Virus record (IMG/VR): IMGVR_UViG_3300033571_003673 | Span: 1 to 34,979 of that record | Direction: 5' to 3' (one strand) | From: a virus | DNA: 34,979 bases | Shown: piece after piece, positions 1-34,979 of the stretch | How the letters are laid out: each line of letters opens with the position of its first letter | How positions within the stretch are numbered: position 1 is the first letter of the stretch | The notes under the pieces: generated by a model | The model's database searches: none | Seen by the model: only the letters and a program-made list of their open reading frames with translations | What the model was told of the DNA's origin: nothing | Position numbers and translations under genes: made by a program

Positions 1-87
1 CCATCGTAAGCGGCGATCACATAAGTACGGATAATCGTACCGTTGTAACCATCATCACGAATAAGCAATTGTGCAGGATCGGCAGGA
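1..87. repeat. 87-bp terminal direct repeat, left copy
   Basis: These 87 bases are identical to the last 87 bases of the window. The repeat lies inside the major tail protein gene, and joining the two copies restores a single open frame of 172 codons plus stop. This is what a circular or circularly permuted genome looks like after assembly, with the overlap left on both ends. It is too short, and in the wrong place, to be a real terminal redundancy of a phage chromosome. Confidence 0.95.
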
Positions 88-383
88 TTCCAGGCAGAAG
101 TAATGGTTAACGAAGTAACCTGGTTCTGCGTGGTGATCTTTGCACCGGTACGCGCACCCGCTACGCTAAACGCGGCGAACGCATCATCCGCACCAAACGC
201 GGGGATTGCTTCAACCGGAACTTGAATACCTGCACCGCCTGCGCCACCGGCAGAAGTGCCAATAATTGTTTCAGTATCCGCCCAGGTGTTAAGTTCCGAA
301 TCGGTAAATGGGGTTGGCGTTGCGCCTGATTGACACCAAAGGGTTGCAACATAACCCGGAAGAATTTTGTTAATGAGTGCCAT
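1..383 (-). CDS. Major tail (tail tube) protein, N-terminal part; gene continues across the circular join
   Basis: The ATG is at 383, preceded by AAAGGAATCTAAAA, a good ribosome binding site. The frame runs off base 1 and continues at 34892 down to the stop at 34757-34759, giving 172 residues. The protein starts MALINKILPGYVATLW, has a Gly/Ala-rich loop at about residues 43-52, and is otherwise predicted beta-rich without membrane segments. Its size and its place between the tail terminator and the tail assembly chaperones are those of the tube subunit that polymerises around the tape measure in siphoviruses. The function comes mainly from gene order and size, not from a named motif. A stable hairpin follows the stop codon, as it does after the first capsid gene. 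Confidence 0.8.
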   Translation of the reverse strand, partial: MALINKILPGYVATLWCQSGATPTPFTDSELNTWADTETIIGTSAGGAGGAGIQVPVEAIPAFGADDAFAAFSVAGARTGAKITTQNQVTSLTITSAWNPADPAQLLIRDDGYNGTIIRTYVIAAYD

Positions 384-423
384 TTTTAGATTCCTTTTTC
401 AAATGTTGAACAAAAAATTCTTG

Positions 424-876
424 TCATGTAGGTATGTCCAAGGTGCAATCCAAAACAATTTGGTTTAACCCCAATTCATTATCGTATGTATTGTAAAGCC
501 AATTTACATCGCATTTAGCAACAAAAAAACCGCTTCCGCCGCCAAACTGCCCCGAATAACCATGCAATGATTGTAATATTGTGTTGCTTAAATTGAAAGC
601 CGTTTGCATGGATTGGGCAAATATATTCACCTGGAATATTGGGCGATCTATGCCCTTGTTGTTTTGTGTTTGTCCGGTATAAACCGGTTGATGCACATTT
701 CGTAAGTTCCAAACCAGGAACGAAGGTTCGGTTGCAAAGTTGCGGTTAAAACTTCCATATACCGGCGTGGGCGTAACTACCTGCGCCAATTGGTATTGGA
801 TGGCTTCACCGTATTGGATTGGATTATTTTGCCCCATATTAAAGCGGTACCGTAGGATCGTTTCGATAGCAAACAA
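424..876 (-). CDS. Tail terminator / tail completion protein (DUF3168-like)
   Basis: 150 residues. The start is TTG at 876, which has AAGG six bases upstream; the next in-frame ATG (837) has no ribosome binding site, so the TTG is preferred although it overlaps the upstream gene by 38 bases. The middle (RPIFQVNIFAQSMQTAF, then LQSLHGYSG) has the pattern of DUF3168 tail completion proteins: a beta strand for the multimer, then a helix of alternating Ala/Leu, then a short 'LxGYxG' turn. Proteins of this family cap the finished tail tube and join it to the head connector. Its position directly upstream of the tube gene agrees. The family call is from pattern recognition and is moderately sure. 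Confidence 0.7.
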   Translation of the reverse strand: MFAIETILRYRFNMGQNNPIQYGEAIQYQLAQVVTPTPVYGSFNRNFATEPSFLVWNLRNVHQPVYTGQTQNNKGIDRPIFQVNIFAQSMQTAFNLSNTILQSLHGYSGQFGGGSGFFVAKCDVNWLYNTYDNELGLNQIVLDCTLDIPT

Positions 877-1183
877 AGGTTACCTTTTGGCGATCATTCG
901 ATTCGCGCACATCGGTAATCCGGTATTCTTGCCCGCGCCAAGTAATGCTATATGCTTGTTGGTTAATACTCATGGTACGGGTATTAGGCGTGTAATTAAC
1001 CGTTAGGTTAATCAAGTCCGAATACACCCGGTACCGTTCGGATATACGCAACATATTCGATACATCCGAAACCAGGGCGCGAGTTGTAAACCACTTCGTT
1101 TTTGAAGTGGATTGTTCCCCTAAACTGTTAACAGTAGTGCTAACAGTATTTACATCAATGGTTTCATAACGAACGATACTCAT
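839..1183 (-). CDS. Head-tail joining (head closure) protein
   Basis: 114 residues from the ATG at 1183, which overlaps the stop of the upstream adaptor gene (TGATG); a GTG three bases earlier is also possible. The C-terminal half contains WRGQEYRITDVRESNDRQ followed by a beta strand ending in CYRND, the usual ending of phage head-tail joining proteins (SPP1 gp16 / HK97 gp7-like stoppers). The protein would sit under the adaptor ring and close the filled head before tail attachment. It is translationally coupled to the adaptor gene. The family assignment rests on the C-terminal pattern and on gene order. Confidence 0.7.
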   Translation of the reverse strand: MSIVRYETIDVNTVSTTVNSLGEQSTSKTKWFTTRALVSDVSNMLRISERYRVYSDLINLTVNYTPNTRTMSINQQAYSITWRGQEYRITDVRESNDRQKVTFVCYRNDPTVPL

Positions 1184-1854
1184 CACATAACCAGGGTTTT
1201 GTAGGGGCGCAACAACTGATCCACGCCAAAAGGAATGGGCATCATATTTCTGCCGGCAACATCAACCGCAGATCGCGAATTATAGTAATGCGTTAACAAT
1301 AGCAACCCGGCTTGCTTAACCGCAGGATAGGTTCCAACTTCGCTTGCGTTAACCGTAAACAATGCTTCGATTGGGTTTGCAATATTCTGCGCCAATGGCG
1401 TTGGAATACCCTGGGTTACAACAATACGGCTTCCGGTTGGATCGTAGTAATAATCCGATGAACTGATTACAGTACGAACCGCGCCGCTAGTGCCTGCCCA
1501 ATACGCAACTTCGTTAATGGTTACCCCTGCCGCGCCCGGCGAAGATTCCGGCAAATCCAAATAAACCGCCGTACCGTTTACAACGAAACCAGGGTTTGCG
1601 TAGTAAGTCCGGTATTGGGTGTTGATAATTGCCAACCCCAAATAATCTTCAATTGCAAAACGAACCGCCAAACCTAAACTGTTAATGTAAGCATCTTGGC
1701 TTTCATCATCAATCAGGTTTAGTTGTTGGGTCATTTCTTCAAGCGTTAGCCAGGTTGTAACAACATCCCGGTTAACCTGTTCAATCTTTTCGTAATTGAA
1801 CGGGTTTCTATTGCTTGCGTAAAACGGGGCAATTGTTTGGTTTTCAACCGCCAT
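1183..1854 (-). CDS. Head-tail connector / adaptor protein (gp6-like)
   Basis: 223 residues, ATG at 1854 with GGGGGT five bases upstream. The N-terminal region has the helical pattern LTLEEMTQQLNLIDDESQD...AVRFAIEDYLG seen in HK97 gp6-like connectors, followed by a beta-rich middle. The C-terminus has VKQAGLLLLTHYYNSRSAV then MPIPFGVDQLLRPYK, the typical end of gp6-like adaptors in which a helix packs against the portal ring and a final 'P.G...LL.PY' segment follows. It should form the dodecameric ring between portal and head closure protein. It is the first connector gene after the capsid genes and is coupled to the next gene by a TGATG overlap. Confidence 0.8.
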   Translation of the reverse strand: MAVENQTIAPFYASNRNPFNYEKIEQVNRDVVTTWLTLEEMTQQLNLIDDESQDAYINSLGLAVRFAIEDYLGLAIINTQYRTYYANPGFVVNGTAVYLDLPESSPGAAGVTINEVAYWAGTSGAVRTVISSSDYYYDPTGSRIVVTQGIPTPLAQNIANPIEALFTVNASEVGTYPAVKQAGLLLLTHYYNSRSAVDVAGRNMMPIPFGVDQLLRPYKTLVM

Positions 1855-1868
1855 GATTACCCCCTAAA

Positions 1869-3197
1869 TTAACCGACTAAACGAACACCCGCGAAAACAT
1901 CCAGGATCGTGCTACAAACGCGTTTCTCTGCAAATAGGTACACGAACCCAGGCGCAGTTTGATCGAAGCGTTTGATACTCATCTGATCGTTATCTGCGAT
2001 GGTTACGAAGCGTTCCCAATCTGCCAGGTACACCGGATTATTTCCGGAACCGGCAACTTCCATATATGGGTTAGGGATAACCCTATGCCCAAAAATATAG
2101 ATCACCGCGCCGCCATCATCATCACCCGCTTCCACAAACATTGGGGAACCGCCGGTTGAACCTTTCAACTTGCGAATTGCACCAATGGTAGTTGGATGCA
2201 TCATCCAACAAGTAGTTGGTTTGAACAAGTATTGGGCAGGCAATGCCGCCATCAAGTTTGCTAGATCGTCATAAGATACTGCGCTTGCGCTTGCCTGGGT
2301 AACTTCCAATACAGTATGAATACCGTTGGTAATTGCGCTACCGTTCGAACCGAACGCCGCCGCGCTAGTGCTACCAGGATAAGAATTCAAACCACGCAAG
2401 CCGCTAGTTGCACCGTATGCGGTGGTAGTGCTTCCTGCCTGGTCATTGTTAAGCATCATAGATTGGGCTTCAACCTGGGAAAACTCTAAGGCTAAATCCA
2501 TAACCAGGGTTTCTTCCAGGTTATCAATATCCGATAGGATCGCAGTACGAACCGGCAACACCGCGTTTACATCGCGGATCGGCAGTTGCCAAAATGAAGT
2601 TGCTTGATTTGGCGTACCTTCGTTGGTGTTCACACCATAACCCCAGGGGTTTGTTGCATCCTGAGAATTACCGGTTTTAACAACAAACGCCTGATCGGAA
2701 CCGGTAGTAACAATTTGGCGGGATACTTGGCGGAAAGGATTTGCAAGGCGCAAAGATGCAAACGCATCATCGTAAATTACACGCCCGCCAACATCTGAAC
2801 CGGAACCCGTAATCGCGCTTGCTTCGCGCAGATTAACTACGGATTGCCCTTCAACCAGGGCTTCTTTAATGCCTTGAAATATTGCGCTATTGTCCATTTT
2901 CCTTAATTCCTTTTCTGCCCATGTTTTTCCAGGATCACCACCCCACAATGCCCACGCGATTCGCCCCGCACTTGGGTACCCATCTTCGCCAGGCTTCCAA
3001 CCTTTGCCCTGCTTATCTACTTCGTGCCGGGCAAAATAACTAACCATTCGTGCAATTGTTGCGCGGGGTAAATCCTTGCCATTCATAATATCGCGCGCCC
3101 TTGCAACTCCCACTTCTGTACCGCCGCGCCCAAACTCTTTGCGCCATTCCAAACCCTTGCGGGCTTCTGCTTTCATGGCATCGGTTGGTTTAGGCAT
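1869..3197 (-). CDS. Second HK97-fold capsid protein, fused to an unrelated N-terminal domain; likely internal start at 2897
   Basis: 442 residues. Residues 1-100 form a compact charged domain (KPTDAMKAEARKGLEWRKEF at 3-22; ARHEVDKQGKGWKPGEDGYP at 56-75; WALWGGDPGKTWAEK at 82-96). I recall similar blocks in other uncultured phages but cannot name the family. Residues 101-442 are a clear paralogue of the capsid protein encoded just upstream: LREASAITGSGSDVGGR matches LKEASALTGSGAGVGGR, and FSQVEAQSMMLNNDQAGSTT matches FSQVEGASMIANDDQSGSTT. Met101 (ATG 2897-2895) is preceded by AAAGGAATTAAGGAAA, a doubled ribosome binding site inside the frame, so a 342-residue capsid form is probably also made. 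The full-length ATG at 3197 also has a site (AGGAAAAGATAA). This paralogue lacks the helical delta domain of the first capsid protein. It may be a minor or vertex subunit (inference). Confidence 0.85.
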   Translation of the reverse strand: MPKPTDAMKAEARKGLEWRKEFGRGGTEVGVARARDIMNGKDLPRATIARMVSYFARHEVDKQGKGWKPGEDGYPSAGRIAWALWGGDPGKTWAEKELRKMDNSAIFQGIKEALVEGQSVVNLREASAITGSGSDVGGRVIYDDAFASLRLANPFRQVSRQIVTTGSDQAFVVKTGNSQDATNPWGYGVNTNEGTPNQATSFWQLPIRDVNAVLPVRTAILSDIDNLEETLVMDLALEFSQVEAQSMMLNNDQAGSTTTAYGATSGLRGLNSYPGSTSAAAFGSNGSAITNGIHTVLEVTQASASAVSYDDLANLMAALPAQYLFKPTTCWMMHPTTIGAIRKLKGSTGGSPMFVEAGDDDGGAVIYIFGHRVIPNPYMEVAGSGNNPVYLADWERFVTIADNDQMSIKRFDQTAPGFVYLFAEKRVCSTILDVFAGVRLVG

Positions 3198-3222
3198 TTA
3201 TCTTTTCCTATTCATTTAAGAA

Positions 3223-3241
3223 GGGGGGCGCGAAGCCCCCC
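3223..3241 (-). terminator. GC-rich hairpin between the two capsid genes
   Basis: In the leftward RNA the sequence reads GGGGGGC, a five-base UUCGC loop, then GCCCCCC, followed by UUCUUAAAUG. The seven-base-pair all-GC stem is very stable, but the following U-run is broken, so it is either a weak terminator that lowers expression of the second capsid gene or a block that protects the 3' end of the first capsid message. It lies seven bases past the first capsid stop codon. Confidence 0.6.
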
Positions 3242-3247
3242 AACTCA

Positions 3248-4561
3248 TTACGCGCCCGTTGCAGTTGAACGGTAACGGATGATTGCGAATGGATCAACAA
3301 CGCTAGAACAAACGCGCTTCTCACCGTAGAAAGTGATGAAGCCAGGTGCAGTTTGATCGTAACGGCGAAGAACCATATTCAAGCGATCAACGATGGTATG
3401 CCCGCGAGTGAAATCACCGAAATACATTGGGTACTTAGAAGCGGTACCAGGTGAACCGGCGGCGATTGGGCTATCAACATAGTTGTTAACAACAACATCG
3501 TAACCCAACAACTTACCAACAATACCTTCGTAAACGCTTGGTGCCATGCGTTCAAATACGGGGGTGTTGTTATCGTCAACCATGCCACGAATAAAGGAAA
3601 GCATCAATGGCGAAACCATGAACTTGTTGTTGCTATTCCAATATTGTTGTGGAAGGCTATGCAAGAAGTTAATCAAGTCAGCGTAAACCATTTCACTTGT
3701 TGCGCCTGCGGCGTTGGTAGTGATTTGGTCATAAGTTGCAATGCTATGCAAACCTGCGCTTGCGCCTGTTCCGCTTGAACCAAATGCGGCAGTAGAAATT
3801 GTGCCGCCGGTGTAACTTGCATTTGCGCCTGGATAGTAATCCAAACCACGCAAACCGTTTGTGCCGCCGGTTGCAGTTGTAGTGCTTCCGGATTGGTCAT
3901 CGTTGGCGATCATAGATGCGCCTTCAACTTGCGAAAACTCAACCAACATATCATCAACCACATTGGCTTCCAAACCATCAATATCATCCAATGCCGCAGT
4001 ACGGATTGGGAATTGACAGTTAATATCTTGCAAAGTCAATTGCCAAATGTTAGTTGCTTCGGTAGTTGCAGAACCGTTGTTCTGAATGGTGTAACCCCAT
4101 GATGCACCTGCGTTACCGGTTTTAGCGCGGAACTGATAAGTTGCGCCATCGGTAGATACATTGCGGGAAAGTCCGCGCATTGGGTTAGCCAAACGCAAGG
4201 CATGGAATACGGGATCGTATGCAGTACGACCACCAACGCCCGCGCCCGAACCGGTCAATGCGGATGCTTCTTTTAGGTATGCATCGTACTGATCGGTTGA
4301 TTCGAACATCTTGATTTCTTTTTCAAGGCGATCACCTTTTGCAACGAACTCTTTAAGTTGCGATTTAACCATGCGGTTAACATCACCCTTAATAGTTTTT
4401 GCGGGTGCCTGGATAATTGCAGGGGCTTTAACTTCTGCAACCTTTGCTTCCAGGGCGGCGATCTTCTCGGCAACTTCTGCCTTTACTGCTTCCATTGATT
4501 CTGCAATCTTGGTTTCATTTTGTACCGCGATTGCATCCAATTTTTCAAATACTTTTTCCAT
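3248..4561 (-). CDS. Major capsid protein, HK97 fold with delta domain
   Basis: 437 residues, ATG at 4561 with AAAGGAAGCGAAA upstream. Residues 1 to about 85 are strongly helical and charged (MEKVFEKLDAIAVQNETKIA, then EAKVAEV and a Lys/Glu stretch), as expected of the HK97 delta domain that acts as internal scaffold and is removed by the prohead protease. The capsid core follows from about residue 97 (LKEASALTGSGAGVGGRTAY), with the E-loop region, the A-domain (VDDMLVEFSQVEGASMIAND) and the C-terminal 'RRYDQTAPGFITFYGEKRV' strand. It follows the protease gene directly, the normal HK97 order. The second capsid gene downstream is a paralogue without the delta domain. Confidence 0.93.
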   Translation of the reverse strand: MEKVFEKLDAIAVQNETKIAESMEAVKAEVAEKIAALEAKVAEVKAPAIIQAPAKTIKGDVNRMVKSQLKEFVAKGDRLEKEIKMFESTDQYDAYLKEASALTGSGAGVGGRTAYDPVFHALRLANPMRGLSRNVSTDGATYQFRAKTGNAGASWGYTIQNNGSATTEATNIWQLTLQDINCQFPIRTAALDDIDGLEANVVDDMLVEFSQVEGASMIANDDQSGSTTTATGGTNGLRGLDYYPGANASYTGGTISTAAFGSSGTGASAGLHSIATYDQITTNAAGATSEMVYADLINFLHSLPQQYWNSNNKFMVSPLMLSFIRGMVDDNNTPVFERMAPSVYEGIVGKLLGYDVVVNNYVDSPIAAGSPGTASKYPMYFGDFTRGHTIVDRLNMVLRRYDQTAPGFITFYGEKRVCSSVVDPFAIIRYRSTATGA

Positions 4562-4572
4562 TTTCGCTTCCT

Positions 4573-5367
4573 TTAAGAAATGCGTTTTTCGAGTGCCTTC
4601 TCAAGTTCGCGCAACTCAAACGCGCGTACAAGTTCGGCTTCCATATCCACCGCATCCGCTTCACACGAACTTGGGGTTTCCTGAACAACTGCCGGTTTCA
4701 CCTCACGCGAAACCAAAAGTTTTTTCAGAATTGAAGATGCGGTGGTTGCATCTTTTCGGGAAACGCCTGCCTCACGCAAGAGTTTTTCGATTACTCGCGG
4801 ATTCGGATTGCCTTCTGCATCAAATGCTTCGAGGGCTTGAATTTCCGCGTTGGGGTTATTTGGGTACATTACAACGGATACTTCGCGAAGTCCGCCTTTA
4901 GTAATTTGGAAATACGATTCATCATCGGGTTCATCTACCATATCGCCTTCGGCGTTAACCCAACACGCTTCTTCTGCGTAGGCACCAACGGATACGCCGC
5001 CGAACAAATCGGGGCTTTCTTTTAATACGGTGTATAGATCGTTACCGGCATTGGTATTTAAGAACAATTTACCTTTTGCGGTCATGCCTTCATCGTCAAA
5101 ATCAAACTCGTACCATTCACCAACCGGCATACCCATATCGTTATGGTTTAGGAACATAGGCAGGGGCTTACCGGCTTCGCGGAACTCCATTGCCCAATCC
5201 ATAAATCCTTCGGGTTGGTAATTAAATTTGCGACCATCTGCCCCTTCCCTTGCGCCCCAAGTGGTAACGCGGGCTTCCATCATTCCCGATGGAACTGCGG
5301 CTTCATTCGCGGATTCGTTAACCTTTAATTTTGCTTCGCAAACTAGGCTTAGATTCGAAAGTTTCAT
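4573..5367 (-). CDS. Prohead maturation protease (S78/U35 family)
   Basis: 264 residues. The likely catalytic residues are visible: His75 in MFLNHNDMGMPVG and Ser126 in FGGVSVGAYAEE, followed by the family strand GGLREVSVVMYPNNPNAEI (about 162-180). The enzyme cleaves the capsid delta domain during head maturation. After the protease core, residues about 190-264 form a charged, partly helical tail (FELRELEKALEKRIS at the end) that may act as scaffold or be self-cleaved. The start at 5367 has GGGGTGAT upstream. The gene sits between portal and capsid, and its start is overlapped by a short frame coupled to the portal stop. Confidence 0.92.
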   Translation of the reverse strand: MKLSNLSLVCEAKLKVNESANEAAVPSGMMEARVTTWGAREGADGRKFNYQPEGFMDWAMEFREAGKPLPMFLNHNDMGMPVGEWYEFDFDDEGMTAKGKLFLNTNAGNDLYTVLKESPDLFGGVSVGAYAEEACWVNAEGDMVDEPDDESYFQITKGGLREVSVVMYPNNPNAEIQALEAFDAEGNPNPRVIEKLLREAGVSRKDATTASSILKKLLVSREVKPAVVQETPSSCEADAVDMEAELVRAFELRELEKALEKRIS

Positions 5368-5497
5368 GTATCACCCCATGATGAATTGATTGGTTATCGT
5401 CTGTTATCTTGTGGGGCGTATTACCTTTACGCAGTTTAACATTGGGCTTCTTAATTTGGGAAGCCATTGTTAGCAATATTTTATTTAACAAATTCAT
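5318..5497 (-). CDS. Possible small basic protein between portal and protease
   Basis: A 59-residue frame starts at an ATG that overlaps the portal stop codon (TAATG at 5499-5495) and ends inside the protease gene, overlapping it by 50 bases. The product begins MNLLNKILLTMASQIKKPNV and is rich in Lys, His and Asn, with no membrane segment. It fills what would otherwise be a gap of about 130 bases in a tightly packed operon. It has no Shine-Dalgarno sequence of its own, so translation would depend on coupling to the portal gene. It resembles nothing I recognise and could be a chance frame. Confidence 0.4.
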   Translation of the reverse strand: MNLLNKILLTMASQIKKPNVKLRKGNTPHKITDDNQSIHHGVIHETFESKPSLRSKIKG

Positions 5498-6894
5498 TAT
5501 TTGCCAATATTTGCGCGAAGGGCTTGATTGCCACCACCGCCCCCGGTGTCCTGGGGGCTTGATCCTGGTACTGGTTCAAAATCGGTAGGTTCAATTTTAA
5601 TTACATCGCCGTTTTCAATTTTTGGCATATTCAAATATTCGCGGGCTTCGTTCACAGTCATAATACCCGCGTTGACCGCAGAATTAACAAAGTTGATTTG
5701 ATCGAGTACGGCACCCTTCAAGAATTCCTTAGTATCAAATCGAACAACCAGGTTCGGATACCCGCGCAACAAATGCTGATTTAATTTTTGTTCAACATTG
5801 ATAACCATTGGGTACATGGTTGTTTTATAGAATTCATCCAACTGCGTTTGAGTGTTGTTATATTTGGATTCGCCAATACCTAGCATTGCGGCAGGCACAC
5901 CAAACAAACCGCAAATCCGCTTCATGGTTTGCATTTTGAGTTGCGCGGCTTCGGCATCTTGAAGCGTTAACATATCAATCGGGGTATATTTCATGCCCTG
6001 ATCTAGCAACATTCCTTGCCCTGGTTTGCTTAAATCCTGGTTCCGGGAACCTAACATATTTGTCCAGGCTTCCTTCAAACGCCCGGCGATTTCCTTGTAT
6101 TTGGCATCCGGAATTACCTGGTCAGTTGTAAACATTCCCGAAGGCTTCGCGCCGTTTTGCATAATGTAATTGGCGTATAGATCAATATCCTGATCTAGTC
6201 CTACCAACTCCGCCGCAAGGATGCCTTTGTTAAAACCGGATGAACCTTGCCAGGCGGCTTCCTTGATATGCATTACCTGCCAATATTCCAGGGGTTGATC
6301 TTTTGAGAATCCATACGAAGGCGTAGATAGGCGATAGTACGGATACCGGGTTTCCGAAATGCCTACGGTAATAAGCGTGGAATCCAGGTTATACATTTCA
6401 AGCGGCGTTTGCATTTGATCTTTTTGCTTATCGCGCCACCATAGCGTAAACGATTCACCGGTTAAATCCTGCCACATACACCATTGATACCAAAACTCAT
6501 ACGAAGATTGGAAGTTGTTTGGTTGGTATAGCAGGTTCAATACTTGTTTGGCTTTTGCCTTATCGCGGGCGGTAGTCTTATCGGATTGCAACGCATCCAC
6601 GAAAGTACCATCATCTTGTTTTAGCATGATGCGCTTGGGCAACTGCGCCATCGCGCGGGCTTTAACTCCCACGCAAGCCATGATCGTACTGTTGCGGGTA
6701 AGCATTGATAGATCAACTTGCCGCCCCGCAGTTGTTGCGCTTGATGTTGTTACATATAAAAGTTGTTGGGCGATCTTGCCCTGTTGCGTGGTACCGTAAA
6801 TTACCTGGTTACCAAGTTGGGTTTGCCCAAGAACCGTATTAGATTCTTGTTGGGATTTACTATTTTTGCCTTTGAAAATGTCCAATATTCCCAT
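5497..6894 (-). CDS. Portal protein (HK97-like)
   Basis: 465 residues, ATG at 6894 with GGGGGTAAAAC upstream. Family features in order: variable N-terminus, the first core helix (NSTIMACVGVKARAMAQLPK, about 68-87), LLYQPNNFQSSYEFW, GESFTLWW, a wing region, VMHIKEAAWQGSSGFNKGIL, and the clip/crown-side helix ending in GLFGVPAAMLGIGESKYNN (about 349-367) and the TTMYPMVINVEQKLNQHLL helix. Twelve copies would form the DNA channel at one capsid vertex, dock the terminase and then the adaptor. The C-terminus is Gly/Pro-rich and flexible. The stop codon overlaps a possible small gene. Confidence 0.93.
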   Translation of the reverse strand: MGILDIFKGKNSKSQQESNTVLGQTQLGNQVIYGTTQQGKIAQQLLYVTTSSATTAGRQVDLSMLTRNSTIMACVGVKARAMAQLPKRIMLKQDDGTFVDALQSDKTTARDKAKAKQVLNLLYQPNNFQSSYEFWYQWCMWQDLTGESFTLWWRDKQKDQMQTPLEMYNLDSTLITVGISETRYPYYRLSTPSYGFSKDQPLEYWQVMHIKEAAWQGSSGFNKGILAAELVGLDQDIDLYANYIMQNGAKPSGMFTTDQVIPDAKYKEIAGRLKEAWTNMLGSRNQDLSKPGQGMLLDQGMKYTPIDMLTLQDAEAAQLKMQTMKRICGLFGVPAAMLGIGESKYNNTQTQLDEFYKTTMYPMVINVEQKLNQHLLRGYPNLVVRFDTKEFLKGAVLDQINFVNSAVNAGIMTVNEAREYLNMPKIENGDVIKIEPTDFEPVPGSSPQDTGGGGGNQALRANIGK

Positions 6895-6925
6895 GTTTTA
6901 CCCCCACAGTTTTACGAATTCTAAA

Positions 6926-8593
6926 CTAAAAACTGCGAAAACCCCAACTATTTGATAGCGATGGATTATCTAACGCGCAATGCATGGCAATAATCATTGC
7001 AATTATTCCATCAACTTTCGCGGATTTATCTGCTTCATTCTTACGAATCTTGATGTTTCCGTTCACATCTTCATACACTTCGCAGTTGCCAAGTTGCCAA
7101 CCAACGAACGGATTACCGTTGTGTTTGATTTGATGTTGCAGGATTAACCGTTCAACTTGTTTACTTGGATTGTTAAGAACCGCCATGCCCTGCCCTACCT
7201 TCTTTACCGGCAACCCGGCTTCGTGCAGGCGGGCAACCAGGGATGCGGCATTATAGGCATCGTATCCAATTTCCTTAACATTCTTTAGTTCGCCGCATTT
7301 GTTAATAATGTAATCGGATATTTCCCGATCATCCATCACATTGCCAGGCGTTAACTTTAGGATTCCCGAATCGGCGGCAACTCGAAATATATCCTGGTAG
7401 TGTTTAGGAACAAGGTTATAACCTTCTTCGGGCAAAAAGAATTGGAATTCAACTTCGTAATCATCATCGGCAAATCGCTTTAGGAAACAACACGCGTTCA
7501 AATCTCGCGTTGCCGCAAGGTCAAAACCCACGAATACGGATTCGGGTTCGCGCACTTCTTTAATTAAACAATCTTCGTGATCCCAATGGGCGCGATCCAA
7601 CCAGGCGGTGTTTGCGCTAACAAATACATTCAACGATTTACATAGGAATTCGTTAAGGCTTGCAGGCTTATGCTTGGCTTCTTCTGCCCGTTGTTCAATG
7701 GATTCCTGGAATACAGTAATGCCATGCATGGGATTGGCTTTCGCCCAGGTGCCGGAATCCTTCCAATCATCCTGGGGATCAAGCCCGTATAACAATCCAA
7801 ACCACCTGGGGTTATCGGTTGCTTCCCCGTTTAGCATGGATTGGAACATATCCATATCTTCGTAAAACTTGGTTTCTTTTGTAAACGATGCGGTGGTTAT
7901 GTATATACGCAACGGATTCGCCCGCGCGACCATGCCGCTATGCAACACTTCGATAGAGTTGCGATCAACGATCTGCGCGGCTTCGTCAACAATCACGCAG
8001 GATGGGTTTTTACCATCGCCGCTTTTTTTGGTATCCCGGCTTAATGCCTTAAACACCGTTTGAGAATCGCCGGTTTTTTGTATCTCGTATTTGGTGGGAT
8101 TAAACAATGGCTTCAACTCGGCGGGCATGGATTCGATAAAACCCTTGGCAGAATTAAAAACAATGGATGCCTGTTCCCGGTTGGTTGCCAGGGTAAACAC
8201 TTCCGCGCCCGGTTCGCCGCAAATCAATTCGTACAAACCGATCACCGCAGTAAGGGTGGATTTGCCTGCCTTCCTGGGAATAAACAAAATTACATCCGTA
8301 ACCATCCGGCGGGCGTGATCCTTCTTGGATCGGAACCCGTAGATCGCACATAGGAAAAACACCTGGAACGGTTCCAGGATAACGGGTTGCCCTGCCATCA
8401 CGCCTTTTGTATGTTTAAGGCAGGCGGCAAAATCCAGGATATGTTGCGGGTAGTCCGGATCGAAAACCCATTCCCATTCTTTATTTTCGTATTGGTTAAT
8501 AAAGCGTTGGCAGGCTAACCGAACATTGCGGCAAACATTTATTTCGCCCTTAGTAACCGCATGGGCGTATGCAATACCATCTTGCCAATTCAA
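6926..8593 (-). CDS. terL: Terminase large subunit
   Basis: 555 residues. The start is TTG at 8593 with AAAAGG seven bases upstream. ATPase motifs: Walker A PRKAGKS at 106-112, Walker B CVIVDEA at 199-205, and a coupling motif TTAS near 233-236. Nuclease motifs: Asp358 in VFVGFDLAATRD, Asp445 in EIGYDAYNA, and Asp528 in AKVDGIIAM. These are the RNase H-like metal ligands of the large terminase nuclease. The enzyme cuts the concatemer and pumps DNA into the prohead through the portal. It is the HK97-type 'Terminase_1' form and stands immediately after the small subunit and before the portal, the normal order. Confidence 0.96.
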   Translation of the reverse strand: MNWQDGIAYAHAVTKGEINVCRNVRLACQRFINQYENKEWEWVFDPDYPQHILDFAACLKHTKGVMAGQPVILEPFQVFFLCAIYGFRSKKDHARRMVTDVILFIPRKAGKSTLTAVIGLYELICGEPGAEVFTLATNREQASIVFNSAKGFIESMPAELKPLFNPTKYEIQKTGDSQTVFKALSRDTKKSGDGKNPSCVIVDEAAQIVDRNSIEVLHSGMVARANPLRIYITTASFTKETKFYEDMDMFQSMLNGEATDNPRWFGLLYGLDPQDDWKDSGTWAKANPMHGITVFQESIEQRAEEAKHKPASLNEFLCKSLNVFVSANTAWLDRAHWDHEDCLIKEVREPESVFVGFDLAATRDLNACCFLKRFADDDYEVEFQFFLPEEGYNLVPKHYQDIFRVAADSGILKLTPGNVMDDREISDYIINKCGELKNVKEIGYDAYNAASLVARLHEAGLPVKKVGQGMAVLNNPSKQVERLILQHQIKHNGNPFVGWQLGNCEVYEDVNGNIKIRKNEADKSAKVDGIIAMIIAMHCALDNPSLSNSWGFRSF

Positions 8594-8596
8594 TTG

Positions 8597-9061
8597 TTAA
8601 CCTTTTGCCCCGCGAAGGAATTTGGAAACGGCGGAATCTTCATCCGGCTTAATCGTACTTAGGCGGCTTCTTGGCGTAAGCCCCATTTCGTTCATTAACT
8701 GCAAAATCAGGGAAAGCGTTTTGTTGCGAATCGTAATGTAGGGATTTGCACCTAGGGTTTTGCCCTCATTAAATTCAACAACTAAACCTTGTTGCGCGAT
8801 GAACTTGTTGCATTGAATGTAGGTATCCAGGTGATCGGCAAGCATTGCCAGGGTATGCCGATCTTGTTCGGAACCAATACCGTAAACATTAAAAAGGAAT
8901 TCTGCGGTTTCGTTTACGAAGGCTTCCTTATCCCAGGCATCCGGGTTATCCATCCATTCGGAAACCGGAACGCGACCACGCACCGAAGGCGGTAACAATC
9001 CGCCCTGGTTAATTCCCTTCGATCCATTAACAACATGAAGTTCGGGTGGTAGTTTGTTCAT
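8597..9061 (-). CDS. terS: Terminase small subunit (P27-like)
   Basis: 154 residues, ATG at 9061 with AAAGG eight bases upstream. The core has the P27-family pattern: LAMLADHLDTYIQCNKFIAQ (central helix), then QGLVVEF with a 'NPYITIRNKTLSLILQLMNE' helix and the ending MGLTPRSRL. Family members bind the packaging start site and load the large subunit. Residues 14-45 are Gly/Pro-rich. The gene lies three bases upstream of terL and downstream of an untranslated region with nested inverted repeats, which is the likely packaging site. Confidence 0.88.
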   Translation of the reverse strand: MNKLPPELHVVNGSKGINQGGLLPPSVRGRVPVSEWMDNPDAWDKEAFVNETAEFLFNVYGIGSEQDRHTLAMLADHLDTYIQCNKFIAQQGLVVEFNEGKTLGANPYITIRNKTLSLILQLMNEMGLTPRSRLSTIKPDEDSAVSKFLRGAKG

Positions 9062-9303
9062 AACATAAACCTTTCGCGATTAACTTTTCGATAGTTTACG
9101 CATAAACGATCTAACGCGTAAAGCGTTCGGGGAATTTCCCCAGGGAATTCCCACGCAAAAAAGGTTTTTCGGCTTCACCCCCGCACAAAACAATTAACAC
9201 CCCCCTAGGGGGAACCCTATTAGGGTGTAATTGCCCCCCGGCTTGCTTTCCTACCAATTCACAAATATTTAAGTTTCTAAAAAGTTTTACGCGTTTGCGC
9301 TTG
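9062..9303. other. Non-coding region between HNH and terS with nested inverted repeats; candidate cos/pac site
   Basis: This 242 bp stretch has no convincing gene. At 9191-9233 a large imperfect inverted repeat (CAATTAACACCC against GGGTGTAATTG) encloses a perfect 12-bp palindrome CCCCCTAGGGGG at 9201-9212 and a second hairpin (ACCCTATTAGGGT at about 9214-9226). In HK97-like phages with an HNH gene beside the terminase, the cohesive-end site lies in exactly this interval. The structure could also serve as a terminator for the leftward early transcripts, but no U-run follows it. Function inferred. Confidence 0.5.
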
Positions 9304-9762
9304 TCAGAAGGGGGGTGCGCTTGCTTCCATGCCAACGGATAGGCATACCCTAGCGTAATCTTCAATCGTGTAATCTTGGGCTTCGTGGTTAGTGTAGTGC
9401 CGGAAGATTCCCTTGCGTTCTAGGCTACCTTTTACAGTATGGCAGTTCTTGCACAATGATTGGAATACATTGGAATAGAAAGCATCTTCACCTATTTGTT
9501 GCCAGGGGAATAGGTGATCCACTTCAGTTGCGGCGGTTACCTTGCCCGCAAGTTGGCAGGATTTACATAAAGGGTTAAGGCTAAGTGTCCGCATACGGGT
9601 ACGCGCCCATTGTGCGGTTTGGTATTTAGCGTTGAATTGTTTTCGCTTGAAGGTGTCGTTGTATCCCTTACCACCATGTAATGAACAATAGGTATTGAGT
9701 AGGGATCGTTCGTTAGTGCAACCCAGGTACGCGCACTTAGTCTGTTTCGGTACGGTTGGCAT
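9304..9762 (-). CDS. HNH endonuclease of the packaging module
   Basis: 152 residues, ATG at 9762, overlapping the upstream gene by 26 bases. The N-terminus has a possible zinc site (Cys10, Cys15, Cys26, His29). The HNH domain shows CKSC at 66-69, VDHLFPW at 81-87 with Asp82-His83, Asn98, then CKNCH at 104-108, the usual ligands and catalytic His of phage HNH proteins. Such proteins stand next to the terminase genes in many HK97-type phages and are needed there for specific cutting of DNA during packaging. Here it precedes a structured non-coding interval and terS, so a packaging role is more likely than homing. Confidence 0.88.
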   Translation of the reverse strand: MPTVPKQTKCAYLGCTNERSLLNTYCSLHGGKGYNDTFKRKQFNAKYQTAQWARTRMRTLSLNPLCKSCQLAGKVTAATEVDHLFPWQQIGEDAFYSNVFQSLCKNCHTVKGSLERKGIFRHYTNHEAQDYTIEDYARVCLSVGMEASAPPF

Positions 9763-9967
9763 TAGACCTGGGAAGGGTATCGAAATCGTAAACGGGAAGA
9801 TGCACTACCGTTGGTTTGGGTAGGTACTTCCCATGCCCTTCATTACTCATTGGGGCAACACCGTAAACAATCCGGTTATCCCCGCAATGGCAACATACTT
9901 CCGGGTACTGCGGTGGGTTAGTTGCCAGGGCAATACCCATTTCGTGCCAACAATGGTTACAACTCAT
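9737..9967 (-). CDS. Small zinc-ribbon-like protein, unknown function
   Basis: 76 residues, coupled to the upstream gene by an ATGA overlap. It starts MSCNHCWHEMG and has a second cysteine cluster (EVCCHCGDN at 24-32), so two CxxC-like pairs about 20 residues apart could bind one zinc ion. The rest is rich in Pro, Asn and Asp without clear domains. Small proteins with this layout are common in phage early and packaging regions, but no function is known to me. It may bind nucleic acid (inference only). Confidence 0.65.
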   Translation of the reverse strand: MSCNHCWHEMGIALATNPPQYPEVCCHCGDNRIVYGVAPMSNEGHGKYLPKPTVVHLPVYDFDTLPRSNANRTETD

Positions 9968-10323
9968 TTAAGCGTTAACAGATAGTTAGTACGGTCAATG
10001 GTTGCGGCGATCTCATCAACGATATTCTGCAACTGCGTATCGTTAGGTAGTTCGGTGCGTACTGCTTCCACGAACTGCGCCATATCGCCCACATAAGTAA
10101 CGGCATCGGGTAGATCGGTATGCGAACATGGGATGTTGCCGAACCTACCGTAAATGCCAATATAGGTTTCTGCCAGGGTATCAGTTAGATCAGCCAGGGA
10201 ATCGTACAGTTTGCCAATGGCTTTATGTTCCGCAAGGCTATGCGTTTCCCAATGGATTAGGCGTAAACAAACTTGCCCGCACATTAAGGCACCTAAAAAA
10301 TTCTTCATGGGTTCGTGATTCAT
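9964..10323 (-). CDS. DUF5856-like protein (possible ferritin/Dps-like helical bundle)
   Basis: 119 residues, all helical. The pattern LRLIHWETHSLAEHKAIGKL at 21-40, LYDSLADLTDTLAET next, and TQLQNIVDEIAATIDRTNYL near the end matches what I remember of DUF5856 phage proteins, which have His/Glu-bearing helices like those of Dps/ferritin-type bundles. The function is not established; binding of DNA or metal has been suggested for such folds but is not shown here. It is followed by the zinc-ribbon gene with an ATGA overlap. The upstream sequence GGGAAAGGAACGGT gives a strong ribosome binding site. Confidence 0.65.
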   Translation of the reverse strand: MNHEPMKNFLGALMCGQVCLRLIHWETHSLAEHKAIGKLYDSLADLTDTLAETYIGIYGRFGNIPCSHTDLPDAVTYVGDMAQFVEAVRTELPNDTQLQNIVDEIAATIDRTNYLLTLK

Positions 10324-10354
10324 ACCGTTCCTTTCCCTGATTGCATAAGTAATT

Positions 10355-10570
10355 TTAATCCGTTTTGACTTTATAACGGTATGTATTTTTACGCCCAGGC
10401 TTCTTATCTTCGTGCGGTTCTTTAATGCGGCTTACCTTTTCAGCGTTAATCAATTTGCACAATGTAACCTTAACCGAAGTAATTTTTGCGTTCAATTCCT
10501 GGGCGATTTGATTAGAATCTAAACCAGGCTTTTGATTAAGCAGGTCAATAATTTGTTGTTTAAGTACCAT
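10355..10570 (-). CDS. Small winged-helix DNA-binding protein
   Basis: 71 residues from the ATG at 10570; the frame is open further upstream, but only through the tRNA-like gene, so this start is preferred. Residues 1-45 read as helix-turn-helix (QQIIDLLNQKPGLDSNQIAQ, then ITSVKVTLCKLINAEKVSRI), followed by a basic tail KKPGRKNTYRYKV that would form the wing. The pattern is that of MarR/BlaI-like or LexA-N-terminal winged helices. It may regulate the leftward unit. The upstream interval up to 10595 is only 24 bases and contains no strong ribosome binding site (GAGAAACGAAAC). Confidence 0.7.
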   Translation of the reverse strand: MVLKQQIIDLLNQKPGLDSNQIAQELNAKITSVKVTLCKLINAEKVSRIKEPHEDKKPGRKNTYRYKVKTD

Positions 10571-10594
10571 GTTTCGTTTCTCTCGTATTTTGTT

Positions 10595-10671
10595 TGGTTG
10601 CGGGGGCGCGAGTTGAACGCGCAATCTTAACGCCCAAATGAAGGGCGCAATCCTTAACCGTAAGCCCCGCG
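10595..10671 (-). tRNA. Initiator-tRNA-like gene, anticodon CAU, D-arm degenerate
   Basis: Read leftward: 5' acceptor strand CGCGGGG (10671-10665), a 17-base D region, anticodon arm CGCCC-TTCATTT-GGGCG (10647-10631) with CAT at loop positions 34-36, an eight-base variable region, T-arm GCGCG-TTCAACT-CGCGC (10622-10606), 3' strand CCCCGCA, discriminator A and an encoded CCA. The acceptor stem, including the C1:A72 mismatch, equals that of bacterial initiator tRNA. The T-loop fits TTCRANY. Unusual: no normal D-stem (only CTTA/TAAG with a four-base loop), U at position 37, and CCC:GGG instead of GGG:CCC in the anticodon stem. The total of 77 bases is normal. The 12-base word TTAAG(G)ATTGCGC occurs in both the D region and the variable/T region. 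It could be functional, a decoy or decayed. Confidence 0.72.
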
Positions 10672-10676
10672 ATAAA

Positions 10677-10808
10677 TTAGCGAACACCACATCCGCAGAT
10701 CATTTTTCCGTTCATGCCTGGTTTGCAGTTGTAAGGCGCGTAAGCAGGGCAGGCGGCAAATGCGCTAAATGATGCCATTAACAAAATGGATGCAATTACT
10801 TTTTTCAT
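10677..10808 (-). CDS. Small secreted Cys-containing peptide A
   Basis: 43 residues. Residues 1-19 form a signal peptide (Lys-Lys, hydrophobic VIASILLMASFSAFA, cleavage likely after AFA). The mature part is about 24 residues with four cysteines (20, 28, 38, 40) and a high Gly/Lys content, ending CGCGVR. If Cys20 were the +1 residue of a lipobox the protein might be a lipoprotein, but FAAC is a poor match. The ATG at 10808 follows AAGGGGAAAACT, a strong ribosome binding site. It lies five bases upstream of the tRNA-like gene and next to a similar peptide gene. Function unknown; export to the periplasm is the only firm inference. Confidence 0.7.
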   Translation of the reverse strand: MKKVIASILLMASFSAFAACPAYAPYNCKPGMNGKMICGCGVR

Positions 10809-10819
10809 AGTTTTCCCCT

Positions 10820-10990
10820 TTAAGGTTGTTTGCAAGAAGTTGAACAGTTACCACCATAGCAACAAGTATTGCAATAAACCGCTTGCCCGTTGCTTATGTA
10901 TTGCCAGGCGCGGCAAACATTGGTGTTTTGTGCCAATGCAGTTCCCGCGATCAAACCAATAAAAATTGCCGCAATTACTTTTCGTGTCAT
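10820..10990 (-). CDS. Small secreted Cys-rich peptide B
   Basis: 56 residues. Signal peptide at 1-20 (MTRK, then hydrophobic VIAAIFIGLIAGTALA, cleavage after ALA). The mature part of about 36 residues has six cysteines (26, 40, 43, 44, 49, 53) in a Gly/Ser/Asn-rich chain, a spacing that would suit a small disulfide-knotted fold. The ATG at 10990 follows AAAGGAAACACGAT. The first codons overlap the stop of the RusA gene. Together with peptide A it forms a pair of exported Cys peptides inside the leftward regulatory/nuclease block. No homologue is recognised. Possible roles are periplasmic inhibition, superinfection exclusion or stress on the disulfide machinery, all inference. Confidence 0.7.
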   Translation of the reverse strand: MTRKVIAAIFIGLIAGTALAQNTNVCRAWQYISNGQAVYCNTCCYGGNCSTSCKQP

Positions 10991-11346
10991 ATCGTGTTTC
11001 CTTTCGTATCAATTGTTACTCTTACCATCCCCCGAACTTCCGGGCGGATTGCAATTGTTAATGTAAACCTTTTATCGTTAACTTTCAAGGCATCCGCAAT
11101 TCCATCTATACCCGCCTTAAATGCCGCCAGGCAGTTATCCAGGTCATAAGCCCGGTTAGATGGCGGGAAGAACTCAATTTTTAGGTGTATTTCCCCTTCT
11201 GCCGGTAGGGTGGGATTGCCTACGCTTTCCCTGGTCAATGCCCAACACGCCAGGCGGTAACGCTTTTTGGCTTCGGCAACTTTTGCCCAATGGTGCCTAC
11301 CGTTAGGGCGGCACTCCGAAGGGAACCAGGGAAGGTTAATAATCAT
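10987..11346 (-). CDS. rusA: RusA-like Holliday junction resolvase
   Basis: 119 residues, close to the usual 120 of the family. Family features: the N-terminal RPNGRHHW segment (13-20), the metal-binding YDLDN at 67-71 (Asp68, Asp70), KAGIDGIADALKVND at 77-91 (Asp81, Asp91), and a final basic beta strand. Family members are dimers that cut four-way DNA junctions and here would resolve recombination intermediates and branched concatemers before packaging. This goes with the ERF/YqaJ/SSB recombination genes on the other strand. The ATG overlaps the stop of the HNH/Ref-like gene by four bases. Confidence 0.9.
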   Translation of the reverse strand: MIINLPWFPSECRPNGRHHWAKVAEAKKRYRLACWALTRESVGNPTLPAEGEIHLKIEFFPPSNRAYDLDNCLAAFKAGIDGIADALKVNDKRFTLTIAIRPEVRGMVRVTIDTKGNTI

Positions 11347-11600
11347 TTAAGCAACTTTTCAATAGTTTCGTTTAGTACGGTCATTTCCGTTTTCTTCATC
11401 ACATTCCAAATACGGCGTTGCCCATGTATGCCGTTATGCGATCCGCGATGGCAATCCGGGCATAACGGGATGCAAAGATATTGGTAATGTTGTTCGATAT
11501 GGTGGGCTTCCGATTCGCCTACGCGCCCGCATACTCCGCATGGCAGTTGCTTAACGGCGGCGAGATGTTGCTTTTGTTTTGGTGTTAACTTGTTGTTCAT
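11343..11600 (-). CDS. HNH / Ref-like nuclease
   Basis: 85 residues from the ATG at 11600, which has GGCGGAG just upstream. The frame is open for another 77 codons, but that part overlaps a better-supported gene. Motifs: LPCGVCG (Cys21, Cys24), SEAHHIEQHYQ (His33-His34), LCIPLCPDCHRGSHNGIHG with Cys43, Cys47, Cys50, His51 and His55. The 'EAHH...PLCPDCHxGxHxGIHG' pattern is that of small phage HNH proteins related to the P1 Ref nuclease. The C-terminal helix contains KTEMTVLNETIEKLLK. Ref acts on DNA at RecA filaments; whether this one does is unknown. It sits directly before rusA with overlapping stop and start, so a role in recombination is reasonable. Confidence 0.78.
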   Translation of the reverse strand: MNNKLTPKQKQHLAAVKQLPCGVCGRVGESEAHHIEQHYQYLCIPLCPDCHRGSHNGIHGQRRIWNVMKKTEMTVLNETIEKLLK

Positions 11601-11847
11601 ATACTCCGCCCATTGATTTCGGGTTTGTAACTGCGGCTTTTCGTTTGCAAACTCGTTCACATCCACAATTCTTGCCTTCTTGCCACCCAGGAAATTCGCC
11701 ATAACGCGGGCGGTAGTAGTCCACCAATACTTTACGAAGATACTTGCAGGGTTCGGATTGGATGAAGCGGGTACGGCAACATTCAAGATTGAAGTTGTAC
11801 GATCCGGTGGGTTGGGTTTTTGCGCGTTCACAATCAGGGCAGGTCAT
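11551..11847 (-). CDS. Small Cys-rich protein, unknown function
   Basis: 98 residues, ATG at 11847 overlapping the upstream stop (ATGA). It starts MTCPDCERAKTQPTG and continues NFNLECCRTRFIQSEPCKY, with more cysteines near CGCERVC at about 61-67. The early 'CPxC...ECC' arrangement is one I associate with short phage proteins found beside NinB/RusA-type genes, where it likely forms a zinc site. The C-terminal 30 residues are basic (KTKATSRRR at the end), consistent with nucleic acid binding. The last 50 bases overlap the HNH/Ref-like gene in another frame. Function not known. Confidence 0.65.
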   Translation of the reverse strand: MTCPDCERAKTQPTGSYNFNLECCRTRFIQSEPCKYLRKVLVDYYRPRYGEFPGWQEGKNCGCERVCKRKAAVTNPKSMGGVYEQQVNTKTKATSRRR

Positions 11848-12251
11848 GCGGATTTCAACTTAACTACATTCGATAAAGCGGCGCGAAGTACGGCATCCTT
11901 GAACATATACGGTTGTTCAAAGTCCGATTCGTTAATGCCAAACTCTTTGCCCTTGGCAACAATGCCTTGCCAGGTTTCGCGCCAATCCTTGCCTGCAACA
12001 ACGCCTGGAATAGTTACTTCGATTTCATCCGCCCACCTTTCCTGCCGCAAAAATGTCGCGGGGTACGGTATGTACGCGTGGTTGTCCTTAGTCCATTGTT
12101 CGGTTTTGCTTTGCGCCTGGATTGCTTGCAGGATTTCGTTTAGTCCTGGGCGAATCTTTTTGGTTTGCGCCCAGGCTTTGCGGGCATCGCCCTTGGCAAC
12201 TTTACGCGGGTAGGCCTTATAAAATATTTCAAATTCTTGTTCGTCTGTCAT
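11844..12251 (-). CDS. Replication-associated protein (C-terminal-domain-like, phage O / DnaT type)
   Basis: 135 residues. The segment FEIFYKAYPRKVAKGDARKA (7-26), KIRPGLNEILQAIQAQ and PYPATFLRQERWADE (about 62-76) is the helical module usually found at the C-terminus of phage replication initiators that load the host helicase (lambda O-like or DnaT-like). Here it stands as a short free protein with its own C-terminal extension (KDWRETWQGIVAKGKEFGIN), and no DNA-binding N-terminal domain is encoded nearby. It is the only gene in the genome with a visible replication link. The motif CTACACGATACGA occurs just before its start in place of a clear ribosome binding site. Confidence 0.65.
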   Translation of the reverse strand: MTDEQEFEIFYKAYPRKVAKGDARKAWAQTKKIRPGLNEILQAIQAQSKTEQWTKDNHAYIPYPATFLRQERWADEIEVTIPGVVAGKDWRETWQGIVAKGKEFGINESDFEQPYMFKDAVLRAALSNVVKLKSA

Positions 12252-12269
12252 GTCGTATCGTGTAGTTTG

Positions 12270-12467
12270 TTAAAAAAATGATTCGTGTTTTAATCCTTTT
12301 GACCTTAGTATTCGTTTTGCTTTTGCTAGTGCTTTGCGTTCTTCTGCTAGGATGGTTGTTTTACTAACTCCCAATATCGCGCCCACATCTTCTGCACTCA
12401 TATTAAAGCCGCTTTGCCGTTCTTGATTTTCATTTGGTGTAGTCAATTTGCATCTTTGCGTAGTCAT
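12270..12467 (-). CDS. Small HTH protein resembling sigma-70 region 4
   Basis: 65 residues, coupled to the upstream nuclease gene by an ATGA overlap. Residues 23-55 (MSAEDVGAILGVSKTTILAE, then ERKALAKAKRIL) have the helix-turn-helix layout of sigma factor region 4: 'xxEEIGxxLGVSxxTVxxxExxALxKLR'. The first 22 residues are polar and probably unstructured. It could bind promoter -35 regions or RNA polymerase and act as a switch to late transcription, a job for which no other candidate is seen. That role is inferred from the motif and from its place at the head of the long leftward unit. Confidence 0.7.
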   Translation of the reverse strand: MTTQRCKLTTPNENQERQSGFNMSAEDVGAILGVSKTTILAEERKALAKAKRILRSKGLKHESFF

Positions 12468-12907
12468 ATATTTTCATGCCCGATATGAATGTTTATAAGG
12501 TTATAAACAAAATCATAAGCGGTATATTGCAACTCTGCAATTTGATGCCACCTGCCGTTATGCCGGTATTCGGTAACGATTGAGTTGGCAACATCAATAT
12601 CACCAACTGCGTTATGACTTACAACAATTAGGTAGGAAAACTTTTCTTTGTCCGGGTTATGCACCGCATCGGATAAGCGTTCCAGGGCGGCTTTTTGTGC
12701 GCCTTGCAATGGTGAATCACCATGCTTGGTTTCAATGAAGATAAAAAGTTTATTGTGGATTTCAATGAATCCATCAACATCCATCGGGCGTATTTTCCCG
12801 AATTTAATTCCGGTCAGTATGTTGAAGTTGCGTACTAATGATTCGTTGCGGTAATGCGGGTTAGGCATTGGCATTTTTAATACGGAACCCATTGCATAAT
12901 TTCCCAT
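12464..12907 (-). CDS. PD-(D/E)XK superfamily nuclease
   Basis: 147 residues. The motif is visible as Asp45 in IRPMDVDGFIEIHNK and Glu59-x-Lys61 in LFIFIETKHGDSPLQGAQ, followed by a helix (QKAALERLSDAVHN) and the strand FSYLIVVSHN, the order expected of the restriction-enzyme-like core. The target is unknown; such small phage nucleases may degrade host DNA or trim recombination intermediates. The ATG at 12907 overlaps the upstream gene by 47 bases and has the CTACACGATACGA element 6-18 bases upstream instead of a Shine-Dalgarno sequence. A second Met (residue 6) is an alternative start. Confidence 0.78.
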   Translation of the reverse strand: MGNYAMGSVLKMPMPNPHYRNESLVRNFNILTGIKFGKIRPMDVDGFIEIHNKLFIFIETKHGDSPLQGAQKAALERLSDAVHNPDKEKFSYLIVVSHNAVGDIDVANSIVTEYRHNGRWHQIAELQYTAYDFVYNLINIHIGHENI

Positions 12908-13040
12908 TTGTTATCGTATCGTGTAGGTTGCAAAACTCAAATACGCCCACTAATTCAAAGTATTTACACAATGAACAGTTAGGCATTTCAAAACATCTTA
13001 CATACTGTTCCGATCTAAATTCATTTTCGGTTTCGGTCAT
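12861..13040 (-). CDS. Small Cys-motif protein, first gene of the leftward unit
   Basis: 59 residues from the ATG at 13040, which follows AAAGGGGTTTGTT; the longer frame from 13085 starts inside untranslated leader and is not preferred. Five cysteines are arranged as RCFEMPNCSLCKYFELVG, then FCNLH and LCNGFR. The 'CxxCKYF...CxLH...CxGFR' pattern recurs in small phage and bacterial proteins that probably bind a metal or Fe-S centre. It is the first protein gene after the divergent region, so it should be made early. Function not known. Confidence 0.65.
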   Translation of the reverse strand: MTETENEFRSEQYVRCFEMPNCSLCKYFELVGVFEFCNLHDTITNGKLCNGFRIKNANA

Positions 13041-13221
13041 AACAAACCCCTTTCGTAGTTTGTTTACACCTGGTAACAATATCACATCATTAACAAACGC
13101 AAAAGTTTTTTTTGCTTTGCATTGGCTTCACTTATTACAGTTAATTCCATAAATTTCACCCAAACGCCCCCCTACCCCCAAAAGGTAAGAAAGCAGGATG
13201 GCTTCACCCGAACAATGTTCG

Positions 13222-13269
13222 ATCCACGCATGGAACGGATTGGTTACCGTTACCCCCCGGCTTGTGGAT
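13222..13269. repeat. Nested inverted repeat with AACGG/CCGTT hairpin
   Basis: ATCCAC at 13222-13227 pairs with GTGGAT at 13264-13269, enclosing AACGG-attggtta-CCGTT at 13234-13251. The inner hairpin has the same stem and the same eight-base loop length as the hairpin at the 5' end of the RNA gene (13553-13570), with a different loop sequence. It is a candidate recognition element for a protein or for RNA polymerase when transcribed leftward. Confidence 0.5.
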
Positions 13270-13392
13270 TCACGCCCGCCGCAGGATTTAAGGATTTGCA
13301 CCTGGTCAGTTCATGGAACTGCCTACCTGTACCCTTTTCTACCACGCAACCGGGTTAGGTTCTTGCTATCGGATGGTGTCCGGCAACGGCAC

Positions 13393-13573
13393 AAAAGAAA
13401 AAACCCCAATCGCTTTGGTGGGCTAGTCCTTTGGCAAGGCAACCTTGGAATAAGTGCGCGTAAGGTAGGATAGCCAACCAAAAACACCAATTCCAAGGGC
13501 TTACAAGCCCACCGAAACAATCGGGGTTATGCCATCCATTTTACGCGATTCCAACGGTTGCCACACCGTTAGC
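13393..13573 (-). ncRNA. Structured non-coding RNA with own promoter and terminator (about 180 nt)
   Basis: Leftward transcript predicted to start near 13573 or 13577 and end in UUUUUUCUUUU at 13403-13393. It contains a 5' hairpin (AACGG, eight-base loop, CCGUU; 13570-13553), then a 23-position closing stem (arms 13528-13506 and 13424-13402) with 19 Watson-Crick pairs, 3 G-U pairs and one mismatch. The three G-U pairs exist only in the leftward RNA, the other strand having A-C mismatches there, which supports the strand. Inside are a nine-base-pair stem (CCUUGGAAU with AUUCCAAGG, 13498-13490 and 13451-13443) and a small hairpin in the 3' strand of the internal loop (CCUUGCCAAAGG, 13439-13428). 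The shape recalls 6S RNA, but no sequence match is claimed. It may instead be an attenuator leader. Confidence 0.68.
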
Positions 13574-13580
13574 AAGTCCG

Positions 13581-13608
13581 ATTCTACACGAACCAGGTGC
13601 AAGGTCAA
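13581..13608 (-). promoter_or_regulatory. Sigma-70-like promoter of the non-coding RNA
   Basis: Leftward -35 box TTGACC (13608-13603), 16-base spacer, -10 box TAGAAT (13586-13581): five of six matches to each consensus box. The spacer contains TTGCACCTGGT, an 11-mer repeated in the opposite orientation about 300 bp away, which may be a protein-binding site. This is the best promoter I can find by eye in the window. Confidence 0.62.
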
Positions 13609-13664
13609 CCACCCCCAAAATCTAGGTGTTTTCCCTAGGATTGTAAAAAAAGTTAACAAACCTA

Positions 13665-13693
13665 TTGCAAGCGTTAACAATCTATGAGATAGT
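13665..13693 (+). promoter_or_regulatory. Possible rightward early promoter
   Basis: TTGCAA (13665-13670), 17-base spacer, GATAGT (13688-13693), each with four of six consensus matches; the first rightward start codon is 55 bases further on. A second, overlapping candidate is TTGTAA (13641-13646) with TATTGC (13663-13668). The match is weak, and the call rests on position before a gene block that needs a promoter here. Confidence 0.35.
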
Positions 13694-13747
13694 TCTCGTA
13701 CGGTCAAACACTTTCAAGACCGCATGAAAAACAGAAAGGAATTAAAG

Positions 13748-13990
13748 ATGGATAAGCAAACACAAAAACAAGTTTTCGGTTGCGATATTGATGCGTTCGT
13801 TGAACAGATCAAGGGTTGCATAACCTACAAACTTTCCGGTGCCGCAATGGTAATTGCCGGTTTAATGTCCGATGCCCAAGAAGAAATGCAACATGGCAAT
13901 TCGGAACGCGCCCGCCAAACTCTTAACCGCGCCAAACATTTAATGTTCTTGGCAATGGATAACGAATTAACTCTAAACATTCCAAGATAA
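13748..13990 (+). CDS. Small helical protein, first gene of the rightward unit, unknown function
   Basis: 80 residues from the ATG at 13748, chosen because AAAGGA lies seven bases upstream; an ATG at 13724 in the same frame has no ribosome binding site. The sequence is mostly helical (CITYKLSGAAMVIAGLMSDA, then a region ending RQTLNRAKHLMFLAMDNEL) with a slightly hydrophobic middle helix that is too short and mixed for a membrane span. No family is recognised. As the first gene behind the rightward promoter it is probably made very early. A GC-rich hairpin with a GCAA tetraloop follows the stop codon. Confidence 0.7.
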   Translation: MDKQTQKQVFGCDIDAFVEQIKGCITYKLSGAAMVIAGLMSDAQEEMQHGNSERARQTLNRAKHLMFLAMDNELTLNIPR

Positions 13991-13993
13991 ACG

Positions 13994-14013
13994 CCGGGGG
14001 CGCAAGCCCCTGG
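13994..14013 (+). terminator. GCAA-tetraloop hairpin after the first rightward gene
   Basis: CCGGGGGC and GCCCCTGG pair over eight positions (one G-T) around a GCAA loop, followed by ATCATCTTTT. The stem is strong but the T-run begins seven bases late, so it may be a partial terminator that makes the first rightward gene more abundant than those behind it. Confidence 0.5.
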
Positions 14014-14052
14014 ATCATCTTTTGATACTGTTAACAGATAGGATAAGACACG

Positions 14053-14289
14053 ATGGAAACACTAAAAAAAATTATGGTACCACTGGTTTACTGCGACTAC
14101 ATCGCCCTGGTAATCAAGGAAGCGATTACCCAGGAAGCAACGCAACCAGGTTCATTGCTTGCAGGTTGCGGGCGCGTTCGATTTGACCTGGGCGAAGATG
14201 GATCGTTTGTATCCACTACAAAATTTATCAATGTTGCCGATGTTAATGGGCGTTTGTATGAAATCACCGTAAAGGAAGTTACCAAATGA
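14053..14289 (+). CDS. Small protein of unknown function
   Basis: 78 residues, ATG at 14053 preceded by GGATAAGACACG. The N-terminal half is hydrophobic but interrupted (IMVPLVYCDYIALVIKEAIT), followed by a beta-rich end (GRVRFDLGEDGSFVSTTKFI, then GRLYEITVKEV). It looks like a small alpha/beta fold, possibly a nucleic acid or protein-binding inhibitor, but I recognise no family. Its stop overlaps the next start (ATGA), so it is coupled to the following gene. Confidence 0.65.
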   Translation: METLKKIMVPLVYCDYIALVIKEAITQEATQPGSLLAGCGRVRFDLGEDGSFVSTTKFINVADVNGRLYEITVKEVTK

Positions 14290-14420
14290 ACGAATGGAAG
14301 GAATTAACAAAGGAAGAAATAAACGAGTTGATCCGGATGGTATGTACGCAAAACCTTAGTTTGTCCTGGTTGATTCAAACGGTTAACAAAATGTTGAAAG
14401 GAAAAAATCATGTTAGTTGA
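14286..14420 (+). CDS. Small protein of unknown function (EWKELTKEEI type)
   Basis: 44 residues, coupled to the previous gene by ATGA. It begins MNEWKELTKEEINELIRMVC and ends in a basic helix (TVNKMLKGKNHVS). The 'EWxxLTxEEIxEL' opening is seen in many very small phage proteins, but no function is known to me. The length and coding frame are supported by exact packing with both neighbours: the last 11 bases overlap the next gene. Confidence 0.6.
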   Translation: MNEWKELTKEEINELIRMVCTQNLSLSWLIQTVNKMLKGKNHVS

Positions 14421-14559
14421 ACGCGATTACGCATACAAAGAAAAGCAAAAATTCATTCGGGAAGTATCTGCCCGTACTCCGATTGAAGAATCCCTGGGCG
14501 AAAAAATTGTGGGCGGCGCGGCGTTTGTTGCCTTCATCATCTTAATTTGTTTTATCTGA
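14410..14559 (+). CDS. Small single-span membrane protein
   Basis: 49 residues, ATG at 14410 with AAAGGA seven bases upstream. The first 33 residues are charged (MLVERDYAYKEKQKFIREVS, then TPIEESLGEK) and the last 16 are a hydrophobic helix (IVGGAAFVAFIILICFI), so it is probably tail-anchored with its charged part in the cytoplasm. No homologue recognised. It could alter host membrane processes early in infection (inference). Confidence 0.65.
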   Translation: MLVERDYAYKEKQKFIREVSARTPIEESLGEKIVGGAAFVAFIILICFI

Positions 14560-14569
14560 AAGGAAAGTT

Positions 14570-14776
14570 ATGAACACCGAAGTTAACAATCAAGAACACG
14601 AACCAACCCCAATTGAAATTTGGGAAAAGAACTTTCGCAATATATTGATGGATGCACACGCGGAACAATTGTTCGCGCCGGATGTTTTGCTGATCTTGCA
14701 AAGGGCTTGCGTAGATATTCAACATCAAATCAATCGCACCTTATACACCCATGAACATATCGAAGGGGATGAATAA
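14570..14776 (+). CDS. Small acidic protein of unknown function
   Basis: 68 residues, ATG at 14570 with AAAGGA five bases upstream. It is acidic and helical (PIEIWEKNFRNILMDAHAEQ, then DVLLILQRACVDIQHQIN), without metal or membrane motifs. The stop overlaps the ERF start (TAATG), so it is translated together with the recombination genes and might be an accessory factor. Nothing more can be said from sequence. Confidence 0.65.
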   Translation: MNTEVNNQEHEPTPIEIWEKNFRNILMDAHAEQLFAPDVLLILQRACVDIQHQINRTLYTHEHIEGDE

Positions 14777-15438
14777 TGCAACAAATTGCAACTGCTTTTG
14801 TAAAGGCGCAAGCGGCTTTCGCGCCCGCCCTTAAACAATCATTAAACCCACACTTCCGTTCGAAGTATGTTGATCTTGCCGGCGTTGTTGAAGCGGTCAT
14901 TGATGCGCTTAACAGTAACGGTATTGGCTTGATTCAACAAACCCACGAATGTAACGATGGGGTGATTGTAGAAACCCTGCTATTGCATGAATCAGGGGAA
15001 ACAATTACGGGCGGCAAACTGCATTTGCCTGCAACCAAATCTGATCCCCAGGGATTTGCTTCTGCCCTTACTTATGCCCGCCGGTATTCGTTAATGGCAA
15101 CCTGCGGGATCGCGCCCGAAGATGATGATGGTAACGCCGCATCATTGCCGCGCCCAGGAAGCGTTCAAAGGGGCGGAAGGGGATTGGTATCAACCGGCAA
15201 AGATGGAAGCGTTACGGCTACGCTAAACGCCCCAGGCGGTGAAGTAACGGTTACGCCTTCCCAGGAAGAAATTGATAACGCGGCGAAGGTTATACGGGCT
15301 TGCAAAACCCTGGTTAACTTGCAGGTGGAATGGCAGGGCTTATCCAAGGAATTGCAAAAGGCAGTTGTTGGCGTAAAAGATGAAGTGAAAGCCGCCCTTG
15401 TTGCGGCGCAAAAACAAGATACGAAAGGAAGCGAATAA
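14776..15438 (+). CDS. erf: ERF-family single-strand annealing protein
   Basis: 220 residues. The N-terminal core has the ERF pattern: FVKAQAAFAPALKQSLNPHF (8-27), then YVDLAGVVEAVIDALNSNGI with 'GLIQQ', VETLLLHESGETITGG, and PQGFASALTYARRYSLMATC (about 91-110) followed by GIAPEDDDGNAAS, the usual family sequence. The C-terminal part is a flexible linker and a helical end. ERF proteins form rings on single-stranded DNA and anneal complementary strands. It is followed by an exonuclease and an SSB, the three parts of a two-component phage recombination system. Probable roles are end repair, concatemer formation and gene exchange. Confidence 0.92.
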   Translation: MQQIATAFVKAQAAFAPALKQSLNPHFRSKYVDLAGVVEAVIDALNSNGIGLIQQTHECNDGVIVETLLLHESGETITGGKLHLPATKSDPQGFASALTYARRYSLMATCGIAPEDDDGNAASLPRPGSVQRGGRGLVSTGKDGSVTATLNAPGGEVTVTPSQEEIDNAAKVIRACKTLVNLQVEWQGLSKELQKAVVGVKDEVKAALVAAQKQDTKGSE

Positions 15439-16100
15439 TGCGCGAAGCAAATCAACTACAAAATACGGGTGCCTGGTTTAACGAACGCACCGGCAAGTTA
15501 ACGGCATCCAGGATGGCGGCGGCAATGTCATTCTTGAAAGCCAAGAAGGATGAACCTGCCAAGGAAGCATCCGAACGCCGCAAGTTGAAAATTGAAATCC
15601 TTGCCGAACGGCTAACCGGCAACATCGTTCCCAAGTATGTAACCCAAGAAATGCAATGGGGCATTGACCAAGAACCGGCGGCAAAGGAAGCGTTTACCGC
15701 CAAGACCGGATTAGCAATCACCGACCTTGGATTTGTTGAACACCCAACCATTGATCTATGCGGTTGTTCGCCGGATGGCTTGATCGAAGCAACTCACGAA
15801 CTAATCGAAGTCAAATGCCCATCATCGGCAACAATGATTGCCTGGTTGATCGAAGCCGCCCAGGATAAAGATTGGGTACCGGAAGAATACAAACCACAAA
15901 TGGCTTTGCAATCGGCTTGCATCGGCGGCATCCCGGTTTGGTTTTGTGCGTTTGATCCACGCCTACCGGAAAAGAATCGGTTGTTGATCCGTAAGTTCAC
16001 GCCAACGCCGGAATACATCCAGGAAATTGAAGCCCAGGCAAGCCGTTTCCTGGGCGAAATTGATGCAATGTTTGAACAATTAACTTTAGGGGTTGAATGA
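15438..16100 (+). CDS. YqaJ-type viral exonuclease
   Basis: 220 residues, ATG overlapping the ERF stop. Visible motifs: FNERTGKLTASRMAAA at 14-29, WGIDQEPAAKEAF with Glu79, CGCSPDGL with Asp113, ELIEVKCP with Glu124 and Lys126, and the later YKPQMALQ (Gln154). These are the core of the lambda-exonuclease-like PD-(D/E)XK fold in the YqaJ family. The enzyme should chew 5' ends and hand 3' single strands to the ERF protein encoded just upstream. The gene is tightly coupled on both sides. Confidence 0.93.
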   Translation: MREANQLQNTGAWFNERTGKLTASRMAAAMSFLKAKKDEPAKEASERRKLKIEILAERLTGNIVPKYVTQEMQWGIDQEPAAKEAFTAKTGLAITDLGFVEHPTIDLCGCSPDGLIEATHELIEVKCPSSATMIAWLIEAAQDKDWVPEEYKPQMALQSACIGGIPVWFCAFDPRLPEKNRLLIRKFTPTPEYIQEIEAQASRFLGEIDAMFEQLTLGVE

Positions 16101-16507
16101 TGATTACAGTTGGATTGGCAAGAATTGGTAACGAACCCGCAATCCGTTATACCCAGGATGGCAAACCGGTATTGGAACTATCGTTGGCATACAACTACGG
16201 GCGCAGGGGTCAGGATGGCAACTACGCTACGCAATGGGTTAACGCTTCATTGTGGGGTGATCGTTGCGAAAAGGTGGTTGGTTACCTGCATAAAGGCGGG
16301 CAAGTGGTGGTGCAACTTACTGATCTGCATATTAACGAATACGCCAAACAAGATGGTTCCAAGGGCGTAAACTTAAAAGCAATCATTCGTGATTTGCAGT
16401 TGGTAGGTAAGCCGCAAGCAAAAGAACCTGCGCCGCATGAACAGTTTGAAAAGCCCGCAACCCAACCTGCCAGGGGCGCGGAATTAGATGATGATCTTCC
16501 GTTTTAA
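16097..16507 (+). CDS. ssb: Single-stranded DNA-binding protein
   Basis: 136 residues; two in-frame ATGs at 16097 and 16100 overlap the exonuclease stop. The OB-fold pattern is present: ITVGLARIGNEPAIRYTQDG, KPVLELSLAYN, then QWVNASLWGDRCEKVVGYLH and KGGQVVVQLTDLHINEY. The linker is Pro/Ala/Gln-rich and the protein ends DDDLPF, the acidic tip by which bacterial SSBs recruit partner enzymes. It would protect single strands made by the exonuclease and attract host replication and repair proteins. Confidence 0.92.
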   Translation: MMITVGLARIGNEPAIRYTQDGKPVLELSLAYNYGRRGQDGNYATQWVNASLWGDRCEKVVGYLHKGGQVVVQLTDLHINEYAKQDGSKGVNLKAIIRDLQLVGKPQAKEPAPHEQFEKPATQPARGAELDDDLPF

Positions 16508-16517
16508 GGGGTTTAGA

Positions 16518-16736
16518 TTGAGTTTTGGCGAACACGATTTGGCAAAGTCCATTGTTGATATTTGCAGGCTTAGTTCCGAGTTGCAGAAGGTAAGCGCGGA
16601 TGGCAGGAAGCGCAAGCAAATGCGGGATATAGCAACGCAAATCATCTTGGAATGTGAAGTAATCCGGGAAGTAACTTCGCCGCCCCTGGTTAAAGTGAAA
16701 CCGGGTTTGCTATCCAGGTGGTTTGGCAATGAATAA
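16518..16736 (+). CDS. Small helical protein of unknown function
   Basis: 72 residues if started at the TTG at 16518, which has AAGGGG seven bases upstream; a longer form from ATG 16488 would overlap the SSB gene by 20 bases and lacks a ribosome binding site. The protein is basic and helical (DLAKSIVDICRLSSELQKVS, RKRKQMRDIATQIILECEVI) and ends GLLSRWFGNE. It may bind DNA or RNA. No family recognised. Confidence 0.6.
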   Translation: MSFGEHDLAKSIVDICRLSSELQKVSADGRKRKQMRDIATQIILECEVIREVTSPPLVKVKPGLLSRWFGNE

Positions 16737-16872
16737 CCTGGTAAGCATTTCCCTGGTATCGCGGCACCCTAGCGAAACAAGCCCTGGTTGGTTTTTTCTT
16801 GCCATGCTTGTTTTGATTGGGGTTGTTCTTTACTTAGATCATCGAAAGGATAAGAAGGATGGATATAAATAA
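16729..16872 (+). CDS. Small single-span membrane protein
   Basis: 47 residues, ATG at 16729 inside the last codons of the previous gene. Residues 21-36 (WFFLAMLVLIGVVLYL) form one membrane span, with a short polar N-terminus and a strongly charged end (DHRKDKKDGYK) that should stay in the cytoplasm. It precedes another small membrane protein with which it overlaps by 14 bases. Membrane proteins at the end of an early recombination unit might be anti-host or exclusion factors. No homologue recognised. Confidence 0.6.
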   Translation: MNNLVSISLVSRHPSETSPGWFFLAMLVLIGVVLYLDHRKDKKDGYK

Positions 16873-17053
16873 TGGCTTCTCTCGCAACATATTTGTTCGC
16901 CGCCCTGGGTTATTGCGCCGCCTTAATAATCGGCGTGTTGCAGGTTATATTTGCGTGTTTATTGGTATTTGTGGGCTTGGCGTATATCATTATTTTGATG
17001 CCCTTCGCGCTTATGAACGCGGTATTGAAGTTGGCAAACAAGCGTGTAAGTAA
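16859..17053 (+). CDS. Small single-span membrane protein; last gene of the rightward unit
   Basis: 64 residues, ATG at 16859 with AAAGGA eight bases upstream, the best ribosome binding site in this stretch. It has a basic N-terminus (RRPGLLRRLNNRR), one membrane span (GYICVFIGICGLGVYHYF) and a polar end, ALRAYERGIEVGKQACK. A second frame, 16872-17057, could give a 61-residue, very hydrophobic protein, but its start has only a distant ribosome binding site; I regard it as the shadow, though both might be used. The stop lies just before the terminator of the opposing leftward unit. Confidence 0.55.
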   Translation: MDINNGFSRNIFVRRPGLLRRLNNRRVAGYICVFIGICGLGVYHYFDALRAYERGIEVGKQACK

Positions 17054-17061
17054 ATAAAAAA

Positions 17062-17083
17062 AGCCCCGGTTTGATCCGGGGCT
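17062..17083 (-). terminator. Intrinsic terminator of the long leftward unit
   Basis: AGCCCCGG and CCGGGGCT form a perfect eight-base-pair stem with a six-base loop. Read leftward the stem is followed by seven T residues, then ATTTA. It lies 55 bases past the endolysin stop and therefore ends the leftward unit that began at about 13 kb on the other side of the circle. On the rightward strand no T-run follows, though the stem may slow polymerases leaving the rightward unit. Confidence 0.85.
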
Positions 17084-17137
17084 AAGTCCATCCCTCACTA
17101 GATGGCAACTGCTTGCAAAGAATAAAGCAACCCTATT

Positions 17138-17602
17138 TTACGCCTGCAAGCCCGGCAAATAAACCGTTTTGCCATCCTGTTTTACCGCCGTTAACGATTG
17201 CTTTTTTAGGTTGGCAGGGTCATAAGAAACATGAACCCAACCCGAATCCGGTACGCCCTGGGTGTAAAACTCTAAGATTACCTGGGTGTATTCCAGGTTG
17301 CCTTCAATCCATTTTGCCAGGTCATAGTTTGGCAATCCTGGAATCTCAATATCTGCCGCCATACCTTTTGTATGATCCGAAGTACGCGATCCACCAACTG
17401 CCGCATTAACTTCCGGGGCGCGGTATCCGCTATTAACTTTTACGCCCTTGGCAAAGTGATCCCGTACCGGTTGCAAAACTTTTTCTGCCAGGGTTTGTAA
17501 GTTTTCAACAACTTCCACCGTTGGCGTGTTATCCAGGTTGCGGCGCAAGGCAGTTTCACTTTTGGTTAGTTCTTCCAGGGTGAAGTTATTTGTTAGTTTC
17601 AT
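17138..17602 (-). CDS. Endolysin, peptidase M15-type
   Basis: 154 residues. The M15_3 pattern is clear: VNSGYRAPEVNAAVGGSRTS, then DHTKGMAADIE with His77 and Asp84, and SGWVHVSYD with His124 as third zinc ligand. Enzymes of this group cleave peptide bonds in the peptidoglycan stem or cross-link. There is no signal peptide or membrane span, so release should depend on the holin(s) encoded upstream. The ATG overlaps the holin stop by 17 bases. It is the last gene of the leftward unit. Confidence 0.9.
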   Translation of the reverse strand: MKLTNNFTLEELTKSETALRRNLDNTPTVEVVENLQTLAEKVLQPVRDHFAKGVKVNSGYRAPEVNAAVGGSRTSDHTKGMAADIEIPGLPNYDLAKWIEGNLEYTQVILEFYTQGVPDSGWVHVSYDPANLKKQSLTAVKQDGKTVYLPGLQA

Positions 17603-17999
17603 TGCGCTTTGCTTTCATGTCCATAATCTTTTCTAAGGTACGCCCACCAAAATAGAAACTCATAATTAACATACCCCATTGCCCTAGCAACTCCACATAC
17701 TTTTCATTAGCGTTGGAACCGAAGGCACTCATCATTGCAAAAACAAAGTACGCGCCCAAGATAAAAATCAAAGTCATTGGGCGAATGTTTTTACTTAACC
17801 AGGAATCAGAAGCCATATCCGCCGCTTGGCGTTTGGTCAACTCCTGGGCTTCGATGTTATCGGCATTAAGTTCCGCAAGCCGCCCTTCTTGTTGCATCTT
17901 TAGCAACTCTGCCTGGGCTTTTGCCTTGGCTTCCGGATCAGGAATAAATTTATCCAATACTTTCATGCCAACATCAACCAACGCGGTTAGTGGAAACAT
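17586..17999 (-). CDS. Holin, GTA_holin_3TM-like
   Basis: 137 residues from the ATG at 17999, with GGGGGT upstream. N-terminal VDVGMKVLDKFIPDPEAKAK and the Lys/Gln/Glu helix ELLKMQQEGRLAELNADNIE are typical of the 3TM holin family found also in gene transfer agents. It continues with SDSWLSKNIRPMTLIFILGA and hydrophobic segments around PMTLIFILGAYFVFAMMSAF and LLGQWGMLIMSFYFGG. It would form holes that let the endolysin reach the wall. The basic C-terminus (KIMDMKAKRNETNK) is usual for holins. Confidence 0.82.
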   Translation of the reverse strand: MFPLTALVDVGMKVLDKFIPDPEAKAKAQAELLKMQQEGRLAELNADNIEAQELTKRQAADMASDSWLSKNIRPMTLIFILGAYFVFAMMSAFGSNANEKYVELLGQWGMLIMSFYFGGRTLEKIMDMKAKRNETNK

Positions 18000-18000
18000 A

Positions 18001-18366
18001 TCAACCCCCAATCCTTTTGGTACTCATTTCGTTATCGCCTTTAGTAACCAATACGCGATCCTTATCAACAACCACATTCATTGGATCACGATCAGCCATA
18101 CGATCAAGGCGGGCAATTAACTCTTTCATAATTTCAAATTCGGGCTTCTCTTGTTTGGGCGATGCGCCTGCAACACCATTAAGCATTGAGATCAACGCCG
18201 TTAACGATGCACCTAGCAATCCCATCACCGCCGCCATCTTAGATTCTTCAAGTACGATGGATGCGCCAACACCCATTGCAACAATAATGGTGATATAAAT
18301 TAAGCCATGTTTGCCAATTGCTTTTCCGGCAACTTCTTTTGCGGATTCAATATATGGTTCGTTCAT
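18001..18366 (-). CDS. Two-span membrane protein of the lysis cluster
   Basis: 121 residues. Two hydrophobic helices, LIYITIIVAMGVGASIVL (22-39) and MAAVMGLLGASLTALISMLN (about 44-63), are followed by a charged cytoplasmic-type tail with a helix (FEIMKELIARLDRMADRDP). It lies between the coiled-coil membrane protein and the 3TM holin and could be a second holin, an antiholin or a spanin-like partner. No spanin lipobox or signal is seen. The start overlaps the upstream stop (ATGA). Confidence 0.65.
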   Translation of the reverse strand: MNEPYIESAKEVAGKAIGKHGLIYITIIVAMGVGASIVLEESKMAAVMGLLGASLTALISMLNGVAGASPKQEKPEFEIMKELIARLDRMADRDPMNVVVDKDRVLVTKGDNEMSTKRIGG

Positions 18367-18596
18367 CTATCTGCCTTTTGATCTAAGCGTTCATAAACCT
18401 TATCCAACAACATTTCGATTCGATCAAATCGTTGGTTAATATCTTCTTTACGAACATAATGCCGGGGCAAATCAACTTCGATTTTGTGAATGGCACTTTT
18501 TAATTCGCGCACCATATCCCACAATTCACGCGCAAACCAACCCGTAACTGCTAGTACGCCGCCTGCCCCAATATTTATAAGCGTTTGCCATTCCAT
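18363..18596 (-). CDS. Small N-anchored coiled-coil membrane protein of the lysis cluster
   Basis: 77 residues. An N-terminal hydrophobic stretch (LINIGAGGVLAVTGWFARELW) is followed by a charged coiled coil (DMVRELKSAIHKIEVDLPRH, then INQRFDRIEMLLDKVYERLD). Very similar small proteins occur beside holin and endolysin genes in many phages of proteobacteria; the layout would suit an inner-membrane spanin subunit or a holin regulator, but this is not proven. No outer-membrane partner gene with a lipobox is visible. Confidence 0.65.
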   Translation of the reverse strand: MEWQTLINIGAGGVLAVTGWFARELWDMVRELKSAIHKIEVDLPRHYVRKEDINQRFDRIEMLLDKVYERLDQKADR

Positions 18597-18604
18597 ATAA
18601 AAAC

Positions 18605-18973
18605 CTATGTTGTTTGTTTAATTGGTATTTCTTGCCAGGATTGTGTTGTTTCATCCCATTCGTAAAATTTGCCATCTTTAGGATATGGAATTGGTGCTTC
18701 CCATAACCAGGTTTGCGGATTAAGAACCCAAGATGGATAAGGTTTTGGCGGAATAAAAACATCGTTAACGGGATCATAAGAAAACCCAACGCCTGCGTAG
18801 TTACCGCGCAATGCAACGCCACCATCGGGCTTGCCATCTGCGCCATAATGAACATTGCCGTATGTACGATAAGAAGTTTTTAACCAAAATCCTTCCAAAT
18901 CTTGCGCCATTTCATCGCTAATTGAAATAACGGCAACAACCATATTTTCTTCAATTTTTGCGTAGTAACTCAT
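18605..18973 (-). CDS. Tail-fibre-region protein, unknown function
   Basis: 122 residues. It starts MSYYAKIEENMVVAVISISD and has the repeating aromatic blocks GFSYDPVNDVFIPPKPYPSW, WLWEAPIPYPKDGKFYEWDE, and a short end. The 'A.I.NNxVxxVIVxxxE' opening and 'W.LDxxTxxWxxPxPxPxDG..Y.WDE' blocks recur in proteins next to fibre genes of aquatic phages; they may be small structural decorations or fibre chaperones. The ATG overlaps the stop of the glycine-rich adhesin gene (ATGA), so both are made together. Confidence 0.65.
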   Translation of the reverse strand: MSYYAKIEENMVVAVISISDEMAQDLEGFWLKTSYRTYGNVHYGADGKPDGGVALRGNYAGVGFSYDPVNDVFIPPKPYPSWVLNPQTWLWEAPIPYPKDGKFYEWDETTQSWQEIPIKQTT

Positions 18974-19788
18974 GCCGTATAACTCCCCGATGCAGTAAAT
19001 CTAAGAATAGTATTCGAACCGGAAGTTGTTACAGTTGGCGAACCCGTAGTTGTGCCGGTGTAATTTGCGGTAGGAATTGAAAGAATTACAACACCTGATC
19101 CGCCTGATCCTGGGGTGCCACTTAAACCGGAACCACCGCCGCCGCCGCCTGTATTTGCCGATCCGGATGTTCCTGCGCCGCCGTTTGTTCCACTTCCTGC
19201 GCCACCACCACCCGCGCCGCCCGAACCAGGTGTTGCGCCAAAACCGCCGCCGCCGCCGCCGCCGGCATAGTTTGTTGCCGTTCCGGTAATACTTGATGAT
19301 CTACCATTACCGCCATTACCTGCAATGCTTCCCCCTGCATCGCCGCCCCTAGCACCGGAACCGCCGCCGCCGCCGCCAACACCAAAACCATCCGAACCGC
19401 CATTTGGGCTTCCGGCACCACCGCGCGAACCTTGTCCAGGTAAACATCCGCCGCCAATATTTTCATAAAAATAATTGCGGGCGCGTAAACCGCCGCCACC
19501 GGAACCGCCGGAATTGTAAACGGCACCACCGCCAATTGAAATAATTGATAGATTTTGTGCAACGCAAATAATGGATGAATCGGTACCATTTCCGGTATCA
19601 GGTGCGCCGCCTGCGCCAATTGTTACGGTATAAGTCAATCCACGCAAAAAACGAATTGAACCTTCCAATAATCCACCTGCACCGCCGCCACCGCCAATGC
19701 CACCGCCGCCGCCGCCACCGGCAACGCATAAATAATTTCCGTTATAACTTACGGAACCTAGTGATGCTAAATCAACCGCTTGTGTCAT
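18970..19788 (-). CDS. Glycine-rich tail adhesin
   Basis: 272 residues. Residues 1-22 (MTQAVDLASLGSVSYNGNYL) form a small leader; residues 24 to about 230 consist largely of glycine runs (six to seven Gly in a row several times) separated by Ser/Ala/Thr/Asn. Such runs form polyglycine II lattices in phage adhesins, for example the gp38-type adhesins of T-even relatives, whose loops decide which receptor is bound. The C-terminal 40 residues (GVVILSIPTANYTGTTTGSP and onward) look like a beta strand cap. It is probably the receptor-binding tip. The MTQA...LA start is shared with the protein at 25277-25753. Confidence 0.75.
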   Translation of the reverse strand: MTQAVDLASLGSVSYNGNYLCVAGGGGGGGIGGGGGAGGLLEGSIRFLRGLTYTVTIGAGGAPDTGNGTDSSIICVAQNLSIISIGGGAVYNSGGSGGGGLRARNYFYENIGGGCLPGQGSRGGAGSPNGGSDGFGVGGGGGGSGARGGDAGGSIAGNGGNGRSSSITGTATNYAGGGGGGGFGATPGSGGAGGGGAGSGTNGGAGTSGSANTGGGGGGSGLSGTPGSGGSGVVILSIPTANYTGTTTGSPTVTTSGSNTILRFTASGSYTA

Positions 19789-20253
19789 TTAAGCCCCCGA
19801 TTCTGTATATACCCAAACCGCTTTTGGTTTTTCTGCCCAATCAATAAATCCGGCAGTAGGGTTAATTGCAATTCTACGCATGGCATTTCTGTAAACTAAA
19901 AATTCGTTCACATTGCTAAGGTATGGATTTGATTTTGTTGCATCTGCCACATCGGGAATCGTAGTCCAATCAGTAGCCAACAACATTCCCTGCGCGGTCA
20001 TTTTGTTTTCTTCCACAGATGGCGGAACGGGATCGGGCGGGGGTGGCGGTGGGGGTGGGGGCGGTATTTCTTCATACTGCCAGGCATCCCCAATAAACTT
20101 AACCCAATAACCTTCTTTAGCAGGCAATGGCTTTTCAGTTGTTGCGTATGCAGGAATTAAATATTGACCTGGTTCCAAAGGATTTGGATCGGCTTCACCT
20201 GTTTCCGTAAACAATAAAGTTTGTGGATTGTAGTTATAAATTTCCATGTTCAT
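19789..20253 (-). CDS. Tail fibre assembly protein / fibre-tip chaperone-like
   Basis: 154 residues. The N-terminus MEIYNYNPQTLLFTETGEAD, followed by DPNPLEPGQYLIPAYATTEK and WQYEEIP, is typical of phage tail fibre assembly proteins. A run of ten prolines (about 63-72) then separates this part from a C-terminal segment with MTAQGMLLATDWTTIPDVAD and WAEKPKAVWV. The poly-proline linker is encoded by a G-rich stretch (20037-20065 on the given strand). The protein stands right behind the long fibre gene, where a trimerisation chaperone is expected. Confidence 0.72.
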   Translation of the reverse strand: MNMEIYNYNPQTLLFTETGEADPNPLEPGQYLIPAYATTEKPLPAKEGYWVKFIGDAWQYEEIPPPPPPPPPPDPVPPSVEENKMTAQGMLLATDWTTIPDVADATKSNPYLSNVNEFLVYRNAMRRIAINPTAGFIDWAEKPKAVWVYTESGA

Positions 20254-20255
20254 CC

Positions 20256-23141
20256 TTAGAATTTAATGCAAGCCAATAACGCAATGTTGCTTGGGCGTGT
20301 TTCGCTTGAAGTCCTGGGTGCGCCGTTTGTTCCATCGTTCGTTGGATTTCCTACAACTACTGCAACGAAGGCACCGCCACCACCGGTAGTTGCCAAAGTT
20401 CCCGATGGGAATGGTGTTCCATACAAACTTGAACCATCCGAAGAATGTTTGTGTCCTTGAAAAGCATCGGTTTGCGTTGAACCAAATGCGCGCCCGGAAT
20501 CTATTGATCCGTTATCCGCCCAACCGCGCGGGAAATAACCGCGTAGATCGGGAACATTAAATGTTGTTGATCCATCGCCGGAACCAAAAGTTGTTCCAAT
20601 AGCAGAAAACAATGCCGCATAAGTTGATCTTGATACTGCCGCGCCGTTTGCTTTAATGAATCCACTTGGCGCAGTATTCATTGCAAAGAACTGCACCGAA
20701 CCCGCAGGCACTCCACCAAACGCGCCCGATAAACTTCCACCAACGGTAACATTACCGGTTGTTGCGGTTGAAGGTGTAAGACCGGTTGAACCAAAACTAA
20801 TAGTGTTAACAACGCTTGCGACTGAAAAAGTGCTAAATGCAACAAACTGAATTAAATCGCCTGCATTAGCCGCATTTGTTAGCGTTACGGAAGTGCCGTT
20901 AGTTGCCGTAAAATCTGCGGAACCTAGTTTTGAACCGTTACGATAAACATCAAGAAACCCAACGGTATAAGAAATTGTAAAACTTGTTTGTCCTGCGGTT
21001 GCAGTTACATCGGTAACAGTCCTGGTTGTTGAACTAGAATTTGTTTGCCAAGAAGGTAAGCCGCCGGAAACTGTAAGAACTTGCCCTGCGCTTCCAATTG
21101 GCAATCTTGCCGCAACTCCGCCGGATGCTTCATAAATAATATCGCCGGTGGTGGTCATTGGATTAAGCGCGTTAAATGCGTTTGCCGCAGTTGTTGCGCC
21201 TGTACCGCCATTGGCAATTGCCAAAGTTCCGCCTAGGGTGATTGCGCCCGTAGTGCCGGTGCTTGGGGTTAGTCCGGTGGTGCCTGCGCTAAATGAAGTT
21301 ACGCCACCCGCGCTTCCATTAGATGCCGCCGTAATGCGACCATAGGCATCAACGGTGATATTGGCATTGGTATATGAACCTGCGGTAACTGTGGTGGTTG
21401 CAAGATCAATTGTTGGCGTAGTGCCGCCGGATGAAGTGATCCGCCCGGAAGTGCCGCTAACAGAAGTAACCGGCGCGGTGCCGTTTGAAGCCGCAGTAAT
21501 TCTTCCCTGGGCATCTACGGTAATACTTGCATAGGTATAAGAACCTGCGGTAACGGCAGTATTGGCTAGGGCAATTGTGCCGCTAGTAGTAATTGTGCCG
21601 CCGGATAAACCTGTTCCCGCCGTAATGCTTGTTACTGTTCCTGATCCTGTACCTGCGCCAATTGCGGTGCGGAAGTCCGCCGCAGATAGTGCGCTAACTG
21701 TGTTATCCGCATTAAACCTGGGGAATGTAATTGCGCTTGGATTAGCAATCGTAAACAGATTGCCGCCAAGTGTTGTTGCACCCAGGTTAGTTCTTGCGCC
21801 TGCCGCAGTTGTTGATCCCGTACCGCCGTTTGCCAGGGCAAGCGTACCTGCCAAAGTAATTGCGCCGGTTGTTGCAGTTGCAGGGGTAAGCCCCGTAGTT
21901 CCTGCACTAAAGGAAGTTACTCCGCCGGCAGTTCCATTGGAAGCGGCGGTAATTCTGCCTTGGGCATCTACTGTAATATTAGCGTTAGTGTAAGAACCTG
22001 CCGTTACTGCGGTGTTTGTTAGGCTAAAAGTAACCGCGCCCGTTGCGCCTGATACATTGATTCCGGTTCCTGCAATTGCGCTTGTTACGCCGCTATTTGT
22101 TACGGTAATTGATCCTGCGCCTTCGGTAATTGTAATTCCGGTACCATCGGTAAGGTTTGCGTTTTTCCATACGCCAACGCTTGCATCATAAATAAGCGTG
22201 TTGCCGCTTTGCGGGGTTGTTATTTTAACATCATGCAATTCATCTAGTTCATAGCCGTTATCAATCTTTACATAAATTGATCCAACGGTTGCATCTACTC
22301 GTTCAACCCATCCAATAACAACAAGTTGATCCGGTGCCTGCGGTTTTGTGGTTGTAAATCCGCCTGCAACAGTTGGCGAAAGGTAAACGGTTGCACCCGC
22401 AGTTAATCCCATTGTATTTAATTTATATAACGCGCCGGAAACAACAATAAAACCTTCCGCACCGTTTGCAATACTTTCGGCAACAATACCTATTGTGCCA
22501 AACGAAGTTGCTTCAACATTTGCCCTTGCCAATTTAACGGCAACGCGATTGCCTTGCGCGCCGGAAATATAAACAACTTGCCCAATGGTTAGAGTTGCGC
22601 CGCTATCGTTGTAAACCCTTGCGTATTCCTGGGTTCCAACTTGCAAGTTGACATTGCCGCCTTTTAATTGAACGGTTGGCACTCCATCGCCATCATCCCA
22701 AGACATAGTGCCAACTGATGTTGGTACAGTTGCGGGCGTAGTATCAAAACCTACGGAATTAACATTTACAAAGTTGCCGTTATCATCCAGGGTAACGGTG
22801 GAATTTTGAATTACCTTACCCGTAGTTCCATCAAATCGAACAACGGCATTATCCGTTGAAGATGCCGCGCCGGTTACATCACCGCCGCCGCCGCCTGCGC
22901 CTGGTTCCCATTTGCCGGATGTTGAATTGTAAACAAGGGCTTGCCCGTTTGTAGGGCTTGTAATGTTTGTATCGCCTAAACCGCTAAGATTGCCTGCGCC
23001 AACTTGAACAACTGCGGTTCCGTTGTTGATATAAACCTTTTTGTCCGCCATGTTAACGCCCAACTCGCCGGATGTTAGGTTTCCGGTTGTTGGTACAACA
23101 CCTGCGGAATTACTGCGTTTCGGTTTAATTATGTTTGCCAT
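20256..23141 (-). CDS. Long tail fibre protein with C-terminal collar domain
   Basis: 961 residues. The N-terminus (MANIIKPKRSNSAGVVPTTG, then LTSGELGVNMADKKVYINNG) is the docking part shared with the next fibre gene. The shaft has several related repeats: AVTAGSYTNANITVDAQGRI, TAASNG, then GVTSFSAGTTGLTP and LANGGTGSTTAA, in three or four copies (on the DNA near 21310-21395, 21480-21560 and 21940-22020, with the fourth partly diverged). The C-terminus from about residue 830 is a phage tail collar domain: GSVQFFAMNTAPSGFIKANG, FNVPDLRGYFPRGW, and the metal-binding GHKHSSDGSS. The repeats could allow length change by recombination. The protein should form trimers reaching from the tail tip. 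Confidence 0.85.
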   Translation of the reverse strand: MANIIKPKRSNSAGVVPTTGNLTSGELGVNMADKKVYINNGTAVVQVGAGNLSGLGDTNITSPTNGQALVYNSTSGKWEPGAGGGGGDVTGAASSTDNAVVRFDGTTGKVIQNSTVTLDDNGNFVNVNSVGFDTTPATVPTSVGTMSWDDGDGVPTVQLKGGNVNLQVGTQEYARVYNDSGATLTIGQVVYISGAQGNRVAVKLARANVEATSFGTIGIVAESIANGAEGFIVVSGALYKLNTMGLTAGATVYLSPTVAGGFTTTKPQAPDQLVVIGWVERVDATVGSIYVKIDNGYELDELHDVKITTPQSGNTLIYDASVGVWKNANLTDGTGITITEGAGSITVTNSGVTSAIAGTGINVSGATGAVTFSLTNTAVTAGSYTNANITVDAQGRITAASNGTAGGVTSFSAGTTGLTPATATTGAITLAGTLALANGGTGSTTAAGARTNLGATTLGGNLFTIANPSAITFPRFNADNTVSALSAADFRTAIGAGTGSGTVTSITAGTGLSGGTITTSGTIALANTAVTAGSYTYASITVDAQGRITAASNGTAPVTSVSGTSGRITSSGGTTPTIDLATTTVTAGSYTNANITVDAYGRITAASNGSAGGVTSFSAGTTGLTPSTGTTGAITLGGTLAIANGGTGATTAANAFNALNPMTTTGDIIYEASGGVAARLPIGSAGQVLTVSGGLPSWQTNSSSTTRTVTDVTATAGQTSFTISYTVGFLDVYRNGSKLGSADFTATNGTSVTLTNAANAGDLIQFVAFSTFSVASVVNTISFGSTGLTPSTATTGNVTVGGSLSGAFGGVPAGSVQFFAMNTAPSGFIKANGAAVSRSTYAALFSAIGTTFGSGDGSTTFNVPDLRGYFPRGWADNGSIDSGRAFGSTQTDAFQGHKHSSDGSSLYGTPFPSGTLATTGGGGAFVAVVVGNPTNDGTNGAPRTSSETRPSNIALLACIKF

Positions 23142-23159
23142 TTGGCATCCCCTTCAATT

Positions 23160-23200
23160 GGCGTATATACGCCGGGTTTATAGCCCCCTATCTAGGGGGC
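23160..23200. repeat. Two hairpins between fibre genes
   Basis: A perfect 14-bp palindrome GGCGTATATACGCC (23160-23173) and a hairpin GCCCCCTA-TC-TAGGGGGC (23183-23200) occupy the 71-base gap between the two long fibre genes. The word GGCGTATA occurs in both. No U-run follows on the leftward strand, so these may be RNA-stabilising or recombination sites rather than terminators. Confidence 0.55.
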
Positions 23201-23212
23201 GTATAAAGTTAA

Positions 23213-24415
23213 TTAAAATGTACCGCCATCAATTGTGATGCCATCAAAGGTGGTAAGGTTAGTAATTGAACCGCCTGTAATTGCCACGCTATTAGCGTTT
23301 TGCGTTGACATTGTGCCAAGTCCGGAAACCTGGGTATTGGCAATCGCAATATTGGTTTCTGCCAGGGCGGTAAGTTGTCCTTGGGCATTAACAGTTGCGG
23401 TTAATGTTTTGCTTGCGGAACCATAAGAACCCGCAGTTACGGCGGTATTGGTAATGCTGAAAGTATTGCCGGAAAGGGTAAGCCCTGTACCTGCAACATA
23501 AGTACCCGCGCCGCTAAATTGTGTCCAAGTTACGGGCGTTGTACCCAAGGTTCCGCCCTGGTTAACCGTACATACCCAACCGGTATCAGCATAGGTTGAA
23601 CCTTCTTCAACAAAGGTATAGGCACTTACCAATTCTGCCCAGGTGTTTGCATCGGATGAACGCGACCAGGCACCGGAAGCGGCAACATAAATACCGTTTT
23701 CTGCGGGCGCGCTTTGATTTTTAACCAATACGCGATCACCGGCAATAACGCTTACGCCATCAATTGTTTGTGCGCCTGATAAAGTAATATCTGCAGTTGT
23801 TGCGGCTTTAACGGATGCTTTAACATCCAAACCTTGTGCAACGGAATCAACATAATATTTTGTTGCGGCATCTTGATCGCTAACCGGATCAGCCAAGTTG
23901 GTGATCTTAAATCCATTCATGCTGAAATCGGCAGTTGTTGCGCCAAGGTCAGCGAGTACGGCGGCAGTTGCGGCAGTTACCAAACCTTTACCGTTAACAG
24001 TTACCTTAGTAAATGTTCCAACATTACTGTTAACAGTTGCAAGAGTTAGTGCCGCGCTTACATTTGCGGAACCATCTACGCTTGCCAAGGTTGCAGTTGC
24101 ATCGCCTGTAAGAGATAGATCGCGCGCAGTTGCCCAGGTAGTTGCGGTGCCTGCATTTCCACTAATCGAACCTACGATTGTGTTAGAAAATGTTTTGGTG
24201 CCGCCAATAGTTTGTGCAGTTGATAGATCAACAAACGCGCCATTACCTGCAATGGCAATAATGGAAGTTGCTGATCCACCTGCGCCGCCTGTACCTGTAC
24301 CGTAGTAAAGCGTATTAGTTGCTTCGTTAAACGCTAATTCTGCGTTTTCCAAACTCGTTGGTGCGCCTGCACCGCCCGATGCGGCGCGGCGTTTAATGCG
24401 TATAGTATTTGCCAT
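23213..24415 (-). CDS. Tail fibre protein
   Basis: 400 residues. It begins MANTIRIKRRAASGGAGAPT and NAELAFNEATNTLYYGTG, a docking segment related to that of the 961-residue fibre (both start MAN-I-K-R and have a 'GEL/AEL..N...LY' strand). The body has TIGGTKTFSNTIVGSISGNA, a 'DFSMNGFKITNLADPVSDQD' block, AATKYYVDSVAQGLDVKASV (a very common fibre motif), and VLVKNQSAPAENGIYVAASG, then beta-rich repeats ending VTAGSYGSASKTLTATVNAQ. No receptor-binding tip is recognised, so it may be a proximal fibre section. It is separated from the next fibre gene by hairpins. Confidence 0.8.
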   Translation of the reverse strand: MANTIRIKRRAASGGAGAPTSLENAELAFNEATNTLYYGTGTGGAGGSATSIIAIAGNGAFVDLSTAQTIGGTKTFSNTIVGSISGNAGTATTWATARDLSLTGDATATLASVDGSANVSAALTLATVNSNVGTFTKVTVNGKGLVTAATAAVLADLGATTADFSMNGFKITNLADPVSDQDAATKYYVDSVAQGLDVKASVKAATTADITLSGAQTIDGVSVIAGDRVLVKNQSAPAENGIYVAASGAWSRSSDANTWAELVSAYTFVEEGSTYADTGWVCTVNQGGTLGTTPVTWTQFSGAGTYVAGTGLTLSGNTFSITNTAVTAGSYGSASKTLTATVNAQGQLTALAETNIAIANTQVSGLGTMSTQNANSVAITGGSITNLTTFDGITIDGGTF

Positions 24416-24429
24416 TTGTTAATGCCCTT

Positions 24430-24678
24430 TCAAAAGTTACCGCCATCGGTTATTTCTGTTTGCGGAATATTAGTCCATGCGCCAGTTACGAACATCAATG
24501 CATCGTAATCGTTTGGTGTTCCTGATAGCGCAACGGGATAGCCACCAATGCTATTCGGCCCCGGTGGCCCGGGTGGCCCGACTAGTCCGCGATCAATGCT
24601 TATCGTGTTTTGTACGGGCGGTGTTAAATTGATAACAACATTGTTTTGATCTACCACCGTTACATTCATGTTCGGCAT
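24430..24678 (-). CDS. Short collagen-like fibre linker
   Basis: 82 residues with a collagen-type motif GLVGPPGPPGPNSIGG in the middle, flanked by a beta segment (VTVVDQNNVVINLTPPVQNT) and an end containing YDALMFVTGAWTN. Such short GPP repeats in phage proteins promote trimer formation. It lies between the baseplate-side protein and the fibre genes, so it probably links or trimerises fibres. Start ATG 24678, two bases from the upstream stop. Confidence 0.7.
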   Translation of the reverse strand: MPNMNVTVVDQNNVVINLTPPVQNTISIDRGLVGPPGPPGPNSIGGYPVALSGTPNDYDALMFVTGAWTNIPQTEITDGGNF

Positions 24679-24679
24679 T

Positions 24680-25168
24680 TTATTCCCTCACGATTCCATC
24701 GGAACGAACTAAGAACAAAAGAAACACAATGTAATCGTTAGCAGGATTTGAACCCGTTGCAGGGAATCCAATTTTGATGCGACCCGAAAAGCCAACGCAA
24801 TCTTGCGCGTTAATATTTAGTTCGGGATCAGAAGCAATAAGCCCCCATGCGCCCGCATCAATTACAACGGTAAAACGCCCGCTTGCATCAATGCGATTTG
24901 AAATCGTTAATGGTATTGAAGGTGGGGTTGGCGTGTAGTTACTAATATCAAAAGATAAACCATTGCGGGTATCTTGAATGTTTGTTACTTCGCGGCGGAT
25001 AATTTCTGCATCAATTACTGCGCCTGTTAGATCAACTGCAACCGGTGGTGTTCCGGTAGTGATTTCCAGGTTCCAATAAGTTTGTTGATCCCAAACTAAT
25101 TCGCCCGCAATAATTGGATTGTCAAACCCGCTTACTTGCGTAAGTGTATTTTTATTAAAGACTGCCAT
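24680..25168 (-). CDS. Fibre/baseplate upper protein (BppU N-terminal-like)
   Basis: 162 residues from the ATG at 25168, which has GGGG six bases upstream; an in-frame extension upstream lacks a ribosome binding site. The pattern WDQQTYWNLEITTGTPPVAV, DLTGAVIDAEIIRREV, and SGRFTVVIDAGAWG fits the N-terminal beta-sandwich of BppU-like proteins, which fix fibres to the tail tip. The 'Gly-Arg-Ile-Lys-Ile' strand follows at about 130. A second domain is missing, so it is a short form. Confidence 0.6.
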   Translation of the reverse strand: MAVFNKNTLTQVSGFDNPIIAGELVWDQQTYWNLEITTGTPPVAVDLTGAVIDAEIIRREVTNIQDTRNGLSFDISNYTPTPPSIPLTISNRIDASGRFTVVIDAGAWGLIASDPELNINAQDCVGFSGRIKIGFPATGSNPANDYIVFLLFLVRSDGIVRE

Positions 25169-25276
25169 GTTAGCCCCATTCCCGGTTATAGCCCCCGCGC
25201 ACTCGCAGAAAGCCGCCAATCATGTCTTATTTTGTTTTTTTATTTTAAGGTATTTTGTGCGTTTATGAAATAAAAA

Positions 25277-25753
25277 TTAGTACCCAATTGCAAGCCATTG
25301 GAAACCGCCGTTACCTGGTGGCGTGCCGCCGCTATAATCGGATAAGAAAAATGTTGCCGATGTTGTTCCGTTAATCCAAGCGTGCATTGCTTGCACATTA
25401 AGCCCAGGCGTTACACCGTTAATAAATAATTGCGAAAATACGCCGCAGGTAACATTAGGGAAAGGCGTTGGAAAAGTAATTGTTACCCCTGCCGTATCGC
25501 CAATTGGCAAGTTATATTCCCCGCATTGAATCAACATTCCATTGGGTAATTTTTGCGTAACGGTTGTACCGCTACCACCGCCGGAAAACGCCGAAGCCGA
25601 TACCGGATTTGTTACCCCGCCAACACTTGTTGCAGTTGCGGCATTGCCGGAAATGCTAATGTTATAAGTTCCAGGTTGCAAAGAAGTTGTTGCAATCTTG
25701 CCGGATGCATCCAGGCTATTAGCAAAAAGTGCAAGGTTAAATGCTTGTGTCAT
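25277..25753 (-). CDS. Tail fibre tip protein with gp53-like C-terminal domain
   Basis: 158 residues from the ATG at 25753 with GGGGCGG upstream. The N-terminus MTQAFNLALFANSLDASGKI is a likely docking peptide also used by the glycine-rich adhesin (MTQAVDLA). A short linker with GGGSG follows, then a beta-rich C-terminal domain: LPNGMLIQCGEYNLPIGDTA, GVTITFPTPFPNVTCGVFSQ, and the closing FQWLAIGY, typical of the gp53-like tail fibre C-terminal domain. This may be a second receptor-binding protein. The upstream gap between 25169 and 25276 has no gene and is AT-rich at its distal end. Confidence 0.72.
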   Translation of the reverse strand: MTQAFNLALFANSLDASGKIATTSLQPGTYNISISGNAATATSVGGVTNPVSASAFSGGGSGTTVTQKLPNGMLIQCGEYNLPIGDTAGVTITFPTPFPNVTCGVFSQLFINGVTPGLNVQAMHAWINGTTSATFFLSDYSGGTPPGNGGFQWLAIGY

Positions 25754-25754
25754 G

Positions 25755-28700
25755 TTATACCGCCCCTGTTCGTGCAAAAGTTTGTTGAAGCAATAGCATT
25801 GTATTTGTTGTTGGCGTGTTTGTTAAATTATATCCACCGGTTGCGGTGGTATAGTCCGAACCCTGTACCTGCAATACGCCGTTTTGATATAGGTTAAACG
25901 CGCCCGGCGTGTAACTAAACGGATACGAAGTTTGACCAACAACGGTATTCGTAAGAATGTTTACGGGATCGCCGTTTGGCAATGTAAGGTTGTTTGGTGT
26001 CCATTGAATAACCGTTAACAATCCACTTGCTAAAGATGGGAAGTTTGTAACTACGCCGCCAACAATATCGTAATCTTGATCGGTCATTACGCAACCGTTT
26101 AAGAATAACAATTCATATCCGCTAGTTAAGGTAAACCCTGGGGTATATGAAGATACATCCGTTAAAGTAGTTGTATTGCGGCTAAACGAAACATACGGCG
26201 TACCGGAATTACTTGATTTCATAGAAACAATAATTACCTGATCGCCCGCAGTTAATCCAACCGCAAAGGTTACAACCCCGGTGCTTCCTGCTGTATCGGT
26301 ATATTCTGATTCATCAAGCATTACACCGTTAACAAATACCAAACATTGATCGGCAATATACCCTGCGCCCCTGGTTACATTGAAAACCGTTTGCCCGGAA
26401 GTTGCCACAAAATTTTCAATGGTCATAAAAAACGGATCAGGGGTTTGGAATCCAACCACGCGCCCGTAAATATCAATTGTTAATTGTGCAATGCCGGTAA
26501 CGGTTTGTTGATAAACGCCGGAACCAAAATCAAGGTATGGTTTTAATGCCGCAACAATCTTGCCATCGGGATTATTGGTTACCGCAATTTCGCCGGTTCC
26601 AACGGTGGTGGTTCCGGTTTGCAAAACTTGCCCGGTTCCATAATCCAGGTCAATTGTATTTGTTCCAGGGGGCAACGCCGACCATAAACGCGGATCAAAA
26701 ATAGCCGCCTGGGTAGGAACAAACGCGCCGGTACTTGCGGCATAGTCAGCAAAGCCGGTTGCAAAACTAAACCTACGCCCTGTTCTGTTTGCGTAAGCCA
26801 GGAAGATATTGGTTCCAAATGCAGGTTCCGCAAAGTACCAGGTGTAAAGGGATGGATCGGTGCTTAATGTTGGCGATGCAACATTTCTCAAACCATAATA
26901 CAAACGATTTGTTGGCGAAAAACTAAAGTTTGAAGTGCCGCTAGGATTATCAGCATAGGCAACATCCAAGTACCGTTCAACATATTGGAAGGTGGTTGGC
27001 TTCCAATTAAACGGTGAACTTGCGGGTGAATAGTTTGAAGTGCCTAGTGAATTAACCATCCTGGAAAAAAAGTACCATGTACCCGCAGGAATATCAGCAA
27101 CCGTAATGGAAGGCAATGATGATCCAGGCGCATAAGGCGTTCCGTTGGATTGAATTGCAGTTGTTCCAACAAACATCAATTGGCTATCGGTAGGATATGG
27201 GAACGCGGAATACCATAGTTCGGCGTATTGGATAACACCCTGAGAACTTGCCGTAATGTTAACCAGGAATACGGGATTTGCCGCATCCGGATAAGTTGCA
27301 CCAACCGTAGGCGCAGGAATAGTTCCAAAAACTAATGCATCCGGTATGCCTGTATTTGGCGATGGTTGGAATTCTGTAATTGGCGCATCATCGTAAACGG
27401 CAGGGTTGAATTCGCTAAGAATCAATGAAGCGGTAACCGCGCCGTTGCTTGCAAACTGTTCGGTAACTTTCATTACCCTAAATAGTTTTGCCGCCCATCC
27501 ATAATTTGTATTTGTAATTGTTACTACATCGCCGGCTTCCAATTGGATGCCTTCAAAACTAATAGTAACTGTAACCTGCAAATCTTCGCGCCCGGCTTTA
27601 AGCATCCTGGTTGCAATGTATTGCGCCCGTACATCATTGTTAACCAATGGCAGGCTTTCCGAATTTTTGTTTACCGGTTCATTCGGGAACAACAAAGAAG
27701 GATCAATTTCTTGCAAATCAAAAGTTGCCGAATTGAAAGCATCCTGGTTGCTATTGTCCGGGAACTTACATTCAATAACATTATATGAACCCGCAATATC
27801 TAACGGCGTAATTTGAATTGCCGATACCATATTGGAATCGTTCAAATCCATAACAACCGTATAGTTTGGCGTTTGGGTAATGATTCCCCACTTGCCGGTA
27901 ATCTCGTTGTATTTAATTAGGGCATCGCATGAACTTGCCATATCTTGCAAGTTATCAAGGATGGATCGTTGCGTATCAACTACGCCATCAAAACGGAAGC
28001 GCGTTTGTGTTGAAGTTGTACCGCCCGCGTTAGTGTAGGTAAAAGGTTCGGCGCAATATGCATTTAAGGTTGCAAAACTTGCGGTATCAACCTGATCCAA
28101 AGGTATTGCGGCACCATAAACTTCGTTAGTAAAGTAATCCAGAAAACAATCGCCTGGTTGGAATCTTGAATTAGTTACTTGGAATTTTGTTTGCTGAATA
28201 CCTGTAAGCCCTGCATTTTGATTGTAGGTAATATGCAAAATAGCAAATGCCGTATTGGTCATTAACTTAGTTGTGTTCCAGGTATAAATCAAACCGCCCG
28301 TTTGCATAACGGAAATTGCTGATCTATTGGAATTCGCCGGTTGATATGAACCATTTTTGTAAAGGAAGATTTCCATCTTGCCGTTAACGGAACCATCAAA
28401 AGAACCGGTAGATTCATCAATTAAACCTACAACCCTGGTTGCAAAATTAGGATCAAAACCGTATTGATAAAAAGTTGCCCCAGGCGATACGCCCGAAACG
28501 GTTGCGGTGAATGTTATTGTCAAAGCCCCACTATCACCATCAAATGATGAACTTTGTATTGTGTAAACAGTTGGTGATCCGGCGTTTGTAAATGTAACCT
28601 GCGACCCGTTGCCTAATGTTGTATTGTGATCGTATGTAACTATGCTAGTTCCGGAAACGGAAGAAACCGTACCAATAGGGTTAAAACTTCCGCCGCTAGA

Positions 28701-29150
28701 TTGGAATACTACTTTCTTGCCGCCCCAATAAACATCACCAAATGTAATTGTGTCCGCGCCGTTATCGGTTACTTCGCATAACGCAATAACATAATAAAGT
28801 TCCTGGTTGTTTGAACTAATAGATAAATCTACAATCGTGCCGCCCAAATAGGCTTCGCCATAAACTACGGGAATTTTGTTATCAGTTGCAGGTGGTATTT
28901 GTTGGCGGTTCCCAGGGTTAGGCGAATCTCCGGAAAGCCCACCACTATTAGGTTGTTGCGGTGAAAAAAATGCTTTTGTAATAATGGCAGAAATTGCCAT
29001 GTTAATTACAAAACCAACCGCAATTGCGGCAATATGCGTAGTTGCAACTCCAATAATTGTTGCGGCAATAATGGTACCCGCCGCCCAGGAAGGAACGGCG
29101 ATTGTTAGCAATGTAATTGCTAGGGTTAGTTTACTGAATCCAATTTTCAT
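25755..29150 (-). CDS. Central tail-tip / host specificity protein (J-like)
   Basis: 1131 residues, the largest gene. Residues 1-23 look like a signal peptide (LTLAITLLTIAVPSWA), followed by a second hydrophobic helix (IIGVATTHIAAIAVGFVINM, about 32-51), a feature often seen in J-like tip proteins, where the hydrophobic helices insert during DNA entry. Residues about 85-560 follow the tip pattern: NKIPVVYGEAYLGGTIVDLS, YYVIALCEVTDNG, DYFTNEVYGAAIPLDQV, RSILDNLQDMASSCDALIKY, LEAGDVVTITNTNYGWAAKL. The remainder is beta-rich, with fibronectin-like and fibre-like stretches at the C-terminus. It overlaps the GNAT gene by 20 bases. Confidence 0.83.
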   Translation of the reverse strand: MKIGFSKLTLAITLLTIAVPSWAAGTIIAATIIGVATTHIAAIAVGFVINMAISAIITKAFFSPQQPNSGGLSGDSPNPGNRQQIPPATDNKIPVVYGEAYLGGTIVDLSISSNNQELYYVIALCEVTDNGADTITFGDVYWGGKKVVFQSSGGSFNPIGTVSSVSGTSIVTYDHNTTLGNGSQVTFTNAGSPTVYTIQSSSFDGDSGALTITFTATVSGVSPGATFYQYGFDPNFATRVVGLIDESTGSFDGSVNGKMEIFLYKNGSYQPANSNRSAISVMQTGGLIYTWNTTKLMTNTAFAILHITYNQNAGLTGIQQTKFQVTNSRFQPGDCFLDYFTNEVYGAAIPLDQVDTASFATLNAYCAEPFTYTNAGGTTSTQTRFRFDGVVDTQRSILDNLQDMASSCDALIKYNEITGKWGIITQTPNYTVVMDLNDSNMVSAIQITPLDIAGSYNVIECKFPDNSNQDAFNSATFDLQEIDPSLLFPNEPVNKNSESLPLVNNDVRAQYIATRMLKAGREDLQVTVTISFEGIQLEAGDVVTITNTNYGWAAKLFRVMKVTEQFASNGAVTASLILSEFNPAVYDDAPITEFQPSPNTGIPDALVFGTIPAPTVGATYPDAANPVFLVNITASSQGVIQYAELWYSAFPYPTDSQLMFVGTTAIQSNGTPYAPGSSLPSITVADIPAGTWYFFSRMVNSLGTSNYSPASSPFNWKPTTFQYVERYLDVAYADNPSGTSNFSFSPTNRLYYGLRNVASPTLSTDPSLYTWYFAEPAFGTNIFLAYANRTGRRFSFATGFADYAASTGAFVPTQAAIFDPRLWSALPPGTNTIDLDYGTGQVLQTGTTTVGTGEIAVTNNPDGKIVAALKPYLDFGSGVYQQTVTGIAQLTIDIYGRVVGFQTPDPFFMTIENFVATSGQTVFNVTRGAGYIADQCLVFVNGVMLDESEYTDTAGSTGVVTFAVGLTAGDQVIIVSMKSSNSGTPYVSFSRNTTTLTDVSSYTPGFTLTSGYELLFLNGCVMTDQDYDIVGGVVTNFPSLASGLLTVIQWTPNNLTLPNGDPVNILTNTVVGQTSYPFSYTPGAFNLYQNGVLQVQGSDYTTATGGYNLTNTPTTNTMLLLQQTFARTGAV

Positions 29151-29565
29151 CTTTTTTTCTAAACCCGTATTTTTCGTATTTCATGTTTGGCGAAGTATCT
29201 AGTTTCGTCATTGTGAAATATTTAATTCTTCCCTGTTCTTTTAATTGTTTACCGTATGCCAGGTACGCGGCAAACAATCGGAACCCGCTTGTTGTATCCC
29301 TGTATTGTGGGCGTACATACCATGCCAATTCATGCATTGCAAAAGTTTTGTTGCACCAAATTGTAGGCATTACTATTGCCATCAATAACCCCTTGCCTTC
29401 TTCCAGGAACACCACACCTTGCCCGGCAAAAATATTATCCAACAAGGTATTCCAATGTTCTTCATTTTCTATTTCTAACAATTCCGGAAAATCCGCTTCT
29501 GCGCGAAAGTCCTTCATCATTTGTATTATTTCTATTTTGTCGTATTTGTTTGCCTGCCGTATCAT
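29131..29565 (-). CDS. GNAT-family acetyltransferase in the tail-tip module
   Basis: 144 residues from the ATG at 29565, which overlaps the upstream stop (ATGA); a longer frame lacks a ribosome binding site. The GNAT fold is visible: IRQANKYDKIEIIQMMKDFR (beta1-alpha1), GQGVVFLEEGKGLLMAIVMP, then MHELAWYVRPQYRDTTSGFR with the acetyl-CoA loop variant around YRDTTSG, LFAAYLAYGKQLK, and a final YEKYGFRKKDENW. The substrate is unknown. Acetyltransferases occur between tip genes in various phages and may modify a tail protein or a host target. It is translated between the hub protein and the J-like protein. Confidence 0.82.
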   Translation of the reverse strand: MIRQANKYDKIEIIQMMKDFRAEADFPELLEIENEEHWNTLLDNIFAGQGVVFLEEGKGLLMAIVMPTIWCNKTFAMHELAWYVRPQYRDTTSGFRLFAAYLAYGKQLKEQGRIKYFTMTKLDTSPNMKYEKYGFRKKDENWIQ

Positions 29566-30155
29566 CCGGTTTTTCCAAACTGATAATTGATGGTTGTAAT
29601 GAACGCAACGCGATTCATTGAAGTATCGCCAGGCGTAAAGAACTGCCAAGAATTGTTATTGGTGTAACGCCCGGCTATGCGGTTTTTTAGAATCAATTGA
29701 ATTGAAGATGCATTAACGCTAATGATGCCAACAAACATTCGCGCTTCTTCCATCCATTGTTCAGATATAGCAAAACTGTTTACATATCCGGTAAAGAATT
29801 TATAAAGCCCCCCGGTTCCGCCGGTGGTAATCAGTTCACCATCAACATTAAAAAAGCCATGCCAGGCTTCAATCTTGGAACCTTTAATTTCATTACCCAA
29901 CACCCACCCCAACATGGCAGTATCAATACCAACCAGGGAAAAGGTTGTTTCGTTTGCGGTTGATTTAATATCTCGCACCGCTTCGCCTACTTGCATCAAT
30001 TGCCCAACGCCTGCAAACGGTTCCGGATCAACGGCGGGAACTGTAATTGGTGCGGGCGCGGTTGTAAACAAATAAGTATTTGAAGGCGTGGTTACCCTTA
30101 CAAAATCCGCATAACGAATATTGTTTGTGTTATCTACCGGTGCAATTATGTTCAT
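29562..30155 (-). CDS. Tail-tip hub-like protein (DUF2163-like)
   Basis: 197 residues. The start RYADFVRVTTPSNTYLFTTA, the middle GVGQLMQVGEAVRDIKSTAN and TFSLVGIDTAMLGWVLGNEI, and KIEAWHGFFNVDGELITTGG then KFFTGYVNSFAIS follow the pattern of the N-terminal domain of DUF2163-type tip proteins (beta-rich ring under the tail tube). No cysteine-protease or TIM-barrel domain is present. It stands between the distal tail protein and the GNAT/J genes, in agreement with a hub role. The family call is moderately sure. Confidence 0.65.
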   Translation of the reverse strand: MNIIAPVDNTNNIRYADFVRVTTPSNTYLFTTAPAPITVPAVDPEPFAGVGQLMQVGEAVRDIKSTANETTFSLVGIDTAMLGWVLGNEIKGSKIEAWHGFFNVDGELITTGGTGGLYKFFTGYVNSFAISEQWMEEARMFVGIISVNASSIQLILKNRIAGRYTNNNSWQFFTPGDTSMNRVAFITTINYQFGKTG

Positions 30156-30835
30156 GCCGTTACCGCTTCAAATGCTACAAAATTGCCATCCCAGGAAATG
30201 AACGAATCATTGGTAATTGGCATCAATGTATAGGTTGGATATTCACGCAAGATTACCGGGAATGTAACCCCAATATATGAGTTGCCGCCCATGTTAACGG
30301 TAGTTCCGTATTGACCAATAACGGCATCAATTGGTGATGTTACTGCGGTTAACAAATTGCGATGAACGGGAATGTTAACAGTTGATCCAAATCCCCGTTG
30401 AACATCTTGGGTTGCAATGTAACTGTATAAACCTACTTGGCAAAAATCACCTGCGCGAACTATGTATTCCATGCCGCCCATCGAAGGAAGGTTTCCAAGA
30501 ACAAGCGTTTTATTTGCGCTTGCCGTTTGCCATTCGCAGGCGGCAATCTCGACTGCGGTCATATCGCCCTGGTACTGAATATAGTTAACCCAACCCGTAG
30601 TTCCAAAATTGAGGTATTGAGTAAGTGCTTTATCGTAGTACCGTAAAGTTGCAAGCAAATCCCGATTTTCTGAATAATACAAATACTTCATTGGGGTAAG
30701 CGTAAATTGAAATGGAACTACGGTAAGAATTTCAGAAGTGCTAATGCGTTGATTGCGGCTTAACACTTGCCCAACAAACCGTTGATCGTTAATCCCAACG
30801 CTTTCAGTAATTGCTAGTATTTGGTTCAAACTCAT
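30152..30835 (-). CDS. Distal tail protein (Dit-like)
   Basis: 227 residues, beta-rich. Segments such as QRISTSEILTVVPFQFTLTP (about 28-48), NIPVHRNLLTAVTSPIDAVI and PVILREYPTYTLMPITNDSF suggest a two-domain ring protein. The position immediately after the tape measure is that of the distal tail protein that caps the tube and carries tip and fibre proteins. The identification is by position and length rather than by a motif. The start at 30835 is two bases from the tape-measure region. Confidence 0.6.
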   Translation of the reverse strand: MSLNQILAITESVGINDQRFVGQVLSRNQRISTSEILTVVPFQFTLTPMKYLYYSENRDLLATLRYYDKALTQYLNFGTTGWVNYIQYQGDMTAVEIAACEWQTASANKTLVLGNLPSMGGMEYIVRAGDFCQVGLYSYIATQDVQRGFGSTVNIPVHRNLLTAVTSPIDAVIGQYGTTVNMGGNSYIGVTFPVILREYPTYTLMPITNDSFISWDGNFVAFEAVTA

Positions 30836-30839
30836 TTAA

Positions 30840-33071
30840 TCACCTGCTTGCCGGAATACTACGCGCCGCCGATTGGTTAGCCGCATAGATTGTTTGTTTG
30901 TTTTGTGTAAGAAACTGCATTGCACTTTGAGTATCAATTGCAGATAAATGTTGAACCACCGGCGCGTTATAAACCACCGATGGTTGATTACCCATAACAC
31001 TTGATAGTTGCTGATTAGGAATTACTGTACCGCCTTGGCGATTAGGAATAAACAATTCCGCACCATGTTCGCCAACAATTGTGGGTTGGTTAATAAATCC
31101 ACCATCGGCGGCACCGCCAATAGTCATTCCGCTACCGCCGCCACCAAACCCGAAAAAACTCATACCCATACGGAATAACTGCATGGCTTGCATCTTTAGT
31201 TGAATAGCAATTAAGTCCTGGATAATTGATTTGGCAAAATCCTTAAATGAGAATTTGCCGGTACGAACAAAGGTGTCAATTGCGGAATTCATATTGGAAA
31301 CTACCGCATTAAATGATTCGCCCCCAACCCTTGCGTAGTTTTGTGCATCTTCTGAAAACGATCTAAACGCCTGGTTCCAACCTTCGCTAAACGATCCTTG
31401 GCGGGCGCGTTCGGCTTCAATGTTACCAACTCGCACTTCGCTAAGTTCTTTTTCGGCGTTCATTACGCCTTCGATCTGCGTTTTAGCAAGTTGATATTCT
31501 TGGCTTGATTCGTTGCCGCCCGCTTTTGCTAATGCTTCCTTGCGCTGTTGTTCCAACTCCAACATACGCTTTTCAAGGTTAAGGCGTTCTTCTGCAATTC
31601 TAAAATCGAATTGACTCATTTTATAGCGTTGCCCTTCGAGATCGGCGCGGCGTTGATTAAAGATTTCCATCTTAACAATGAACTCGCCCTGCATTTGCAT
31701 TAACTGCAATTCCTTTTGGCGTTGGGCAACAATAAATTCACGATCATTTTTTTCGCGAACATTGGCGGATTCAACGGCAACACGATACCGTTCTTCAATT
31801 GCGCCACGCATGGATGCGCTTAAATTGGCTTTAGATAATGCTTCGTTTCGTTCTGCCGCCGCCCTTGCAATGGCTTCTTCTTTACGCAATACGGCTTCGG
31901 CAAGTTGGGTTTCTGATTGCGAAGTATTTAACGAAGCAACTCGCACTTCACCCCGGCGGCGTTCAATATCTAGCAACTGCCGATTAAGTTGTACCCGCGC
32001 GCGTAATGCTTCTGATTCTTTACTGCCGGATGCGCCACCGCCTGCGGCACCACCGCCGGAAGTTGCCGGCGCGGTTTCGGGATTTGCTTCTGCGGCGGCA
32101 ATTGTTTCTTCGCTTTGATCGTCAAATATTTTTTTTGCGGCAAAGTACGAAGCCAATGCCGCGCCCGCCATTGCAATACCTTTGATTCCCTGGGCGGATT
32201 GAATTGCAATTCCTAGGGTTGCAGTTGTTTTAAGTGCCGCATTAAGTGCCTTAAATACCGCAACCAATCTAAACATACCGTTAATAACAACTGCGCCGGT
32301 AATTGCAACCATTGCCGCTTTAATAGTGTTAACGCTTGCAATTGCTTCGTTGCCACTTGCGCCGGTAAACGGTGAAAGCATTTCGGCAATTGCAAGTTTA
32401 ATGTTGTTGTAGGTGTTATCTATTACATCGCCAAATTCTGCCAGGCGGCGCATGGCTTCTTCTTGTTGTTTGAATCCCGCACTAGATTTTCCCAGGGCTT
32501 CGGCAATGCCTTCAATGTCGCGCCCTAAACCGGCTTTACCCAATACATCTTTAACCGCCTTAATGCGTTCGTAAGTATTTCCAATGCCCGCCAATCCTTC
32601 ATACACGCGGCGAATGGCTTGATCCGGTGCAAGGTTTTGCAGTTCTTCGAACGAAATTCCAAGGGCTTCAAATGTTGCAATTGCGGCATCATTGCCTTCC
32701 TGGGCGGAAGCAATTTGCGTAAACATCCTGGAAATAATTTTGTTTGCATCTTCTGCTTTGCCGCCTGATAAAACAACGGCTTGTTGGAATTGCAGGATGC
32801 GGGCAATACTCATGTTGTACGATTTAGATAAATCATCAACCTGCCCTGCCATATCCATTGTTGCTTTAGCCAATATGCCCATGCCGGCAAGGGATAGCCC
32901 CATCGCGCCGCCCAAGGCATTAAAGGTGTTCTTTAGATTTTTAAGATCAATGCCCAGGTTGTTAAACGAACCCTGCAAATCTTTTGCTTGTTGTTTGGCT
33001 TTAGCGGTTGCCTTATCCCAATCAACCGTTACCAATCCCAACTTAACCGATAGTGATCCAATTACTGCCAT
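30840..33071 (-). CDS. Tail tape measure protein
   Basis: 743 residues. Long helical regions alternate with a hydrophobic middle (IKAAMVAITGAVVINGMFRL, and IAMAGAALASYFAAKK). The N-terminal part (LKNLKNTFNALGGAMGLSLA, then MDMAGQVDDLSKSYNMSIAR) and the C-terminal part (KFSFKDFAKSIIQDLIAIQL, then GGAADGGFINQPTIVGEHGA and ELFIPNRQGG) are typical of lambda-H-type tape measures. A Ser/Gly/Ala linker at about 337-350 separates the parts. By the usual 1.5 Angstrom per residue rule the tail would be about 110 nm. It follows the tail chaperones, as normal. Confidence 0.92.
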   Translation of the reverse strand: MAVIGSLSVKLGLVTVDWDKATAKAKQQAKDLQGSFNNLGIDLKNLKNTFNALGGAMGLSLAGMGILAKATMDMAGQVDDLSKSYNMSIARILQFQQAVVLSGGKAEDANKIISRMFTQIASAQEGNDAAIATFEALGISFEELQNLAPDQAIRRVYEGLAGIGNTYERIKAVKDVLGKAGLGRDIEGIAEALGKSSAGFKQQEEAMRRLAEFGDVIDNTYNNIKLAIAEMLSPFTGASGNEAIASVNTIKAAMVAITGAVVINGMFRLVAVFKALNAALKTTATLGIAIQSAQGIKGIAMAGAALASYFAAKKIFDDQSEETIAAAEANPETAPATSGGGAAGGGASGSKESEALRARVQLNRQLLDIERRRGEVRVASLNTSQSETQLAEAVLRKEEAIARAAAERNEALSKANLSASMRGAIEERYRVAVESANVREKNDREFIVAQRQKELQLMQMQGEFIVKMEIFNQRRADLEGQRYKMSQFDFRIAEERLNLEKRMLELEQQRKEALAKAGGNESSQEYQLAKTQIEGVMNAEKELSEVRVGNIEAERARQGSFSEGWNQAFRSFSEDAQNYARVGGESFNAVVSNMNSAIDTFVRTGKFSFKDFAKSIIQDLIAIQLKMQAMQLFRMGMSFFGFGGGGSGMTIGGAADGGFINQPTIVGEHGAELFIPNRQGGTVIPNQQLSSVMGNQPSVVYNAPVVQHLSAIDTQSAMQFLTQNKQTIYAANQSAARSIPASR

Positions 33072-33073
33072 GA

Positions 33074-33589
33074 TTAACCGCCTTTACCTTTTTGTTGCCC
33101 CCAATTAACTTCCGCCCATATTGCTTGCCCTAGGCGCGAGATCACGCGATCAATGTTGTTATTCAACGCAGGGCGAAGGAATGGGCGCATTGGTGTACGG
33201 GCGTTGCCGAACTCCTGGGAAATTGGTGCGCGGCTTTTGTTAGACCAGGTTGTTTGCAACTTGCCGCGTTTGTTAACAATAAAATTCTGCACCGAATCCG
33301 AACGCAGGGTGGATGCCGTTACTCGCGCCATAAACATTTCGCCGGCATAACGGTTTGAACTTTTATCCCTGGATTGCGGGCGGTGTACCCGCATATAAAT
33401 TCGATCTGCCGTTTCGCCCGTATCTTTAGGGGCAAATGATTTGGCATCCTGCAACACCGGTTCCATCGCCCAGGTTAGTGCCTTGCGCCAAATCTTATCG
33501 GTTTTGCCTTTGCCAATTTCTTCGGATAACTCGTTCATCTTGGCAAACAATTCTTCGAAACCTTCAACGCGGAATTCGGCGTTACTCAT
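33074..33589 (-). CDS. HK97 gp10-like protein (tail/neck component)
   Basis: 171 residues. Family features: RVEGFEELFAKMNELSEEIG at the start, IWRKALTWAMEPVLQDAKSF, APKDTGETADRIYMRV, and SRAPISQEFGNARTPMRPFL, RPALNN at the end: the 'PxDTGxLxxxI...EFGTxxxxxxPFLRPA' pattern of HK97 gp10 proteins. In HK97-like phages this gene normally lies among the connectors before the tail tube gene; here it stands after the chaperones, directly before the tape measure. Its start overlaps the chaperone stop (ATGA). Confidence 0.82.
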   Translation of the reverse strand: MSNAEFRVEGFEELFAKMNELSEEIGKGKTDKIWRKALTWAMEPVLQDAKSFAPKDTGETADRIYMRVHRPQSRDKSSNRYAGEMFMARVTASTLRSDSVQNFIVNKRGKLQTTWSNKSRAPISQEFGNARTPMRPFLRPALNNNIDRVISRLGQAIWAEVNWGQQKGKGG

Positions 33590-33906
33590 TTAGCAAACCT
33601 TTCCTTGTTGAACCCCTTGGCTTGCGCCATGTAACCCAATAGGTTTGAACTTACTTGTTCTTCGGGGGTTGGTTCAAAATCAGGGTTGACCAGGTATTCG
33701 TTAATCCAGGGGAAGATTTGTTCGACCTTATAAGCAGGCGCGTTTTGTGGGCGAATGTAATTAAACAATGCGGTAGTAATCGGTGCTAATGCATCGAACA
33801 CGCCTTTGTTTCCCAACATCCCTTCCGCGTACATGATCTGTATATCCCCAAATAATTCTTCATCCAAACCATCTATGTATTCTGTCGTATGTCCGTTAAA
33901 CACCAT
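33586..33906 (-). CDS. Tail assembly chaperone, downstream (T-like) part
   Basis: 106 residues if read from the ATG at 33906, but the frame is open back into the upstream chaperone gene and has the phase expected for a -1 frameshift product. The protein is acidic near the start (MVFNGHTTEYIDGLDEELFG) and contains FEPTPEEQVSSNLLGYMAQA near the end. The ATG has no ribosome binding site, which supports expression mainly as a fusion. It corresponds to the T part of lambda G-T, which holds the tube protein on the tape measure during tail assembly. Confidence 0.72.
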   Translation of the reverse strand: MVFNGHTTEYIDGLDEELFGDIQIMYAEGMLGNKGVFDALAPITTALFNYIRPQNAPAYKVEQIFPWINEYLVNPDFEPTPEEQVSSNLLGYMAQAKGFNKERFAK

Positions 33907-33938
33907 TGCCGCCGTTACTTGGCGGCGCAGGCTACGCC

Positions 33939-34460
33939 TTAATTTTTTTTTACAGTTTTATAGTCAGGCTTAATTGCCTGATCTATTGCCTTCAATATTT
34001 CTTGCACCGCAAATTCGGGAAACTCGGCAGTAATTTCATCGTATGTTTCTGTTACCGGTTCATTTGTTTCCGAAACTAGCAAATGGAAATATTCTTCAAC
34101 TCTAGTTTCTTCGATTGCGGCAAATGTTGCAATTTGTTTTACGGATTTACCATCAACAATCAAATCATCATCCAATACTTCGATGGTTTGTTTTTCTTTG
34201 TTAATGGCTTCCAGGAATTCTTTGCCCGCTTCATCCAATGTTTTACGCAATGGCGCGGCAAACTTTTCGTACATTTTGGCAACGCGTTCTTCGGGCGGGT
34301 TCACAATCTTCGCGGTAATTTCTTCCATTTCTTTTTTCAATGGAACGCGAACGCGAATATCAAATTTCACATCGCCCAGGTCAACGGTTGCCCGTTTAAT
34401 CTTAGATTTATCGGCAACGATCTCGTAAGATTTGCCTAGTTTGTTTGCAAGTTTTCCCAT
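33939..34460 (-). CDS. Tail assembly chaperone, upstream (G-like) part
   Basis: 173 residues, charged and helical, starting MGKLANKLGKSYEIVADKSK. The middle has RVRVPLKKEMEEITAKIVNP and KFAAPLRKTLDEAGKEFLEA, the end FAVQEILKAIDQAIKPDYKT, then VKKN just before the stop at 33939. A nine-A run in its last codons is the frameshift site that extends a part of the chains into the following frame. It lies between the tail tube and the tape measure, the place of G-type chaperones. It overlaps the upstream gene by one base. Confidence 0.8.
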   Translation of the reverse strand: MGKLANKLGKSYEIVADKSKIKRATVDLGDVKFDIRVRVPLKKEMEEITAKIVNPPEERVAKMYEKFAAPLRKTLDEAGKEFLEAINKEKQTIEVLDDDLIVDGKSVKQIATFAAIEETRVEEYFHLLVSETNEPVTETYDEITAEFPEFAVQEILKAIDQAIKPDYKTVKKN

Positions 34461-34717
34461 TATTCCGATCCCTTAACAATCTTTGCGTAAATGGCATTAT
34501 TCAATCGAACGGCGTAGTCCGCACATTCTTCCGGTGTCAATTTATCCGCATGATTTTTGGCTATTTCATAAGCAATATGAATTCCCGCCAACCGTTGTTG
34601 GGGAAAGCCAAACCAATTCTTTTGCCCGGTATTAAATTGGGTTACAAGAAAGGTTAAGAGTGCTTCCGAATTATTCGGAAATGGGTTTGTGGGTATCGTA
34701 GTATTGTTTATTGTCAT
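34460..34717 (-). CDS. Small protein between tail tube and chaperone genes, unknown function
   Basis: 85 residues, ATG at 34717. The first 15 residues are polar (Asn/Thr/Pro), followed by helices: SEALLTFLVTQFNTGQKNWF, RLAGIHIAYEIAKNHADKL and YAVRLNNAIYAKIVK. No motif is recognised. It may be an accessory chaperone or a minor tail component. There is no clear ribosome binding site; the gene follows a UUCG hairpin, and its stop overlaps the chaperone start. Confidence 0.65.
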   Translation of the reverse strand: MTINNTTIPTNPFPNNSEALLTFLVTQFNTGQKNWFGFPQQRLAGIHIAYEIAKNHADKLTPEECADYAVRLNNAIYAKIVKGSE

Positions 34718-34727
34718 ATTGTGTAAA

Positions 34728-34747
34728 CAAGCCCCCGAAGGGGCTTG
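34728..34747 (-). terminator. UUCG-tetraloop hairpin after the major tail protein gene
   Basis: The leftward RNA forms CAAGCCCC-UUCG-GGGGCUUG, a perfect eight-base-pair stem closed by a C(UUCG)G tetraloop, followed by UUUACAC. It starts ten bases past the tail tube stop. The short U-run makes it a leaky terminator or a 3'-end stabiliser for an abundant message. Confidence 0.6.
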
Positions 34748-34756
34748 CCTGGTTAA

Positions 34757-34979
34757 TTAACTATTTGACCAACCATAAGCGTTGCCGCCGGTTGGGTGAA
34801 GCGTAAAGATAAACTTACCTTCTGCGCTTGGGCTTAAATCCCATTGCAAACCACCAACGCGGGCATTAAAGGCATAAGCAACGGTATCTGTGCCATCGTA
34901 AGCGGCGATCACATAAGTACGGATAATCGTACCGTTGTAACCATCATCACGAATAAGCAATTGTGCAGGATCGGCAGGA
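34757..34979 (-). CDS. Major tail (tail tube) protein, C-terminal part (with the repeated 87 bases)
   Basis: Second part of the gene that starts at 383. Bases 34893-34979 repeat bases 1-87; the unique part is 34757-34892. The encoded C-terminus reads TVAYAFNARVGGLQWDLSPS, then AEGKFIFTLHPTGGNAYGWS and NS before the stop codon. Beta-rich and without cysteine, as in most tube subunits. The function argument is given at the other part. Confidence 0.8.
   Translation of the reverse strand, partial: PADPAQLLIRDDGYNGTIIRTYVIAAYDGTDTVAYAFNARVGGLQWDLSPSAEGKFIFTLHPTGGNAYGWSNS
34893..34979. repeat. 87-bp terminal direct repeat, right copy
   Basis: Identical over all 87 positions to bases 1-87. It is an overlap of a circular sequence, so the unique length is 34,892 bp. 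Confidence 0.95.

Follow-up and report, generated by a model that had tools for sequence, protein, structure and literature searches.

Tandem Capsid Genes in the Head Module

The window analyzed here is the whole stretch of 34,979 nt, positions 1 to 34,979 of IMG/VR virus record IMGVR_UViG_3300033571_003673, in which a capsid gene pair lies at 1869-4561. The head module is encoded on the minus strand in the order TerS, TerL, portal, S78 prohead protease, MCP1, MCP2 and head-tail adaptors, with the small terminase TerS assigned by its position in the module. The features considered below are:

5497..6894, minus strand: portal protein (Pfam Phage_portal, 3.1e-62)
4573..5367, minus strand: prohead protease, S78 family (Pfam Peptidase_S78, 3.5e-10)
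3248..4561, minus strand: MCP1, HK97-fold major capsid protein, 437 aa (Pfam Phage_capsid, 3.3e-31)
3215..3245, minus strand: GC-rich hairpin between the MCP1 stop and the MCP2 start (MFE -20.9, z -3.3)
1869..3197, minus strand: MCP2, predicted long form, a capsid paralogue with an N-terminal domain, 442 aa (Pfam Phage_capsid, 9.7e-22)
2904..3197, minus strand: phrog_2859 head-module domain, MCP2 residues 1-98 (phrog_2859, E 9e-24)
2898..2914, minus strand: putative internal ribosome-binding site (RBS) AAAAGGAATTAAGGAAA before Met101 (AAGGAA invariant in 33/33 fused relatives)
1869..2897, minus strand: MCP2, predicted short form from Met101, 342 aa (the matching codon is the start in unfused relatives)

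The initial annotation, made from the letters alone, described two tandem HK97-fold capsid genes that arose by duplication, the upstream one with a helical delta domain and the downstream one with a foreign N-terminal domain, and each of these points was borne out. Both products match Pfam Phage_capsid (109 bits for MCP1 and 78 bits for MCP2 against PF05065, with a curated cut-off of 24.2), and the phrog matches are phrog_10, 15928 and 617. By BLASTP, the proteins are 43% identical over 339 aa (E 2e-75), with the similarity confined to the capsid core, i.e., to residues 123-439 of MCP2 and 96-429 of MCP1. The N-terminus of MCP1 is a charged helical delta region of ~95 residues; in MCP2, a match to phrog_2859, a family with no relation to capsid proteins, covers residues 4-96.

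The AF2 model of MCP2 has the HK97 fold, aligning with the Rhodobacter GTA capsid 6tsu (Z 22.9, 257 aligned residues) and with HK97 prohead I (Z 18.0). An EAS-TGSG stretch is retained in MCP2 at the position where the delta region of MCP1 ends. The propeptide preceding TGSG is mostly about 27-31 residues long in MCP2 versus about 100-110 in MCP1. From TGSG to the C-terminal end, MCP1 measures 333-344 residues, with no inserts, at 80 measurable loci; the median for MCP2 is 312 residues. MCP2 is longer by 70-80 residues at L082:2852-4102, L084:4989-6254, L085 and L304. Reading of the sequences showed that the extra residues form a Gly/Thr/Ser-rich insert in the E-loop region in L082 and L084; for L085 and L304, an insert at this place is deduced from MCP2 length. 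A Pfam search with the L082 and L084 proteins, insert included, gave no match beyond Phage_capsid.

The Capsid Gene Pair Is Ancient and Universal in the Surveyed Family

IMG/VR was scanned using MCP1, MCP2 and two fused relatives as queries, which retrieved 296 loci that were reduced to 225 distinct pairs, the window and phage P19250A included. Both capsid genes are present in 212 of the 225, MCP2 alone in 10, and in the remaining 3 MCP1 is too near a contig end. An MCP1 orthologue was found at every locus where sequence was available, and no case of MCP1 with room downstream and without MCP2 was found among the 225 distinct IMG/VR pairs. When 74 MCP2 and 4 MCP1 cores were placed in one tree, the proteins separated into two clades (SH-aLRT 100), and the duplication must thus be one old event. 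We conclude from these sequences that it dates far back and is shared by all of the surveyed family. Two irregular loci were noted: in L056, the gap between MCP1 and the MCP2 core is 682 bases where about 50 are usual, indicating some insertion there, and at L063:258-1669 the MCP1 gene is broken into two frames that overlap, through either a frameshift or a sequencing error, with MCP2 intact.

The family comprises freshwater and marine phages with ~35-39 kb genomes, of which one member, the Methylophilaceae phage P19250A (KX815270), has been cultured. P19250A shares the gene order and the tandem pair with the window; its MCP2 orthologue (352 aa, 57% identity), annotated as hypothetical, differs in that it lacks the N-terminal domain and starts at the Met101 position. 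One study places P19250A, which infects freshwater LD28, and the marine OM43 phage Venkman in one genus-level cluster (PMC8163748). The second capsid gene is not mentioned in the accessible portions of the literature on P19250A and an OM43 phage, and a search for papers on paired phage capsid paralogues or phrog_2859 returned no description of this family.

Of 158 distinct sequences, 157 have a hairpin after MCP1, with stems that vary; after MCP2, one is present in 29 of 147. At least four consecutive T residues are found at the expected place after MCP1 in 106 of the 158 sequences. The hairpin of the window has no good T-run and was not flagged by a terminator scan, and its reading as an intrinsic terminator was rejected. 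It may lower the supply of MCP2 or protect MCP1 mRNA.

The N-Terminal Domain of MCP2

Structure prediction of the MCP2 N-terminus yielded a separate helical domain of five helices (AF2, mean pLDDT 97), the last of which merges into the propeptide helix (residues 87-116) in the MCP2 model. BFVD models of phage proteins match the domain with a TM of 0.96. With the domain alone as query, no meaningful PDB match was obtained by sequence (best E 0.68) or by structure (Foldseek best E 3.3; VIA-align Z at most 4.9), so no function was taken from its fold; no solved structure of a phrog_2859 domain was found.

To see where the domain occurs, we inspected the best-matching 80 viral ORFs out of at least 594 stretches, a biased sample. 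In these 80, overlapping counts of companion regions were 47 for S78 protease, 24 for Phage_capsid, 5 for ClpP-type protease and 8 for portal models; ten of the ORFs were inspected individually. Protease-capsid polyproteins of Synechococcus phages S-CBS1 and S-CBS3 and of Roseobacter phages CRP-811 and CRP-822 carry the domain N-terminally. Like MCP2 of the window, these proteins combine an N-terminal phrog_2859 domain with a capsid; unlike it, they have a protease region between the two, and no tandem capsid copy is annotated in these phages. A literature search for protease-capsid single polypeptides gave nothing. Since the hosts of the domain are prohead-interior or portal proteins, their identity suggests an interior, assembly-stage role for it rather than decoration.

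Several other arrangements were seen. Single ORFs of 922-975 residues at L143:2435-5200 and L196:1036-3960 join a portal, the phrog_2859 domain and a Mu-F-like region. At L152:3269-6487 and L181:3266-5896, the domain lies between a protease-like region and a Hva1_TUDOR domain, and the odd multi-domain protein of L152 additionally has a ferritin/Dps-like domain. Stand-alone domain-like proteins are also encoded in bacterial chromosomes, so phrog_2859 is not only a head domain. Proteins of this kind, about 110-140 aa long, occur in genome contigs L217-L293 from Mesorhizobium, Cyanobium, Henriciella and others, with at least four loci in Cyanobium assembly Cruz-8D1; the genes adjoining them provided no functional lead.

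The domain is fused to MCP2 in 33 of the 225 distinct pairs (about 15% of the surveyed family). The fused genes fall into three separate clades: that of the window, the L026/L028/L133/L364 group and the L032/L034/L037/L089 group. On the MCP2 core tree, the fused/unfused state changed at least five times. The MCP2 cores of L034 (fused) and L390 (unfused) are nearly identical, and swaps of the N-terminal module must therefore be recent. All three fused groups have the motif KE-x-x-KM in common, so the junction may have moved together with the domain, in which case the three clades are not fully independent. No free-standing domain genes were found beside unfused pairs in the surveyed loci.

A Probable Internal Start Codon at the Fusion Junction

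Met101 is encoded by an ATG at 2897-2895 with AAAAGGAATTAAGGAAA directly upstream. The initial annotation had proposed an internal in-frame start here, behind a doubled RBS. The start withstood comparison with relatives; the doubling did so in part, for two AAGGA motifs do precede the codon, but only the distal one is well placed and invariant. This motif, AAGGAA at -15 to -10, is unchanged in 33/33 fused relatives, whereas the proximal copy, AAGGA at -7 to -3, lies too near the ATG and varies among them. We therefore read the region as containing one well-placed site. The calculated anti-SD duplex energy of Met101 (-5.6 kcal/mol) equals that of the MCP1 start, and codon 1 of MCP2 is weaker (-4.2 kcal/mol). 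Met101 ranks only 29th by this measure among the 381 start-like codons in frame, and the energy is therefore no proof when taken by itself.

Conservation at the nucleotide level was examined next. At the junction, each of the 33 fused genes has an ATG and, at positions -15 to -10, a Lys-Glu pair written AAG GAA; of the 134 Lys-Glu pairs elsewhere in these genes, 27 use AAG. The highest synonymous conservation of the whole gene in the clade of the window is that of codons -10 to +17 relative to Met101 (12/19 identical vs 6.3 expected, p 0.002). In the second fused clade, broad synonymous windows were not significant, and the six codons upstream of the ATG were borderline (p 0.05). What is found at the junction, a conserved in-frame internal RBS with its start codon, is as expected of a nested in-frame gene.

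Unfused MCP2 genes, that of P19250A included, start at the Met101-equivalent codon behind a GGA-type RBS. Two near relatives of the window, L024 and L025, have a start region closely similar to its own (AAGGAAT...ATGGACAA) and an in-frame stop immediately upstream of that ATG or one codon away from it, which leaves the short product as the only one possible there. Judged by these sequences, the short form starting at Met101 is the ancestral one, and it remains the most frequent among MCP2 genes. In the window's clade both the domain (dN/dS 0.042) and the MCP2 core (dN/dS 0.066) are under strong purifying selection, from which it follows that the long frame is translated too. Thus, the fused MCP2 gene probably gives both a long and a short shell subunit, the latter by internal initiation.

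Discussion

In phage T4, cleavage by the protease shortens gp23 by 65 residues and gp24, which was probably derived from gp23 by duplication, by only 10 (PMC9958956). Like gp23 and gp24, MCP1 and MCP2 are HK97-fold paralogues, with a short propeptide in the second. Unlike that pair, the window capsids have their best sequence and structure matches among GTA, HK97 and cf-PICI capsids, and gp24 is not among the PDB matches listed for them. We know of no domain fusion of the MCP2 kind in T4 gp24. In the phage lambda C/Nu3 head gene, an in-frame internal start gives rise to a second, shorter product, as we propose for MCP2; the lambda products are a protease and a scaffold, unlike the capsid subunit considered here.

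The short propeptide of MCP2, the inserts confined to it and the hairpin between the genes suggest that the two capsid proteins have unequal roles. Our preferred reading, which we hold with a probability of about 50%, is that MCP2 is a minor vertex-type subunit made mainly in the short form, along with a long form that carries a head domain into the prohead. MCP1 would be the bulk shell protein, and MCP2, an old diverged paralogue, would co-assemble with it as a minor specialized subunit, most likely at the pentameric vertices, a location raised by the initial annotation and favored by analogy with T4 gp24, the vertex protein beside the major capsid protein gp23. The hairpin after MCP1 would be expected to reduce the supply of MCP2. 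In fused phages, the MCP2 gene would have been extended upstream in frame by the 98-residue domain, with the original RBS and start kept inside. The short product would then be the standard, predominant subunit, and the domain of the long product would lie inside the prohead and probably be cut off with the propeptide at maturation; we infer both the stoichiometry of MCP2 and the cleavage of its propeptide and domain.

Other readings assign MCP2 a different place in the head. It could be an equal partner of MCP1 or one located in hexamers, the shell then being a mixed lattice of two HK97-fold components with no vertex role for MCP2, as both proteins are complete, conserved HK97 folds, and two-component shells of this fold exist (e.g., Family 2B encapsulin entries 9bje and 9bix). 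We consider this unlikely, since a short propeptide and tolerance of inserts are found only in MCP2 and a hairpin separates the genes. At the other extreme, MCP2 could act in assembly only, in size control or as a scaffold-like factor, and be absent from the mature virion. Many hosts of the domain are indeed removed or processed during maturation; yet the mature HK97 core of MCP2 is complete and subject to purifying selection, which makes such a role very improbable.

The long form raises questions of its own. Fused phages might make only the fusion, with Met101 and its RBS as left-overs and the domain as an obligatory replacement of the delta region. The domain does occupy the place of that region, has its own start (-4.2 kcal/mol), is strongly conserved and leads protease-capsid polyproteins elsewhere. 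However, the ATG and AAGGAA are invariant in 33/33 fused genes, synonymous conservation peaks at the junction, most family members manage without the domain and nearly identical cores occur with and without it (L034 and L390), and we regard the idea as improbable. Display of the domain on the head exterior, the decoration envisaged by the initial annotation, appears more doubtful still. That MCP2 can carry extra domains is indicated by the 70-80-residue E-loop insert in L082, L084, L085 and probably L304, but the N-terminal place is that of the delta region, which is inside proheads, and the other hosts of phrog_2859 are proteases and portal C-termini.

Returning to the vertex-type subunit with two starts, a wider and more tentative scheme is possible, in which a family of tailed phages with small genomes split its shell into hexamer and vertex subunits by gene duplication and the mobile phrog_2859 domain, passing among proteases, portals and vertex capsid subunits, serves as a prohead address or assembly tag, with the dual start diluting the tagged subunits among untagged ones. 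Unequal propeptides in a pair of HK97-fold paralogues are a trait known above all from the much larger T4-type phages. The presence of the pair in every surveyed member of a widespread family with ~35-39 kb genomes offers a simple system for testing vertex specialization, and the recurrence of phrog_2859 on proteins that define the prohead interior turns its function into a testable question of head assembly.

Follow-up and report, generated by a model that had tools for sequence, protein, structure and literature searches.

The window analyzed here, a virus record of 34,979 bases, carries tail, capsid, portal and terminase genes together with genes for an Erf-type annealing protein, an exonuclease and an SSB; no integrase is found among the genes scanned. 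Judged by its terminase, the closest named phage is Methylophilaceae phage P19250A (70.8% identity), from which we infer a host within the Methylophilaceae. Two neighboring minus-strand genes (1869-3197 and 3248-4561) both match major head protein families (phrog_10 and phrog_15928), which suggests a tandem pair of capsid-type genes. In many related contigs (L008-L087) the sequence stops roughly 400-700 bases upstream of the gene for the large terminase, next to an HNH endonuclease gene (window 9061-9400), as if a packaging (cos) site or a fixed genome end lay there.

Between two small minus-strand genes lies a tRNA-like element of 77 nt, which reads CGCGGGG-CTTACGGTTAAG-GATT-GCGCCC-TTCATTT-GGGCGT-TAAGATT-GCGCG-TTCAACT-CGCGC-CCCCGCA-A-CCA on its own strand and whose parts are listed in Table 1. 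The gene that follows it encodes a winged-helix-like protein, with its ATG just after a purine-rich stretch resembling a ribosome site. Two tiny Cys-rich proteins (43 and 56 aa) with signal-peptide-like starts are encoded upstream (window 10677-10990, minus strand), the first of them absent in some relatives; the gene directly upstream is a different one in the related contigs L002, L004 and L007. There is no sigma-70-like site close upstream of the element and no convincing promoter of its own, so it is likely to be made by processing of a longer transcript.

Table 1. Coordinates of the tRNA-like element, its parts and the adjoining genes in the window.
Feature	Position	Strand	Basis
Whole initiator-type tRNA-like gene, 77 nt	10595..10671	-	Cloverleaf fold; same 77-mer in L002, L003/L005, L004, L007; model R1 match 107 bits
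Acceptor 5' strand CGCGGGG, C1 unpaired against A72	10665..10671	-	Sequence; invariant in all relatives
D hairpin CTTA-CGGT-TAAG (or CTT-ACGGTTA-AGG, GG in loop), joined directly to acceptor stem	10653..10664	-	Fold; invariant in 5/5 distinct sequences
Linker GATT; may pair with variable-region GAT(C/T), giving a junction without unpaired bases	10649..10652	-	RNAalifold consensus (tentative)
Anticodon arm: 6-bp stem, inverted C29-C30-C31:G39-G40-G41, loop UUCAUUU	10630..10648	-	Fold, alignment
Anticodon CAU	10638..10640	-	Sequence; invariant
Variable region TAAGATT, 7 nt (TTAGATC in the 4 other distinct sequences)	10623..10629	-	Alignment
T-arm GCGCG-TTCAACT-CGCGC; columns 53:63 CG here, GC or AU in relatives	10606..10622	-	Alignment
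Acceptor 3' strand CCCCGCA	10599..10605	-	Sequence, alignment
Discriminator A73 and encoded CCA (CCC in L007)	10595..10598	-	Sequence, alignment
Winged-helix-like protein P0001, 71 aa	10355..10570	-	ATG 24 nt after CCA; present with the tRNA in all contigs found
Cys-containing putative secreted peptide, 43 aa	10677..10808	-	Stop codon 5 nt before the tRNA; relative in L005

Fold and initiator identity

The minimum-energy RNA fold of the element is a four-arm cloverleaf (-31.5 kcal/mol, z -2.35), with the consensus T-loop and the CCA site of a canonical tRNA. Its position, strand and length, the CGCGGGG/CCCCGCA acceptor in which C1 faces A72 as a mismatch, A73 and the encoded CCA are as originally predicted, and so are the CAU at the anticodon place in a 7-nt loop (UUCAUUU, with U33), the T-loop (UUCAACU, on a normal T-arm) and a short D region (16-17 nt) with a 4-bp hairpin. 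The acceptor/D linker (bases 8-9) is reduced to nothing; the predicted D hairpin closes on a 4-nt loop, and an alternative one of 3 bp keeps GG within its loop, ACGGUUA. U8/A9 and the formylation element R11:Y24 (A11:U24) are missing, the remodeled D-arm offering no equivalent pair. The sixth pair of the anticodon stem is G-U or A-U. In the RNAalifold consensus a GAUU:GAU(C/U) helix is added, which would leave a four-way junction without unpaired bases; a single change, G-C to G-U, speaks for it.

ARAGORN, proposed from the outset as a check on so unusual a tRNA, does not report the element as a tRNA, and Rfam searches at gathering level return no match to it. A direct search with the Rfam tRNA model (RF00005) likewise finds nothing at the element in the window and gives only partial T-arm matches in two relatives (15.1 and 12.4 bits), where the canonical phage tRNA L113, taken as a control, scores 66.8 bits. 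BLAST of the element in named phages matches no more than pieces of other tRNAs, from the T-arm or the acceptor, and a THF-II riboswitch match in the region, which scores 13.4 bits where the cut-off is 41, is due to chance. Standard tRNA finders can thus pass over real phage tRNAs, as the element shows.

Methionine identity is set mainly by CAU (PMC9976931), and the C1xA72 mismatch, with G2:C71 and C3:G70, assists formylation (PMC7949028). The original prediction overlooked that the anticodon stem lacks the initiator GGG:CCC: the three G:C pairs 29-31:39-41 are inverted at all three positions to CCC:GGG (with U31:G39 in L004), and position 37 is U. Judged by its sequence, the element joins the acceptor of an initiator to an anticodon stem that is not of initiator type, which is a new observation. 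In E. coli, inverting just one of these pairs, to C30:G40, lowers P-site binding and initiation (PMC2268962); mutants that lack all three G:C pairs can initiate under scarcity of the normal initiator (PMC7949028). The suggestion that such a tRNA would favor phage starts is, in its simple version, argued against by the CCC:GGG stem and U37, which leave a decoy or mimic role open.

For comparison, at least 86 other distinct initiator-type tRNAs were collected from viral contigs, a set that may include host sequence beside prophages. Among the matches listed, G30 is kept in 82 of 86 and A37 in 80 of 86; the element has C30 and U37, and it is therefore an outlier even among phage initiator-type tRNAs. 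Many of the viral-contig tRNAs among the matches listed are without the full GGG:CCC anticodon stem. C1xA72 CAU tRNAs with normal D-arms occur in other phages and are common in viral contigs (for example L113 2241-2317 and L114 814-891); these two, considered as copies of the element, are canonical initiator-type tRNAs.

Conservation among related phages

Pattern scans of IMG/VR find the same 77-mer at the same locus in L002, L003, L004, L005 and L007, the copies in L003 and L005 being identical; adding the window brings the set to six contigs with five different sequences, each 77 nt long and all from one close phage group. Invariant columns make up 65 of 77 (84%), whereas the invariant share of third codon positions is 27% and 23% in the two downstream genes, and pairwise identity is 90-96%, against 44-76% at third positions of the adjacent gene. 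The D-hairpin, the linker, CAU, U33 and both acceptor strands, including C1xA72, G2:C71, C3:G70 and G4:C69, are the same in all five, as is A73. CCA is encoded in four of the five distinct sequences; the L007 copy (9152-9228) ends in CCC and would need 3'-end repair by the host.

Where stems vary, the T-stem pair in columns 53:63 is C-G, G-C or A-U in different phages, a compensatory pattern; the other variable pairs alternate between G-U and A-U or between C-G and U-G, or are broken once, by an A-C in L002. As the sequences are few and the statistics modest, the covariation score being reached by 33 of 500 shuffles, conservation relative to the neighboring genes is the stronger argument. Decay of the tRNA, one of the readings first offered, is contradicted by the 65 invariant columns and the compensatory T-stem pair, which together mark the element, on the evidence of the alignment, as a real gene under strong selection. 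The missing linker bases and the silence of ARAGORN and Rfam could point to a decaying tRNA or to what is left, at an attachment site, of the host's initiator tRNA gene, but this is very improbable given a constant length, a proportion of invariant columns far from the roughly 25% at the neighbors' third codon positions, the compensatory change and, for an attachment site, no integrase among the scanned genes. The proposal of a phage tRNA of initiator type that lacks a normal D-arm holds and gains strength: loss of acceptor pairing or anticodon in relatives had been named as evidence that would count against it, and both are kept in all of them, together with the odd D-arm.

The winged-helix reading frame is open through the element in all five sequences, as it would be if the element coded for an N-terminal extension of that protein. 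This is the least credible of the explanations weighed here: of the 12 variable columns, 5, 2 and 5 lie at codon positions 1, 2 and 3, third positions showing no excess, there is no conserved start codon, and an intact ATG lies downstream of the ribosome-site-like stretch.

Outside this phage group, the short-D pattern is absent from a GTDB-based cellular genome set; the two matches there, both in genome_contigs, are canonical, being ordinary Uhrbacteria initiator tRNAs with an extra CAT. Matches to the D-arm word in L006, L111 and L112 come without acceptor or T-arm and are due to chance.

The 12-base word that had been read as duplicated between the D region and the variable/T region is not an exact repeat: GTTAAG plus GATTGCGC stands against the same letters with a one-base indel, and the exact shared runs are only 6 and 8 long. 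The window has GTTAAGGATTGCGC in the D region and GTTAAGATTGCGC in the variable/T region, one indel apart. L002, L003, L004 and L007 read GTTTAGATCG at the second place, their letters at the second word being GTTTAGATCGCG, and have the same D-arm. By the neighboring gene and the terminase, the window groups with L003 and L007, not with L002 and L004; the relatives' form of the second word is therefore ancestral, and the aligned sequences trace the near-repeat to substitutions at two columns, 44 and 49, in the lineage leading to the window. An internal duplication did not replace the D-arm, since the relatives have the same D-arm without the duplicate.

Association with the winged-helix gene

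Each of the six contigs has both the element and the winged-helix gene, with 21-24 nt separating the element from the ATG; about 40 other terminase relatives, many of them fragments, yielded neither. Absence in relatives with a 97%-identical terminase is uninformative, as G001, the one examined, ends before or inside the region. P19250A has no tRNA annotated or detectable. On the far side, the window phage and P19250A have their genes in the same order (DUF5856, HNH), and in P19250A the DUF5856-like gene directly follows another gene, for which reason the tRNA and the winged-helix gene may have been inserted jointly.

This association bears on a serious competing explanation, to which we assign a smaller probability than to the auxiliary tRNA described below: a tRNA mimic that does not take part in translation and is bound by MetRS, Fmt, IF2 or an initiator-cutting nuclease, either as a decoy in trans or as a leader in cis that controls the winged-helix gene, comparable to the thrS operator. 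Acceptor and CAU are kept in an element whose anticodon stem runs against the initiator pattern and whose D-arm is atypical, and both the joint occurrence and the constant spacing would suit such a mimic; tRNA mimics in mRNAs that are bound by MetRS-type enzymes are documented (PMC9976931). A leader in cis, however, would need neither an encoded CCA nor a fully normal T-arm, no phage gene points to a target, and within one close phage group the linkage to the winged-helix gene may reflect shared ancestry only.

RNase P requires little beyond an acceptor/T stack. The element could on this ground be a processing signal and nothing else, cleaved by RNase P/RNase Z between the upstream and downstream messages, and its place between same-strand genes, 5 nt past a stop codon and 24 nt ahead of a start, with no convincing promoter of its own, would fit; we consider this improbable, as the D hairpin, the CAU loop and the C1xA72 mismatch are invariant though unneeded for cleavage.

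Proposed role and comparison with known tRNAs

Our tentative preference, held at somewhat less than even confidence, is that the element is a functional phage gene for a non-canonical auxiliary initiator-type tRNA-Met that is processed, charged and formylatable; we favor it over the non-translating mimic or cis leader, with the inverted anticodon stem as the main source of doubt. Fold, conservation and the acceptor features of an initiator are what the sequence shows; transcription, processing, charging, formylation and use are proposed to run as follows. Host RNase P and 3'-end nucleases would excise the element from a polycistronic minus-strand transcript, MetRS would charge it via CAU and A73, and Met-tRNA formyltransferase would formylate it via C1xA72 with G2:C71, C3:G70 and G4:C69. 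The short D hairpin, stacked directly on the acceptor, and the longer anticodon arm would hold the L-shape in the manner of tRNA-Pyl and mitochondrial tRNA-Ser(UGA). During infection, the element would then serve as an auxiliary initiator-type tRNA, which its rewritten anticodon stem and D-arm would make independent of, and probably resistant to, limits on the host initiator, be it low copy number or a tRNA-cutting defense. That phage tRNAs evade anticodon nucleases through changes in the anticodon loop is a published idea (PMC10264068), and by analogy a rewritten anticodon arm around an unchanged CAU would fit it, the nuclease being hypothetical here. Lysogeny that depends on a tRNA has been described (PMC10865867); it is unlikely for the window phage, because no integrase was found.

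A further reading, which we regard as possible but doubtful, is of an initiator mimic evolved by the phage: it would be charged and formylated, yet be stopped from behaving as an initiator by the inverted anticodon stem and the remodeled D-arm, and would act on translation start or on defenses that target the initiator, possibly as a cassette with the winged-helix regulator. A bacterial virus here keeps, under strong selection, what appears to be an initiator-type tRNA without an acceptor/D linker and with an inverted initiator anticodon stem. Should the element initiate, it becomes a test of how far the bacterial ribosome depends on the three-G:C-pair rule and on the tRNA core; should it not, it would be a natural initiator decoy.

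Compared with bacterial initiator tRNA-fMet, the element shares C1xA72, G2:C71, C3:G70, G4:C69, A73, CAU, U33, the T-arm consensus and a length of 77 nt with CCA, its acceptor being identical to the usual CGCGGGG/CCCCGCA; it differs in having no bases 8-9, a D-arm of 4 bp and 4 nt, a 7-nt variable region, inverted pairs 29-31:39-41, U37 and no A11:U24. The canonical phage initiator-type tRNAs (L113, L114) are alike in being viral-contig tRNAs that combine C1xA72 with CAU, often lacking the full GGG:CCC; unlike the element, they have a normal D-arm and U8 and are found by ARAGORN. The thrS-type operators of mRNAs resemble it in placing a tRNA-like fold just upstream of a start codon, whereas the element has a full acceptor with CCA and a T-arm.

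To our knowledge, tRNA structure outside organelles is almost always canonical. Like the element, tRNA-Pyl and mammalian mitochondrial tRNA-Ser(UGA) have few or no acceptor/D linker bases, a tiny D-loop and a 6-bp anticodon stem (PMC4394434); where this architecture is taken as at most one linker base, a 6-bp anticodon stem and a D-loop of about 5 nt or less, the predicted fold of the element has 0, 6 bp and 4 nt. Both differ from it in carrying other identity elements and in not being initiator-type, and D/T-loop GG-UC contacts are possible in the element; the resemblance is one of form, not of membership.
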